Assembly (NCBI GenBank): GCA_902569115.1
Contig: CACFTI010000008.1
Coordinates: forward strand, 17,517-81,516
Source: an uncultured Verrucomicrobiota bacterium
GTDB taxonomy: Bacteria; Verrucomicrobiota; Verrucomicrobiia; Opitutales; Seribacteraceae
Reading direction: 5' to 3'
DNA length: 64,000 bases
The notes under the pieces are model-generated. The model searched no databases. It had not been told where the DNA came from and saw only the letters and a program-made list of their open reading frames with translations. Of this stretch, positions 1 to 64,000 are shown one piece after another. Each line of letters opens with the position of its first letter. Position 1 is the first letter of the stretch. Both the position numbers and the translations under genes were made by a program.

Positions 1-317
1 TACGAGAGGAAAACCTCAGTCGAATCACAATCGAAGCTATTCAGAAAAAAGTAGTGGACTATTACCACTTACGAATGGCTGATATGCTTTCTCGCCGCCG
101 TCCGGCCAACATAGCTTTTCCTCGTCAAGTAGCAATGTATCTATCCCGCATTCTCACTGAGCATTCTTTGCAAGAAATTGGAGCAACTTTTGGTGGTAGA
201 GACCATGGAACGGTTATTCACGCATGCAAAACCGTTGAGAATATGATGGATCAGGATGATTCAATCAAGCATTCGGTTGAGTTACTGAACGAGCAACTTT
301 CCCAAGCTATGGAGTAA
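1..317 (+). CDS. dnaA: Chromosomal replication initiator DnaA, C-terminal fragment (5' truncated by window edge)
   Basis: Frame is open to the window edge ([78 protein letters not shown]), typical DnaA domain IV with the [14 protein letters not shown]-binding signature. Confidence 0.96.
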
Positions 318-379
318 TTATCAGGTTTTTATTTTATAGTCCTGTTGATTTTTCTCTGTAATCCTTCATGATTACCTAA

Positions 380-928
380 ATGATAACAGAAAATTTTGAA
401 GAAAGTGGCCTAAATGATGATGTCTCATCCTCTGAAGTCGATTCTGGTACAGCCACAAACAGTCCTTCCGATGACCAAAAAAGACAAATAGCAAGCTGGG
501 TTAATGATGGAATGGGTCTATCCGATATTCAGAAAAAAATTAATGATGACTTCGGTATAGTCATGACATACATGGATGTAAGGTTTTTGGTTGATGATTT
601 GAACTTGGATCTGATTGACGAAGAGGATGAAGAGGAAGCGGCGGACGCTGATGACAATTCGGGAGATGATGAAACGGCACCTTCTCCTGGAGATCCTCTT
701 GATGATTCTGCTGGAGGAGTGCAGGTTGAACTAGATACAGTGACTCCCCCAGGTGCTATGGCTAGCGGGAGCGTCACTTTCTCTGATGGTCAGCATAAAA
801 AATGGACCCTTGATCAATTTGGCCGTCTTGGTCTCACCGGTGGAGAAGAAGGATATAAGCCTTCAGACGAGGATGTGATGGAGTTTCAGAAGCAACTTGA
901 TTCAGCACTTCGCGGTAAAGGTTTCTAA
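380..928 (+). CDS. Hypothetical protein with acidic low-complexity middle
   Basis: Complete ORF directly after dnaA; DEEDEEEAADADD acidic stretch; no recognised domain. Confidence 0.75.
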   Translation: MITENFEESGLNDDVSSSEVDSGTATNSPSDDQKRQIASWVNDGMGLSDIQKKINDDFGIVMTYMDVRFLVDDLNLDLIDEEDEEEAADADDNSGDDETAPSPGDPLDDSAGGVQVELDTVTPPGAMASGSVTFSDGQHKKWTLDQFGRLGLTGGEEGYKPSDEDVMEFQKQLDSALRGKGF

Positions 929-946
929 TCGGTAGATTTTTTCTGG

Positions 947-2602
947 CTATTCTCTTGAATGGACGAAAATCGTTTTTTCAAGTTTCTCAATTTGACTATA
1001 GCGGTTAACTACCTTTTTGGTGCTAATTTTGGGTAAAGCAACCCTGAGCACTACATTCTCAATTTCATGGGTAAGTCTCATTGCCAGAACCTGTTTTTTT
1101 TCTAGTTTAAATCTTTCGTTTTCGATTTGAGCAGATTCTTCCCTCCGCTTCTTGTAATCACTCCATTCATTGTCTTGATTTGATAGAGTAATTAACTTGG
1201 ACGAGTTTCCTGTTTTTTTAAGTGTGTCGACCTTAGGGTGCTGCATATTCGCGAGTTCAGGCCATTCCTTCAATAACCTTGTCTTAATTTTGTTTTTCAA
1301 CTTTTTCTTCTGCTCATCTTTTGCCTTTTTAGCTTTCGCAAGTTCTTCCCGTCTCTTTTTGATTTCTTTAATTTTATCCTCTGCGTTCTCGAACAAATTT
1401 TCGTCTTGGAGTGAAAGTTTGCGAGCTAGAGATTGAATAATGGCTTTCGATTCAGGAGATGCAGAAAGTAGAATTTCTGAGATAGGGTCAGTTCGAAAGA
1501 GCCACTCTTCTTGAAGAAATTCTCGTTTCGAAGAATTTGAATCCGTCCCTGATAAGATCTCTTTGGCATTGTTTCTCAAACCAATGATGGCACTTTCTTT
1601 TTGGGATGGCTCAAATGAAGAAAAACTACGCAGAAACATATCAGATGTCTTGATTGGAATATCTATGGTGTTTGAATTGATGACGACATAAGCGTGTGCC
1701 TCTGTTAAGGAAGTATTACCATCCCCATCGAAATCGGGTTTTGGAATTTTTTTTCCAATTCTTGATTCACCACAAAGTGCTTCCCAAAAGTATGTGCTAT
1801 ACTCCTGATAATTCTCTTCTCGAATATCAGGAGTGCAACCTGCAGCGACTCGGTCGTGTACGGTAGCAAAAAAACCGGCCCGTATTTGTGGATGAAGGCC
1901 TTTTTTCTCATCTCCCTCACGGAAAATATAATCGGCGAAGCCACCGCTGTAACACTGAACCATAACCAAAATAAAGGTTTGGTCGGGCGGAAGTGAATCC
2001 AATTTCTTGGAAAATTCAGAAACTTTAAACTTATAATTATTCCATAAGTACGCAGTTGTGTTGTTCGGGGTCTTTTTTTCTCCTTTGCCACCGTGACCAG
2101 TGAAATAGATAAGATTAGAAGATTGTACTGAGCTAGAGTTTAAATCCTTTATCCAATCGTCGAATTCTTTGATTGATGACGGTCCGTCGGCATTTAAATG
2201 ATTATTTCTATACTGGTTATACATCCCCCGTGTTGATCCAAAAATCTCCGCTAGGATTAAATTGGGTTCTGGTACAGTAAAAGTTGGGTTGCGGTATTTA
2301 ATGTCTCTTGATGAAGCCATACCGTCTGCAAAAAAGGTTTTTGTTTTGAATTTGCTTAATCCAATTTTATCTTTTTGTCGGTGAAGATATTTGACATTAC
2401 TTTCGAGTGAAACTTCGTTGCCGGATGGAGAATATCCCCCACCTAAAATCAATAAATTAAAGTTATGCTCGTCAGATTCTATACCCCGTGTGGCAGAAAT
2501 GTTGCGTTTTGGCTGTATTTCTTTCTTTTTGATTTCGGATTTGGAATCATGGCTTAAGCATAAGAAAAAAAGCAGGCATAAGATAAGGTAAAAACCATTC
2601 AT
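947..2602 (-). CDS. Secreted caspase/C13 (CD-clan)-like cysteine peptidase with EF-hand-like loop and Lys-rich coiled-coil C-terminus
   Basis: N-terminal signal-like segment; LIYFTGHGGKG (His) and VMVQCYSGGFAD (Cys) motifs at CD-clan spacing; DFDGDGNTSLTEA; KKRREELAKAKKAKDEQKKK. Confidence 0.7.
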   Translation of the reverse strand: MNGFYLILCLLFFLCLSHDSKSEIKKKEIQPKRNISATRGIESDEHNFNLLILGGGYSPSGNEVSLESNVKYLHRQKDKIGLSKFKTKTFFADGMASSRDIKYRNPTFTVPEPNLILAEIFGSTRGMYNQYRNNHLNADGPSSIKEFDDWIKDLNSSSVQSSNLIYFTGHGGKGEKKTPNNTTAYLWNNYKFKVSEFSKKLDSLPPDQTFILVMVQCYSGGFADYIFREGDEKKGLHPQIRAGFFATVHDRVAAGCTPDIREENYQEYSTYFWEALCGESRIGKKIPKPDFDGDGNTSLTEAHAYVVINSNTIDIPIKTSDMFLRSFSSFEPSQKESAIIGLRNNAKEILSGTDSNSSKREFLQEEWLFRTDPISEILLSASPESKAIIQSLARKLSLQDENLFENAEDKIKEIKKRREELAKAKKAKDEQKKKLKNKIKTRLLKEWPELANMQHPKVDTLKKTGNSSKLITLSNQDNEWSDYKKRREESAQIENERFKLEKKQVLAMRLTHEIENVVLRVALPKISTKKVVNRYSQIEKLEKTIFVHSRE

Positions 2603-2663
2603 ACATTCATCCCATTTTGAAATCGTAGATTTGGCAAGAATCGTTGCGCTGAAATGTTGAAAT

Positions 2664-3539
2664 TTAATTTATTTGCTTTATTCCTCCCCGAATCGCACCT
2701 GCTTGGGTCGAGCCATAATTTTCCATAAATGCATCAGAAATGGGACGACTGTTGGGCATCGATATCCAAACGCGCAATAGGTGACGCCTTTTTTCTGGTT
2801 CAGGGAAATCCTCGAAGGCTGTCCTTCGGTGAAGCTTGATCCAGTTGTTCAGTATTAGAATCTCGCCCCTTTTCATGGTAAACTTTTCCTGTATTTCCGG
2901 CCTTTCACAAACTTCATCCAGAAAATCAATCGCCAATCTTTGGGAATGAGTGAGTGAAGGACAGTTATCATCATGATCAGCCCGGTCAATGAGTACACGA
3001 AGATAAGAACATGCAAAATAACCCTGGCATGCGGACAAGATAGGCTGCATTACAAAAGGTTTTTGGTTTCCCTGGTCAATAACATGTCTCTTGTAGGGAA
3101 ATCGTTGTTGCAAAACCTCATAAAGATCCGGACGTTCAGACTGGATGATTTCTGCTATTTTTCGGCTGTCAACGACTTGATTTTCTCCCCCGGACATCGC
3201 AGGCATCATACACAGGAAGGCAATTACATCGCACCTGTCAGTATGGAACCCCAGTTTATTTTTTGTATTAGGACCTCTAGTTCTCGGATCATTTTTGCCA
3301 AAGGATTCATTACGAATACTTAAGACAAGTTCACCCTTTGTACTTTGAGAAACTGGAGTTCCCAGTTTCTTGCAAAACTCTAAAAACCAATCGGAAGATT
3401 CATTAAATTCCTCAAAATTTTTCTCTGTTCGTATTCGAATCATACCAGATCCTTTTTCCAGTTCATCCCTGACGGTTTCGGTTGTGAAATCTCTTTCAGA
3501 CAGGATACTAATTGAGTGTATTGACTTTTCTTTTGTCAT
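2664..3539 (-). CDS. TauD/TfdA-family Fe(II)/2-oxoglutarate dioxygenase
   Basis: GFHTDRCD (HxD facial-triad motif) and distal NNWIKLHRRTAFED His/Arg motif. Confidence 0.85.
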   Translation of the reverse strand: MTKEKSIHSISILSERDFTTETVRDELEKGSGMIRIRTEKNFEEFNESSDWFLEFCKKLGTPVSQSTKGELVLSIRNESFGKNDPRTRGPNTKNKLGFHTDRCDVIAFLCMMPAMSGGENQVVDSRKIAEIIQSERPDLYEVLQQRFPYKRHVIDQGNQKPFVMQPILSACQGYFACSYLRVLIDRADHDDNCPSLTHSQRLAIDFLDEVCERPEIQEKFTMKRGEILILNNWIKLHRRTAFEDFPEPEKRRHLLRVWISMPNSRPISDAFMENYGSTQAGAIRGGIKQIN

Positions 3540-3560
3540 GGAAATTATGGGTACTGCTCG

Positions 3561-6500
3561 ATGAATAATCTAATGACCGAAGTCAGGAAAGTATTTTTGC
3601 CAATAGTTTTTTTCAATGCCTTTATCTGCACATCAATTGGAGCCAATGTCTTGTTATCGATTCCTGCTTTTGAATCTTCCAAAATAGAATTGGAGCTTAG
3701 AGAGGGAGATCTACTAGTATTTCATCGAATTTCTGGCCGACTGTTCTCGCCTTCAATAGATGGTTTTTCTTGGACAGGGAGCACAGTAGATGGGTCGAGT
3801 TTCCTGACTGTTGTGAAGGTTAAGAATTTCTGGCGAGGTTCAGTAATCACTGCTCAGGGGAGTTATAAGTTAGAAGGTAATGGTGGAGGAATAAGTGTTT
3901 TTCCTGACCAAAAAAAAGTACGAGATTGTGGGGGTTGTAAATATACTGACCTCCATTTACGAGATCCCCGAAGTTATGCTCAGTCAGTTCATTCGTGGAG
4001 GAATTCAGATGCTGGTCTTATTGATTTGATGGTAATCTATCCCACTGCAGTTAAACAAGCAATTGGTGGAGAGGCACTTACCATTGCAGAAATTGAAACA
4101 GCCATTGCTGACACAAATTTATGTTTTCGAAACAGTGAAGTGGATTTACAACTCCGTTTGGTTCATTGTGCAGAAACTTCATACACTCCAACCGGCAACT
4201 TAGGAATCGACCTCGATCGATTAACAGAAAAAAATGACGGGTTTCTCGATGATGCTCACTCTTTGCGTGAACAATTTGGTGCAGATATCGTCACCTTGCT
4301 TTCAACAGATAGTAGCAGTGGGGGGTTGGCAAAAACTTTAACTTTTCCTTCGTTAAAGTTTGCTGAGTCAGCATTTAATGTCTGCGTCTGGGATCAAATA
4401 ACCGCCCCGGGATATACGCTTGCCCATGAAATTGGTCACAATCTGGGATGTCTGCATAACCGAGAAGATGTAAGTGACCCAGATGAGAGTGCGGCTAATG
4501 ACTATGGCGATTTTTCCTACGGGAAGCGCTGGTTTATCGAGTCGGCTGGCTACAAGACAGTGATGTCCTACAACGACTCATCCATGTCTTATCAAAATTC
4601 CATTCCATTTTTTTCAAATCCCCTCGTATCTTATTTGGGAGTTTCGACTGGAAATGAAAATAGTGAAGATAATGCTTTGGCATTAAATCTGTCTGCACCT
4701 TATGCCTCTAATTTTCGAAGTTCAGTGGTGCAGGCTATTTTGCCCAGTGTTTTTTCACTAGATGTAAAGGAGGGGGAATATGCTTCCTTTAAGTTAAGAT
4801 TGGCTATGAAACCTGAAATGGCGTTGACGATCAATTTATCCCTGTCTTCAGATGTTAATTTTCAACTGGGATCTGCAAGCACGATAACCTTTGATTCAAG
4901 CAACTGGAATATTGGTGTCCCGGTGATTGTGTATGGTCGAAAAGTTGAGTCAGGCACTTCAAGTATTGGCACTCTTAGTTTTTCAGATGCAACGATAGGA
5001 AGTAGTGTGATCGAATTAAAACTCGTGGAGAATCCTTCCGCCACTCAAGCCCTCAATTTTCATTCTGGTGTCGTAGTTAACCAATATGGCTTTCCGATTG
5101 AGGGAGTGGAATTTTTATCTTCCGACAGTCAAGTTGTCATGACGAGTGATCAAAATGGAACATTCGGAAAAGATATGTCACAGTATGTGTCGAATACCTT
5201 TATTTTAAAAAAGGATGGATATTCTTTTGAGCCAAGCACTCTGGTCATAGCAGAAGAGGATGAATATTTAATCTCTCATGAATTTATCGGTTCTAGATCT
5301 TCGGTAGTTTATGTCGACCAATCAGCCACTGGAAGGAATAATGGGACAAGTTGGGTAGATGCATTCACGAACCTTAGCGACGCATTATCTCTACGAGCTC
5401 CCGTATCTCAAGTGTGGGTTGCCAGAGGTACATATTTTCCAGATAAAGTACGCTCAGCATCATTTGTGATGCCTGGGGGAATTGAGGTATTGGGTGGGTT
5501 TTCAGGTACTGAAATATCAACTGCAGAACGTGATCCTTCTTTATATCCGACAATACTTTCCGGAGATATTGGGATATCAGGTTTCGCTAAGGATAATTCT
5601 TTTCATGTGGTGATCGCATTAGATGGGGCAATGATTGACGGGTTCATTATCGAAGATGGAAATGCCAGTGAAAATTTCACCAATGATAGCAGAGGAGTTG
5701 GAGGAGGGTTGTGGTCAGAGGGAGCAGTTTTTGAGCTGCGTAATTGCCAGTTTAGAAATAACTGGGCATATCAAGGCGGTGCCGGAGCCTGGGTGGAAGA
5801 GGGAAATGCAACTTTTACAAACTGTAATTTTATCACAAATAAAACAGGTTCCACTGGCAGTGGTGGGGCAATGAAAGCGATTAACTCATCAATCTATCTG
5901 AGTGTTTGCGATTTTGCTGAAAATTATGGTTTTTATGGAGGGGGTGCTCTTCATCAGGAGGGTGGACTATTGGAAGTAAATAACACTAAGTTTTCTGAAA
6001 ATGTGAATCCGTCCTGGAATGGTGGGGGTGCTCTTTTTCTTAAGAATGTTGAAGGTGAAATGAATTTATCCTCCTTCATCAAAAACGAAACTTATGCAAA
6101 TAATTATGGAGGAGCGGTTAAATTGATAAATTCATCCCCCTTGATTACTCAATGTTTGTTTTCAAAGAATAAAAGTAGGAGTAATTCGGCAGGAGCAATC
6201 TACATAGACGAAACTTCAGCTCCCAAACTTTCTTCGAATGAATTTAATGAAAATTATGCAAAAAGCTGGGGTGGGGCAATCTACTCTGAAACTGCAGATT
6301 TAAATGTATCGGGTGGATCATTTTATGGAAACTGGGCAACTTTTGGAGGGGCCGTTGCGACCAATGGTACTCAGCTAACGAGTTTCAACAGTGTCAAGGC
6401 ACTCGGTAATGAGGCAAACGCAACTTCTGGTTCACAGGGTGGTTTTCTTTTTCTTGGCAATGGAGCCCAAGCAAATACATTTACCAATTGTCTTTTTTCC

Positions 6501-7607
6501 GGTAACCGTTCCAATTATAGGCACGGCGTATTGGCGGGTGCTGGTACATCCAAGTTTTTGCATTGTACTTTTTTTGGAAATGAGGCTGAACAACTTGGAG
6601 CAATTTCGTTATTATTTTCTGGTCAATCTGTAAGGATTGATAACTCGATTTTGTGGAATAATTCTGATGCCAACGGTATTGAAATAGATGTGAATTCAGG
6701 AACTGTTTCTATTTATCATTCAGTGTTCGATTCTGATAAAACGCCATGGATCACTGCCAGCGGAAATAATTTGAATGCTGACCCTGAATTTATAAATCCA
6801 GCAGGGGAGGATGGAGTGGTTGGAACATTGGATGACGATCTCTCTTTTACTGAAACAAGCCCAGTAATTGATGCAGGAAATACTGGGCTTAGCAACTTAC
6901 CTACTTTTGATCTATTGGGACAGATGCGGGATGGGAATCCCGATCTTGGTGCATTTGAATATTTTGAAAATTCTTTACCAGTATTTTCCGGGGAATTATC
7001 TTTTTCAGTCGATGAGGGAAATGCGACAATTGGACAAGCTTTGGCTACAGATGTTGATGGGCACGATTTGATATATTCAATAATTGGAGGAAATGATCAG
7101 TCCGAGGTGCTGATCAATTCTGTTACCGGGGTTTTATCTTTTTCCGAAACCACTGACTATGAATACCCCAATGACTCAAACTTAGACAATAAATATGAAA
7201 TAAAGGTTCGCGTATCGGATGGTTTTTCAAATGTTCAAGCTGATTATGAAATTTTTGTCACTGATGTAGATGAATCAGCAACATCTTCTGATCAGGCAAC
7301 CTTTTTGATAAATGGATTTCCAGTTAGTTATGGATGGAAAGATGCTTCTTGGTTTGGCACCTACTATGCTGAATTTTTTCCCTGGGTATACCACGAGTCA
7401 TTGGGGTGGCTATACATTATCCAGCAAAAAAATACCCAAGTTTGGATGTGGCAGAGTTCTCAGGGTTGGTTATGGACAACCCCCCAACTCTTTCCATTCT
7501 ATTATCAGAGTGAAAAGATGAGATGGTCCTATTCTGGGAGTGGTGATTTTATGGGAATGTACTACCTTTTTGGGGAACCTGATCCAGGTTGGAAAATTTT
7601 AGAATAA
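3561..7607 (+). CDS. Large secreted protein: reprolysin-like zinc metalloprotease + Pmp-like parallel beta-helix repeats + cadherin-like domain + Trp-rich C-terminal domain
   Basis: HEIGHNLGCLHNRED zinc-binding motif; repeated GGA[IVLM]/FxxN motifs; DPEFINPAGEDGVVGTLDDDLSFTETSPVIDAGN (choice-of-anchor Q-like); cadherin-like segment; Trp/Tyr-rich C-terminus. Confidence 0.85.
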   Translation: MNNLMTEVRKVFLPIVFFNAFICTSIGANVLLSIPAFESSKIELELREGDLLVFHRISGRLFSPSIDGFSWTGSTVDGSSFLTVVKVKNFWRGSVITAQGSYKLEGNGGGISVFPDQKKVRDCGGCKYTDLHLRDPRSYAQSVHSWRNSDAGLIDLMVIYPTAVKQAIGGEALTIAEIETAIADTNLCFRNSEVDLQLRLVHCAETSYTPTGNLGIDLDRLTEKNDGFLDDAHSLREQFGADIVTLLSTDSSSGGLAKTLTFPSLKFAESAFNVCVWDQITAPGYTLAHEIGHNLGCLHNREDVSDPDESAANDYGDFSYGKRWFIESAGYKTVMSYNDSSMSYQNSIPFFSNPLVSYLGVSTGNENSEDNALALNLSAPYASNFRSSVVQAILPSVFSLDVKEGEYASFKLRLAMKPEMALTINLSLSSDVNFQLGSASTITFDSSNWNIGVPVIVYGRKVESGTSSIGTLSFSDATIGSSVIELKLVENPSATQALNFHSGVVVNQYGFPIEGVEFLSSDSQVVMTSDQNGTFGKDMSQYVSNTFILKKDGYSFEPSTLVIAEEDEYLISHEFIGSRSSVVYVDQSATGRNNGTSWVDAFTNLSDALSLRAPVSQVWVARGTYFPDKVRSASFVMPGGIEVLGGFSGTEISTAERDPSLYPTILSGDIGISGFAKDNSFHVVIALDGAMIDGFIIEDGNASENFTNDSRGVGGGLWSEGAVFELRNCQFRNNWAYQGGAGAWVEEGNATFTNCNFITNKTGSTGSGGAMKAINSSIYLSVCDFAENYGFYGGGALHQEGGLLEVNNTKFSENVNPSWNGGGALFLKNVEGEMNLSSFIKNETYANNYGGAVKLINSSPLITQCLFSKNKSRSNSAGAIYIDETSAPKLSSNEFNENYAKSWGGAIYSETADLNVSGGSFYGNWATFGGAVATNGTQLTSFNSVKALGNEANATSGSQGGFLFLGNGAQANTFTNCLFSGNRSNYRHGVLAGAGTSKFLHCTFFGNEAEQLGAISLLFSGQSVRIDNSILWNNSDANGIEIDVNSGTVSIYHSVFDSDKTPWITASGNNLNADPEFINPAGEDGVVGTLDDDLSFTETSPVIDAGNTGLSNLPTFDLLGQMRDGNPDLGAFEYFENSLPVFSGELSFSVDEGNATIGQALATDVDGHDLIYSIIGGNDQSEVLINSVTGVLSFSETTDYEYPNDSNLDNKYEIKVRVSDGFSNVQADYEIFVTDVDESATSSDQATFLINGFPVSYGWKDASWFGTYYAEFFPWVYHESLGWLYIIQQKNTQVWMWQSSQGWLWTTPQLFPFYYQSEKMRWSYSGSGDFMGMYYLFGEPDPGWKILE

Positions 7608-7612
7608 TTTAT

Positions 7613-8596
7613 TTAAGGTAAGGAAACCTTAATGATACCCCTAACGGGTGGATCACCGATTCTATAGAAGTGGTAGTCTAAAAATGGAATGACCCATCTG
7701 CTTGTGAAAGATTTAGGTATGGAGTGTCCTCCTTTTTGAACTGATATCAAAGTGCTTTTGTTTCCTTTTAATTGTAATTTTCGGTGTAGAATTAAAGATT
7801 GATTATAGGGAACCAAAGGATCTTCTGTACCATGAAAATGTAAAAAAGGAGGAAGGTTGCTTGTTACATGATGTAATGGAGATGCTTGTTTGGCTAGTTT
7901 TTGATTTTGCCTTATGGGCACGCCGAGAAGTCTACTTTCAGGTGAGTTGGGGGAGTGATGGACTATTTTACTAGGGTAATTATCCATCTGTAAAAAAGCA
8001 CTCGGTCCATAATAGTTAATTACAGCCTGTACCTCTTCAGTTGTCTTAATGAAACGATTGAAATTTTGATTCCTCGGATACACCCCAAGCATAGAAGCGA
8101 GGTGACCTCCTGCGGATGATCCCCAGACTGCAATTTTTTTTGGATTTATGCAGAATTGGGATGCATTTTCCCGTAACCATTTGATTGCAGATCTACAGTC
8201 CTCTATTTGAGCGGGCCATTTACTTTCTCCACTTAACCGATAGTTGATTGTCGCTCCAATGTATCTGCCTGTATTTATCAATGTCCCTATTCTCCCTGGT
8301 TCGTATCCACTTTCTTTACTTCCGTTTGTCCAGCCTCCACCATGAATCCAAATAACTAGTGGGAGCTTTGGAGAAGAGTCGTTGCCGAGGGATTGGGGGA
8401 GAATAATGTCGAGGGACTGTCGTTTATTCTGGTCTCCAAAGTAATCAATATCGCGAATTACACGAAAAGTAGACTTTTTTTGATTGGCAAAAATAGACAA
8501 AGAGCTTGCAGATATAAATAGTAAGGCAAAGTAGACTTTTACCCTGCTTCTCAAAGATGGGAATCTCCGGCTAGTTCTTGACCAATTTTGATGCAT
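7613..8596 (-). CDS. Alpha/beta hydrolase (BD-FAE/esterase-lipase like)
   Basis: LVIWIHGGGWTNGSK oxyanion motif, AVWGSSAGGHLASM nucleophile elbow, FHGTEDPLVPY and GGHS. Confidence 0.88.
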   Translation of the reverse strand: MHQNWSRTSRRFPSLRSRVKVYFALLFISASSLSIFANQKKSTFRVIRDIDYFGDQNKRQSLDIILPQSLGNDSSPKLPLVIWIHGGGWTNGSKESGYEPGRIGTLINTGRYIGATINYRLSGESKWPAQIEDCRSAIKWLRENASQFCINPKKIAVWGSSAGGHLASMLGVYPRNQNFNRFIKTTEEVQAVINYYGPSAFLQMDNYPSKIVHHSPNSPESRLLGVPIRQNQKLAKQASPLHHVTSNLPPFLHFHGTEDPLVPYNQSLILHRKLQLKGNKSTLISVQKGGHSIPKSFTSRWVIPFLDYHFYRIGDPPVRGIIKVSLP

Positions 8597-10283
8597 CTCC
8601 CAATATTTTCATGAAGAACGGGAAATCGAATTTTTCTTTCTTTACTACAGGGAAATCATTTAATGCAGGTAGTTTCTTAAGGAGATCTTTACTACCAGTT
8701 TGTATGTTTCCAATATTGAAGTTTCCAATTGATAAGCCCAGTAAACGACCTTCCACATCAAATGAAATAGAGGACTGTGAGACCGTGTCTTTTTGCTCGG
8801 AGTACGAGAGAACGGGAAAGGAAGTACCTAGTTTAACTTTTTGGGGGACTCCAAGCCAAACGACATTTTTTTCAAGAATATGATTTAACAAAACGGATCT
8901 ACCTTTTGGAGTCGAAAGATAGGCATTATTCATGATGCTGGCCCCTTCCCTGAATAATTCATCAAACGAATTACCGAAATTTAGGTTAAAGTTATAGCTG
9001 AATGATCCTGTTTCTATTTCCCGAATAATAGAGAACTTTGGAATAGGTAGGGCACCGGAACTTTCAAATCGAACCATATTTTGTGCTTCGGGATCGAAGA
9101 TCATAGAAGATTCTTTCGTTGATCGGTAGGCGAATTGAAGTTCTTCACTTTTTCGAACTTGTATCTCCATGAGTGGAGTAATTTTGTCAAAATAGATGAA
9201 AATCTTATAGTCCTCATCCTGTTTCGTTTTATAGCCAACCTCAAAGCAAAGGGCATCCCTCTCCTGATCTATGAGATCAAAAGCCTTACCCAAAGAATCG
9301 ATCAATACAGTTTTTCTATTTGTCTTAGACTGTAAACCATCGGAAAAGGATTTTGCCCATTCTTTCCATTGTTTGCTGTGTTGTTTGCTTGATGCAATTT
9401 TTTTTAAGTTATTGATGGCATCATCAGATCTTTCGTCAAAATGAAGGGCAATTGATTTTATAAACTGAATTTTAGCCGTATTTTGCTTTTGCTTGGGTAG
9501 TTTTGAAATAAGCTTGAGGGCTAGACTTGGACTTGGAGACTTAGAAAAAATTGCCTGATTGATCCTGAACACTGCCATCTCTTCAGACTTTGACTCTTTT
9601 TCATTTAATTGAGCCAAAAGAAATTGAACGCAAAAATTTGCATCTTTTCCACCAATTGCACTGATTTCCTTAATTTTCTGTAAGTTATTTTGTTCACTTA
9701 TAAGTATTTTAACGAGCCGACCATAAGCCGAATTTTCCTTTGCTGATTCATTAAAGATTTTTTGTGTCGTTAAGAGGATTTCGTCTACGCCTGCTTTTTG
9801 AGCAAGCAAGTGAACTCTTAGTCTGAGAGATTTATCTTTTAGTAAATCAGGCCCTTGTGCTCTCGAAATGAACAGCAGTGCTCTACAGAAGGAAACAGCA
9901 AAGTCTTTTTCCTTAAGGTCTCCTTCGTCTACTTTTGCTTTTAATAATTCAGTGAATCGTGGAGATCCTCTCTCAAAAGAACTAATGAAATTAACCGATG
10001 GTAAACTTTTCGGATAAGTGAACAGCAATAAACTGGTTGCTTTCTTAATTGCATCAACATCATTTGCTGCTTTTCCAACGATCATTAAATCATAGGCTAA
10101 CCTGGGTGCTAATGTGCCTTCCTGATTCTTATCAAGATATTCTTTTGCATCAATTATGAAACCTCGGAAATCAGATTTTTGCAGATATTCCTCGTAGTAG
10201 GGGAAATCCTTTTTGGATTCCGCATTACAAAGATAATTGAATAGAAAGAAGCAAAAGAAAGTTAAAAGATTAGTACGGTACAT
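8571..10283 (-). CDS. Hypothetical secreted protein, helical-repeat-like N-terminal half
   Basis: Signal-peptide-like N-terminus; long uninterrupted ORF; no recognised domain. Confidence 0.7.
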   Translation of the reverse strand: MYRTNLLTFFCFFLFNYLCNAESKKDFPYYEEYLQKSDFRGFIIDAKEYLDKNQEGTLAPRLAYDLMIVGKAANDVDAIKKATSLLLFTYPKSLPSVNFISSFERGSPRFTELLKAKVDEGDLKEKDFAVSFCRALLFISRAQGPDLLKDKSLRLRVHLLAQKAGVDEILLTTQKIFNESAKENSAYGRLVKILISEQNNLQKIKEISAIGGKDANFCVQFLLAQLNEKESKSEEMAVFRINQAIFSKSPSPSLALKLISKLPKQKQNTAKIQFIKSIALHFDERSDDAINNLKKIASSKQHSKQWKEWAKSFSDGLQSKTNRKTVLIDSLGKAFDLIDQERDALCFEVGYKTKQDEDYKIFIYFDKITPLMEIQVRKSEELQFAYRSTKESSMIFDPEAQNMVRFESSGALPIPKFSIIREIETGSFSYNFNLNFGNSFDELFREGASIMNNAYLSTPKGRSVLLNHILEKNVVWLGVPQKVKLGTSFPVLSYSEQKDTVSQSSISFDVEGRLLGLSIGNFNIGNIQTGSKDLLKKLPALNDFPVVKKEKFDFPFFMKILGDASKLVKN

Positions 10284-10332
10284 GGGTTAAACTTTTTAAG
10301 TTAATTTAAAGAAAATATATAAACTTCTGTAT

Positions 10333-11601
10333 TTAAAGGGAATGGGAGAAAGCTTCCAAAGTATGGTTAACCTCGTGATCTGTATGTTTTGTACTTATAA
10401 AACAAGTCTCATATGATGATGGAGGTAAATACACCCCTTGTTCGATCATTTTGTGAAAAACGGAATTAAAACTCTCGTGGTTACACGAAAGAGCTTGTTC
10501 GTAATTATTTACTTTTTCTTCAGAGAAAAACAGGCAATACATTGAACCAATCTGAGGGACCTGCAAAGGAACTCCTTTATCATGAGCAATCTCCCGTAAC
10601 CCATTGGCCAGTTGTTGCCCAGTATTCTCAAGATGTTTGTAAGGGGCATCATCTCTCAACATTTTCAGGGAAGCAATACCTGCCGCCATGGCGAGCGGAT
10701 TGCCGCTTAAGGTTCCAGCCTGGTAAACGGGACCAAGTGGAGCGAGTTGGTCCATTATTTCTGACTTTCCTCCAAATGCACCAACTGGTAAACCTCCTCC
10801 GATAATTTTTCCCATAGCTGTGAGATCTGGAATGACTTGCGTCAATTCCTGGACTCCTCCAATGCCAAGACGAAAACCAGTCATAACCTCGTCGAATATT
10901 AGGATGGCATTGTTTTCCGTACAAATTCGGCGGAGTGATTCAAGGTATCCTGGTAAAGGAAGGATAAGCCCGCAATTTGCGGGAAATGGCTCCACAATGA
11001 TAGCCGCTATTTGATTGGGTTGGGATTTAAATGCTTGTTCGACTGCTTTTGTATCATTGAAAGGCAAGACTACCGTTTCTTCAGCGAGACTTTTCGGGAT
11101 ACCAGCACTATCTGGATTACCCAGTGTAAGTGCACCTGAGCCTGCTTTGACAAGCAGGCTGTCAACATGTCCATGGTAGCATCCCGCAAATTTTATTATC
11201 TTATCTTTTCCAGTGTATCCACGAGCCAAACGAATGGCAGACATAGTGGCTTCAGTTCCGCTATTACACATACGGACTTTTTCAACTGATGGGACTACCT
11301 CTACGAGAAGTTCCGCCATTTCCACTTCAGCAGGTCCTGGGGTGCCAAAACTAGTGCCATGGGAAAGCGCATCACCGATTGCTTCACGAATTTTCGGATG
11401 ATCGTGTCCATGTATAGCTGGACCCCATGTGCATACATAATCAATAAGTTCTTTGTCATCCGCAGTGGTTAAGCGACATCCACTTGCCTTCTTGGTGAAG
11501 AATGGAGTACCACCGACAGAGCGAAATGCCCGTACGGGTGAGTTGACCCCACCCGGGATGAGTTTTTTTGCTTTCGAAAAGAGTTCGTGGGATTTGTTCA
11601 T
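10333..11601 (-). CDS. hemL: Glutamate-1-semialdehyde 2,1-aminomutase
   Basis: [53 protein letters not shown] around the PLP lysine. Confidence 0.97.
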
Positions 11602-11610
11602 TCTAGCAAT

Positions 11611-13236
11611 TTAATTTTTATATTTCTGAACGACAGGCATACGGCGCCCGACACCGAATGCCAATGGTGTAGTCTTTAAGGTAGGGGCGGACTGCTTTCG
11701 TTTGTATTCATTCAAGTCGACAAGGCGTACAATTCGCTCAACGATTTGAAGTTGGTGACCATTAGAGACGATTGTATCGATGGATTTGCCTTCTTCGACA
11801 TATGCATGCAAAATTGAATCTAATTCTTCGTAAGGGGGCAGGGAGTCACTATCTACCTGATCAGGACGAAGTTCTGCGGAAGGAGGTTTATCAATTGTAT
11901 GGAAAGGAATTATTTCTTCATCGGTATTAATATACCTAGCCAAGGAGAATACTTGGGTTTTGGGTAAGTCAGCAATCACGGCCAATCCTCCGCACATATC
12001 ACCATATAGAGTGCAATATCCGACAGCTAGTTCGCTTTTATTTCCAGTGGTCAAGAGTAGTGCTCCGAACTTATTGGAGACGGCCATGAGTAAAAGCCCC
12101 CTGGCTCTGGCTTGCATGTTTTCCTCGGTCACATCTTGTCTAAGACCATCAAATAGTGGATTTAGTTCCAGTGTAGCTGAATTTACTAAGGATTGTATGG
12201 GCAGAGTATGAAATTCAATTCCCAGATTTTGGGCAAGTATACGTGCATCTTCTTTACTATGATCGCTGGAAATTTCCGATGGAAGACTGATACCGATAAC
12301 ATTATCTTTCCCAAGGGCTTTGACTGCAAGCACAGCAGTTACAGCTGAGTCAATACCACCGCTTAAGCCGATAAGGCCTTTGCTAAATCCTGTTTTGTGA
12401 ACGTAGTCACGAAGACCTAATACCAAAGCTTTCTCCAAGTCTGATTCAGTTGATTCTTGTCTTTCAGATATTGCTATAGAATCGCTTAGATCGTGCACTT
12501 CTAAGGACTCATCAAAAGCATTTGATTGGGCAATGACTGTTCCATTACGATTCATACTCAGCGACCGCCCGTCAAAAACTAATTCATCGTTTCCACCAAT
12601 TGAATTTACATAGCAGACCGGACATTCGATCTTCTTAACAACATTTCTTAGAATTGCTAGTCTGGCATCTTGTTTACCGGTATGCCAGGGACTGGCTGAT
12701 AGGTTGATTAATATATCTGGTTTTTCGGAATTAATCGCTGGTAAAGGATTATTCTCGTGAAGCTTTGAATCCATATTCCAGATATCTTCGCATATAGTAA
12801 CTGCTATTTTTTTCTCTTTATGAATGATAGTGAAGGGTTTGCTTCCCTGTAAGAAGTATCTCTCCTCATCAAATACATCGTAAGTCGGAAGAAGCCGTTT
12901 GTGAAAGGTTTTTCGAACTTCTCCGTTTTCACACCAAGCCGCTGCATTGAAGCATTTTTTTGAGTACAACATCTCTGGTTGTGCTTGAGGAAACCCAATA
13001 AGTGCGGGAGTCGGGCCAACTTCTTTTGCAAACTGAATAAGGACATCATTTACATCCTGGAGGAATCTTTCTTTAAATAAGAGGTCTCGGGGGGGATATC
13101 CGGAAAGAAAAAGTTCTGGATAGACGATAAGATCGACATTTTGAGATCTTAGTTGCTCATAAGCATCGATACTTAGAGCTAGGTTGCCATGCAAGTCGCC
13201 AACCGTTCCGTTCAGTTGTGCGATGCCAATTCTCAT
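11611..13236 (-). CDS. nadE: Glutamine-dependent NAD+ synthetase (start likely Met12 of the ORF-track entry)
   Basis: N-terminal nitrilase-type amidase (YPELFLSGYPPRDLL, CEDIW) plus synthetase SGGIDSAV and TGNKSELAVGYCTLYGDMCGG. Confidence 0.96.
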   Translation of the reverse strand: MRIGIAQLNGTVGDLHGNLALSIDAYEQLRSQNVDLIVYPELFLSGYPPRDLLFKERFLQDVNDVLIQFAKEVGPTPALIGFPQAQPEMLYSKKCFNAAAWCENGEVRKTFHKRLLPTYDVFDEERYFLQGSKPFTIIHKEKKIAVTICEDIWNMDSKLHENNPLPAINSEKPDILINLSASPWHTGKQDARLAILRNVVKKIECPVCYVNSIGGNDELVFDGRSLSMNRNGTVIAQSNAFDESLEVHDLSDSIAISERQESTESDLEKALVLGLRDYVHKTGFSKGLIGLSGGIDSAVTAVLAVKALGKDNVIGISLPSEISSDHSKEDARILAQNLGIEFHTLPIQSLVNSATLELNPLFDGLRQDVTEENMQARARGLLLMAVSNKFGALLLTTGNKSELAVGYCTLYGDMCGGLAVIADLPKTQVFSLARYINTDEEIIPFHTIDKPPSAELRPDQVDSDSLPPYEELDSILHAYVEEGKSIDTIVSNGHQLQIVERIVRLVDLNEYKRKQSAPTLKTTPLAFGVGRRMPVVQKYKN

Positions 13237-13280
13237 CTCATTGCCATTTTGTGGAAAACATTCATACAAGTTAATTAATT

Positions 13281-13886
13281 ATGGATGCTTCATCTCAAAA
13301 AGCGAATCAGAACCCAAGTCGTTCTTTTATTTTGGCATCTGGTTCTCCTCGTAGAAAACAACTTCTCCAAAAAATAATTCCAGATTTTAAGGTTATTTCT
13401 TCAGATGCAGAAGAGTTAAAGTCTCATTCAGGCGGTCCTCTCACTCTTGTACAGGAAAATGCCAAAAAGAAAGCAATACCGGTAGCTGCCAATAACCCTT
13501 CCTGTTGGGTACTTGGAGCTGATACTCTGGTGTTTTATCAAAAAGAGATTTTGGGTAAGCCCAAGGATTTGGATGATGCGGTGGAAATGCTTTCATTCCT
13601 CTCTGGTAAGACCCACGAAGTGGCAACTGGTGTCAGCTTGCAATGCAATGAAGTAAATATTGTAAAGACTTTTTCAGTGACCAGTAGCGTTACCTTTAAG
13701 CCAATTTCAAAAAAGGAAATAAGGCTTTATTTTAAGGAGGTAAACCCACTCGATAAAGCAGGTGCTTATGCCATTCAAACGAATGCAGATATGATTATTG
13801 ATCGGTTCGTGGGTTCCTATTCCAATGTTGTCGGTTTGCCATTGGAGTCGTTAGGTAAAGTTTTAAAAGAGTTGTCAATTTCATAA
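13281..13886 (+). CDS. maf: Maf-like nucleotide pyrophosphatase
   Basis: ILASGSPRRKQLL start motif; VLGADTLV; AGAYAIQ; IDRFVGSYSNVVGLPLE. Confidence 0.95.
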   Translation: MDASSQKANQNPSRSFILASGSPRRKQLLQKIIPDFKVISSDAEELKSHSGGPLTLVQENAKKKAIPVAANNPSCWVLGADTLVFYQKEILGKPKDLDDAVEMLSFLSGKTHEVATGVSLQCNEVNIVKTFSVTSSVTFKPISKKEIRLYFKEVNPLDKAGAYAIQTNADMIIDRFVGSYSNVVGLPLESLGKVLKELSIS

Positions 13887-13920
13887 GTTAATTTACAGAA
13901 TAAAGTATTAATTCGTAATA

Positions 13921-15219
13921 ATGCACCAGTCTCTATTACATATCAAGATTACTACCTTTTTCTTTTTAGGGAGTACAGAACTACTTGGAACTGTGGAAAA
14001 AATTTCGATGCCCGATGATTTATCCACAGCGAAGTTGATTTCTCCCAACCAAGGTATTACAGGTGATAATCCCGCGGAGAATTTTCAGGGGTTAACAGAA
14101 AAAAAGATAAACAATACAAATCGACTTAAGCAATTACTTCTGGAAATTAAGGAATTAAGAAAAAAGTACGACCCGCCTTTCGTTGATCCCTCCAAATCCA
14201 CTGGCGATGAAACCATAGCTTTGAATTTGAACATGGATAAAACTGAGAACGCGGAAAATCAGATTCCACAAGCAAAGCAAGTGGATCAAGGCGAAGATAA
14301 AAGCCCTGAAATAAATGAAAGTATTGAGATCGAGGAGTCCAATTTGTCTGAGATAAATTCCCAAACCAATAGCAAAACATTAACTGAAAATAATGATCTT
14401 TCGACAAGTGATACAGGTGCACAGCGTCCGGTGTCTTTGAATGATAATCATATCTCCGGTTTTTTAGGATTCGATAGTCGCTATTTTTACAGATCAAACC
14501 CGCTGTTTGTAAATGGAGATCTACAGGAAAAGTCGGAGTCCGATGTATGGACAAATAACTTTTATACGGGGGCTTTCAGTACGATAGAGACAGATAATTC
14601 TGCCTATAGTCCTTTCTTGACCGGTTCTTATTCTACATACAATTACCTAACCGATGATTTGGAGACTTTTAATTATCGTACAACAAGCATAGCTACAGGG
14701 ATTTTCTCGTACTATGGTGGGAAAAATACTTATTTTGCAAAGGTGGTGTATAATATGGATAAATCAACGGAGTTTAGTACCGAAGACTTTAATGAGTTTT
14801 TCTCGCAAATTGGATTTATTAGAACATTTCAGTTTCTTGATAGCTTAAATATGAATACAACCGTCGGCGTCGGACAGCACTCATCTACGATAGATTCAGC
14901 AAATGATACCAGACCTGAAGATCTGATGGATAATTTGGAAATCTATGCTCTAAACATTTTTTCTTTTGAAAATAGTTTTTTCGATAATCTTCTTCTTACT
15001 TATCGAGTTAGTTATCAGTCCTTTGACAACGGCGACTACTCTGACAGAAAAGATTTGTCCCACTCTTTTTCCGGTGATTATGGATTTTCTTTTTTTGATT
15101 CAGATGAACATAACTTGTATTTATTCATCGCTTGTTCAATAAGGAATTCCAACAGGGACTCGTTCGATTATGTGAATGTTGATACAGGAGGAGGTCTTAA
15201 ATTCACTGCTAACTTTTGA
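13921..15219 (+). CDS. Putative outer-membrane beta-barrel protein with periplasmic coiled-coil/linker
   Basis: Signal-like N-terminus, coiled-coil/low-complexity linker, alternating aromatic beta-strand pattern and C-terminal Phe. Confidence 0.6.
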   Translation: MHQSLLHIKITTFFFLGSTELLGTVEKISMPDDLSTAKLISPNQGITGDNPAENFQGLTEKKINNTNRLKQLLLEIKELRKKYDPPFVDPSKSTGDETIALNLNMDKTENAENQIPQAKQVDQGEDKSPEINESIEIEESNLSEINSQTNSKTLTENNDLSTSDTGAQRPVSLNDNHISGFLGFDSRYFYRSNPLFVNGDLQEKSESDVWTNNFYTGAFSTIETDNSAYSPFLTGSYSTYNYLTDDLETFNYRTTSIATGIFSYYGGKNTYFAKVVYNMDKSTEFSTEDFNEFFSQIGFIRTFQFLDSLNMNTTVGVGQHSSTIDSANDTRPEDLMDNLEIYALNIFSFENSFFDNLLLTYRVSYQSFDNGDYSDRKDLSHSFSGDYGFSFFDSDEHNLYLFIACSIRNSNRDSFDYVNVDTGGGLKFTANF

Positions 15220-15262
15220 TTCAGTCATGCTGAAATGCATAGATTTGAGTTGATTAATTGTT

Positions 15263-15691
15263 ATGAATAATAAGAGCATTTTTTTAATCAGTTTATTTCT
15301 ATCAATTTTCCTATTCCTGTCTGGTTGTAACAAAGTCCATTTCACAGATGGCCCAACCAGTAGAGAAGAGAATGCAACCAATGAAAAAAGATTATATCAT
15401 GTAGTTTTATGCTGGTTGAAAGAACCTGGAGATAAAATGCACCGTAAACAGATTATTGAGATAACCAAGACATTTCAAAAGATACCGGGTGTGATTGAGG
15501 CACAGGCAGGGGAGGTGGTATTGAGTGATCGAGATATTGTCGACGACAGTTATGATGTGGGCATTCTGATCGTGACTAAAAACGAGAACGAATTACAAAA
15601 GTATCTTGATCATCCAATTCATCAAAAAGCAAAGAAGGATGTATTGGTGCCTTTGGCTGATAAAATTTTAGTCTACGATTTTAAAAATTAG
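15263..15691 (+). CDS. Dabb (stress-responsive A/B barrel) domain lipoprotein
   Basis: Lipobox FLSGC; LYHVVLCWLKEPGD..., YDVGILIVTKNENELQKYLDHPIHQKAKKDVLVPLADKILVYDF. Confidence 0.8.
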   Translation: MNNKSIFLISLFLSIFLFLSGCNKVHFTDGPTSREENATNEKRLYHVVLCWLKEPGDKMHRKQIIEITKTFQKIPGVIEAQAGEVVLSDRDIVDDSYDVGILIVTKNENELQKYLDHPIHQKAKKDVLVPLADKILVYDFKN

Positions 15692-15713
15692 CGAATCAGG
15701 GTCCTCAATCGGT

Positions 15714-16370
15714 TCAACTTTCTGGCGTCCACCCCAAGACAATATCAAATTTTGCGGACACTTCTTGCACTTTTGAGCCCTTGACTGGATTGAAGGGCAC
15801 AATCAGTGAGTTGCGGGCGTTGGAATCTTTTACGCGTTTAAGAATAAAGTCCTTCTCATTACGAGGCTCTCCTTTAATGTAGCATTGGGTTGTGAATTTT
15901 TCTTTCCCTTTTGCGGAAACTGACATGTGGATATGCGGAGTTCTTCCGGAGTAGGGGCTCGGCTTGAGAGTACGAAAAAAATAGTTTCCTTTTGAGTCGG
16001 TGAGAAAGCGGCCATATCCCTGGAAATTACTGTCCAGCTTTTTTCGTGATCCGCCTCGACTATGTAAATAAACCCCATTGTTGTCGACTTGCCAGATTTC
16101 AATCAGTGCATTCCGTTGTGGATTTCCTTTTACATCCGTTACCTTGCCCCGCAAATATGCAACAATGCCAACAGCGGGTGTTATGGAATCGTTGATAATG
16201 AGCAGATCATTATCCGTGTCCAAAGGCATTTTGTCCGGGTAAAAAGGCCCTTCTGTTTGCCGAGGAGTGAGGGTCAAGGCTTCGGCCATTAATCCGGGTG
16301 TAAAAAAGAAAGGAGATAAAGATAACGACTTTTTAAAAAGTTCACGACGGGTAGGGTACGAATATTTCAT
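15714..16370 (-). CDS. Intradiol ring-cleavage dioxygenase-like protein
   Basis: Twin-Arg-type leader, QTEGPFYPD, GNPQRNALIEIWQVDNNGVYLH, RTPHIHMSVSAKGKEKFTTQCYIKG. Confidence 0.88.
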   Translation of the reverse strand: MKYSYPTRRELFKKSLSLSPFFFTPGLMAEALTLTPRQTEGPFYPDKMPLDTDNDLLIINDSITPAVGIVAYLRGKVTDVKGNPQRNALIEIWQVDNNGVYLHSRGGSRKKLDSNFQGYGRFLTDSKGNYFFRTLKPSPYSGRTPHIHMSVSAKGKEKFTTQCYIKGEPRNEKDFILKRVKDSNARNSLIVPFNPVKGSKVQEVSAKFDIVLGWTPES

Positions 16371-16428
16371 GAGTGTCTAGATTTTACTTTTAAGTATTAT
16401 TGAGCAATGTTTTCTTGAGATCTGACTA

Positions 16429-17322
16429 TTAGGCACAAACTCGATTTCTTCCCATAGACTTGGCCTCAAGTAGCTTCTTATCTGCCCGTTCGATCGCATC
16501 ATGTCCGTCGCTGTCACCCTCAGAAACGAGGGATATTCCCACACTTACCGTAACTTTAATTCGATTCCCGTCCGATATGATTGGCATCACTTCTATCTTT
16601 TGCCTCAATCTCTCTGCCACTTTATGGGCTTGTTCAAGATTGGTGTATGGGAGCAGAATGCAAAATTCCTCTCCACCAAGCCGGGCAATAATGTCATGCA
16701 CCCGAAGGTTGTCTTTACATCTTTCAGTTACCTCTATCAAAACCCTATCCCCGGCACCATGACCATGTTGGTCGTTGATACTTTTAAAATGGTCCAGGTC
16801 AATCATGACTAAGGAGTATTCCTTTTGGCTTCTTTTAAAGCGAGAGAATTCCTGAGAGATGATTTCGTTAAAAGCCCTTCGGTTGGCAGCCGTAGTGAGT
16901 GGATCCGTCCGGCAGAGAATTTGTAAATCCTGTTCCAATTTTTTGTAATCCGTAATGTCCCTTTGGATTGCCGCGAAGTGCGATATTTTTCCGGTTTTAT
17001 CAGGTAGGGGTAAAATGCTCAGGTCGACCCAGTATTCGTTTCCTTTTTTTGAGAAATTACGAAGGGTTACCCGTACAGGCTCCTGCTTTTCCAATGCTTG
17101 GCGAATTTTTTTCAGATCATCGCGATTGGTTCCATCTCGTTGGAGGATGCGAGGTGTTTTCCCGATGACTTCCTTGGCAGTGTAACCTGTTTTCTCAGTG
17201 AATGCTTCGTTTACATAAACAATCTCTGGGCCAGGATCGTTTAGGGGATGGGCCTTGGTGACAATTACAATGTCTTTGGCATGTTGTACGATGGCTGAGA
17301 AATCAAAATCTGAATCACTCAT
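16429..17322 (-). CDS. PAS/PAC-GGDEF diguanylate cyclase
   Basis: PAS domain (VYVNEAFTEKTGYTAKEVIGKTPRILQ) and ARLGGEEFCILLPY; RVHD five residues before GGEEF fits an RxxD I-site. Confidence 0.94.
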   Translation of the reverse strand: MSDSDFDFSAIVQHAKDIVIVTKAHPLNDPGPEIVYVNEAFTEKTGYTAKEVIGKTPRILQRDGTNRDDLKKIRQALEKQEPVRVTLRNFSKKGNEYWVDLSILPLPDKTGKISHFAAIQRDITDYKKLEQDLQILCRTDPLTTAANRRAFNEIISQEFSRFKRSQKEYSLVMIDLDHFKSINDQHGHGAGDRVLIEVTERCKDNLRVHDIIARLGGEEFCILLPYTNLEQAHKVAERLRQKIEVMPIISDGNRIKVTVSVGISLVSEGDSDGHDAIERADKKLLEAKSMGRNRVCA

Positions 17323-17458
17323 TTCAGGACTTTTTGAAGTTTAGGGCAAGGGCTGGCGGTTAATTCTATAACAGAACTAAAAACAAGAATCCAAATCAAG
17401 AAATTTTTTCAATCAAAAATGTAGGTAAGTTGAAATACCCATTAGAAAGTGTTTGGGA

Positions 17459-19240
17459 CTAGTCGATCAACATTTCCTTAGCTGATTTGCCCTGTGGAAT
17501 CATCGGCAACACATGCTCGGTGTAAGGGACAATCACTTCCAAAAGATATGGCTCGTCGGCTTCGAGCATTTCTTTCATTGCTTCCCGCAATTCTTCTCTT
17601 TTGGTAACACGACGGGCTTTAACACCAAAGCCTTCGCACATTTTTATGTAGTCTGGGTAAATTGCATCTAAATTATCGGGACCTCCGATATTTTCGGGAT
17701 CGCATAGAATGGTGTGTCCACGAACCGATTCATAAAAACGGTCTTCCCATTGGACAACCATTCCAAGGTGCTGATTGTTGAGAAGCAAACATTTTGCATT
17801 AATTTTTTCAATCTTGGCTGTGGCCAATTCCTGGACATTCATCAGGAAAGATCCGTCACCGTCTATGTCGATTACTTCTTTGTCCGGGAATGCGACCTTT
17901 GCTCCCACGGCAGCGGGGTATCCAAATCCCATTGTACCAAGCCCAAGTGAAGAAATGTAAGTTCTTGGTTCCTTAAAACGGTAATACTGAGCTGCCCACA
18001 TTTGGTGCTGCCCAACTCCTGTGGTAATGATAGCCTCACCTTTCGATTCTTGATAGAGGACATCCACCGCTTCTTGTGAAGTGATATGTTCTCCTTGGTT
18101 ATATTTGAATGGATAATCTTTTTTCCATCCTTGAAGTGTATTCATCCACTCGGACAAATCAGGTTTTTGAAATTTACCGGCTTTGATCAGTTCACTCATT
18201 CTTTTGAGTGCATATTTGATATCACTTCGAATGGGGAAATGTGCGTGTACATTTTTATTGTGCTCAGATTTATCGACATCGAAGTGGATGACATAGGCTT
18301 CCTGAGCATATTTTTCTACCTTGCCCGTAATCCGGTCATCAAAGCGAGCACCTGCACACAAAAGCAGATCGCTTTCACAAACCGCCCAATTTCCCGCAAC
18401 TGTCCCATGCATACCGTACCAGTAGAGTGACTGTTCATGATCGGGGTCAAAAACGCCAAGTCCCATAAGGGTGTGCGTAACTGGTAAGCCAGACAATTCC
18501 GCAAATTCCTTAAGTTCTTCGTGGGCATTTGCTGATATGATGCCACCGCCCGTGTAAAGTACAGGCTTTTTGGCCTTGGAAATAAGGTTCAGGACTTCAA
18601 TGAGTTCATCATCCGTGGCTCGGGGATCATCAAGTTTATAACCGTCGAGATCTTCCACATTGGATGGGAAAAAGGGCTCAAATACTTTTTGTTGAACATC
18701 TTTCGGAATATCAATGACTACTGGACCAGGACGACCACTCTCGGCGAGATAAAAAGCTTCTTTCACAACTTTGGGTAAATCCTCCGCCGTGAGCACCAGA
18801 TAGCTGTGTTTAACGATAGGGAGGGTCATCCCAAAGAAATCAGTTTCCTGAAAGGCTGCTTTACCAATAAACTGTTGGTATACCTGACCCGTGATGGCAA
18901 CCAATGGTATGCTGTCCATGAACGCATCTGCGATGCAAGTAACCAAGTTGGTGGCCCCAGGACCTGAGGTTGCCATGCAAACGCCGGCTTTTCCTTTTGC
19001 TCGGGCATAACCATGAGCCATAAATCCTCCTCCCTGTTCCTGTCTGGGGAGAATTGTACGGATTTTTTCGGATTTTGTGAGCGATTGATGAAGTTCCATC
19101 GAGGCTCCACCCGGGTACGCGAACACCACATCCACGCCTTCACGCTCGAGAGCTTCGACAAGGACGTCGGCTCCCTTCATGGCGGGACCATGCTCGCCTT
19201 TGACTTCGGGATCAGGTTGTCTAATGGATTGGGTATTCAT
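17459..19240 (-). CDS. ilvB: Acetolactate synthase, large (catalytic) subunit
   Basis: [44 protein letters not shown], ThDP motif [35 protein letters not shown]. Confidence 0.95.
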
Positions 19241-19341
19241 GACATTTAGTTTTTATAAAGTTATTAACATGTCAAACAGACCTTTCTTTTTCAAGGTGAA
19301 AGAACCGCATGTTGAAAAGGATCCTGAAACCTAACCCCACT

Positions 19342-21801
19342 CTAGATTAATTCGCGAAGGTCGGATACGGAAAGTTTTAGGTTGGCCGCTTCTGATTCTT
19401 CAAAAACCTGTTCGAGGAGGGCTCTTTTTTCCTGTTGGAGTTGGAGTACTTTATCTTCCACGGTATCCGAAGCAATCATCTTGTAAACGGTAACGACTTT
19501 ATCCTGGCCTATCCGGTGTGCCCGATCGGTCGCCTGAGTTTCAGCGGCCGGATTCCACCATGGGTCGAAATGAACAACGACATCTGCACCCGTAAGGTTT
19601 AACCCTGTTCCGCCCGCTTTCAGTGAAATCAGAAAAACTGGAATGGATTCATCATCCTGGAACAGATCTACTTGCTTCATTCGATCTTTGGATGAACCAT
19701 CGAGATAGCAGTAAGGAAGAGCGGTCGATTCCAGTTCTTGTTTAATCAACTGAAGGACTTGAACAAATTGTGAGAAAACCAAGAGTCGGTGTCCTCCCTC
19801 TAGGCAGGTATACAGAAGTTCCCTAAATGCACGGAGCTTGGCGGAATGGTCGGCTTCCATTGTTTCATCAATCAACCGGGGGTCGCAGCAGGTCTGCCTC
19901 AGACGGAGCAACTGCGTAAGGGTCTTCATACGCAATGCACCTTCGGATGCACCCGAATCAGCGAGTTTATTTAATTCGGATTCCGAAGATTTTCTGACTT
20001 TTTGATATAATTCATTTTGTTCCTCGGATAATTTTATATGCAGGATTTGTTCGATTTTGTCTGGGAGTTCGGGCGCCACATCACTCTTTTTTCTCCGTAG
20101 CAAATATGGAGCTGCTTCTTTCAGGATTCTTTGCTCGTGCCAAATTCTTTCATCTCCCCGGGTGCTCGAGGGTATTTCCGGCCTTGCTCCCGGTAACAGG
20201 AATTCAAGGAGAGCCAGCAGGTCGTAAACGCTGTTCTCAATCGGTGTTCCTGTTAGCAAAATCCTTCCCTCTGAGGAAAGGGAAGACATAGCCTTGGCGT
20301 TCTGAGTTTTACGATTCTTAAGGTACTGGGCTTCGTCACCAATCACGCAAAGCATTGGGATCGATTCAAACATTTCCTTATCCCTTACTAGGGTTCCGTA
20401 TGATGTAATAATCAGATCATTTCCGGTCAGGCTTGTTGGAACTGATGTCCTGGAGCTGCCGTGATGCACCAAAACTTTGAATTCAGGGCAAAAACGAAGT
20501 GTCTCTCTCCTCCAGTTTTCAACCAGTGAGGCGGGGCAGACCACAAGCGAAGGTAAGCCTGATCCTTTTTCTTTCTTTAAAGCCGATAGAAAGGCCAGGG
20601 CTTGCACGGTTTTACCAAGGCCCATTTCATCGGCTAGAATTCCTCCCAGTTGGTTTCGAAAGAGATGGAGGAGCCAGGCCACCCCAATCTTTTGGTATGG
20701 ACGCAATAGTTTATCCAGGGATGGTGAAAGAGAGGGGGAGGGGAGTGCCCCTAGATCTTTTAATACATTGCACCTCTTTCTCCACTCTGCTGGAGGTTTG
20801 AAACGGGGGTCTGCCGATATAATGAATTCTTCAAGCGAAGTTGACTGGTATTTCTCCACCGGATGTGAAAATTGCGATAGAAGAGGAGCATCCATGTCAC
20901 CAGTAATTCGTTTTTGAATTTGGTTGGCTTTGTCCTTCAATTCTTTGGTTAAAAGATATACTTTTGTCCCGTGCCGGATATGGTTTTGGCCCGTGGAAAG
21001 GGCATGTTCGATTTCATCAATTGGAGTATCCCCTGCCTCAATGGTAACCTCTAGGGTTGTTCCACTTTCTGATTCAGTGGCTTTGGCCCTGAGACTTGCA
21101 CGGGTTATGACTTGAGTAAGCTTTTTGAAGTTTTTCGTAAATTGGGCATCATAATCAAGTTCAAGGTCTTCTTGATGAGAGGCGAGGAAGTCCAGTACTT
21201 TGGATGGATCCCGTAGCCACCACCAATGGCGGTGCGAACGGTCTCGAAGGAAATTCCATTCCCGAAGAAGACTTAGTAGTTCTTTATATCCGGGGAGTTC
21301 CGATGATGGTAAAATGATACGGAGATACTCCGTAGAGCCTTCTACTTCTATTGGAGGTCCGTTATATTCTGGGTCGTTTCTCGTTTCTTGGGATATTTCT
21401 GTTGTACGATTCTCTGTTATTTCTCGAACAGGTCGTTTAGTGGGTGAGGTTTTACTTGGAAGGTATTCACTCACGCCTGCAAGGTTATCGTCGCTCCAGT
21501 CAAGTGGCTGGTCCGGCTTGTTTGCAGGAAAAAAGCAAGGTGTTTTTGCGAGGATTTTTACCAATTCAGCGGTCTGTTCAAGATTCAGCTGAAGAAAGGA
21601 GGAAAGTTTGCCTTGGCACCACTGGGTTAGGGCGAAAAGAGCACTTCTCTCTGCGTCAGGGAGATCTCCAAGTAGGGAAAAATCTACTTTTTCAGGCGGA
21701 TGCCGTTTGCCATGATCGTCTTCAAGTTCAATTTTGGCAGGAATCGAATCGCGTTGAGCGCATCCCGCCATCGTTGGAGGCAGCAGGATACGAAGTCTCA
21801 C
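19342..21801 (-). CDS. SNF2-family DEAD/DEAH-like helicase
   Basis: GGILADEMGLGKTVQALAF (motif I), IGDEAQYLKN (motif II), LLTGTPIENS, FDPWWNPAAETQATDRAHRIGQ. Confidence 0.95.
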   Translation of the reverse strand: MRLRILLPPTMAGCAQRDSIPAKIELEDDHGKRHPPEKVDFSLLGDLPDAERSALFALTQWCQGKLSSFLQLNLEQTAELVKILAKTPCFFPANKPDQPLDWSDDNLAGVSEYLPSKTSPTKRPVREITENRTTEISQETRNDPEYNGPPIEVEGSTEYLRIILPSSELPGYKELLSLLREWNFLRDRSHRHWWWLRDPSKVLDFLASHQEDLELDYDAQFTKNFKKLTQVITRASLRAKATESESGTTLEVTIEAGDTPIDEIEHALSTGQNHIRHGTKVYLLTKELKDKANQIQKRITGDMDAPLLSQFSHPVEKYQSTSLEEFIISADPRFKPPAEWRKRCNVLKDLGALPSPSLSPSLDKLLRPYQKIGVAWLLHLFRNQLGGILADEMGLGKTVQALAFLSALKKEKGSGLPSLVVCPASLVENWRRETLRFCPEFKVLVHHGSSRTSVPTSLTGNDLIITSYGTLVRDKEMFESIPMLCVIGDEAQYLKNRKTQNAKAMSSLSSEGRILLTGTPIENSVYDLLALLEFLLPGARPEIPSSTRGDERIWHEQRILKEAAPYLLRRKKSDVAPELPDKIEQILHIKLSEEQNELYQKVRKSSESELNKLADSGASEGALRMKTLTQLLRLRQTCCDPRLIDETMEADHSAKLRAFRELLYTCLEGGHRLLVFSQFVQVLQLIKQELESTALPYCYLDGSSKDRMKQVDLFQDDESIPVFLISLKAGGTGLNLTGADVVVHFDPWWNPAAETQATDRAHRIGQDKVVTVYKMIASDTVEDKVLQLQQEKRALLEQVFEESEAANLKLSVSDLRELI

Positions 21802-24482
21802 TCGTTTGTTTTAGACAAAGTAATGCTTTGCAGGGCTGCTTCAACTCCTTTGCCGGCGGGTGCACCTCCCATTGCGAAATCCGGCTTTCCTCCCCCTTTA
21901 CCACCAAGCTTACTGGCAAGTTTTCCGAGGATTTGTCCAGCCGCGTAACCGGCATCGACTGCTTCGGGAGAGCAGATACAAATGAGCCCACATTTGTTAT
22001 CCTTTTCACTCGCAAGAAGAACGACAGATGGGGCCGATCTTTTGTTTATTTGGGCAGCCAAAGGGCGAAGATCGTTAGCAGCAATATTTTCAACGCAAGC
22101 CTTGATGATTCTTATGTTTCCGACCTCGGTCGCGTTTTTGATTAACTGATCGGCTAGTCCAGCTTGGTCCTTCTGGGTGAAAGAGCGGATATTTTTTTCC
22201 AAATCTTTATTCTTTTCCTGGATCTGTGTAATTCTTTGAATGATTTCTTCCGGTTTGCAGGCAAGTTGACGAAGAAGTTGATTAAAAGTAAGAATTCGTT
22301 GATTTGCCCAATCGAGCGCGGCACTGCCAGCAACTGCTTCAATCCTTCGGTTGCCAGCAGAGATTGCGGATTCACTTGTTATCCGAATAGATCCAATTTC
22401 TCCTGCGTAAGAAACATGGGTTCCTCCGCAAAGCTCTTGACTCCAACCGCCTACATTGACCACCCGTACGATATCTCCATACTTTTCACCAAAGAATGCC
22501 ACCACTTCATCAGGTTTTTCGCAAAATGGCACTTCATACGATTCCACCTTTTCGTTTAGGAGAAGCTTCTTGTTGGCTATGGCTTCTATTTCCAATAATT
22601 GATCATCTTTCAATGACTCGAAATGTGAAAAGTCAAAGCGCAGACGATCTTGTTCAACAAGCGAACCTGCCTGTTTAACATGCTCACCCAGCACTTCTCG
22701 TAATGCCCAGTGCAGGATATGAGTGGCGGTGTGATGCCTTTGAATATCTTGTCTCACTGACTGATTAACCGAAACGATGGCTTTACCGGAAAATGGATCT
22801 GCGTATTCAGTCTTTTTTATTTTGTGAAGGAAATGACCATTCGAGTCTTTTATTACATCAGTTATAATAAGAATGTGGTCGTTAATGAAAACGGTGCCTT
22901 CGTCCCCCCTTTGTCCCCCCATTTCGGCGTAGAATGGGGTTTTGTCGAATATTAAGTAGGTCTCACCTTCTTGGGTAATGGTATCAAGTAATGATACTTC
23001 ACAGTCCCTGAGGTTAGTTTGATCATAGCCAATAAATTCCGTTCCTTGTCCAGTCTCTTTGGAGTCGTTCACTAACACATCGACCGATTTATGAGCTTCT
23101 CTCGCCCGTTTTTTTTGTGCCTCCATTTCCTGATTGAAGCCATTTGTATCAATTTGGATTCCGTTTTCTTTGGCAAGTAGTTCAGTTAAGTCCAAAGGGA
23201 AGCCATATGTATCGTACAGTTTAAAAGCAAAAGGACCGGAGATTGGCTCTCCTTTCTTTAAAGTACTCAACTCTCGATTAAACAGCTCAATGCCTCTGTC
23301 TAAAGTTTTATTGAAAGAAGTTTCCTCAGAAAGCAGTGTTTTACAGATTAAATCTTTACGCTTTTTTAATTCGGGAAAAAATGGTCCCATTTGTTCGATC
23401 AAAACCGGAGCCAGATGGTGAAAGAAGGGATCTTTGAATCCCAAATTTCTTCCGTATCGAACACCTCTTCGCAAGATTCTTCTAAGAACATAATTACGAT
23501 CTGTATTTCCTGGTAAAATTCCATCGGCAATCGAAAAACAAATTGACCGTAAATGATCCCCTATCACTCTGAAAGATACATCGATTTCCTCTTGGGACGA
23601 GGGAGTTTGATTAGCTGAAGGGAGAGTAGAAAGATATTTTTCTCCGGATAATTCTTCAATTTTCTCGAAAATCGGAGAGAATACATCGGTGTCATAATTA
23701 GATGTTGGCTTGGAGAAGTCGGTGAATCCTTCAGTGGATTGCATAACTGCCGCGACTCTTTCAAAACCCATACCGGTATCGACATGCTTATCTGCTAGAG
23801 GCGTAAAGTTCCCTTCTCTGTCGGCATTAAACTGAATGAAAACAAGATTCCATATTTCAATACATAAGTGGGAATCAGCGTTGACCAATTTACCCTGTGT
23901 GTCCCCATCAGGGGTAAGATCGAGATGGAGTTCACTACATGGACCACAGGGTCCCGTCTCTCCCATCATCCAAAAATTATCTTTTTTCCCACCATTTACT
24001 ACATGTACCGCTGGATCCAACCCAGCTTTTGTAAAAATGGCAGACCACGCATCATGAGCCTCCTGATCAAATTCCGCGGGATCATTCCCCTCGGGTTTAT
24101 ATACAGTTGCATAAAGTCGGGAAGGGGGGAATTTCCACACGGAGACCAATAATTCCCATGCCCACTCGATTGCTTCCTTTTTGAAATAATCTCCGAAAGA
24201 CCAATTACCCAGCATTTCGAAAAATGTGTGGTGATATGTGTCGAAGCCAACATCATCCAGATCATTGTGCTTACCCCCTGCCCGGATGCATTTCTGGGTA
24301 TCAGCAGCTCGCATATAAGGAGCATTTTGGTCACCAAGGAAATAGGGTACAAACTGATTCATCCCCGCATTGGTAAAAAGCAGGTTAGGAGACTCAGGGA
24401 GTAATGAAGCCGAAGATACAATCTCATGATTTTTATTGGCAAAAAAATCGAGAAAAGACTGTCTGATTTCCGAGGATTTCAT
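21798..24482 (-). CDS. alaS: Alanyl-tRNA synthetase
   Basis: MKSSEIRQSFLDFFANKNHEIVSSASLLP, TNAGMNQFVPYFLG, HTATHILHWALREVLGEHVKQAGSLV, CGGTHVSYAGEIG; overlaps the SNF2 start by 4 nt. Confidence 0.98.
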   Translation of the reverse strand: MKSSEIRQSFLDFFANKNHEIVSSASLLPESPNLLFTNAGMNQFVPYFLGDQNAPYMRAADTQKCIRAGGKHNDLDDVGFDTYHHTFFEMLGNWSFGDYFKKEAIEWAWELLVSVWKFPPSRLYATVYKPEGNDPAEFDQEAHDAWSAIFTKAGLDPAVHVVNGGKKDNFWMMGETGPCGPCSELHLDLTPDGDTQGKLVNADSHLCIEIWNLVFIQFNADREGNFTPLADKHVDTGMGFERVAAVMQSTEGFTDFSKPTSNYDTDVFSPIFEKIEELSGEKYLSTLPSANQTPSSQEEIDVSFRVIGDHLRSICFSIADGILPGNTDRNYVLRRILRRGVRYGRNLGFKDPFFHHLAPVLIEQMGPFFPELKKRKDLICKTLLSEETSFNKTLDRGIELFNRELSTLKKGEPISGPFAFKLYDTYGFPLDLTELLAKENGIQIDTNGFNQEMEAQKKRAREAHKSVDVLVNDSKETGQGTEFIGYDQTNLRDCEVSLLDTITQEGETYLIFDKTPFYAEMGGQRGDEGTVFINDHILIITDVIKDSNGHFLHKIKKTEYADPFSGKAIVSVNQSVRQDIQRHHTATHILHWALREVLGEHVKQAGSLVEQDRLRFDFSHFESLKDDQLLEIEAIANKKLLLNEKVESYEVPFCEKPDEVVAFFGEKYGDIVRVVNVGGWSQELCGGTHVSYAGEIGSIRITSESAISAGNRRIEAVAGSAALDWANQRILTFNQLLRQLACKPEEIIQRITQIQEKNKDLEKNIRSFTQKDQAGLADQLIKNATEVGNIRIIKACVENIAANDLRPLAAQINKRSAPSVVLLASEKDNKCGLICICSPEAVDAGYAAGQILGKLASKLGGKGGGKPDFAMGGAPAGKGVEAALQSITLSKTNE

Positions 24483-24497
24483 GAGCGTTAGCTTTTT

Positions 24498-25604
24498 TTA
24501 GGCAGGGAGCCTTTCAATGATGGCTTCTCCCATTTCAATCGTGCCCACGGATTCAGATCCTGATGATATATCTCCCGAACGGAATCCGTCCCGTATGGTC
24601 TGTTTTACTGCACTTTCAATTGCAGAAGCCTCTTTTTCCATCCCAAAACTGTAGCGCAGCATGAGTGCAGCACTCAAAACCTGCGCACATGGGTTGGCCA
24701 AGTTTTTCCCAGCAATATCTGGAGCCGTACCTCCGGCTGGTTCATACAGACCAAAGGGGAATCCCAAACGGTTTTTACCCGTTCCCAAACTTGCGGAGGC
24801 GAGCATTCCCAGGGAGCCACAAATCACCGCTAGTTCATCGGAAAGAATATCGCCAAACATGTTTTCTGTGACAAGAACATCGAATTGATTCGGATCCCGC
24901 ACTAATTGCATGGCTGCATTATCAACGTACATATGGGTCAATTCAATGCTGGGATCGAGTCGCTGGACAGAATCACTCACAACTTTTCTCCATAGAACTG
25001 AAGTTTCCAGAACATTGGCCTTGTCCACTGAGCAAATCTTTTTTTGCCGGAGAGAGGCAGCTTTTACGGCAATTTCTGTAATTCTTTCGATTTCACTGGT
25101 TTTATAAACCATCGTATCGATAGATTGTTCCTCCCCGTTTTCCAATGTTTGGGTACTCTTCGGTTGTCCAAAATAAATCCCCCCGGTTAATTCCCTCACG
25201 CACAAGACATCAATGCCATTGGAAACAGTGGAAGGACGAAGAGGAGATAAATCAGCGAGTTCAGGATAAAGATTGCCCGGTCTTAAATTGGCGAAAAGTT
25301 CGAAAGCTTTGCGGATAGGAAGTAAAGCTGCTCTTTCAGGTTGTTCTTTGGGAGGCAGGGACTCCCATTTGGGTCCTCCGACTGATCCAAACAGGATCGC
25401 ATTTGCATCCTTGCAGGCGGATAAGGTGGTATCGGGTAGAGCGGATCCGTGATTGTCGATACCTATTCCTCCCACATCGTGTTCTGTGGTTTCGATGGAA
25501 AATCCATTTCGTTGACCGAGGGTTTCGAGTACCTTTAAGGCGACGGACATGACCTCCGGGCCAATTCCATCTCCAGGGAGATTGGTGAATCGTAGAATAT
25601 TCAT
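24498..25604 (-). CDS. leuB: 3-isopropylmalate dehydrogenase
   Basis: [77 protein letters not shown]. Confidence 0.97.
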
Positions 25605-25683
25605 GAAGGAAAAGCATTCATAAGTGAAACATTACGATCTGCAACGCAGAAAAGAAAGCCATGCGACACAGGTTCGGTATTCG

Positions 25684-25712
25684 TTGACAAATTTATCGAA
25701 AAAATCTATGCA
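25684..25712 (+). promoter_or_regulatory. Candidate sigma-70-type promoter upstream of nusA
   Basis: Exact TTGACA at 25684-25689, 17-nt spacer, weak -10 TATGCA (3/6) at 25707-25712. Confidence 0.4.
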
Positions 25713-25744
25713 TTTACGATTACATACAGTCTAATCCAACAAGG

Positions 25745-25767
25745 GGCGGGCATTGCTCGCCTTTTTT
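25745..25767 (+). terminator. Intrinsic-terminator-like hairpin in the nusA leader
   Basis: GGCGGGC-att-GCTCGCC (7-bp stem with one G-U) followed by TTTTTT, 39 nt before the nusA ATG. Confidence 0.65.
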
Positions 25768-25805
25768 ATTCTCCAAATTCCCTCTAACCTATAGAAGCCA
25801 ATATT

Positions 25806-27053
25806 ATGAGTAGCGAAATCCTCGCAGTTCTCGAGTACATGGAAAAAGAAAAGGGCATCAGTCGTGATGACATGATTGCCACCATCGAAGGTGCAGTCAA
25901 AGCTGCCGCTGAAAGAGGAGTAAATAAACAGGGGGAAGTTCGGGTTGAAATTAGTCCAAAGACTGGTGCAATGCAGGCATGGACCCGATTGGAAGTTGTG
26001 GAATCGGTATCAGATACGGCTACTGAGATTCATGTAGACAAAGCACGCCTGTATGCCGATAGCCCTCAAGTCGGTGAATTTGTTGAAAGAGAACTAGATC
26101 CAGCATATTTAGGCAGGATTGCTGCGAGGACTGCCGAGCAGGCAATAAAACAAAGACTCCGTCAATTCGAGAAAGAACACATCTACGACGAATTTCGTGA
26201 TCAAGTAGGTGGGCTAGTTACAGGAATTGTTCGTCGAAAAGAGCGAGGTGACTTGGTTGTGGAAGTGGGCAAGGCAGAAGCACTTCTTCCCTGGCGTGAA
26301 CGGGTTCCCGGGGAAGACTGGGTACCAGGTGAAAGAATTCGTTGTCTTTTGAATAAACTCGAGCAACAGGGCCGTGGACCCGAGCTTATTTTGAGTCGAT
26401 CAAGCCTTAATTTTGTACGCAAACTTTTTGAAATGGAAGTCGCCGAAATTGCGGATGGCACAGTCTCACTTGCTGCAATGGCTCGAGAGCCCGGCTACCG
26501 CACGAAAGTATGTGTCAAAAGCACGGACCCCAAAGTTGACCCTGTTGGAGCTTGCGTGGGTGCCAGAGGCTCTCGTGTGAAAAGTATCGTTCGTGAGATG
26601 AATGGTGAAAAAGTGGATATTGTTCGTTGGTACGAGGATCCTATTGAACAGTTAGTTGAAGCATTGAAACCCGCGGTTCCTCAGAATGTAAATTTGGATC
26701 GTGATAAAAGAAGAATGTATTTTGAAGTCGTTGAGGATGATTTATCTGTAGCGATTGGTCGTAAAGGAATAAACGCAAGGCTTACATCTAGATTACTAGG
26801 ATGGAAGTTGGATATCGGAAAAGTAGTTGTTAAACAAGTCGGCTTCGATGAAAGAAAAACAAAAGCAGCTGAGGCTCTTACATCTGTGGGCATTGAGTTT
26901 GAGGTCGCTGACCGTTTAGTTGCATTTGGATTGGTGAGTCCAGAGGCTTTTGAAGGTGTTACTGCCGAAGACCTAGTTGGTCTTGGTTTTGAGCAACCCA
27001 TTGCCGAAGATGTATTATCCAAAGTTTCTACTGAAGCTTCTCCTGACGAATAA
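25806..27053 (+). CDS. nusA: Transcription termination/antitermination factor NusA
   Basis: N-terminal NusA domain, S1 region, KH domains ([57 protein letters not shown]). Confidence 0.96.
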
Positions 27054-27090
27054 TAATCCGTATTACCTAGGAAAAGATTTTATCTATTAA

Positions 27091-29399
27091 ATGAGTGTAC
27101 GAATTCACGCCATTGCGAAGGAAATAAAAAAGACCAGTAAGGAACTCCTCGAGATATTGGCAGAACGTGGATACGAACTAAAAAGTGCATCCTCTACAAT
27201 AGATAATATCACCGCGGAATCTTTAATTGAAGAATTTAAATCTGACGATCATGAATCATCTGATACAGAAGCTTTTGATTCGGAGAAATCAATTTCCGAT
27301 AGTCAGACAGATGTCAAGCCTTCCAAAATTCCTCTGGTTAAAAGTAAGGATGACATAGAACGAGAAAAAAGAGAGCAGGAAGCGGCAGAGTTGGCTGAAA
27401 GGGAAAGTCAAAACCTAGATAAAATACCAAATCAAGAGGAAAGAGAAGCAGAAGAGGTTGAGCCACTTAAGCCGACCATGGCTCCTCCACCTCCATCTTC
27501 CAAGGCGAGTGCACCCCCCCACCTCCTTCATCCGCTGGAAAACCAAAAATTCCTGCACCTGCTGCTCCAACTGGTAATGATACTTTAGATCCTGCTGAGC
27601 AAGATGGCGTGGTTGAAGGTAATCTTGTTATCGTAAAGCCACCTATCGTTGTTAGAGATTTTGCAGTATTGCTTGGACTGAAGCCCTTTCAACTCATTTC
27701 CGAGCTTATGGAGATGGGTATTTTTGCCTCCATGAATCAGACGATTGAAGAGGATGTGGCAAGGAAAATTTCTAAGGTAAAAGGCTTTGATCTTGAAATT
27801 AAACATAGAGGTGAAAAAGCTGACAAACCCAAAGTAAAGGAAGAGAAAATCGATGAAGATGACGAGAGCTTACTTCAACTGCGTCCACCAGTTGTTTGTA
27901 TTCTGGGTCATGTTGATCACGGTAAAACCACACTTTTAGATACTATTCGTAAAGCCAATGTAGTAGCTGGGGAAGCAGGTGGTATTACTCAGCATGTGGG
28001 TGCTTATCAAATTACACATGGTGATAACAAAATAACTTTTTTGGATACCCCTGGTCATGCAGCTTTCTCGAAGATTCGAGAGCGCGGGGCAAATTTAACT
28101 GATGTTTCTGTTCTCGTTGTGGCTGCAGATGATGGTTTCATGCCTCAAACTGATGAAGCGTTAAAGTTTGCTCAACGATCTCAAAGTGCACTTATCGTAG
28201 CCATAAACAAAATGGATGCGAAAGGTGCAGACGCCGATAAAGTCAAAACGCAAATGCAGGAACGGTCGATCCCTTCTGAAGATTGGGGTGGCGATATAGT
28301 TACAGTTCCAATTTCTGCCTTGAACGGCGATAATGTCGAGGAATTATTAGACATGATTCTCCTTCAAGCTGAAGTTATGGAACTCAAGGCAAATCCCGAT
28401 GCAGTTTCAGAGGGAGTTATCATTGAGGCAAGGCAGGAAATCGGACGCGGTCCAACTGCGACGGTCATTGTGCAGAAAGGAACTCTGAAAATTGGTGACG
28501 CAATCCACTGCGGAGAAGTTTACTGTAAAGTAAAAGCGATGATCGATGATCAGGGTAACCAAGTGAAAAATGCCCCTCCAAGTACTCCAGTTAATATTCT
28601 TGGGTGGTCTGGCGTTCCCGCAGCGGGTGCAATTTTCAGAAGAAGTAAGAATGAACGCGAAGCACGCAGAGAAGTTGATGAATATTTGCAAGATAGCAAA
28701 GTAGTTGAGTCAGTTCCTACAGAAGCTGACGAACAAGAATCTTCAGGAGTAGATGCACTCTTTGCAGCTATTTCTAAAAGCAAAGCCACAAGCTATAAGG
28801 TTATACTTAAGGCAGATGTTCGAGGATCATTGGAAGCATTGCAGGGTTCGCTTGAGATAATAGAAAGCGATAAGATTTTACTTGAAATTTTACAAGGCGA
28901 TGTTGGTCCAATTACCAAGAACGATGTTCAAATGGCGAAGACTTCCGGCGCGGATGTTATCGGTTTCAATGTTAAGTTGGACAACGGTGTTATGGGTGAA
29001 GCAAAGCATCAAGGTGTTCAGGTTTTCCAAAATAGCATCATTTATGAGATCATTGATCTTGTTAAAGATAATATGGCTGATCTCCTTGAACCAGAAGTAA
29101 TCGAAAAGAAAACCGGTCGTGCAGAAATCCGCCAAGTATTTAAACTTAGCAAGGGACGCACAGTGGCTGGTTCTATGGTTATGGAGGGATCGATTACTCG
29201 AAATAAAGGAGCTCGTTTGCTACGCGGTAATGAAGTTTTAGCGGAAGGTAAGATAGACACACTCAAGAGGTTTAAGGATGATGCGACTGAGGTCAAAGCT
29301 GGCTTTGAGTGTGGCATTCACCTGGAAGGTTTCGATCGTTATGAGGAGGGTGATGTCATTGAATCTTTCGAACTAGAGAAGACACGCCCCACCTTGTAA
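27091..29399 (+). CDS. infB: Translation initiation factor IF-2, reading frame interrupted at a C7 run (ORFs 27091-27588 and 27609-29399)
   Basis: First ORF has the IF-2 N-terminal motif ([37 protein letters not shown]); second has G1 [33 protein letters not shown] -1 shift or one extra C at 27514-27520 joins them. Confidence 0.93.
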
Positions 29400-29414
29400 G
29401 CACAGCTTTTAAAA

Positions 29415-29780
29415 ATGAGCCTACGTCTTGCTCGTGTAAATGAATTGGTTCGCCGCGAGATAGGGATGTATTTAAGTACTCGCTACAGGACTGAAACTGT
29501 TCGATGGACAATCACCTCAGTTGAAGTTTCAGCAGATTTAAGGAATGCGACCGTTGCCTATTCGGTAATTGGCGAAGAATCAGATGCTCGGGAAGCTGTT
29601 CAGTTTTTCAGGAAACGGGCAGGTGAAATTCGTAAGGTGGTGAGTAAGAATGTTATTCTGAAGTATTCTCCAAAACTTCATTTTGTTCGTGATTATGGTA
29701 TAGAGCGAGGTAATCGAGTGATGGAAATTCTAGATGAGATTGAGAATCAAGATCAAACCCAGGAAAAGAACGAAACATAG
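29415..29780 (+). CDS. rbfA: Ribosome-binding factor A
   Basis: RLARVNELVRREIGMYLSTRYR... ITSVEVSADLRNATVAYSVIG... SPKLHFVRDYGIERGNRVMEILDEIE; position after infB. Confidence 0.94.
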   Translation: MSLRLARVNELVRREIGMYLSTRYRTETVRWTITSVEVSADLRNATVAYSVIGEESDAREAVQFFRKRAGEIRKVVSKNVILKYSPKLHFVRDYGIERGNRVMEILDEIENQDQTQEKNET

Positions 29781-29828
29781 TGTCACCTCTTGTGACACCT
29801 CAAGTGCCAAAGTGAGACTTGGTGGCAC
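29780..29828 (+). promoter_or_regulatory. Two adjacent inverted repeats in the rbfA-dnaK intergenic region
   Basis: GTGTCAC-ctctt-GTGACAC at 29780-29798; GTGCCA/TGGCAC arms with an inner AAGT/ACTT stem at 29804-29828. Confidence 0.55.
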
Positions 29829-29928
29829 ACTATTTTCTGTGACTTGAATTTGATTTTGATTTATATTGCTCTTTATCAAAGACTTAAGGTTTTTGCGGGA
29901 TAGGCATGCAAGTTGCACTTTAAGTTTC

Positions 29929-31890
29929 GTGAGTAAAATTATAGGTATTGATTTAGGCACGAGTAATTCGTGTATGGCAGTAATGGAAGCTGGTGAACCT
30001 AAGGTAATTCCAAATTCTGAAGGTAACCGCACAACTCCTTCGATCGTTGCATTTGGCAAGGATGGGGAAAGGCTAGTTGGTCAATCGGCAAAACGGCAAG
30101 CCGTTACAAACCCGGCTAATACAATCTTTTCAGCGAAAAGACTCATTGGTCGAAAGTTTTCGGAAATAAAAGATGAAATTTCCACTCTGCCTTTTAAAGT
30201 TGTGGAGGGCAAAAACGGAGCAGCTGTCATTGAGTGTGATATTGATGGAAAATCTGAAACATTCATGCCCGAGCAGATTGCCTCCATGGTTCTATCAAAA
30301 CTGAAGGCAGATGCTGAGTCTTACTTAGGAGAGCCTGTCACAAAAGCTGTTATTACTGTTCCGGCTTACTTTAACGATGATCAGCGTAGAGCCACAAAAG
30401 ATGCTGGTGCCATCGCAGGTTTAGAGGTGGAGCGCATTATCAACGAACCCACCGCAGCATCCCTTGCATATGGATTAGACAAGAAAGGTGAGGAAACGAT
30501 TGCGGTTTATGATCTAGGAGGTGGTACCTTTGATATTAGTGTCTTGGAAATCGCTGAAGGGGTTTTTGAAGTCAAAGCGACCAATGGAGATACTCAGCTT
30601 GGTGGTGATAATTGGGATCAGTACATTATTGATTGGCTTATTGAAGAATTCAAGAATGACCAAGGCATCGACTTGGCCGGTGACCCTATGGCTATGCAGC
30701 GCCTTAAGGAGGAAGCAGAGAAAGCTAAAATGGCACTTTCATCCTCTCAGTCCACTGATATTAATTTACCCTTTATCACGGCTGATGCATCAGGGCCAAA
30801 ACACCTAAATGTTTCCCTGACAAGAGCGAAACTTGAGCAAATTTGCGACGATCTTTATGCCAGAACCAAAGCACCATTTGAGGCATGCCTGAAGGATTCA
30901 GGTCTTAACATTGGTGAGGTCAGCAATCTCGTACTTGTAGGCGGGATGACCCGTAGTCCTAAAATTGTGGAGCTTGCCAAAGAGCTTGGTGGTAAAGATC
31001 CTCATCAAGGAGTTAATCCTGACGAAGTGGTTGCTATCGGTGCTGCTATTCAGGGTGCGGTTCTTCAGGGTGATGTTAATGATGTCCTGCTTCTTGATGT
31101 TACTCCACTTACTCTTGGCATTGAAACAGCGGGTGGTGTGTCGACTCCAATGATTGAGCGTAACACGACTATACCAACCAAAAAATCTCAAGTTTTTTCA
31201 ACAGCTGCTGACAATCAACCTGCGGTAGATATTGTTGTTCTGCAAGGTGAGCGATCCATGTCGAATGACAACAAAAAATTAGGCGATTTCAAGTTGGATG
31301 GGATTCGTCCCGCCCCCCGGGGAACACCACAGATTGAAGTTACCTTCGATATTGATGCCAACGGTATTTTAAATGTAACAGCTAAAGATAAAGATACGGG
31401 TAAAGATCAAAAGATCACGATATCTGGTTCATCAAGCATGGATGAAGATGAAGTTGAACGTTTAAGGAAAGAAGCTGAGAAGTTTGCAGATTCTGATAAA
31501 GAGAAGAAGGATCAGGTGCAGGTTCGCAATGAATTAGATTCCATGGTCTATCAGTGCGAAAAACAACTTTCTGACCTAGGTGATAAAGCGCCCAAAGAGC
31601 TAAAGGAATCTATTGATGGAATCCTCGCTGAATCCAAAAAGGTTTTAGAAAATCAAGGAGCTTCACTTTCCGAACTTAAAGAAGCAAAAGATTCATTGCA
31701 GAAGACTTTTGAGCAACTCGGACAGGAAGCGATGAAAAATGCGGGTGCTGCAGGTGCAGGACCCGAAGCTTCAAACGAATCGCAAAGCCAGGAATCCACA
31801 GGCACCAAGACTTCTGAAAAGGCGGATAAGGATGATGACATCGTCGATGCTGATTTTGAAGTCGTTGATGAAGCTGATAAGAAAGAATAA
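29929..31890 (+). CDS. dnaK: Molecular chaperone DnaK (probable GTG start at 29929, downstream of the ORF-track start)
   Basis: [81 protein letters not shown] tail. Confidence 0.98.
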
Positions 31891-31968
31891 ATTTCTGCGT
31901 TCGATTTCAACTAGTTTATCTCGTACGCCCTAACCTCACATATCAAACCAAACCCAAAAAAAAGGAAA

Positions 31969-32265
31969 ATGAGTAAAGTAAAAATCACTCCATTGGGAGA
32001 TCGTGTCCTTGTGAAGCAAGTCGATGAAGACGAGCAAATCAAGGGCGGGATCATTATTCCCGATTCCGCTAAGGAAAAGCCGCAAGAAGCAGAAGTCGTA
32101 GCTCTTGGTACTGGAAAGAAAGATGATGACGGTAATGTCATTCCTTTCCAAGTCAAGAAGGGAGACAAAGTATTGATCAGCAAATACGGTGGCACTGAAG
32201 TCAAACTCGACGATGTTGAATACCAACTCGTTCGTGAGGATGACATCCTTGGTGTTGTCGGATAA
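31969..32265 (+). CDS. groES: Co-chaperonin GroES
   Basis: [44 protein letters not shown]... [32 protein letters not shown]. Confidence 0.98.
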
Positions 32266-32295
32266 GTTGCCCCTTAACGATCTTTTAATAACTAA

Positions 32296-33936
<1,641 letters not shown>

Positions 33937-33965
33937 TTCAAAAGAATTAACATCCATTTAAAATT

Positions 33966-33994
33966 GGGCACGCCAAATGGCGTGCCCTTTTTTT
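33966..33994 (+). terminator. Rho-independent terminator after groEL
   Basis: Perfect 9-bp stem GGGCACGCC-aaat-GGCGTGCCC followed by TTTTTTT. Confidence 0.93.
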
Positions 33995-34049
33995 ACTTTA
34001 GGTAAATATAAACTTTTGGTGCCCTTAATTTCGTATTACAAAAAAACTG

Positions 34050-35282
34050 ATGAAGTATTTATATGTAGTAATATCCTCTTTTTTCTTTTTATCGTTTTTA
34101 AAAGTAAATGGAGAATGGAATCAATTTCGGGGTGTAAGCGGTCAAGGACATGTAGATACCAAGATTCCAAAGTTTTGGAGCCAGAACTCACCCAACCTTG
34201 CATGGAGGACACCCATAAGTGGCACGGCGTGGTCTTCTCCGATATTAGTCCATGATCAAATTGTTTTTACCAATGCCCGGACCTTAAGTGACGGAAAATC
34301 CTTGGATTTAGAAGTGGTTGCTTTAAACGAGTCCAACGGGAAAATATCTTGGAGGATTTCACTCTTTACTTATCCTGATTTGCCCAGAATTCATCGCAAA
34401 AATAGCTATGCGAGCCCAACGCCTTATTTTGACAGCGAATCTATTTTTGTGCACTATGGGAATTTAGGTACTGCTTGCTTAAATACTGATGGAAAAACCA
34501 GATGGAAAAAAGTTTTTGATTATAGCCCAGTACATGGAAGTGGATGCTCCCCTGTGGTTCATGATAACTTATTAATATTTAGTGCCGATGGTGAGAGTGA
34601 TCCATGTATTTATGGTCTCGATAAAAAGAACGGCAATATACGTTGGAAGACAACCAGGACGAGTAAGACAAAGAAGAACTTTTCTTTTTGTACGCCATTA
34701 GTCGTACCTAGAGGAAGTGGACTTCAAATTATAAGCCCAGCTAGTGAATTTGTATTTTCTTATTCTTTAGAAGGTAAAGAACTTTGGAAATTTAATTACC
34801 CTGGTGGCTACTCAGTTGTCCCGAGACCGGTATTTGCTGATGGAATCGTTTTTGTTAGCAGCGGATATGATCGGCCAACCTTGTATGCTATTAAAACGGA
34901 TGGAGTAGGGGATGTAACTGGCTCAAAATTAATATGGAAGACAAGTAAGTCAGTTCCTCGTAATTCCTCTATTATCGTAATAAATAACCTCCTGTTCATG
35001 GCTGCTGATAATGGTGTTGTTAGTTGCCTGGATGCAAAGACTGGAACAACTCATTGGATAGAACGGGTAGGAGGGAGTTGTTCATCTTCACTCCTCCACG
35101 CAAATGGCTTCATCTATCTTACTGATGAGACAGGTAAAACCTTTGTTTTTGAAGCAAAGAGAAAGTATCAATTAAGGGCAGTTAATGATTTGAAGGAACG
35201 GACTCTTGCCAGTTCGATGGCATATAATAGTTCTGTTTTTATTAGGACAGAAAAAGCCATTTATCGATTTGATACAGAGTGA
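34050..35282 (+). CDS. Secreted PQQ-like beta-propeller repeat protein
   Basis: Signal peptide, WNQFRGVSGQGH, repeated blades (LNESNGKISWRISL, LDKKNGNIRWKTTR, LDAKTGTTHWIERV). Confidence 0.85.
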   Translation: MKYLYVVISSFFFLSFLKVNGEWNQFRGVSGQGHVDTKIPKFWSQNSPNLAWRTPISGTAWSSPILVHDQIVFTNARTLSDGKSLDLEVVALNESNGKISWRISLFTYPDLPRIHRKNSYASPTPYFDSESIFVHYGNLGTACLNTDGKTRWKKVFDYSPVHGSGCSPVVHDNLLIFSADGESDPCIYGLDKKNGNIRWKTTRTSKTKKNFSFCTPLVVPRGSGLQIISPASEFVFSYSLEGKELWKFNYPGGYSVVPRPVFADGIVFVSSGYDRPTLYAIKTDGVGDVTGSKLIWKTSKSVPRNSSIIVINNLLFMAADNGVVSCLDAKTGTTHWIERVGGSCSSSLLHANGFIYLTDETGKTFVFEAKRKYQLRAVNDLKERTLASSMAYNSSVFIRTEKAIYRFDTE

Positions 35283-35288
35283 ATTGAA

Positions 35289-36176
35289 TTAGGCGGATGC
35301 TTTCTGCTGTGTCTTGAATTGCGCAGATTGTTCTTCTGCATGATAAGAGGAACGAACCAACGGGCCAGATTCTACGACCTCTATTCCCAGTGCCAAAGCC
35401 TCGGCTTTCCATTGGTCGAATTCTTCGGGGGTTGCCCAGCGGTCGATCGGGGCATACTCAGAACTTGGCTGCAGGTATTGACCCAAAGTAAGAACATTTA
35501 AACCGATGGCTGCGAGATCTTCAATCGCGGTACGAATCTCATTCTGCTTTTCTCCCAAACCAAGCATGATTCCAGATTTAATTTTAAAGCCTCGTTTCCT
35601 TGCATGACTTAAAACATCAAGGCTTCTTTGATAACTGGCGGTTTTGCGGATGGGCCTTTGCAGTCTTTCGACTGTTTCAAGATTATGATTAAAAATATCA
35701 GGTTTTGCATCCAATACTAAATCCAGTTTTTCATATTCCCCTTTAAAATCCGGTACGAGAACCTCAATCGCTGTTTGAGGATTGCGATGGCGAACAGCTC
35801 GAATGGTAGCTGCCCAAACTTTAGCCCCACCATCAGGCAAGTCATCTCGGGCAACAGAAGTAAGCACACAATGCCGTAAGCCCATTTTAGCAACGGCTTC
35901 AGCGACTCGCGGAGGTTCTGCGAGATCAAGTTCAGTTGGTTTACCAGTTTGAACTGCACAGAAACTACAGGCTCTTGTGCAAATATTACCTAAAATCATT
36001 AAGGTAGCTGTTCCTCTTGACCAACATTCTCCCATATTGGGGCACTGAGCACTTTGGCAAACAGTGTGGAGCTGATTTTGATCAACGATATCCCTGACCT
36101 CAGAGTATTGTGGCCCTGCAGGAAGCTTGGCCCTTAACCATGATGGTTTTGCTATCCGTTTGGAATTCCTAGACAT
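35289..36176 (-). CDS. lipA: Lipoyl synthase
   Basis: CQSAQCPNMGECWSRGTATLMILGNICTRACSFCAV (both Fe-S motifs), FKIKSGIMLGLGE, LGQYLQPS. Confidence 0.98.
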   Translation of the reverse strand: MSRNSKRIAKPSWLRAKLPAGPQYSEVRDIVDQNQLHTVCQSAQCPNMGECWSRGTATLMILGNICTRACSFCAVQTGKPTELDLAEPPRVAEAVAKMGLRHCVLTSVARDDLPDGGAKVWAATIRAVRHRNPQTAIEVLVPDFKGEYEKLDLVLDAKPDIFNHNLETVERLQRPIRKTASYQRSLDVLSHARKRGFKIKSGIMLGLGEKQNEIRTAIEDLAAIGLNVLTLGQYLQPSSEYAPIDRWATPEEFDQWKAEALALGIEVVESGPLVRSSYHAEEQSAQFKTQQKASA

Positions 36177-36187
36177 GGAAAGATGAT

Positions 36188-36487
36188 CTAATTTAAATTA
36201 ATCTCTTCAGGTCCTTGATTACCTGCTGTCCTATTATATTTGAGAGGGTTAGAGTTGTCTTTTTGGAAAACTGTGAATCCATTTTTTTCCAATTTACCTT
36301 TTTCTAGAGTAGCCTTCTCCTTGGTCGAAGAATGGCCTAAAGTTAATGAGGTTGCTGTTATTATTTTTTTAATGGTTTCACCGGTGATTGGATGAATTTG
36401 TAACTCTTTTGCTCCAATTTCTTGCTCAATTTCGATAATTTCATCCACTATCTTGGAATCTAGCACTTTATATTTATAGATAGGCAT
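36188..36487 (-). CDS. FmdB-like small protein lacking the zinc-ribbon cysteines
   Basis: MPIYKYKV...IEIEQEIGAKELQIHPITGETIKKIIT... KLEKNGFTVFQKD...NRTAG follows the layout of FmdB-type proteins, with no Cys pairs. Confidence 0.6.
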   Translation of the reverse strand: MPIYKYKVLDSKIVDEIIEIEQEIGAKELQIHPITGETIKKIITATSLTLGHSSTKEKATLEKGKLEKNGFTVFQKDNSNPLKYNRTAGNQGPEEINLN

Positions 36488-36492
36488 TGAGT

Positions 36493-38958
36493 TTAAGCAG
36501 TTTTAATCTTCTTTTTTGGGGGGCGAGGGGGAAATTCAAAGCCGATGCTTCCATTGTCTTTGAGAATTAAGTTGGCATCAAAAGGACGCTTGGTCCTTCT
36601 TGAAACAAAGCCTTTGATAAGACCCGTTTTTCTTTCGTTAACAAGCTTCTGAAATTCGTCTAATGGGATTTCTTTATCAAGCAATTTACGCGTAATCCGG
36701 AAATTACAATTACTGTCTGACACTTTTTTATGCTCTGTGCATATGTAAGAAAGTTCGGTTTGTTTAATGGAAGATTCACACACTGGACACTTGGCTACTT
36801 CAGGGGCATCAGCCATTAGTTCCTTCTCATTAGATTCATCTTGGTCTGGCTTATCAAAAACGAAACTTACCTTGAAATCGTCTTCGAGTTTAAGCATGGC
36901 TGAAAACTTTCTGCCAGTTTTAGCAACAAAATCATCGAGTGGACCTATCCGTTTTTCGGTAAGAAGAGAATGAACCTCGTTTTGTTCGAGCCTTCTCCCT
37001 GCAATACTTTTTGAGATCTTGAATTCACCACCTAAGTCCTGAAAATAGCTTAGACCTTCATAAAGGGGTTGTCCATCAACGGGGGATTTGAGCTCCGTTT
37101 GTTTTAAATTATCCTCTGTTTCCTGAAAGCCGGTTGTTTTTGCCACGAAATCCTCGGTCAACTTGGATATTTCCCGCATAAATTCTTCTCTGGTCATGGT
37201 ACCATCTTCGATTTTACGAAGTTTATATTCCCATTCACCTGTCATACTTGGACTGGTTAAGACCTCTGTTCCCGCTGCCTTCAGGAAATCAAATAAATCT
37301 TCACCTTTGATCGTCGGGTGTAACTGGGTGGCTTCCCGTCGGAGGTATTTTTCTTTGATTAAATGTTCAATTGTCGAAGCTCGAGTTGCCGGAGTGCCGA
37401 GCCCCTTTTCTTTAAGCGCCTCCGCGAGTTCTTCATCATCGACAAGTTTTCCCGCACCTTCCATCGCCGAAAGTAGAGTTGCCTCTGTGTACCTCGGAGG
37501 TGGCTTTGTTTCGTCTGCTTCGATTTTTGAGTTTATCCGTTTTGCTGAATTTCCGTCTTGTTCAACTAAAGGAACTAAATTTTCAGCTGACACTTTATCT
37601 TTTCCATAAATCGTTAGCCAAGATGGCTCTACGAGAACTTTACCTTCTGTTTTAAAAGTATGATTAGCTAGTTTTGATAAACGAGTGGTAATGTCCCACT
37701 GTGCCGGAGGGTAAAAAACAGCAAGGAATCTTTTAACAATGAGGTTGTAGACCCTTCGTTCGTATTCATCCAGTGATTTAGGGACACTATTGGTTGGAAT
37801 GATAGCAAAGTGATCGCTGATTTGTTTATTATTGAAGATTTTCTTGTTTTTTACATCAACCCAATTTTCGCTAATAATTTTGTCACTAAATTGTTTAAAT
37901 TCGTTAGGTAAAAGTGGCAATATTTCACGGCAGGTGTCCCCGTAATCTTCGGGGAGAGCTTTGGAATCTGTTCTCGGGTATGTGATAGCCTTATGCTTTT
38001 CGTAGAGTGACTGGGCTATTTGGAGAGTCCTGCTGGCAGATAGAGAGTGTAAACGGTTCGCTTCCCTTTGTAGCGAGGTCAAGTCATAGAGTTTGCCGGG
38101 GCTTTGCGGTGATCTCTTTTTGGATTCAGTGACTTCTGCTGTTTCCAGGCTCTCGATTTCTGCAAGAATCGAATTCGCTTCCTCTTGATCCCAAAGTCTG
38201 TCTATGCGGTCGTGTTTATCATCATTGTTTTTAGAAAAGCCTTCTTTTTGAAAAACCCCAATATAATTTCCTTCTGAGAGGGAAAATTCAGCAGAGATTT
38301 TGAAATAGGATCTAGGGATGAATTCCCGAATCTCCTGTTCCCGGTCTATGACGAGTGAAAGGGTGGGGGTTTGTACTCGACCAACCGTTGATACCTGCCT
38401 ACCGCGAGAAGCGGTTCGCTTAATTGTTACAGCTCGCGTGCCGTTGATTCCGATAAGCCAATCAGACTCTGATCGGCATCTTGCCGCGTCCTGAAGAGGT
38501 TTTAAGTCCTCTGCGTTCCTCAGGTTTGAAAAGGCCTCTTTGATTGAATTATCAGTCATTGAAAGCATCCATAGGCGCTTAGCGGGTAGTTTGGATTTCG
38601 ATAATTCGTAAATGTAAGTAAAAATCAGCTCTCCTTCTCTACCGGCATCGCAAGCATTAATAACTTGTTCTATGTCTTTTCGTTTAAGCTGTTTCTTTAA
38701 TTGCTGAAATTTTTTCTTGTTGGCGGAGATTGGCTTGAGTTCAAAAGCGGGGGGAATGATTGGAAGATTAGATATTTTCCAGGACTTTAATTTCGGATCA
38801 AAATCGTCCGGCATATATAATTCAACCAAATGTCCTACGGCACTATCAATCACCCATTCATCGTTTTCAAAATAGTCTTCTTTTTTGGGAACCTTACCAA
38901 GCACTCGGGCAAGATCACGGGCGACACTTGGTTTTTCGGCGATAATCAGTTTTTTCAT
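36493..38958 (-). CDS. topB: DNA topoisomerase III-like type IA topoisomerase (start likely Met12 of the ORF-track entry)
   Basis: MKKLIIAEKPSVARDLARVLG, NACDAGREGELIF, ITYPRTDSKALP active-site Tyr region, GLGTPATRASTIEHLIKEKYL. Confidence 0.93.
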   Translation of the reverse strand: MKKLIIAEKPSVARDLARVLGKVPKKEDYFENDEWVIDSAVGHLVELYMPDDFDPKLKSWKISNLPIIPPAFELKPISANKKKFQQLKKQLKRKDIEQVINACDAGREGELIFTYIYELSKSKLPAKRLWMLSMTDNSIKEAFSNLRNAEDLKPLQDAARCRSESDWLIGINGTRAVTIKRTASRGRQVSTVGRVQTPTLSLVIDREQEIREFIPRSYFKISAEFSLSEGNYIGVFQKEGFSKNNDDKHDRIDRLWDQEEANSILAEIESLETAEVTESKKRSPQSPGKLYDLTSLQREANRLHSLSASRTLQIAQSLYEKHKAITYPRTDSKALPEDYGDTCREILPLLPNEFKQFSDKIISENWVDVKNKKIFNNKQISDHFAIIPTNSVPKSLDEYERRVYNLIVKRFLAVFYPPAQWDITTRLSKLANHTFKTEGKVLVEPSWLTIYGKDKVSAENLVPLVEQDGNSAKRINSKIEADETKPPPRYTEATLLSAMEGAGKLVDDEELAEALKEKGLGTPATRASTIEHLIKEKYLRREATQLHPTIKGEDLFDFLKAAGTEVLTSPSMTGEWEYKLRKIEDGTMTREEFMREISKLTEDFVAKTTGFQETEDNLKQTELKSPVDGQPLYEGLSYFQDLGGEFKISKSIAGRRLEQNEVHSLLTEKRIGPLDDFVAKTGRKFSAMLKLEDDFKVSFVFDKPDQDESNEKELMADAPEVAKCPVCESSIKQTELSYICTEHKKVSDSNCNFRITRKLLDKEIPLDEFQKLVNERKTGLIKGFVSRRTKRPFDANLILKDNGSIGFEFPPRPPKKKIKTA

Positions 38959-38993
38959 TGATTGGCTTGTGCAAAAACTTGGTTTCAGCAATC

Positions 38994-40073
38994 TTAAATA
39001 AACCTTGGAAGGATTTCGTCCATCTGCTTTAGCAAATATTCGATCGATTCTGGACTTTCATTTCCCATGTTTGAAATACGAAAAGTTTGTCCTTTGATTT
39101 TTCCATAACCACCATCAATTGATAATTTCTTTTCAACTCGAAGGGTTTTAACAAAATTGGCAACATCCATATTCAGATTGTTTTTTACGCATGTCAGAGA
39201 TTTGGATGCGAATTGCTTTTCAGGAAGAAGCTCAAACCCGTTCTTTCCTACCCACTGGTGGACAATTTGATTAAGTTTTCCATGCCGGTCATGTCTTTGC
39301 CCAATTCCTTCCTCAAAAATTTTCTCCAATGTGTAGAGTAAACCATGTATTAGGGGAATTACAGGAGTGCTTGGAGTCATCCCCTTTTCATGATTTTTGA
39401 GAAATTCGATGAAGTCGAAATAATATCCTCTTCCATCTATCGTTTTAGCTCGGTCAAAAGCTCTTTGGGAAACGGAAAACAAAGCTAATCCCGGCGGCAA
39501 AGCCAGAGCTTTTTGTGATCCAGTAAGGATGACATCAATGCCCCATTTGTCTTTAGGGATTGGCACAACCGAAAAGGAACTAACGGTATCAATGACGGAT
39601 ATCACATCCGGGTATTTAGCTAAAACCTGCATGATTTCTTCCAAGGGATTCATCATTCCACAGGATGTCTCGTTATGGACCAGTGTAACCAGATCATACT
39701 CCCCAGTGGCGAGTTTCTGATCCAACTCTACTGGGTCGATGTGAGAACCCCACTCAACGGAATAGGGGTCGGCTTCTTTACCACATCTCTTTGCTACATC
39801 CAGCCATTTGTCTGAAAAGGCCCCGCACATGCAGCACAATACTTTTTTTTCGCTCAAATTGCGGACGGCTCCTTCCATTACACCCCAGGCACTCGAAGTG
39901 GAGAGAAAAACTGGGTCCTCTGTCATGAATAATTCTTGTAGCAGAGGTTGACACTTTTGGTAAAGATCCACGAAATCTGTACTTCTATGTCCCATCACAG
40001 GGGTTGTAAGAGCGTTGTACGCTCCTTCGCTGACATTAACCGGACCTGGTATATGTAGTTTGTAGTCTATCAT
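38994..40073 (-). CDS. Class V aminotransferase (alanine-glyoxylate/serine-pyruvate aminotransferase-like)
   Basis: HIPGPVNVSEGAYNAL...MGHRSTDFVDLYQ, LVHNETSCGMMNPLEEI, DVILTGSQKALALPPGLA. Confidence 0.88.
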   Translation of the reverse strand: MIDYKLHIPGPVNVSEGAYNALTTPVMGHRSTDFVDLYQKCQPLLQELFMTEDPVFLSTSSAWGVMEGAVRNLSEKKVLCCMCGAFSDKWLDVAKRCGKEADPYSVEWGSHIDPVELDQKLATGEYDLVTLVHNETSCGMMNPLEEIMQVLAKYPDVISVIDTVSSFSVVPIPKDKWGIDVILTGSQKALALPPGLALFSVSQRAFDRAKTIDGRGYYFDFIEFLKNHEKGMTPSTPVIPLIHGLLYTLEKIFEEGIGQRHDRHGKLNQIVHQWVGKNGFELLPEKQFASKSLTCVKNNLNMDVANFVKTLRVEKKLSIDGGYGKIKGQTFRISNMGNESPESIEYLLKQMDEILPRFI

Positions 40074-40438
40074 TGCGGAGATTTGATGATTTCGTGGTTT
40101 AAATTACTATTACTTACTAGGACAAGCCGGGGTTCCCAAACTGCAGCCTCTTCGGGATTTAGGTTAATAAAAGTCATAATAACCAGGAGATCACCTGCTT
40201 TTCCTTTGTGGGCTGCGGCACCATTAAGTCCAATTTCGCCGCTTCCATGATCTGCAGGGATGCAGTAAGTTTCAAATCTTTCACCATTTGTAATATTTCC
40301 AACAAGAATTTTTTCGTGATGCAAAATACCAGCCGCTTCCATTAAATTTTGGTCAATTGATAAACTCCCAGAGTAATCTGGTCTCGCGGAAGTAACCGAA
40401 GCTTGGTGTAACTTGGATTTTAACAAGGATATCTGCAT
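40070..40438 (-). CDS. panD: Aspartate 1-decarboxylase
   Basis: Small ORF, KSKLHQASVTSARPDYSGSLSID with the Gly-Ser self-cleavage site, YCIPADHGSGEIGLNGAAAHKGKAGDLLVIMTF; 4-nt overlap with the aminotransferase gene. Confidence 0.93.
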   Translation of the reverse strand: MQISLLKSKLHQASVTSARPDYSGSLSIDQNLMEAAGILHHEKILVGNITNGERFETYCIPADHGSGEIGLNGAAAHKGKAGDLLVIMTFINLNPEEAAVWEPRLVLVSNSNLNHEIIKSPQ

Positions 40439-40541
40439 GGAATATATTTAGTGTAATTTTTAGATTTCGCGAATATGATCAAAGCTTTGTACTTGGAAAC
40501 TAGTTGAAAGAGAAGACAAATTCATTACTAGGTAATGAGTC

Positions 40542-41732
40542 GTGTCTCAAAACAAAAGTTGGTTAAAAGAAAAGTGGAGTGATTTCGAGTCTTTCGTAGA
40601 AGGTGTTTTATATGATCGCGACTTGTCCGTTTCTGCCCGTCTTTTCGGATTATTCTTAAAACCATTTTCTGTTCTCTTTTCATGCATAGTACGAATCCGT
40701 TTATTTTTATATTCTAATCGTATAGTTTTTCGTGATAAACCACTTGATTGTCTTGTTGTCGTAGTTGGGAATTTAACAGTAGGTGGTACTGGGAAAACTC
40801 CAGTAGTGGAAAGATTTGCGAAAGAGTTGTTAGCTAAGAATCGCAAGGTCGCGATTTTGAGTAGAGGCTATAAAAGTAAGAAAGAAACTGTTACACCTAA
40901 CCCGGGTAATTGGTTTGGTTTAAAAGATAATCAAGCTCCGAAATTGGTGAGTAATGGAAAGGAGGTTTTTTTGAATGCTGAAGAAGCTGGTGACGAAGCT
41001 TACATGCTTGCCTGCAATTTACCCGGGGTAATTGTCATCACAGATAAGAATAGGGTAAAAGCCGGCAGATATGCTATTGAGGAATTTGGAGTAGATACAG
41101 TTATTTTAGATGATGGTTTTCAATATCTCCATTTAAAGGGGCAATTAAATCTTCTGTTAGTAGATCAGACCAATCCGTTTGGTAATAGATGCCTTCTTCC
41201 TCGTGGAATATTGCGCGAGCCTGTTAGGCATCTGAAAAGGGCATCATATGTTTTTTTTACAAAATCAGAAATAGAGCCTAATTTAGAATTACTTCAGACT
41301 GTACGAAAATACAATAATCACGCTGAAATCATACGCTGTGTGCATAAACCTCGATATTTTCGCGAGGTAAACGGGGAGACAAAAAAGAATTTGAGCTTTC
41401 TCCACGAATTATATGTTGGAGTTTTTTGTGGAATTGCGTCCCCACGTGGATTCGAAGATTTAATTGGTAGAATGGCAGGTGAAATTAGGTTTAAGCAGAG
41501 ATTTTTAGACCACCATAAATATACTGAAGAAGAATTAGACAAAATTTTCCAACATGCCAAAAACTCTGGTGCTGATGTAATAGTCACGACCGAAAAGGAT
41601 GCGGTTCGTATTCCTGAAAATTATAAACCAGTTATTCCTTTATTTTTCGTAAGAATGGAGATCGAAATAGTAGAAGGCTTTGAGGATTTTGAAGAAGCCG
41701 TGGCAGATCTTTGCAGCCTCGAGAAATATTAA
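40542..41732 (+). CDS. lpxK: Tetraacyldisaccharide 4'-kinase
   Basis: [23 protein letters not shown]-loop, [42 protein letters not shown]. Confidence 0.96.
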
Positions 41733-42766
41733 TTTTTCGTTGATTGATGTTCCAATACAGTTTGGACAAGTGCTTCCATACATTCAATTTTAGCTTGGGG
41801 TCTAATTCCATGACCAAGATTTAATATGTGAGACTTATCTTCGTTCATAGATATGAGAAATTCTTTTGTTCTTTCTTGAACTGTTTTAAAATCAGTTTCG
41901 ATTAATTCTGGAGGTAGATTACCCTGAAGCAAATAATTTGAGGGAAGTCGTTTACGCAATGATGGTAAATCCACTTCCTGGCTTACGCTTAAACCATGAG
42001 CATTAGATTGCCTAAGTGCATCAATCCTTTCGGGCTCAGACTTTGAATAAAGGATGATGGGTACATCTAATTTAACATTTTCAACGATTTGATTAATCCA
42101 CTTTATTGACCAATCCCAAGCATGTTCAGGTGGGCACAAGTTTTGCCAAGAGTCAAAGATTTGTACTGCATCGACCCCGCAATCTGCCTGCATTTTCAAA
42201 TATTCACTGATGGCTAAGGTAAGCTTTTCCATCAGTCGATTAAAAGTAGAAGGGTTATTTTTTGCCCAGTTTACTGCACGCGGGAATCCATTTACGGACT
42301 CTCCTTGGATCATGTAGCAAGCCAATGTCCATGGTGAACCAGCAAAGCCGAGTAATGCTTTTTTATTTCCCAGAGATTGCCTTAAAAGCTTTAACGAATC
42401 CTCTACATAAGAAAGATTTTGACAAATTTCGGAAACTTCTAGTTTGCTGACGCAATTTTCAGAATTTAGGGCATGAGACATTATAATTCCACCTCCATCT
42501 CTAAAATTGTATTTTTGTCCCATTGCTTCAGGTATAACAAGGATGTCGCAAAACAATATTGCCGCATCAAGCGGAAACCTTTCAAGAGGTTGTAAGGTCA
42601 CCTTGCAGGATAAATCTGGTGTCTTTACCATTTTAAGAAAACCATATTGTTCTTTAAGTTTTCTGTATTCAGGAAGATACCTGCCGGCCTGACGCATTAC
42701 CCAAAGTGGAGGGCGGCCTTGATTTTTCCCATGAACCGCGGCAAGAAACTTTTCCCTGGAATTCAT
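41729..42766 (-). CDS. hemE: Uroporphyrinogen decarboxylase
   Basis: RPPLWVMRQAGRYLPEYR, LFCDILVIPEAMG, FAGSPWTLACYMIQG, LNLGHGI. Confidence 0.97.
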   Translation of the reverse strand: MNSREKFLAAVHGKNQGRPPLWVMRQAGRYLPEYRKLKEQYGFLKMVKTPDLSCKVTLQPLERFPLDAAILFCDILVIPEAMGQKYNFRDGGGIIMSHALNSENCVSKLEVSEICQNLSYVEDSLKLLRQSLGNKKALLGFAGSPWTLACYMIQGESVNGFPRAVNWAKNNPSTFNRLMEKLTLAISEYLKMQADCGVDAVQIFDSWQNLCPPEHAWDWSIKWINQIVENVKLDVPIILYSKSEPERIDALRQSNAHGLSVSQEVDLPSLRKRLPSNYLLQGNLPPELIETDFKTVQERTKEFLISMNEDKSHILNLGHGIRPQAKIECMEALVQTVLEHQSTKN

Positions 42767-43674
42767 TCTTTTATTTCCAACCAGTTTCTAGGTTGAAGGA
42801 AATTCTTGTATAGTTCTTCTTCTTTTGAGTCATCCTGAGGAACCCAATCATAAGTCCAATTTGCGGTAGGAGGCATCGACATGAGAATCGATTCGGTACG
42901 TCCTCCGGATTGAAGGCCGAAGTGAGTTCCTCGGTCGTGAACAAGATTAAATTCCACATATCTACCTCTTCGGTAGTTTTGAAACTTTTTCTCATTTTCC
43001 CCAAAGGAAAGCTCTTTTCTTTTCATGAAAATATTAAAATAGGATTTTGTAAAAGTTTGCATAACTTTTTTACAAAAATCTAGTGAGGTTGAAAAATCTT
43101 TTAAAATTAAATCATCGAAGAAAATACCGCCCACTCCACGAGTTTCATCGCGGTGGGAAAGATAAAAGTATTCATCGCAATTTTTCTTGAATTTAGAGTA
43201 GAGGCCTTCTTTAAATGAGTCACATAGCTCTTTTGCCTGCTGATGCCAAAATATTACATCTTCTAAAATCGGATAATAAGGAGTTAAATCAAAGCCACCA
43301 CCAAACCACCAAATATTTTTTTCGTTTTGGGTTTTTGCATTGAAAAATCTTACATTGGCGTGAGATGTCGGTACATGAGGATTATTCGGGTGAAAAACAA
43401 TAGAAATACCCATTGCTCTAAAGCTAGCTCCTGTAAGTTCGGGCCGGTTATTTAAAGCTGTAGGAGGCAGATTTTCTCCAGTTACATCTGAAAAGTTTAT
43501 ACCACCTTTTTCAAGAAAGGACCCCTGCTCAAATGCACAGGTTTTACCACCACCACCTTCTTTTCTTTGCCACTCATCAGAGTTTTCTATAACGAGGGGA
43601 TCTAATTTCTTGAGTTCTGCGATTATGTTTTCTTGAATATCAAGAAAGTCAGAATGAACTTCGGATGCATTCAT
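42763..43674 (-). CDS. hemF: Oxygen-dependent coproporphyrinogen III oxidase
   Basis: GISIVFHPNNPHVPTSHANVRFF, WWFGGGFDLTPYYP, VGGIFFDDL, RRGRYVEFNLVHDRGTHFGLQSGGRTESILMSMPP. Confidence 0.97.
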   Translation of the reverse strand: MNASEVHSDFLDIQENIIAELKKLDPLVIENSDEWQRKEGGGGKTCAFEQGSFLEKGGINFSDVTGENLPPTALNNRPELTGASFRAMGISIVFHPNNPHVPTSHANVRFFNAKTQNEKNIWWFGGGFDLTPYYPILEDVIFWHQQAKELCDSFKEGLYSKFKKNCDEYFYLSHRDETRGVGGIFFDDLILKDFSTSLDFCKKVMQTFTKSYFNIFMKRKELSFGENEKKFQNYRRGRYVEFNLVHDRGTHFGLQSGGRTESILMSMPPTANWTYDWVPQDDSKEEELYKNFLQPRNWLEIKE

Positions 43675-43734
43675 TCTTGAATGAAAATGTGAATTTTTCG
43701 GTAACTCCGCGAAAGTAGTTTGGATTTCTATATC

Positions 43735-44832
43735 CTAGGTCGTTGAAAGAGCTTCAATTGCTTCATCCAAACTACTTAAAACCTGCCATTCTTCACAACC
43801 ATCCAGATTATTCCACATTTCGGCATCATCCCCTTTAGCAATAATGGCACCTTGCATTGGCAGGCTAAGATCCTCAATTTTCTCGGCAAATTCGCCAACT
43901 ACTTCAATGGCTTCTTCTTCAATTTCGTCAAGGGAGGAGACATCAATAATCAACTTGCCGATACCTTCATTAATGGTGTTTTTAATCCGCTCGTCCATGT
44001 TATCTTTGATGTCTGTGATAACGAAGTTGGTGAGTTCACTTGGAACCTTGAATAGTAAGTAATCTTTCTCAAAAGAAAAATATCGAGCAGATGAATCAAG
44101 GTTCATCACCTTGTATAATGTGGCTTCGGTTTTTGTGGAATCAAAGGGTTTCTCTATGCATTCTGAGAATCCAGCATTGAGTGCTTTTTTAAGAGATGAT
44201 TCATCCCCTTTAACTATCATTCCAATTACCGGGGTGCTGACTACTTTATGCGTGGTTTTAAGCTTCCTTCGCAGGTCTATTGCCATGTCATTTGGTAAAG
44301 CCATGCTGATGAGTATCGCGTTGAAAGATGATTCATTGCAGGCTCGGAGGGCGGACATATCGTCAGCTGCACTTTTTACCACCCAATTACTCTTGGCACA
44401 AATATCTGAAATTTGAGTTATGATATTGGGCTTATCATCAACAACTAATATTTCAATCCCGTGTGAAGTTTCAACATGGGTTTCTTTGGTGGCAACCTCT
44501 TTAGATGCAATCCGGTTCATCCGATAAAGTCTTCGTCCAAGAGTTTTTATAAGTTTAACTGCGACCTTAGGATTCTTTGTTACGATGTCCGATATATTTT
44601 CCTCCACATGTCGAACTTTTGCCAATGTTTTGGCACGGATGTCCGCATCACGTTTCAAACCAAGAATTTCGCTAAGTTCACCAAAGATTGATCCTTTCGT
44701 ATCAATTTCACTCAAGACTTTTTCATCCCGAATGACTTCAAGGGTTCCCTCTTCTAGGATACAAAAGCCTTTGCCCAATTGTCCTGCATTTAGGACTGTT
44801 TCGCCGGGTTGATATTCTTGAAGCTTAATCAT
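43735..44832 (-). CDS. Cyclic-nucleotide-binding-like domain + degenerate receiver domain + STAS-like C-terminal domain
   Basis: CNMP fold (PGETVLNAGQLGKGFCILEEGTLEVI...GSIFGELSEI); IEILVVDDKPNI...ILISMALPND...ECIEKPFD; C-terminal IGKLIIDVSSLDEIEEEAIEVVGEF. Confidence 0.75.
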   Translation of the reverse strand: MIKLQEYQPGETVLNAGQLGKGFCILEEGTLEVIRDEKVLSEIDTKGSIFGELSEILGLKRDADIRAKTLAKVRHVEENISDIVTKNPKVAVKLIKTLGRRLYRMNRIASKEVATKETHVETSHGIEILVVDDKPNIITQISDICAKSNWVVKSAADDMSALRACNESSFNAILISMALPNDMAIDLRRKLKTTHKVVSTPVIGMIVKGDESSLKKALNAGFSECIEKPFDSTKTEATLYKVMNLDSSARYFSFEKDYLLFKVPSELTNFVITDIKDNMDERIKNTINEGIGKLIIDVSSLDEIEEEAIEVVGEFAEKIEDLSLPMQGAIIAKGDDAEMWNNLDGCEEWQVLSSLDEAIEALSTT

Positions 44833-44962
44833 AATAATGTGATTGGGATTGAAATATTTATTAGTAAGGGTTTTATTTCATTATTTCACTTTATTAAATT
44901 TCGCAAAACTTATTTTCGAGTCTTTATTTTGATTATTACTCCTGTTTTTTTGATTAAATATA

Positions 44963-46360
44963 ATGGGTGAGGTTTATTATGACTTTGTTGTCATCGGTGG
45001 AGGCAGTGCGGGATACGCTGCCGCAAGAACCTTCCACGACGATGGTTTCAAAGTCGCTGTAGTAGATGGTGGCAAGGAACTTTCAGGACTCTGTATTTTA
45101 CAGGGGTGCATGCCATCCAAAACCTTAATTTATTCGGCTGAAGTTTTTCACCTTGCCAGGCAGGGAAGTATTTTCGGATTTAAGAACTTTGACCCAAAGG
45201 CAGATATGGTCGGGATGCAAAAGAGGAAAAAGGAAATTATTGCTGAATTCGCCAACTATCGAAAAGGGCAATTAGAGGATGGTAGGTTTTCTCTTTTTCG
45301 ATCAAAAGCTAAATTTTTTGATAAAAATACCATCAAGCTTGATGATGGTTCTACTCTTAAGGCAGATAAAATCCTTATTTCGACTGGTTCCAAGATTAGT
45401 ATGCCTCCCGTGCCAGGTTTGAATCGTGTATCATTGAAAACGAGTGATGATGTCCTGGATCTTTCAGAAGTGCCGGAGGAGGTCATTGTTCTTGGTGGAG
45501 GAATTGTTGCTTGTGAGCTAGCTCAGTTTTTGAGCCGTGTGGGTGCTCGAGTGACGATACTTCAGCGAAGTGATCATATTTTGAAAGAATTTCCCCAAGT
45601 AGCCTCAACTTGTATTCATGAAAAATTTACTGAAGAGGGGATTACGGTGAAAACTGGAGTGTCAATTGAAAACTTAGATCAAGTCGATGAAGAAACTATC
45701 CGGGTTGATTATTTACATGATGGAGAAAAGAACTCCCAGAAGACCAAATTCCTGTTTCATGCCCTGGGTAGAAGTCCAGCGGTAGATAATCTTAACCTGG
45801 AAGGCATTGGGGTGGAGTTGGCGAAATCCGGTCATATTGAAACGAATCCGTTTCAACAAACATCCTTACCTCACATTTATGCAGCAGGAGATTGTGCCGG
45901 TCCCCACGAAATTGTACATGTTGCCATAAGGCAGGGTGAAACCGCAGCTATGCATGCTCTCGGACAAAAGCCCGAGCCGTTATGTTATGATCATTTGCTC
46001 GGGGTTGTGTTTACTGATCCACAGGTTGCCACGGTCGGATTATTACCTGAAGAATTGGATATAAGAGGAATTGAATATTTATCCGCCGATTATCCTTTTG
46101 ATGATCACGGTAAGTCGATTCTTATGGAAGCGAAGCATGGATATGTCGCCGTTCATGCGGACAAGACTACAGGGGTTGTTTTAGGTGCTGAATGTGTGGG
46201 AAAAGACGCGGGTGAACTTATTCATACCCTTTCCATTGCAGTTTCATTGAAAGCAACTGTTCATCAATTGGCAAAAGCTGACTGGTATCATCCGACACTT
46301 TCCGAAATCTGGACCTATCCTATTGAAGACTTGGCTGAGCTTATTTCCTCTACAGCCTAA
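44963..46360 (+). CDS. Dihydrolipoyl dehydrogenase-like pyridine nucleotide-disulfide oxidoreductase
   Basis: FAD motif VIGGGSAGYAAA, redox LCILQGCMPSK (CxxxxC), IVLGGGIVACELAQFLSRVG, AAGDCAG, HPTLSEIW. Confidence 0.93.
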   Translation: MGEVYYDFVVIGGGSAGYAAARTFHDDGFKVAVVDGGKELSGLCILQGCMPSKTLIYSAEVFHLARQGSIFGFKNFDPKADMVGMQKRKKEIIAEFANYRKGQLEDGRFSLFRSKAKFFDKNTIKLDDGSTLKADKILISTGSKISMPPVPGLNRVSLKTSDDVLDLSEVPEEVIVLGGGIVACELAQFLSRVGARVTILQRSDHILKEFPQVASTCIHEKFTEEGITVKTGVSIENLDQVDEETIRVDYLHDGEKNSQKTKFLFHALGRSPAVDNLNLEGIGVELAKSGHIETNPFQQTSLPHIYAAGDCAGPHEIVHVAIRQGETAAMHALGQKPEPLCYDHLLGVVFTDPQVATVGLLPEELDIRGIEYLSADYPFDDHGKSILMEAKHGYVAVHADKTTGVVLGAECVGKDAGELIHTLSIAVSLKATVHQLAKADWYHPTLSEIWTYPIEDLAELISSTA

Positions 46361-48447
46361 AAGAAATAGAAAAGCATGAAGATGGCACTTCCTGCCAGTC
46401 CACCTGCCCAAAAGCGATCCTCTCGGTAAACAGAGATACCCGCTTGTTTTGCTTTTCGTGAAGCGGATACATAAAAGCAACCAAATGTCCACACGGCTCC
46501 AATGAAGGCAGCATTGGCAGGGGAGATTGTCCCCATTACCACCAGGGTTGCCAGAGTAGCGTAGACTGCCACGCAGAAAAGAAGCGTCTTAACAAATACT
46601 GATAACTCCTGAGGGCTGAATATTTGAAGGCCGGTCCAGGTAAGTTTTCCTTTTTCTTGATCGGGCTGGGTTTTAAGGCTGACCAAAATGTGAACCAATA
46701 TGCTTAGAATCGCAGATAAAAATGCACCGTGCATGAAATTTAACTTTTCCCCAAACAGATCTATCAGGGGTTGGTTTTCTTCGGCTAAGTTTCCATAAAG
46801 TAAGGGAATCGAGTAACTGAAAACAACTCCAGCAATAATCGCGGCTACTCCTCCGGCAGCGGTTGCCCGTTTCCAGCACATACCCAAAAAGAAGGCGACC
46901 ACCACTCCTGCAATTAAATTGCTCTGATGCTTCGCTACATGGAGAAAAAAGCTATCCTTTGAATTTGGATCCATCGTGTAAATCGTAATGAAGCCAGCGA
47001 GTACAATAAAGGTAATGATCCAGATTCTTCCTATTGAAATGAGCTTTCGATCATCTGCATCGGAGTTGACATATTTTTTGTACAAATCGAAAGTCATGAT
47101 GGTAGCTGCCGAATTCATCATCGAATCAAGACTTGAAAGAATAGCCCCAATCATTCCTGCCGCAATAAGACCCACCAGTCCAAATCCAATGGGGGCAATT
47201 AATTCGGTAAGTAACTTAATAAAAACTGCATCCTGGGCCACCTCCAGATTTCGGTCCTTAAAAAGGTAGAAGGCTGCGATTCCTGTACCTATAGAAAAGA
47301 AAGGAATGAGTAGCTTAAAGAAACCAGCTGCGATAATCCCCATCTTTGCTTCCTTATCAGATACAGCGGATAGGGCTCGTTGTACAATGAACTGGTTAGT
47401 TCCCCAATAGTAAAAATGAAGGATCATCAGACCGCTCAGTACTCCCGTCCATGGCAGGTCGGGGTGATTGGAAGAATTATAGAGGTGAAATCGCTCAACA
47501 CCCTCGGAGCCCAAGTCCCTCGCCATGAGGTTGGCCCAGCCGCCGACTTCAGGTTGGGAAAAGGTGATGAAGGCGACCAAGAGTCCCGCAAGCAAAAGTA
47601 GCACTGATTGTATGACATCGGTTATTATTACCGCCTTCAGTCCTCCGAGGATAACATAAGTGCCTGTGACTAGTGCCATAATCAGGATGCCTAATTTATA
47701 TTTGAAGGGATCCACATCTCCGGGAGAAATTTCGGGATTTTCAATGTTTCCGCCGGCAAAACTTATCGATACGGGAGAATCGAATGTAGAATCTTGAGCG
47801 GTTGAATTAATAATTATTTTATTCACTTTACCTGCTAAGAGACTTGCATCCAGGAAATCAGTTTCTTTGTTATTAATAAGAACCTTTGGAGCACTTCCGT
47901 AACTTTCTCCACCATGAAGAATATTTATTTCGGTTAGTTTGCCATCATTGCTCACGACTGCCTCGGCCACTGCCTTTCTGCCGGTGTCTCCCTGAAGCAA
48001 AATATTAATTGAACGTGATCCAATATAGAAGCCTGGTACCATTTGAATAACCACCATAATGATGACCATGATCAGTGCATAACTTACCCGGCTCCGATCA
48101 TCATAACGCTTACTCAAATAATCGCTCAATGTGTAGACATTGAGCTTTCTGTAGACGGGAAGGAAGAAATAGCAAAGCATTAATAGACCCGCAATTGCCG
48201 TGATTTCGAAGTGGCTTTGAGCAAAACCGACTGCAAACCCAACTCCCATCATCCCAACAATATGATTTGCGGATACATTGGATCCGAAGATCGAGCCAGC
48301 AACTCCCCACCAACGCGTGCTACGGCCCGCAAGGAAATAGTCCTCGGAACTATCCTCCTTTCTTCCTACCCAAAGTCCCATGCCCATTACGGCAAGTAAG
48401 GAACCGAAGAAAATAATCAAGTCAGTGGTGGAGAGCAAAGAGTTCAT
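46357..48447 (-). CDS. Sodium:solute symporter (SSS) family transporter with inserted extracytoplasmic segment (start likely Met32 of the ORF-track entry)
   Basis: LWVGRKEDSSEDYFLAGRSTRWWGVAGSIFGSNVSANHIVGM, YTLSDYLSKRYDDRSR, GLKAVIITDVIQ, multiple TM segments; ~95-aa soluble insert. Confidence 0.92.
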   Translation of the reverse strand: MNSLLSTTDLIIFFGSLLAVMGMGLWVGRKEDSSEDYFLAGRSTRWWGVAGSIFGSNVSANHIVGMMGVGFAVGFAQSHFEITAIAGLLMLCYFFLPVYRKLNVYTLSDYLSKRYDDRSRVSYALIMVIIMVVIQMVPGFYIGSRSINILLQGDTGRKAVAEAVVSNDGKLTEINILHGGESYGSAPKVLINNKETDFLDASLLAGKVNKIIINSTAQDSTFDSPVSISFAGGNIENPEISPGDVDPFKYKLGILIMALVTGTYVILGGLKAVIITDVIQSVLLLLAGLLVAFITFSQPEVGGWANLMARDLGSEGVERFHLYNSSNHPDLPWTGVLSGLMILHFYYWGTNQFIVQRALSAVSDKEAKMGIIAAGFFKLLIPFFSIGTGIAAFYLFKDRNLEVAQDAVFIKLLTELIAPIGFGLVGLIAAGMIGAILSSLDSMMNSAATIMTFDLYKKYVNSDADDRKLISIGRIWIITFIVLAGFITIYTMDPNSKDSFFLHVAKHQSNLIAGVVVAFFLGMCWKRATAAGGVAAIIAGVVFSYSIPLLYGNLAEENQPLIDLFGEKLNFMHGAFLSAILSILVHILVSLKTQPDQEKGKLTWTGLQIFSPQELSVFVKTLLFCVAVYATLATLVVMGTISPANAAFIGAVWTFGCFYVSASRKAKQAGISVYREDRFWAGGLAGSAIFMLFYFF

Positions 48448-48542
48448 AATCAAAAGGTAGAGACCGATTTCAAATGAGTAAACCGCTAACTCGCCAAGAG
48501 GTTCAGTTCGACAATTGACCCTGGAGTAAGTAAACCTCATTC

Positions 48543-49532
48543 ATGTCACAATTTCTTCAATCATCGTTGGTCATTTTCGCCGTTTCCTTCCTTTATTGGT
48601 TACTATGCAGTTGTGTTGGTGAGCAGGATTCCCAAATAATCGAAGATAATTCTTCGTCGCCCAAGTTCACCGAAAGGGCAGACGAAGTAAATGCTTCGAC
48701 GGGGAATTCTAATCATTCGGCCGTTGCTTCAACTGAAACTCCCGTCCCAGAGGACAGTAATGCTGGAAAAGAACTTGGCTCTTCCAGTATTGATAGAATC
48801 CAAAACATTCTCGGGCGGGCTAATCCCGATTACCAAGGCCAAGGGAAATTTCATGAAGATAGTGGAGTGATCGTGGCTGCAGAGTTACCTAATTGTGGGC
48901 TTCGTGACCTTTCGCCATTGAAGGGATTACCATTGCAAGGTTTGGACTTGAGCGGTAACCCCGTGCGGGAACTCCGCCATCTTAAAGGCATGCCCCTCAG
49001 GACTCTTTTTATTGAAAATACCAGAGTTGAAACCCTACGGGACCTCGATGAGGCAAAGCTCATGGAATTGAGGCTTAATAATTCCCCCATCCAATCCCTT
49101 AAAGGTCTGGAGGGGCAACCTTTGGAAAACTTATATGCAGTTCGCACCAGAATTACCGAGGTTTCTCCAATTCGTTCCTCCAATTTGAAACAACTCTGGT
49201 TATCTGAGTCTCCGGTTTCGGATGTTTCGGGATTAGCTGGACTTCCTCTGGTCAGCCTGACCCTGCATCGTACTTTAGTGGAAGATGTTACTTTTGTTCG
49301 TCAACTACCCGTTCTCCAGCGTTTGCATATCGGTGAAACTTTGATCGAAGACTTGAGCCCGTTGGCCGGGGTCAATCTTACCCGATTGGTTTTTACACCT
49401 TCCCGCATAAAGCGGGGCATGAATGTTGTTCGCAGTCTTTACGGCTTACGGGAAATTGGAACCATATTTGACGATAGCGGGAGGGATTTAACATCTCCTG
49501 AGCAATTTTGGAGAGGAAATCTTTCGAAATGA
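48543..49532 (+). CDS. Leucine-rich-repeat lipoprotein
   Basis: Lipobox-like WLLCSC; consecutive ~21-22-aa repeats (LSPLKGLPLQGLDLSGNPVREL; LRHLKGMPLRTLFIENTRVETL; LKGLEGQPLENLYAVRTRITEV). Confidence 0.85.
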   Translation: MSQFLQSSLVIFAVSFLYWLLCSCVGEQDSQIIEDNSSSPKFTERADEVNASTGNSNHSAVASTETPVPEDSNAGKELGSSSIDRIQNILGRANPDYQGQGKFHEDSGVIVAAELPNCGLRDLSPLKGLPLQGLDLSGNPVRELRHLKGMPLRTLFIENTRVETLRDLDEAKLMELRLNNSPIQSLKGLEGQPLENLYAVRTRITEVSPIRSSNLKQLWLSESPVSDVSGLAGLPLVSLTLHRTLVEDVTFVRQLPVLQRLHIGETLIEDLSPLAGVNLTRLVFTPSRIKRGMNVVRSLYGLREIGTIFDDSGRDLTSPEQFWRGNLSK

Positions 49533-49536
49533 CATA

Positions 49537-52500
49537 CTATTTGATCAACTCATCGAGAATCCTCTCTGTCGAGCTATCATTCAAAGATCTGGTTTTATAA
49601 ATCTTTTTCGTTACCTTAGATACGATTTTAGTAAATTCCGGATAAGCCTTGCCCGTTACATCAATGAATCCACATTGATGATTCTCACGGTCTTTCCGAC
49701 CGCTTGCTGATTGATCTATCCATTGAAACCAATGAACTCCAACGAATCGGGGTTCTGCAAGAGCCGAGGCTAAGTAGTGTGCAAAAGAAAATCCTCGCTG
49801 GCGCTGATCCCAAGATCCAGAAAGACCGGGGCTGGGTACACCTCGATCAACGGCTCCAAAATGAAATTCTCCCGCAAGGATTGGGATATCTGCATCGGCT
49901 GGAACTTGCCATGATCTTACCCTTGAATCATACACATTAACTGAAAAAACATCCACATAGCCAATCGCCCCCCGACCCAGAATGCTTGGCCCACGATGAG
50001 TTCTACATCCGAGAAATAATGTATTTGGCAGTTCCTTGTTAATTGCAGCCTTACATTTTTGGAAAAAAGTCTGCACAAATGGAAGATAAAGCTGATCCAG
50101 CTCCTGCACTGAAGGAGTATCGCTATCTATGTCAAGTTGCTTGAGTTCTTTCATTGCCCATTGTTTTGTTGGATGCTCGCTTGGAAGATCCATGATTTTT
50201 TGACCGATCCGATCAGGCCACTCCAATTCGTTTCCCAAAAAAATACCAAGGCAATAGGGATCATTTTTTGCCCAAGACAACTTTTTTAAATTTTCTTCGA
50301 TATCTGACTGGAAATTCTCCCTGAATGGCGAGGGGAATTTTCGGTGCCCGCTTGCTTGCCACCAGATGGAAGAAATTAAAACATAGGGAGTTTTTCGATC
50401 TCGCTGTAATGATTGGTCAGACCAGCATCCAAGAGTGTTCACTCCCCACGATCTCATTCGGTCATGAATTCCCTTTCGCACTGTATCCTGCCAATTTTCT
50501 CCAAAAAACCTTCTGAAATTAAGACTGGGGTAATTTACAAATTTTTGACCGCCAATTTTTTGGATTCCAGTCCACCGTAAATAATCATCTTCTCCCGGTA
50601 AATAAGAGAAGAAGTTACCATTTGCCCGTTCTGGACCAGCGTAGGTCTCAGACTTCCATCCTGTCATACAGGTACCTATCGAAAAAAATAGATAGCCTTC
50701 TGGGTCAATTAACCACCATTTCCCGTCTACTTTTTTCGTTCTGAATCTCCCGGTAGCTTCCATTTGGGGACCATCAATCCATCCACCAAACTTGCCCATT
50801 CTCACTTTACTTGCTGAATTTGAAGCTTCCACATTTTCTCTGTGTACGACTTTACGAGCACTCGTTGAGTTCCTTGCCTTCCCTGGCCAGTTTAACGCAC
50901 GTACTTGACCCAATTCATCTAAATAGGGAAGGTCGTGTAATTTACGGTCAATCAACTCATCCTGCTGCCAAGCTAAAAAGGGTGAGTGGAGTAGAAGGTC
51001 GATTTTTCCACTGGAGGAACGAAATTCAAGGGTGATTTCCCTTAAGTCTTCGGGATAAAATTTCCTCCAGTGCAATCTATGACCATTGGGCTTGCCTAAT
51101 TGGTTTCTGAAGATTTGAGGACCTTTATAGGCATTCTCAATTGTTGGAAAAGGAAACCCTACTACTACTTTTTCCCACAGGGGGGCTACTCCGAAGCCAA
51201 CTGCATGATGGGACCAACTGGTCAAGTTTTCATTATTCAATCTTCCTTCAATAGTCGTAACACCATTTTCCCAGTTTTGAAGGGGGACTCCAACCAGCTT
51301 GAAATTACTGATATTCCATTTTATTGAAGCCTTTGGTAGCAGTGAAATTTTTACAGGGCTCTTTCCTGAGACTTTCCATTTCTGATTCCAATCCTGAATC
51401 TTAACTCCGGATGTTGATTTTATTTCACAGAGCAGGTTTGCCCGTGCAGCAAATAGTTCTTTCTGATGAATCTGGTTTGGAGTGCTGTTTTTTGAATCGT
51501 TGCCTGCAACATAAGGTTTTGTACTTCTCTTTGATTCAAAGATGTTTTTGATGCTTTGATGCATTCTTTTGACCCGGTCTTGTTGTTCCCTTTCGTCGAT
51601 CCTGTTGTTTTGTTCCAATAAGTCAGTGGCTAGATTGTATAATTCAAGGGGGGCTAAATCTTTATTGGTAATTAATTTCCAACTATTCTCTCTAATCATT
51701 TTCTTAGACATTTGACCAAAAGTGTTGCTGTTGTTGGCTTGAGCCAAAAGTGTATCTCTTAAAGAAGTGTTTTGATCACTGATCAATATCTTAAAAAATG
51801 ATTGGCTATCGAGACCGTCACCCGTGTCCATTGATTGGTTAGTAAGCTCGGCAAAGGTGGCAAAAAAGTCCTGCAACCCTATTAAAGCACTGTTTCGGGA
51901 ACCATTTCTTATTGGAGAGTTTTTATTCCCGTATCCCCAACTAATTATCAGAGGTACCCTGTGACCACCCTCATAGATCTGAGCCTTACTGCCACGAAGC
52001 CCTTCATTTGAATTATGCCCTGCTCGTGATTTTCCGATTGGTCCACGGGAAAGGCCCCCGTTATCACTGGTGAAAATTATCAGGGTATTTTCCAATTCAC
52101 CATTCGCTTTGAGAGCTTCCATTATTTTCCCTAGGCTTATATCAGCCTCCACCAACATATCCAGATGAGCGTCGAGCGATGCACCTTTTACTTTTTCCCC
52201 CATCAGTTCATCAGGGGGGGTATGAGGAACATGACAAGACTGGCTCCAATAATACATGAAGAATGGTTTTCGTATTCCCCTTTCTTCATTATTTTCAGAA
52301 TGTCTTTTCAGAAAAGATAATGCTTTTTGGGTTAAAACCGGACCCGCCATCGACGAATCCCAATCGGGTGAACCAAAACCATCTGCCTCAATAACTGAAT
52401 CACCGTAAGAACCAGTTTTCCACTCCCTAAGCTTTGTGGGATCACCAACAAGTATTCCATTTTCAATTGCGATATAAGGAGAGCCCTGAATTCCTTGAGG

Positions 52501-53034
52501 GAGTTCATAGGCATAGTCAAAGCCAAGGGATGCAGGTGTGTTCTCAACTTTGCGTCCAAAATCAAAGTCTTTAAAGCCACCCTTCATACTAAGTTTGGGT
52601 TTACCCGTTGATTTACTGAATACTTTTCCTCCCAAATGAACCTTTCCGAGAAAGGCAGTGTGATAACCTACTTTTTTCATTAACTGACCAACAGTTTGTT
52701 GTCCGCTCAAAACCTGAGATGGCATATTAAATAACCAGGTGCCGTTCGGATTTCTCCCACGCCATGGATAGTTTCCTGTCATAACACTGTAACGCGTGGG
52801 AGCACATACGGCGGCCGGTGCATGGGCATCGGTGAAAGTCATCCCTGCTGCAGCTAATTTTTCCAAATTGGGCATCGATACCTTGCTGTTCTTATTGTAA
52901 ACCCGTGAATCTCCAATTCCCATATCGTCCATCAGGAAAACAAGAATGTTGGGGGGAGCCATTATTTGTCCTAGTGCAAAAGAACAGAGAACAGGAAGTA
53001 AGCTTAATGTTAGACAGGCTGTGCTATGATACAT
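49537..53034 (-). CDS. Secreted sulfatase fused to GH50 agarase-like glycoside hydrolase
   Basis: Sulfatase NILVFLMDDMGIGD and VCAPTRYSVMTG (CxPxR); C-terminal half FLGNELEW and ILAGEFHFGAVDRGVPSPGL...SALAEPRFVGVHWFQWIDQSASGRKDRENHQCGFIDVTGKAYPE, GH50-like. Confidence 0.85.
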   Translation of the reverse strand: MYHSTACLTLSLLPVLCSFALGQIMAPPNILVFLMDDMGIGDSRVYNKNSKVSMPNLEKLAAAGMTFTDAHAPAAVCAPTRYSVMTGNYPWRGRNPNGTWLFNMPSQVLSGQQTVGQLMKKVGYHTAFLGKVHLGGKVFSKSTGKPKLSMKGGFKDFDFGRKVENTPASLGFDYAYELPQGIQGSPYIAIENGILVGDPTKLREWKTGSYGDSVIEADGFGSPDWDSSMAGPVLTQKALSFLKRHSENNEERGIRKPFFMYYWSQSCHVPHTPPDELMGEKVKGASLDAHLDMLVEADISLGKIMEALKANGELENTLIIFTSDNGGLSRGPIGKSRAGHNSNEGLRGSKAQIYEGGHRVPLIISWGYGNKNSPIRNGSRNSALIGLQDFFATFAELTNQSMDTGDGLDSQSFFKILISDQNTSLRDTLLAQANNSNTFGQMSKKMIRENSWKLITNKDLAPLELYNLATDLLEQNNRIDEREQQDRVKRMHQSIKNIFESKRSTKPYVAGNDSKNSTPNQIHQKELFAARANLLCEIKSTSGVKIQDWNQKWKVSGKSPVKISLLPKASIKWNISNFKLVGVPLQNWENGVTTIEGRLNNENLTSWSHHAVGFGVAPLWEKVVVGFPFPTIENAYKGPQIFRNQLGKPNGHRLHWRKFYPEDLREITLEFRSSSGKIDLLLHSPFLAWQQDELIDRKLHDLPYLDELGQVRALNWPGKARNSTSARKVVHRENVEASNSASKVRMGKFGGWIDGPQMEATGRFRTKKVDGKWWLIDPEGYLFFSIGTCMTGWKSETYAGPERANGNFFSYLPGEDDYLRWTGIQKIGGQKFVNYPSLNFRRFFGENWQDTVRKGIHDRMRSWGVNTLGCWSDQSLQRDRKTPYVLISSIWWQASGHRKFPSPFRENFQSDIEENLKKLSWAKNDPYCLGIFLGNELEWPDRIGQKIMDLPSEHPTKQWAMKELKQLDIDSDTPSVQELDQLYLPFVQTFFQKCKAAINKELPNTLFLGCRTHRGPSILGRGAIGYVDVFSVNVYDSRVRSWQVPADADIPILAGEFHFGAVDRGVPSPGLSGSWDQRQRGFSFAHYLASALAEPRFVGVHWFQWIDQSASGRKDRENHQCGFIDVTGKAYPEFTKIVSKVTKKIYKTRSLNDSSTERILDELIK

Positions 53035-53060
53035 AATTAAAAATGGAACCGAAAATGAGA

Positions 53061-53095
53061 AAGCCCGGTATCGCTCATTTGCAAGTACCGGGCTT
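53061..53095. terminator. Inverted repeat, possible bidirectional terminator
   Basis: AAGCCCGGTA ... TACCGGGCTT, perfect 10-bp arms with 15-nt loop, followed by TTTATA on + strand. Confidence 0.6.
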
Positions 53096-53113
53096 TTATA
53101 AATTATACTGCTC

Positions 53114-53416
53114 TTACTTTACGGGTTTAACCGATACAATGTAAGTCATCAAAGTAATCTTGGCACCTTCCTTCTTTTTAATCTTAGCGATGATTTTTAC
53201 TTTCTTGTCCGTTAGGTCCCCCACTTTTTCTATAGTACCCTTATTGAAAGCATAATATTTTTTCTTATCTTTATCATTTGTAAATACAAGAGCACCTTTT
53301 TCATTTTTGATAAAGGTACCAGTAGCTTGAAGTTTGACTGCTTCTTCTGCCGCAAAGCCGAAGTTTGAGAAAAAAGCACCCAGAGTAAGAAGAGATAATA
53401 GTGTAATACGATTCAT
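53114..53416 (-). CDS. Small secreted protein of unknown function (internal Met start at 53416)
   Basis: MNRITLLSLLTLGAFFSNFGFAAEE signal peptide at internal Met; the ORF-track start at 53617 would overlap the upstream sulfatase. Confidence 0.7.
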   Translation of the reverse strand: MNRITLLSLLTLGAFFSNFGFAAEEAVKLQATGTFIKNEKGALVFTNDKDKKKYYAFNKGTIEKVGDLTDKKVKIIAKIKKKEGAKITLMTYIVSVKPVK

Positions 53417-53435
53417 TTGGAATAGCTTTAGGGGT

Positions 53436-55277
53436 TTAATTATTTTGTTTTTTATGTGCATGAAATTCGGGCCAGGAGAGGATGCCGTCCTGATTAGTAT
53501 CTGCAGAAGGATTTTTGCGGAAATATGAATTTTTCCAATGTTCATTTTGTAGGACTTTTTTTTCCTCTTCGGACATTTTCCTATGAGCAGTGAGTTCGGC
53601 CCAGGTAAATTTTCCATCTCCGTTTGAATCAGCCGATGGGTTTTTCTTCAAATACTGTTCCTTCCAATACTCATTGCTCTTTGGTTTTTCTGGAATGCTT
53701 TTAGGGATGATGGAGAGAAGTTGTGCTCGAAATCCGGTCAATTTCTTCTCGAATTTTGTATTCTGAGCCAAGTTATTCCATTCGTGATCATCTTTGACCG
53801 TGTGGTATAACTCTTCTTTTCCATTCTCGTATCGAATATATCGCCAGTCCTTGAAACGGAGGGAATAATTTTGAAAAGCTGGATCATAATACTGAGCCCA
53901 TTTATAAAGAGCAGTAATTGCATAGTCAGGGCCATCCCATTTCCCTGTCTTGGGATTTTGAAGAAGAGGTTTAAGTGAAAAGCCATCAAGCGGACGGCCT
54001 TTATCATTTTTCATGGTGTTGGAGGGTAAACCGCAAAGATCAAGGAGGGTGGGGTAAAGATCTACGAGGGAAACGGGTTGATCACATTTCTTACCATTAC
54101 CTGAAAAATCTGGTGCACGGATGATGAGGGGTACCCGTGTGCTTTCCTGCCAAAGAGAATTTTTGTAAAGATAGTCTTTTTCACCATTTCCCCATCCATG
54201 ATCACTGGTGAAAATAACAATGGTATTTTTATCCAACCCGGTTTCCTTAAGTGCCTCGAGAATATCACCCATTAAATCATCGACCGATGCGACAGATGCC
54301 AAGTAAGCCTGAATAAATTTCTTCAGGGCCAACTTGCGGTTTCCCCCATAGGATGCAACGAGGCTATCGTACATTTTCGTTCCCCGGTCCCCGCTCCGGT
54401 CATCTTCCTTTGAAGTTACGGTGTGCTTAAAGGTATCATCCGCGTCTGCTTTTAAAATTTTCGGCAGTTCTATTGATTCAAGGGGGAATAGATCGAAGTA
54501 TTTTTGCGGTACGATTAGCGGAGTGTGTGGACGCACAAAACCCACACCCATAAAAAATGGTTTTTGCTTTTTGGATTGAGCAAGCTCTCTGAGTCTTTTT
54601 ACCGCCCATTGTGCATTGAGTTCATCACCAGTTGGATCACGGTCATCATCCGAATTATATTTCATTGCCCTTTGCTTACGCCAGCTCCCAGTAATCCAGC
54701 TATAGTTTTTTCCGGTATTGGATGATTTTTTATCTGTAACATTTTCCAGTGGTCCAAAATTTCCGTCGATGATTCCGAAGTCATCTCTGAATGGAGCTGG
54801 TACGCTCAAGTTGGGGATCCTCTCCTTTCCATCATAAAGGAATGGACCGTAATCTGACGGATGCCCCAATTCTTTCCATTCCTGTTGATCCCGGTTATGC
54901 ATAACTTTACCCGTTCCCAAGGTGTGGTATCCATTTTCTCCAAAATGATCCATCATGGTTCGTGAATTTTTGAGAATTTCATTCTTATCCCAATCCTCAA
55001 AACCAAACTGTTGAGAGGTATGGGGATAAATGCCTGTGGCAAAGCTTGCCCGGGAAGGGTTGCAGATTGGAATATTGCAATGTGCCTGAGTGAAGGATAC
55101 GCCACTCTCAACTAACTTTCGGATATGAGGCGTCTTGGTTTGGGGATGACCACCAAGAGTTTCCACATAATCATTCAGATCATCACATACGATTAACAAA
55201 ACATTGGGCTTATCTGAGGAAAAGCACAGTAAACTGAACCCACAAAAGAAAAGACAGATGAGTTTCAAAAATGACAT
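53436..55277 (-). CDS. Secreted sulfatase (iduronate-2-sulfatase-like) with two C-terminal EF-hand-like repeats
   Basis: NVLLIVCDDLNDYVETLGGHPQTKTPHI, CNIPICNPSRASFATG (CxPSR), SDHGWGNGEK; duplicated NPSADSNGDGKFTWAEL / NPSADTNQDGILSWPEF. Confidence 0.93.
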   Translation of the reverse strand: MSFLKLICLFFCGFSLLCFSSDKPNVLLIVCDDLNDYVETLGGHPQTKTPHIRKLVESGVSFTQAHCNIPICNPSRASFATGIYPHTSQQFGFEDWDKNEILKNSRTMMDHFGENGYHTLGTGKVMHNRDQQEWKELGHPSDYGPFLYDGKERIPNLSVPAPFRDDFGIIDGNFGPLENVTDKKSSNTGKNYSWITGSWRKQRAMKYNSDDDRDPTGDELNAQWAVKRLRELAQSKKQKPFFMGVGFVRPHTPLIVPQKYFDLFPLESIELPKILKADADDTFKHTVTSKEDDRSGDRGTKMYDSLVASYGGNRKLALKKFIQAYLASVASVDDLMGDILEALKETGLDKNTIVIFTSDHGWGNGEKDYLYKNSLWQESTRVPLIIRAPDFSGNGKKCDQPVSLVDLYPTLLDLCGLPSNTMKNDKGRPLDGFSLKPLLQNPKTGKWDGPDYAITALYKWAQYYDPAFQNYSLRFKDWRYIRYENGKEELYHTVKDDHEWNNLAQNTKFEKKLTGFRAQLLSIIPKSIPEKPKSNEYWKEQYLKKNPSADSNGDGKFTWAELTAHRKMSEEEKKVLQNEHWKNSYFRKNPSADTNQDGILSWPEFHAHKKQNN

Positions 55278-55354
55278 GAGTACCTTATGTTTCGTTAAGG
55301 CATAAAACTCAACAAATATATCCTAAATTAAAATCTGGTAATTTTTGTGAAACC

Positions 55355-56638
55355 TTAGGAAAAAAGCTGCTTGATCGGGTTTCCGTTATCGGTGATAGGG
55401 ACTGGGCGATCACCATCATAAAGATATTTACTGGCGTCGATTTGCATTGCAGCACAAACAGTGGCAAAAAAATCGGGAACGGAGACTGGGTTTTCAACAA
55501 TTTTTTTGGAAATTTCATCAGTCTGTCCGTATGCCCCGCAGTGGTTCAACCCCCCTCCTGCCAGCACACAGGTCATAGCTTTCCCCTGGTGTCCACGGCC
55601 GCCTCCGCCATCAAATTCAGGTGGTCGACCAAATTCGGTGGTAATCATAATTAAAGTTTTATCCAATAAGCTCTTCTTTTCCAGGTCGAGAATGAGGGCG
55701 GAAACCGCATTATCCATTTCCCTGATCAATTCATGCTGATTTAGGATTCCCTGATTATGCACATCCCAGCCAGTACCATTTAGAAAGTTGAGATTATGGG
55801 ACACTTCGACGAAACGGACTCCTCTTTCGATAAGTCTTCGACTAAGCAGGCAGCGCTGACCAAATTCACCTCCATAATTTTCGCGCAGTGTACTTGGCTC
55901 GTTGTCTAACTCGAATGCACGGTTAAAAGAAGGACCGCTTAAGCGAATGCTTTCATCAATGATCTCATCGTAGCCGGCAAGACGGGCATCTTCCGGCCTT
56001 CCTGTTGAGTTTCTTAAATCTGATAAAAGCTTGTTTCTCCGATCCTGTCTAAAGCTGCTAATATTTTTCGGACGAGAAAGACCGGCAGGTCCCTGGGATG
56101 TGTCGGTCAAATAAAGATATCCATGCTTCGATCCGAGGAATCCAGGACCACGGGTGACATTGGGATATCCGATGACTACATAAGCCGGAGCCGAATCATC
56201 GGCGGGGCCACGCTCATGGGCAATCAATGACCCAATGGAAGGGTAGGTAACGGTTCCGCTGATTGCCCGACCGGTGTGCATAAAATTGGTGGCGGCTGCG
56301 TGTTCGTCGATTACTTTATGGTTAACCGAACGAACAGCTGTGATCCGGTCCATTAAAGAAGCCATTCTTGGCAAATGTTCACAGAGTTGTACGCCGGGCA
56401 CTGCGGTATCGATTGAATCATAGTAAGAGCCGGGAATTTTCTCTTTTGGGTCTCCTTTCCGTTTAGGGTCAAAAGTATCAACCTGCCCCATTCCGCCTCC
56501 CAACCAAATGGAAATCACATGCTCGGTTTTTCCCATCGGGTTACCGCTGGCTATCTGTTTTGCTTGCGTCAGTGCAGGTAGGCAGAATCCGGTTAGGGAT
56601 CCAGCTTTTACGAAATTTCGTCGTGTCAGTCTATTCAT
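55355..56638 (-). CDS. DUF1501 (sulfatase-fold) secreted protein
   Basis: [18 protein letters not shown] leader, [51 protein letters not shown]. Confidence 0.9.
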
Positions 56639-56657
56639 GGCTTCTCGTTTTTGTTTA

Positions 56658-59600
56658 TTAATTTAACCAGACAAATTCCCGGTGATTGATCAAACTCCAT
56701 ATCAGATCTTCGTATCTCTCCCTCCAGTCAGGGTTAATCCGAGGATCGACCGGTGGGCCCTGGCGAACCTGTTTTTCAACCTCGATTTGAATGGTTGTAG
56801 CTTCCGGGCTGAGATGATTAAACCAGGTAATCAAGGGTAGTTTTTCTGGTTCTTCTGGTTTATGTGAATCAGCCTTTGGGATGATGCGATTTTCGAACCC
56901 AGCACTAATCAGATCAAGTGCACTTTTTTGCTCACTTTGATTGGGTAGTCTGCCGAGGAACCGCAGAAAAATATTTTCTATCAATTCAGGTGCACTTTTA
57001 GAATCCAATGTAATTTCAGCAAGGAAACTCTGTTTTGAAACTCTTGCAACATTACTGACCAGTACTCCATTTGCCAAAATACCTGACTGGAGTACACTTG
57101 GGTCTTTTTCCCGCTGATGAACTGGTTTTTGCCGGGTGCCTGTCCATCCAAATGCTTTCAACACATTTACAATGGTTTGTGCTTTGGGCTTCGCTAGGCT
57201 GGGTCGATCCCTTGAATTGTTTAGGGTTCCCATCATCCATGCTCTTGTAGGTCTGCCGAGCGTGTTTCTTTGTTTCAACGACCTTCCTCCGTCAAAGACA
57301 AAAGTTAGAATTTCGGAGTCTATTTTCTGATGAGTCGAAGAGTGCAATGCATCGACAACCTGTTCGGCATTAAGCCTTCTGGGGTCAGGGGAAAGAAATA
57401 CACGAGAAAGATGATTACTTTGAGCATTTTTTCCAATTGCCTGCCGCTGGTATGCATTCGATTTCATGATTAATTTGAAGATGGCTCGTGGGTCATATTC
57501 GAATTCAACCAGCTTGATCGCGAGCCAATCCAAAAGCTCAGGATGACTCGGTTGATTGCCCTCCCAGTCATGGGCAGGTTCCACAATGCCTGCCCCCATG
57601 AGCCTTTTCCAAATCCGGTTAACGATCACCTTGGCAAACCTTTTGTTTTCATGGGAGGTAACCAGCATGGCCAATCTTTCACGCGAATCTTGTTTATTTA
57701 TTAACAGATGTTCGAGGCTTGTTGATTTTGTGGGGTCTATGAATTCCTTAAGGGACCAAGTGGGGGGAATGGTTTCATTCGGCTTAAGCGAAACCTCAAT
57801 CAAAGATTTTCGGCCTTTATGTTGGAAGAAAGATGCGGGTACCCGGCTGGAAGAGGGCACCTTGACTGGTTTTCGTTCGAGCATTGCGGATAAGGAAAAG
57901 AGATCACGCTGTTTTGATGAATGATAGGGGGCATCATGGCATCGGGCACATTGCATCTCTACCCCTAGAAAAGAAGACGCAATGATATGTGCCTTGGCCG
58001 CAAAGGGTGCGTCATTTTCCGCGGCTTGGCCAAACCCGGCACTTCCTCCCCTGGCAGAGTCGCCTCTCATCAAAATCAATTCGGTTACGATCCGGTCGAG
58101 AGGTTTTTGATCGATGAATGATTCGTATAGGAACCAGCGAAATGGCCCCGTGCTGTTAAGGGATTGGTTGAGAAGGGTGGGGTTTTCAGCCAAAAGATCG
58201 AGCCATTCTCCCATCCAATTGTCCACCACTTCATCTTTGGCGAGAAGTGTATCGATCATTTTATCTCGTTTCTGCGGGTCTTGATCATCAGCAAACGAGC
58301 GGATAGCTTCAGGACTTGGCGGAATGCCCACTGAGTCGAAATAGACTCTTCGAATAAAAGTATAGTCATCCGCTGAAGCAGGGACATCTAAAGTGAGAGA
58401 ATGTTGCGGACTTTTCCACTTCGCCCCCTGTTGAATCCATTTTCCGATCACATCAATTTCTTCTTTGCTCAGATGGTCACCTGATGGCGGCATAATCTGA
58501 TCTTCATCCTCCGAGATAATACGTGCCATGATTTCACTGCCCATAGGATCTTCTGGAATGATTGCCGGAAGTTCTGATTCACCGCCAATCAAGGCAGTTT
58601 GTCTTTCGCTCAGATCCAATCCCCCTTTTTTCTTTTTACTTCCATGGCAACGGAAACAATTATGCTCTAAAATATGGAATGCTGAAGAGGCTAAATCATC
58701 ACTTCCACCTGAGTCTTTTTTCAGATGGGTCATTTTTTGCGTAATGTAATTATCAATTTGGCCCGATGAGATTTCTTTTTGAAGAATTGGATGTTGTGAA
58801 AGCCATTCTTTTTGAACTTCTCTTCTTTTCTTCCACATTGCATCCTGCGAACGGGCGAGTTGCCTCCTTCGGGTGGCATCGAACAAGGAAAGCAATGAAT
58901 CGGTTGTTTCGAGGGTATTCTCGACTTCCTTGTCATTCAATACCGGCATATTATCTGACACGGGAGTGAGTAGATGATATAATTTTCCATCTTTACTTTC
59001 CATGGCAACGAGGGTCTCGCCAGTCTCAGTCCTTTGGTTGGTACCCCCAACAATCTGTTCGAAAACGATTCTTTTGATCCCTTCGTTTTTTACGGAAAGG
59101 AATCCTTCCACTTCCTGCTGATGATATCCCTTGACTCGAAGATTTTCTTTGGGAGCTTTTGCCAATGGGGTAACGGGGCTATGTCCGTCGTTTCTTCTAC
59201 CAGAGGCTGGTTTAGTGGAAAGAACTTCCTCTCCATCTATCCAAAGCCTCGAAAGACCCCGGGCTCTTATCAGGAAGCGGTTTTGACCACTGGGAAGTTT
59301 TAGATCCGCAGCCATTCTAAGTAAAATTGGGGCATTCCATTTGTCCCGAATTCCCCATGAATCGTAGGCGTAGGGAATTCTTGGCAGTAAAAACGAGGGT
59401 TGTTCCCATTCCGAGCCTGGCATCTTTTGCTCGAGGTTTCTGGGCCAAGATTTGAATGAGTTTAAACCTTCGATGATCTGAACCAAAACCTGACCTGATT
59501 CGATTTTGCCCATTTCCGGCATTTTGGATGGCTCCCATTTGACTACCTTTGGGCCTCCCGCCCGCTTAAATTTTTGTTTTACCAAGTTGTCGTTCAAAAT

Positions 59601-60326
59601 TTTTCGACTGAGAGTTATTTCGTCCAACCACCCAGTAATGCTGTTGCCCGAATTACCTCCCATGGATGAGCCAATCCATATTTCATCATTATCAGTAACA
59701 GGTTGATTTTTGGTTGGGCCGTTGAGGTCCCACGCACCTGGAGTTGGTAAGGAATTAATCCAGGCTTTTATACTTTCAGGATCTCCAAAACGATAACTCA
59801 AACTTATAAAATGCCATCCTGCATAGGGATCAAAGCTCAGTTTTGATGTCCAACGGTGCCATTTATTACTCCCGGTTGAAAATAGAAAACTTAGTTTACT
59901 CAAGCTATCTTCACCGACTACGCGAAGAGACCAGTTTTGATTATCTTTACTAAAGCCTGGGTTATGGGTTCTTCCTTTTCCAATTATGTAGGCGGGATGA
60001 GCACTGAATTTTTCCAATTTTACCCATGCGGTGATGGAAATCTCATCCCCGTTGGTAAAATCATAATGGCTATCCTCTCCCGGGTCTTGGATTACAATTC
60101 TGCTTCCGTTTCCTCCCAGGCGAATGGATTGATTATTTTTGGAAAGATCCGGAAACTCAGGAGGGCGTGGGCCCGGCTGTTTGAAAGTGACTTTACCAAC
60201 CCCTTCATAAGCCTCAATCTTCTCATCGAAATTCCATAAAAACTTTTCTTTGGTTGCAGATGTAAAACAGTTCAATCCAAGCGATAAAAATACTCCAAAA
60301 GTGGTTCTTCCAAATAAGCGAAGCAT
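56658..60326 (-). CDS. Planctomycete-type cytochrome C (PSCyt1) / DUF1549 / DUF1553 protein with N-terminal LamG-like domain
   Basis: LamG-like N-terminus; [18 protein letters not shown] (CxxCH); [21 protein letters not shown]1553 [36 protein letters not shown]. Confidence 0.92.
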
Positions 60327-60424
60327 TAATTTAAATTATTGAAAAAAAGAAGGCAGACAATCACTTATGATATATATTTGCGTATTTTTTCTGTCGATTT
60401 GCGACATGATACACTCACTGACCC

Positions 60425-61741
60425 TCAATTTTTCTTTAGATTAAGTTCTCTTTTTAAGCTTCTCCAGTAAGCCAATCTGTCGGCCACACTTTTTTCTGTC
60501 CCGGCGGATTTTGGTGAGTACAGACTGAGATCCTTTTCGAGATAAGACTGTCCGGAAATGTTCTCTGGGTAATTATGACTGTAAAGATAGCCTTCTTCCT
60601 CCTCCTCCCGGTACTTCTGGTTTCTACCGTGCCGGTCCTGAATATTCGAAGGAATCGATTGAACTGGTTGGTCACGGATTGCCTGTTTGGCTGCCGCAAG
60701 GGCGAGGGTGGTACTGTTACTTTTAGGGGATGTAGCCAAAAAGAGAACACAGTGAGCCAGGTTGAGCTCACATTCGGGGAGCCCAATGGTTTCACAGGCA
60801 CGAAAGGTGGCATCCGCCATCAGCAGTCCTCGCGAATCAGCCAAGCCAATATCTTCCGATGCAAAGATCACCAGCCGTCTGGCAATAAATCTCGGGTCTT
60901 CTCCACCAACCAGCATCTTAGCGAGCCAGTAAAGTGAGGCATCCGGATCATTCCCCCGCATACTTTTGATCAGGGCGGATGCGGTGTCATAATGTTCATC
61001 CTCATCCCGGTCATAGCGTATGCTTCTTTCACGGGCAAATAAGGCAACTGTATCTTCCGATATAATTCCTTGGATAGACAATCCTTCGACGATGATTTCC
61101 AGAATATTATAAGCTTTGCGTAAATCGCCCTCAGACAAACGGGCAATTTGGAGGATGGCTTTAGCCTCGAAAGAACATTTGGATAGACCCAAGCCTCTTT
61201 TCTCATCTTGCAGACAATCAATGAGTGTTTTTTCAATCTCACTCACTTCCAGGGATTTTAGAGTGAAGAGTTGGCTACGGCTGAGCAACGGATCGTTTAC
61301 GTAGTATCGCGGATTATGGGTGGTGGCTCCAATCAGCCGTGCTTCGCCTGACTCAATATCGGGAAGCAGCAAATCCTGTTGGGCTTTATTGAATCGGTGG
61401 ATCTCGTCAACAAAGAGAAAACACTTTCCGGCACCATAATATTTGGCCAGCTTGAGAGACTCCCTAAGTTCAGCAACATTGGAGGTAACTGCGTTCAGCT
61501 TAATTAACTTACAACCACTCTCCTCTGCTATTACCGTGGCCAAGGTTGTTTTGCCGGTACCTGGAGGACCGGATAGGATCAAATTCCCGATACGGTTTTC
61601 CCTAATCAATTTGGGAAGTAGGCAATCTTTTCCCAAAAGATGAACCTGTCCACGAACATCCGCCAATTTTTGCGGCCTCATTCGCTCAGCTAAAGGAGCG
61701 GATGGTTGGTTTTCTCCCTTATCCATTTGATTTGAACTCAT
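60425..61741 (-). CDS. rarA: Replication-associated recombination protein RarA/MgsA (AAA+ ATPase)
   Basis: [73 protein letters not shown]. Confidence 0.96.
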
Positions 61742-61820
61742 AGTTGATAAATCAATGAAATCAATTCAAGCGAAGGATCGCAAGAATGCATATATAATGC
61801 ATCCAAGGATAAAGAATTAT

Positions 61821-63239
61821 TTATGCTATAATATCCTTAATCAAATGGGCTTCCTCATCCACACCAGTCAGTCGAAAATCGAGACCTTGGTGTTTATGAG
61901 TGAAGAATTGCGATTGAATGCCCAATTGATGAAGCATGGTGGCATGAAAATCACGAACATGGACTACATTCTCCTCCGCATTGTACCCCAATTCATCCGT
62001 ATTACCGTAGGAAATTCCTCCTTTGATACCTCCTCCGGCCATCCAGATAGAAAATCCTTTCATGTGATGATCCCGACCATTTCCCTGTGCCATTGGGGTC
62101 CGTCCAAACTCACCGCCCCAAACCACGAGAGTGTCTTCGAGCATTCCCCGTTGCTTTAAGTCCTGTACGAGGGCCGCGGATCCCTGATCAACCAGGTTGG
62201 CAGTTTTCGGAACATTGGTTTTTACTCCACCATGGTGATCCCATCCCCGGTGATAAAGATGGATAAAACGAACACCCCGTTCTGCCATTCGCCGGGCAAG
62301 TAAGCAATTACTGGCAAAAGAACCATCTCCTGGTTTCGCCCCGTACATATCGAGTACATGTTTTGGTTCCTTGGATACATCCATTAAATCGGGCACACTT
62401 GCCTGCATACGGAATGCCATTTCGTATTGGCTGATTTTGGTTGTAATCTCAGGATCAAGCAGCGTTCGGTTTCCAATCCGGTTTAATTGGTTTACAGAAT
62501 CGATGACTGACCTTTGATCCTTATTCGTCACACCATCGGGATTGCTCAGATAAAGAACGGGATCTCCTTTGCTGTGAAAATGAACACCCTGATATTTACT
62601 CGGAAGAAATCCACTGTGCCACTGGCGGGATGCAATTGGTTGATTCTGTCCGCCGCCTACGGAAGTTAGTACGACAAAGCCGGGAAGGTTATTGGTTTCG
62701 GCACCCAATCCGTAAAGGACCCACGATCCCATACTGGGACGGCCTGAGATTTGAGTGCCGGTATTCATGTAGGTGTGAGCCGGATCATGATTAATCTGCT
62801 CGGTGCTCATTGAGCGGATGATACACATATCATCTGCGATCTCACCAATCTTGGGAAAGGCTGAACTGAAAAACTGACCGGACTTGCCCCATTTCTTGAA
62901 TTCCAGCTGCGGGCCAAAACACTTTAATTGTTTACCCTGCAGTTGGGCTATGGGTTGTCCTTTGGTAATAGATTCAGGCATGGGCTTACCGTCCATTTCC
63001 TTGAGCTTTGGTTTGTAATCAAAAGTCTCCAAATGGGATGGACCTCCGGCCATACAGAGAAAAATTACCCGTTTGGCTTTGGGGTTACCGCTTAATTTTG
63101 CATGGGGGGGTAGGTTAGCGGGCCACGCCTGGGGATTGGCCATGGCATTACCGGCCAGCATACTTGAAAGGGCTGCCGTACCAATACCCACGGATGCCTG
63201 ATTAAGAAAAGTTCTGCGGTTTATAAAAGTAGGATTCAT
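61821..63239 (-). CDS. DUF1501 (sulfatase-fold) secreted protein
   Basis: RRTFLNQASVGIGTAALSSMLAGNAMA leader, IFLCMAGGPSHLETFDYKP, VVWGGEFGRTPMAQGNGRDHHMKGFSIWMAGGG. Confidence 0.92.
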   Translation of the reverse strand: MNPTFINRRTFLNQASVGIGTAALSSMLAGNAMANPQAWPANLPPHAKLSGNPKAKRVIFLCMAGGPSHLETFDYKPKLKEMDGKPMPESITKGQPIAQLQGKQLKCFGPQLEFKKWGKSGQFFSSAFPKIGEIADDMCIIRSMSTEQINHDPAHTYMNTGTQISGRPSMGSWVLYGLGAETNNLPGFVVLTSVGGGQNQPIASRQWHSGFLPSKYQGVHFHSKGDPVLYLSNPDGVTNKDQRSVIDSVNQLNRIGNRTLLDPEITTKISQYEMAFRMQASVPDLMDVSKEPKHVLDMYGAKPGDGSFASNCLLARRMAERGVRFIHLYHRGWDHHGGVKTNVPKTANLVDQGSAALVQDLKQRGMLEDTLVVWGGEFGRTPMAQGNGRDHHMKGFSIWMAGGGIKGGISYGNTDELGYNAEENVVHVRDFHATMLHQLGIQSQFFTHKHQGLDFRLTGVDEEAHLIKDIIA

Positions 63240-63251
63240 GGCTATGCGAAA

Positions 63252-64000
63252 TTAGAAGCGGGCGGTGGTTTCGTACATATTGAGAAGAGTGCGGGAGACA
63301 CTCGTCCAGGCAGCGAGCTCTGTCTTCGGAAGTTTCTCATCGAAAGGCTTTTGTCCAGTCTTTAGCAATGCGAGAGCAGCTGGCTCATCCTGTTGGTATC
63401 GAGTCCTTTGATTATTAAGTAGTTCCAGCATGACTTTCATTTCATCCTCGTTAGCCTTTCGAGTGAGAGCTTTTTCAAAAGCGAGATTGATCTTATCCTG
63501 GTCTTTCTTTGCGGGATCCCGGAGTACGCTTTCGGCAAATACCCGGGCTGCTTCCACAAAGACCGGATCGTTGAGCATCACAAGGGCTTGCTGGGGAATA
63601 TTGGATCTGGGCCTTTCAGCGGTGCATTCCTCACGACTTGGGGCATCAAAGGCGAGCATGGCTGGATGAGTAAAGCTCCGGCAATGGAAAGTATAGAGCC
63701 CTCTGCGATAGAGATTATCTCCCTTACCAGCTTGCCATTTTCGGGCAGGGAAATTCAAGTGCTGCCAATACCCCGCTGGTTGATAGGGTTTTACGCTGGT
63801 TCCTCCAATTTCAGAAACCAAGAGTCCACTGATCGACAGGGCGGTATCACGAACGAATTCCGCATCCACCCGAAACCTTGATTGTCTTGCGTACAGACGG
63901 TTAAGAGGATCGGCCGTAGCTAATTTTTCTGTAGGTACGGAGCTTTGTTTATAAGCATCGGAGGTAACCAAAGTACGAACTAACTGTTTAATATCCCACC
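63252..64000 (-). CDS. DUF1553 (PSD1) protein, C-terminal part; continues past the window edge
   Basis: Frame open to the edge (WDIKQLVRTLVTSDAYKQSS); LYARQSRFRVDAEFVRDTALSISGLL, FDAPSREECTAERPRSNIPQQALVMLNDPVFVEAAR. Confidence 0.92.
   Translation of the reverse strand, partial: WDIKQLVRTLVTSDAYKQSSVPTEKLATADPLNRLYARQSRFRVDAEFVRDTALSISGLLVSEIGGTSVKPYQPAGYWQHLNFPARKWQAGKGDNLYRRGLYTFHCRSFTHPAMLAFDAPSREECTAERPRSNIPQQALVMLNDPVFVEAARVFAESVLRDPAKKDQDKINLAFEKALTRKANEDEMKVMLELLNNQRTRYQQDEPAALALLKTGQKPFDEKLPKTELAAWTSVSRTLLNMYETTARF

Follow-up and report, generated by a model that had tools for sequence, protein, structure and literature searches.

Why would a sodium/solute symporter (SSS) carry a soluble beta-repeat segment between two of its transmembrane helices? 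The question is raised by a reverse-strand gene in the window, as we call the whole stretch of 64,000 nucleotides analysed here, which comes from an uncultured marine Verrucomicrobiota bacterium. Our overall reading, to which we give a probability of roughly 0.55, is that the gene codes for a sodium:sugar symporter of the SGLT type with a removable two-unit all-beta accessory in a periplasmic loop. The features on which this reading draws are collected in Table 1.

Table 1. Coordinates in the window of the predicted symporter, its inserted domain and neighbouring genes
Feature	Coordinates	Strand	Remarks
Predicted SGLT-like sodium/solute symporter	46357..48447	(-)	696 aa from likely start MNSLLS
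Inserted extracytoplasmic beta-repeat domain	47707..47994	(-)	residues 183-278, linkers included; gap relative to vSGLT/SGLT1
N-terminal linker QGDTGR	47977..47994	(-)	QGDTG or KGDTG in nearly all two-unit forms
Repeat unit 1	47869..47976	(-)	residues 189-224; held-out unit profile 23.7 bits at 190-220
Repeat unit 2	47749..47859	(-)	residues 228-264; degenerate in window species; three predicted strands
C-terminal linker NIENPEISPGDVDP, running into core TM4	47707..47748	(-)	conserved (S/A)PGD(V/I)(D/E)P
Sulfatase fused to GH50 beta-agarase-like domain	49537..53034	(-)	Pfam Sulfatase E 1e-42
Second sulfatase	53436..55277	(-)	Pfam Sulfatase E 8e-47; syntenic in relatives

The symporter and its substrate

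The ORF listing gives the symporter a frame of 727 codons (46357-48540, reverse strand). Translation probably starts at residue 32 (MNSLLS, 48447), since homologues begin there, the upstream frame contains stops in several relatives and a divergent gene begins at 48543. The start of the open frame at 48540 would stand 3 bases from that divergent start. Residue numbers below follow the open frame and run 31 ahead of the likely protein.

The translation passed the cutoffs of Pfam SSF PF00474 (E 1.4e-57, 195.8 bits, cutoff 22.8) and TIGR00813 (E 1.7e-77, 261.2 bits, cutoff 184), and scored under the NCBIfam equivalog cutoffs of PutP, PanF, ActP and PRK10484; its 262 bits against a cutoff of 401 show that it is not a PRK10484 equivalog. 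The best PDB sequence match is vSGLT (2xq2/3dh4, E 1.4e-63), and the AlphaFold2 model has the LeuT-like SSS fold, with Foldseek probabilities of 1.00 to SGLT1/2, vSGLT, SiaT and NIS and with human SGLT1/SGLT2 (SLC5A1/2) as the top matches. Using published definitions of the Na2 and sugar-site residues (PMC8037263, PMC4270436), we found the Na2 site kept (A466, S469 and S470 align to vSGLT A361, S364 and S365, with G86 and V89 at the backbone-carbonyl positions of A62 and I65). At the sugar site E112, Y378, W379 and K409 correspond to vSGLT E88, Y263, W264 and K294, while three positions differ (Q69 to H93, N260 to H375, Q428 to A536) and leave the substrate uncertain. The protein is an SGLT-like symporter, predicted to be sodium-driven and probably a sugar importer.

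The sulfatase/GH50-like fusion is the next-but-one gene from the symporter; its C-terminal half matches the beta-agarase 4bq2 (E 1.6e-52) and has no Pfam match. The fusion is in frame and is kept in six relatives. Other lineages have the symporter near Gfo/Idh/MocA, xylose-isomerase-like and sulfatase genes. The sulfatase/agarase-like neighbours suggest uptake of galactan sugars, and we tentatively name a galactan-type sugar as a candidate substrate, at somewhat less than even odds; the imported sugar would plausibly be galactose, or one closely related to it, set free from sulfated galactans.

Position and fold of the inserted domain

The segment singled out by the first-pass annotation corresponds exactly to residues 183-278 of the 727-codon frame. 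Its description as an insertion was borne out, in that the Pfam SSF, TIGR00813 and vSGLT/human SGLT1 alignments all break there: they stop at residue 182 and restart at 283-284. Query residue 182 pairs with vSGLT 158 and residue 284 with vSGLT 165, so that vSGLT has only about six residues in its place; the segment is therefore an insertion and no normal SSS loop. By alignment it falls in the loop that connects core TM3 with TM4 (LeuT numbering). The extracytoplasmic side, also proposed earlier, agrees with the helix count of the full-length model, with loop charges and with vSGLT: model residues 29-45 and 103-116 fall inside and the insertion outside, the ratio of K/R to D/E is higher in the assumed cytoplasmic loops, and the insertion has a surplus of acidic residues (7 K/R versus 14 D/E). 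The model, given a diderm verrucomicrobial host, puts the insertion in the periplasm. We consider it extremely improbable that the segment is an ordinary SSS loop, given the gaps in the Pfam, TIGR00813 and PDB matches, or a cytoplasmic segment, given the loop charge count and the vSGLT topology; both readings were rejected on these grounds.

The two repeat units read in the segment at first pass were recovered by different routes, unit 1 from the window sequence itself and unit 2 through sister genera and predicted strands. A held-out unit profile made from distant lineages alone (L093, L094, L108, L132, L133) scored 31.1 bits on the insertion; of 2000 shuffles the best reached 10.2. Within the window sequence this profile recognised unit 1 alone; unit 2 by itself was not detected, and in the window species it is without the GGxxY signature. 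The aligned unit 2 of four members of a sister-genus lineage (L050, L067, L068, L069) scored 16-23 bits each on its own, and as both units are detected in that lineage the two-unit reading is right by homology. Judged from these sequences, unit 2 is decaying in the window's lineage. An AlphaFold2 domain model built from 16 insertions gave a confident all-beta domain (pLDDT 87, pTM 0.75) of 3+3 strands, at 9-14, 20-27, 37-40, 48-53, 56-62 and 76-80 in insertion numbering, and in the full-length model beta segments lie between helices 117-152 and 247-297. We regard the presence of an inserted extracytoplasmic repeat domain as nearly certain.

Distribution, history and selection

A count of other SSS proteins with the insert found two units in at least 25 genomes and four in three Phycisphaerales. 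Within the window's genus 19 of 27 genomes carry the two-unit form; of the rest, a single genome has a symporter free of the insertion and seven gave no match. At least four genomes from two sister genera share the two-unit form, as do one Verrucomicrobiia and one Planctomycetota MAG (L093, L094). The three Phycisphaerales forms (L108, L132, L133) have four, and only even unit numbers were seen in insertion-bearers. A sister group (L095-L100, L104-L107, L109) has a loop of 23-26 residues and no insertion, and more distant planctomycetal forms gathered by BLAST extend roughly 20-50 residues beyond the shortest loop; over the subfamily, loop lengths are about 10, 23-26, 38-66, 96-102 and 181-190 residues. 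The shortest, in L102, is the insertion-free decapeptide QEEPGPVDPT, in which PGPVDP is apparently what is left of the linker SPGDVDP. Among 388 genomes sampled from the phylum the sole symporter match was the window's own, the other five repeat matches lying in ORFs of 1154-9178 aa, and the architecture is therefore rare outside the window's bacterial family. The sequences are for the most part from metagenome-assembled or single-cell genomes. That the planctomycetal copies stem from MAG contamination is disfavoured, with four-unit forms in three Phycisphaerales genomes. With this pattern of presence and absence, the insertion resembles a removable add-on to a common transporter.

A tree made on the symporter core, with the insertion left out, placed L102 as sister to the two-unit L093 with support of 100/100. 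As an insertion-free form is sister to an insertion-bearer, loss in L102 is likely on this tree. A single clade of all insertion-bearers without loss was rejected by the AU test (p-AU 8e-5), and a clade of insertion-bearers plus L102 was not (p 0.27); the simplest allowed history, which is not thereby proven, would be one gain and one loss. In the window's own genus, one genome (G005) has an insertion-free symporter of the sister group (L095) between the same flanking genes as the window symporter (48543+, 49537- and 53436- on one side; 44963+ and 43735- on the other), and forcing it into the genus clade was rejected (p 3e-39). Two further genomes (G003, G004) hold at the same site a two-unit symporter that belongs to the sister-genus lineage (p 1e-73). 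Comparison of window positions 43735-53034 with L095, L150 and L151 finds three symporter lineages at one syntenic site in one genus. From this synteny and the tree, the gene at the symporter site has been replaced in situ within the window's genus. Three lineages at one site, one of them insertion-free, make the domain seem dispensable for the job done there.

The insertion is under purifying selection yet diverging fast. Over 14 close pairs its dN/dS is mostly 0.08-0.33 versus 0.01-0.05 for the core, with values of 0.46 in two very close pairs that stem from few changes, and its dN exceeds the core value by a factor of about 2.5-12. The columns without variation are mainly Gly/Ala/Pro/Tyr and the linkers at both ends, and among them no conserved binding surface, in the form of an exposed aromatic/polar cluster, was evident. 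Every two-unit form has the motif (S/A)PGD(V/I)(D/E)P, as have two of the three four-unit forms, while the remaining one has SPGDVRP; the linkers are nearly invariant across two phyla. As conservation is confined to structural residues and linkers, the domain may serve structure alone or be a passenger. That it is a tolerated passenger, a widespread module in a length-variable loop that is kept since misfolding would be harmful or the loop is shielded, fits the wide range of loop lengths, the raised dN, the likely loss in L102 together with the swap at the native site, and the decay of unit 2. We think it rather unlikely all the same, as dN/dS is well below 1 in all pairs, the linkers barely vary between phyla and only even unit numbers occur.

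Kin of the repeat and possible roles of the domain

Searches with the insertion gave no Pfam match and, in NCBIfam, YPDG_rpt only (E 0.019, under cutoff); there was no convincing PDB match by sequence to a solved repeat, and the domain model found no PDB fold with a probability above 0.2. The kinship with secreted-protein repeats noted at first pass holds, since bacteria of the same family have the repeat in secreted-type and very long proteins, but the label "adhesin-like" describes one context only, as phage virion proteins and a flagellin share the repeat. PHROGs virion structural, baseplate and neck families were matched by the window insertion (E 1.7e-4) and by the four-unit insertion of L108 (E 5e-20), tblastn found the repeat in 285 phage records, nearly all of cyanophages, and Foldseek matches in BFVD with a probability of 1.00 included cyanophage structural proteins, the best E being only about 0.005. 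One bacterial relative (L117:2486-6100 in G028) encodes a 1205-aa flagellin with many GGxxY beta-repeats between Flagellin_N and Flagellin_C. Large proteins in two others (L115 and L120, in G016 and G006) have an HExxH metalloprotease-like motif with the same repeats nearby.

Homotypic docking, in which the domain would bind like repeats in secreted or cell-envelope proteins and tether the transporter to them, draws some weight from the repeats being common in long and secreted-type proteins of the same bacterial family. A domain of such size cannot span the periplasm, and a homotypic partner would have to be periplasmic. We consider this very unlikely, and disfavour it as a general rule: in three insertion-bearing genomes of other lineages (G279, G280, G281) no further copy of the repeat was found at E<=0.001.

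We instead propose that the removable two-unit all-beta domain, held in the periplasmic loop joining core helix 3 to helix 4, would act as a rigid accessory, beside the entrance and outside the transport cycle. It would stand apart from that cycle because the loop joins two scaffold helices and is not the TM7-TM8 gating loop: TM3, TM4, TM8 and TM9 form the scaffold (PMC8037263), external gating involves the core TM7-TM8 loop (PMC7918813), and an insertion placed between TM3 and TM4 would hence not be expected to take part in gating. That the predicted domain is an accessory, non-essential to transport, we consider likely. Its most likely use would be as a contact module touching a periplasmic glycan or a partner protein beside the transporter; a putative contact or capture role is possible, at odds clearly short of even, and the substrate-capture or docking function suggested at first pass is in that putative sense no more than weakly favoured.

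Built-in capture, in which the beta-repeats would bind a sugar or oligosaccharide and so enrich it locally at the mouth of the symporter, is unlikely in our view. The extracytoplasmic position beside the entrance, the purifying selection, the agarase/sulfatase neighbourhood and the conserved linkers all speak for it; they are set against the want of an evident conserved exposed aromatic/polar cluster, insertion-free relatives at the same site and in similar neighbourhoods, and the failure to match a carbohydrate-binding module either in Pfam or by fold in the PDB (probability >0.2). Still less probable is a symporter with its own putative periplasmic substrate- or polymer-binding repeat in a scaffold loop, the number of units (0, 2 or 4) setting how strongly it captures.

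Meaning and comparison with known systems

The SGLT-like symporter with a removable extracytoplasmic beta-repeat domain is real as an architecture and had no counterpart in the libraries searched. We found no paper on the repeat motif string or on domain insertions in SSS loops, and the large SSS/SLC5 family gains an architecture for which no curated model was found. The occurrence at one site in one genus of symporters with and without the insertion is a natural experiment, in which the effect of the domain on uptake can be tested. The searches turned up no solved structure for the beta-repeat, which is common in secreted proteins and in the virions of marine phages and also lodges in inner-membrane transporters.

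Among known systems, vSGLT, the Vibrio parahaemolyticus sodium/galactose symporter, resembles the window symporter in its Na2 serines and four sugar-site residues, but lacks a domain in the core TM3-TM4 loop and differs at the equivalents of Q69, N260 and Q428; in human SGLT1 the flanking helices are joined here by only about five residues. SSS-sensor kinase fusions (PMC7918813) likewise join an SSS protein to another domain, but there sensor-kinase domains are fused on and no extracytoplasmic loop is interrupted. Virion proteins of marine T4-like phages (PHROGs 701, 19630, 2885, 460 and others) share the GGxxY..aPxVxI repeats with the insertion; in the phages these repeats reside in virion structural proteins, whereas the two or four units described here lie inside a membrane transporter.
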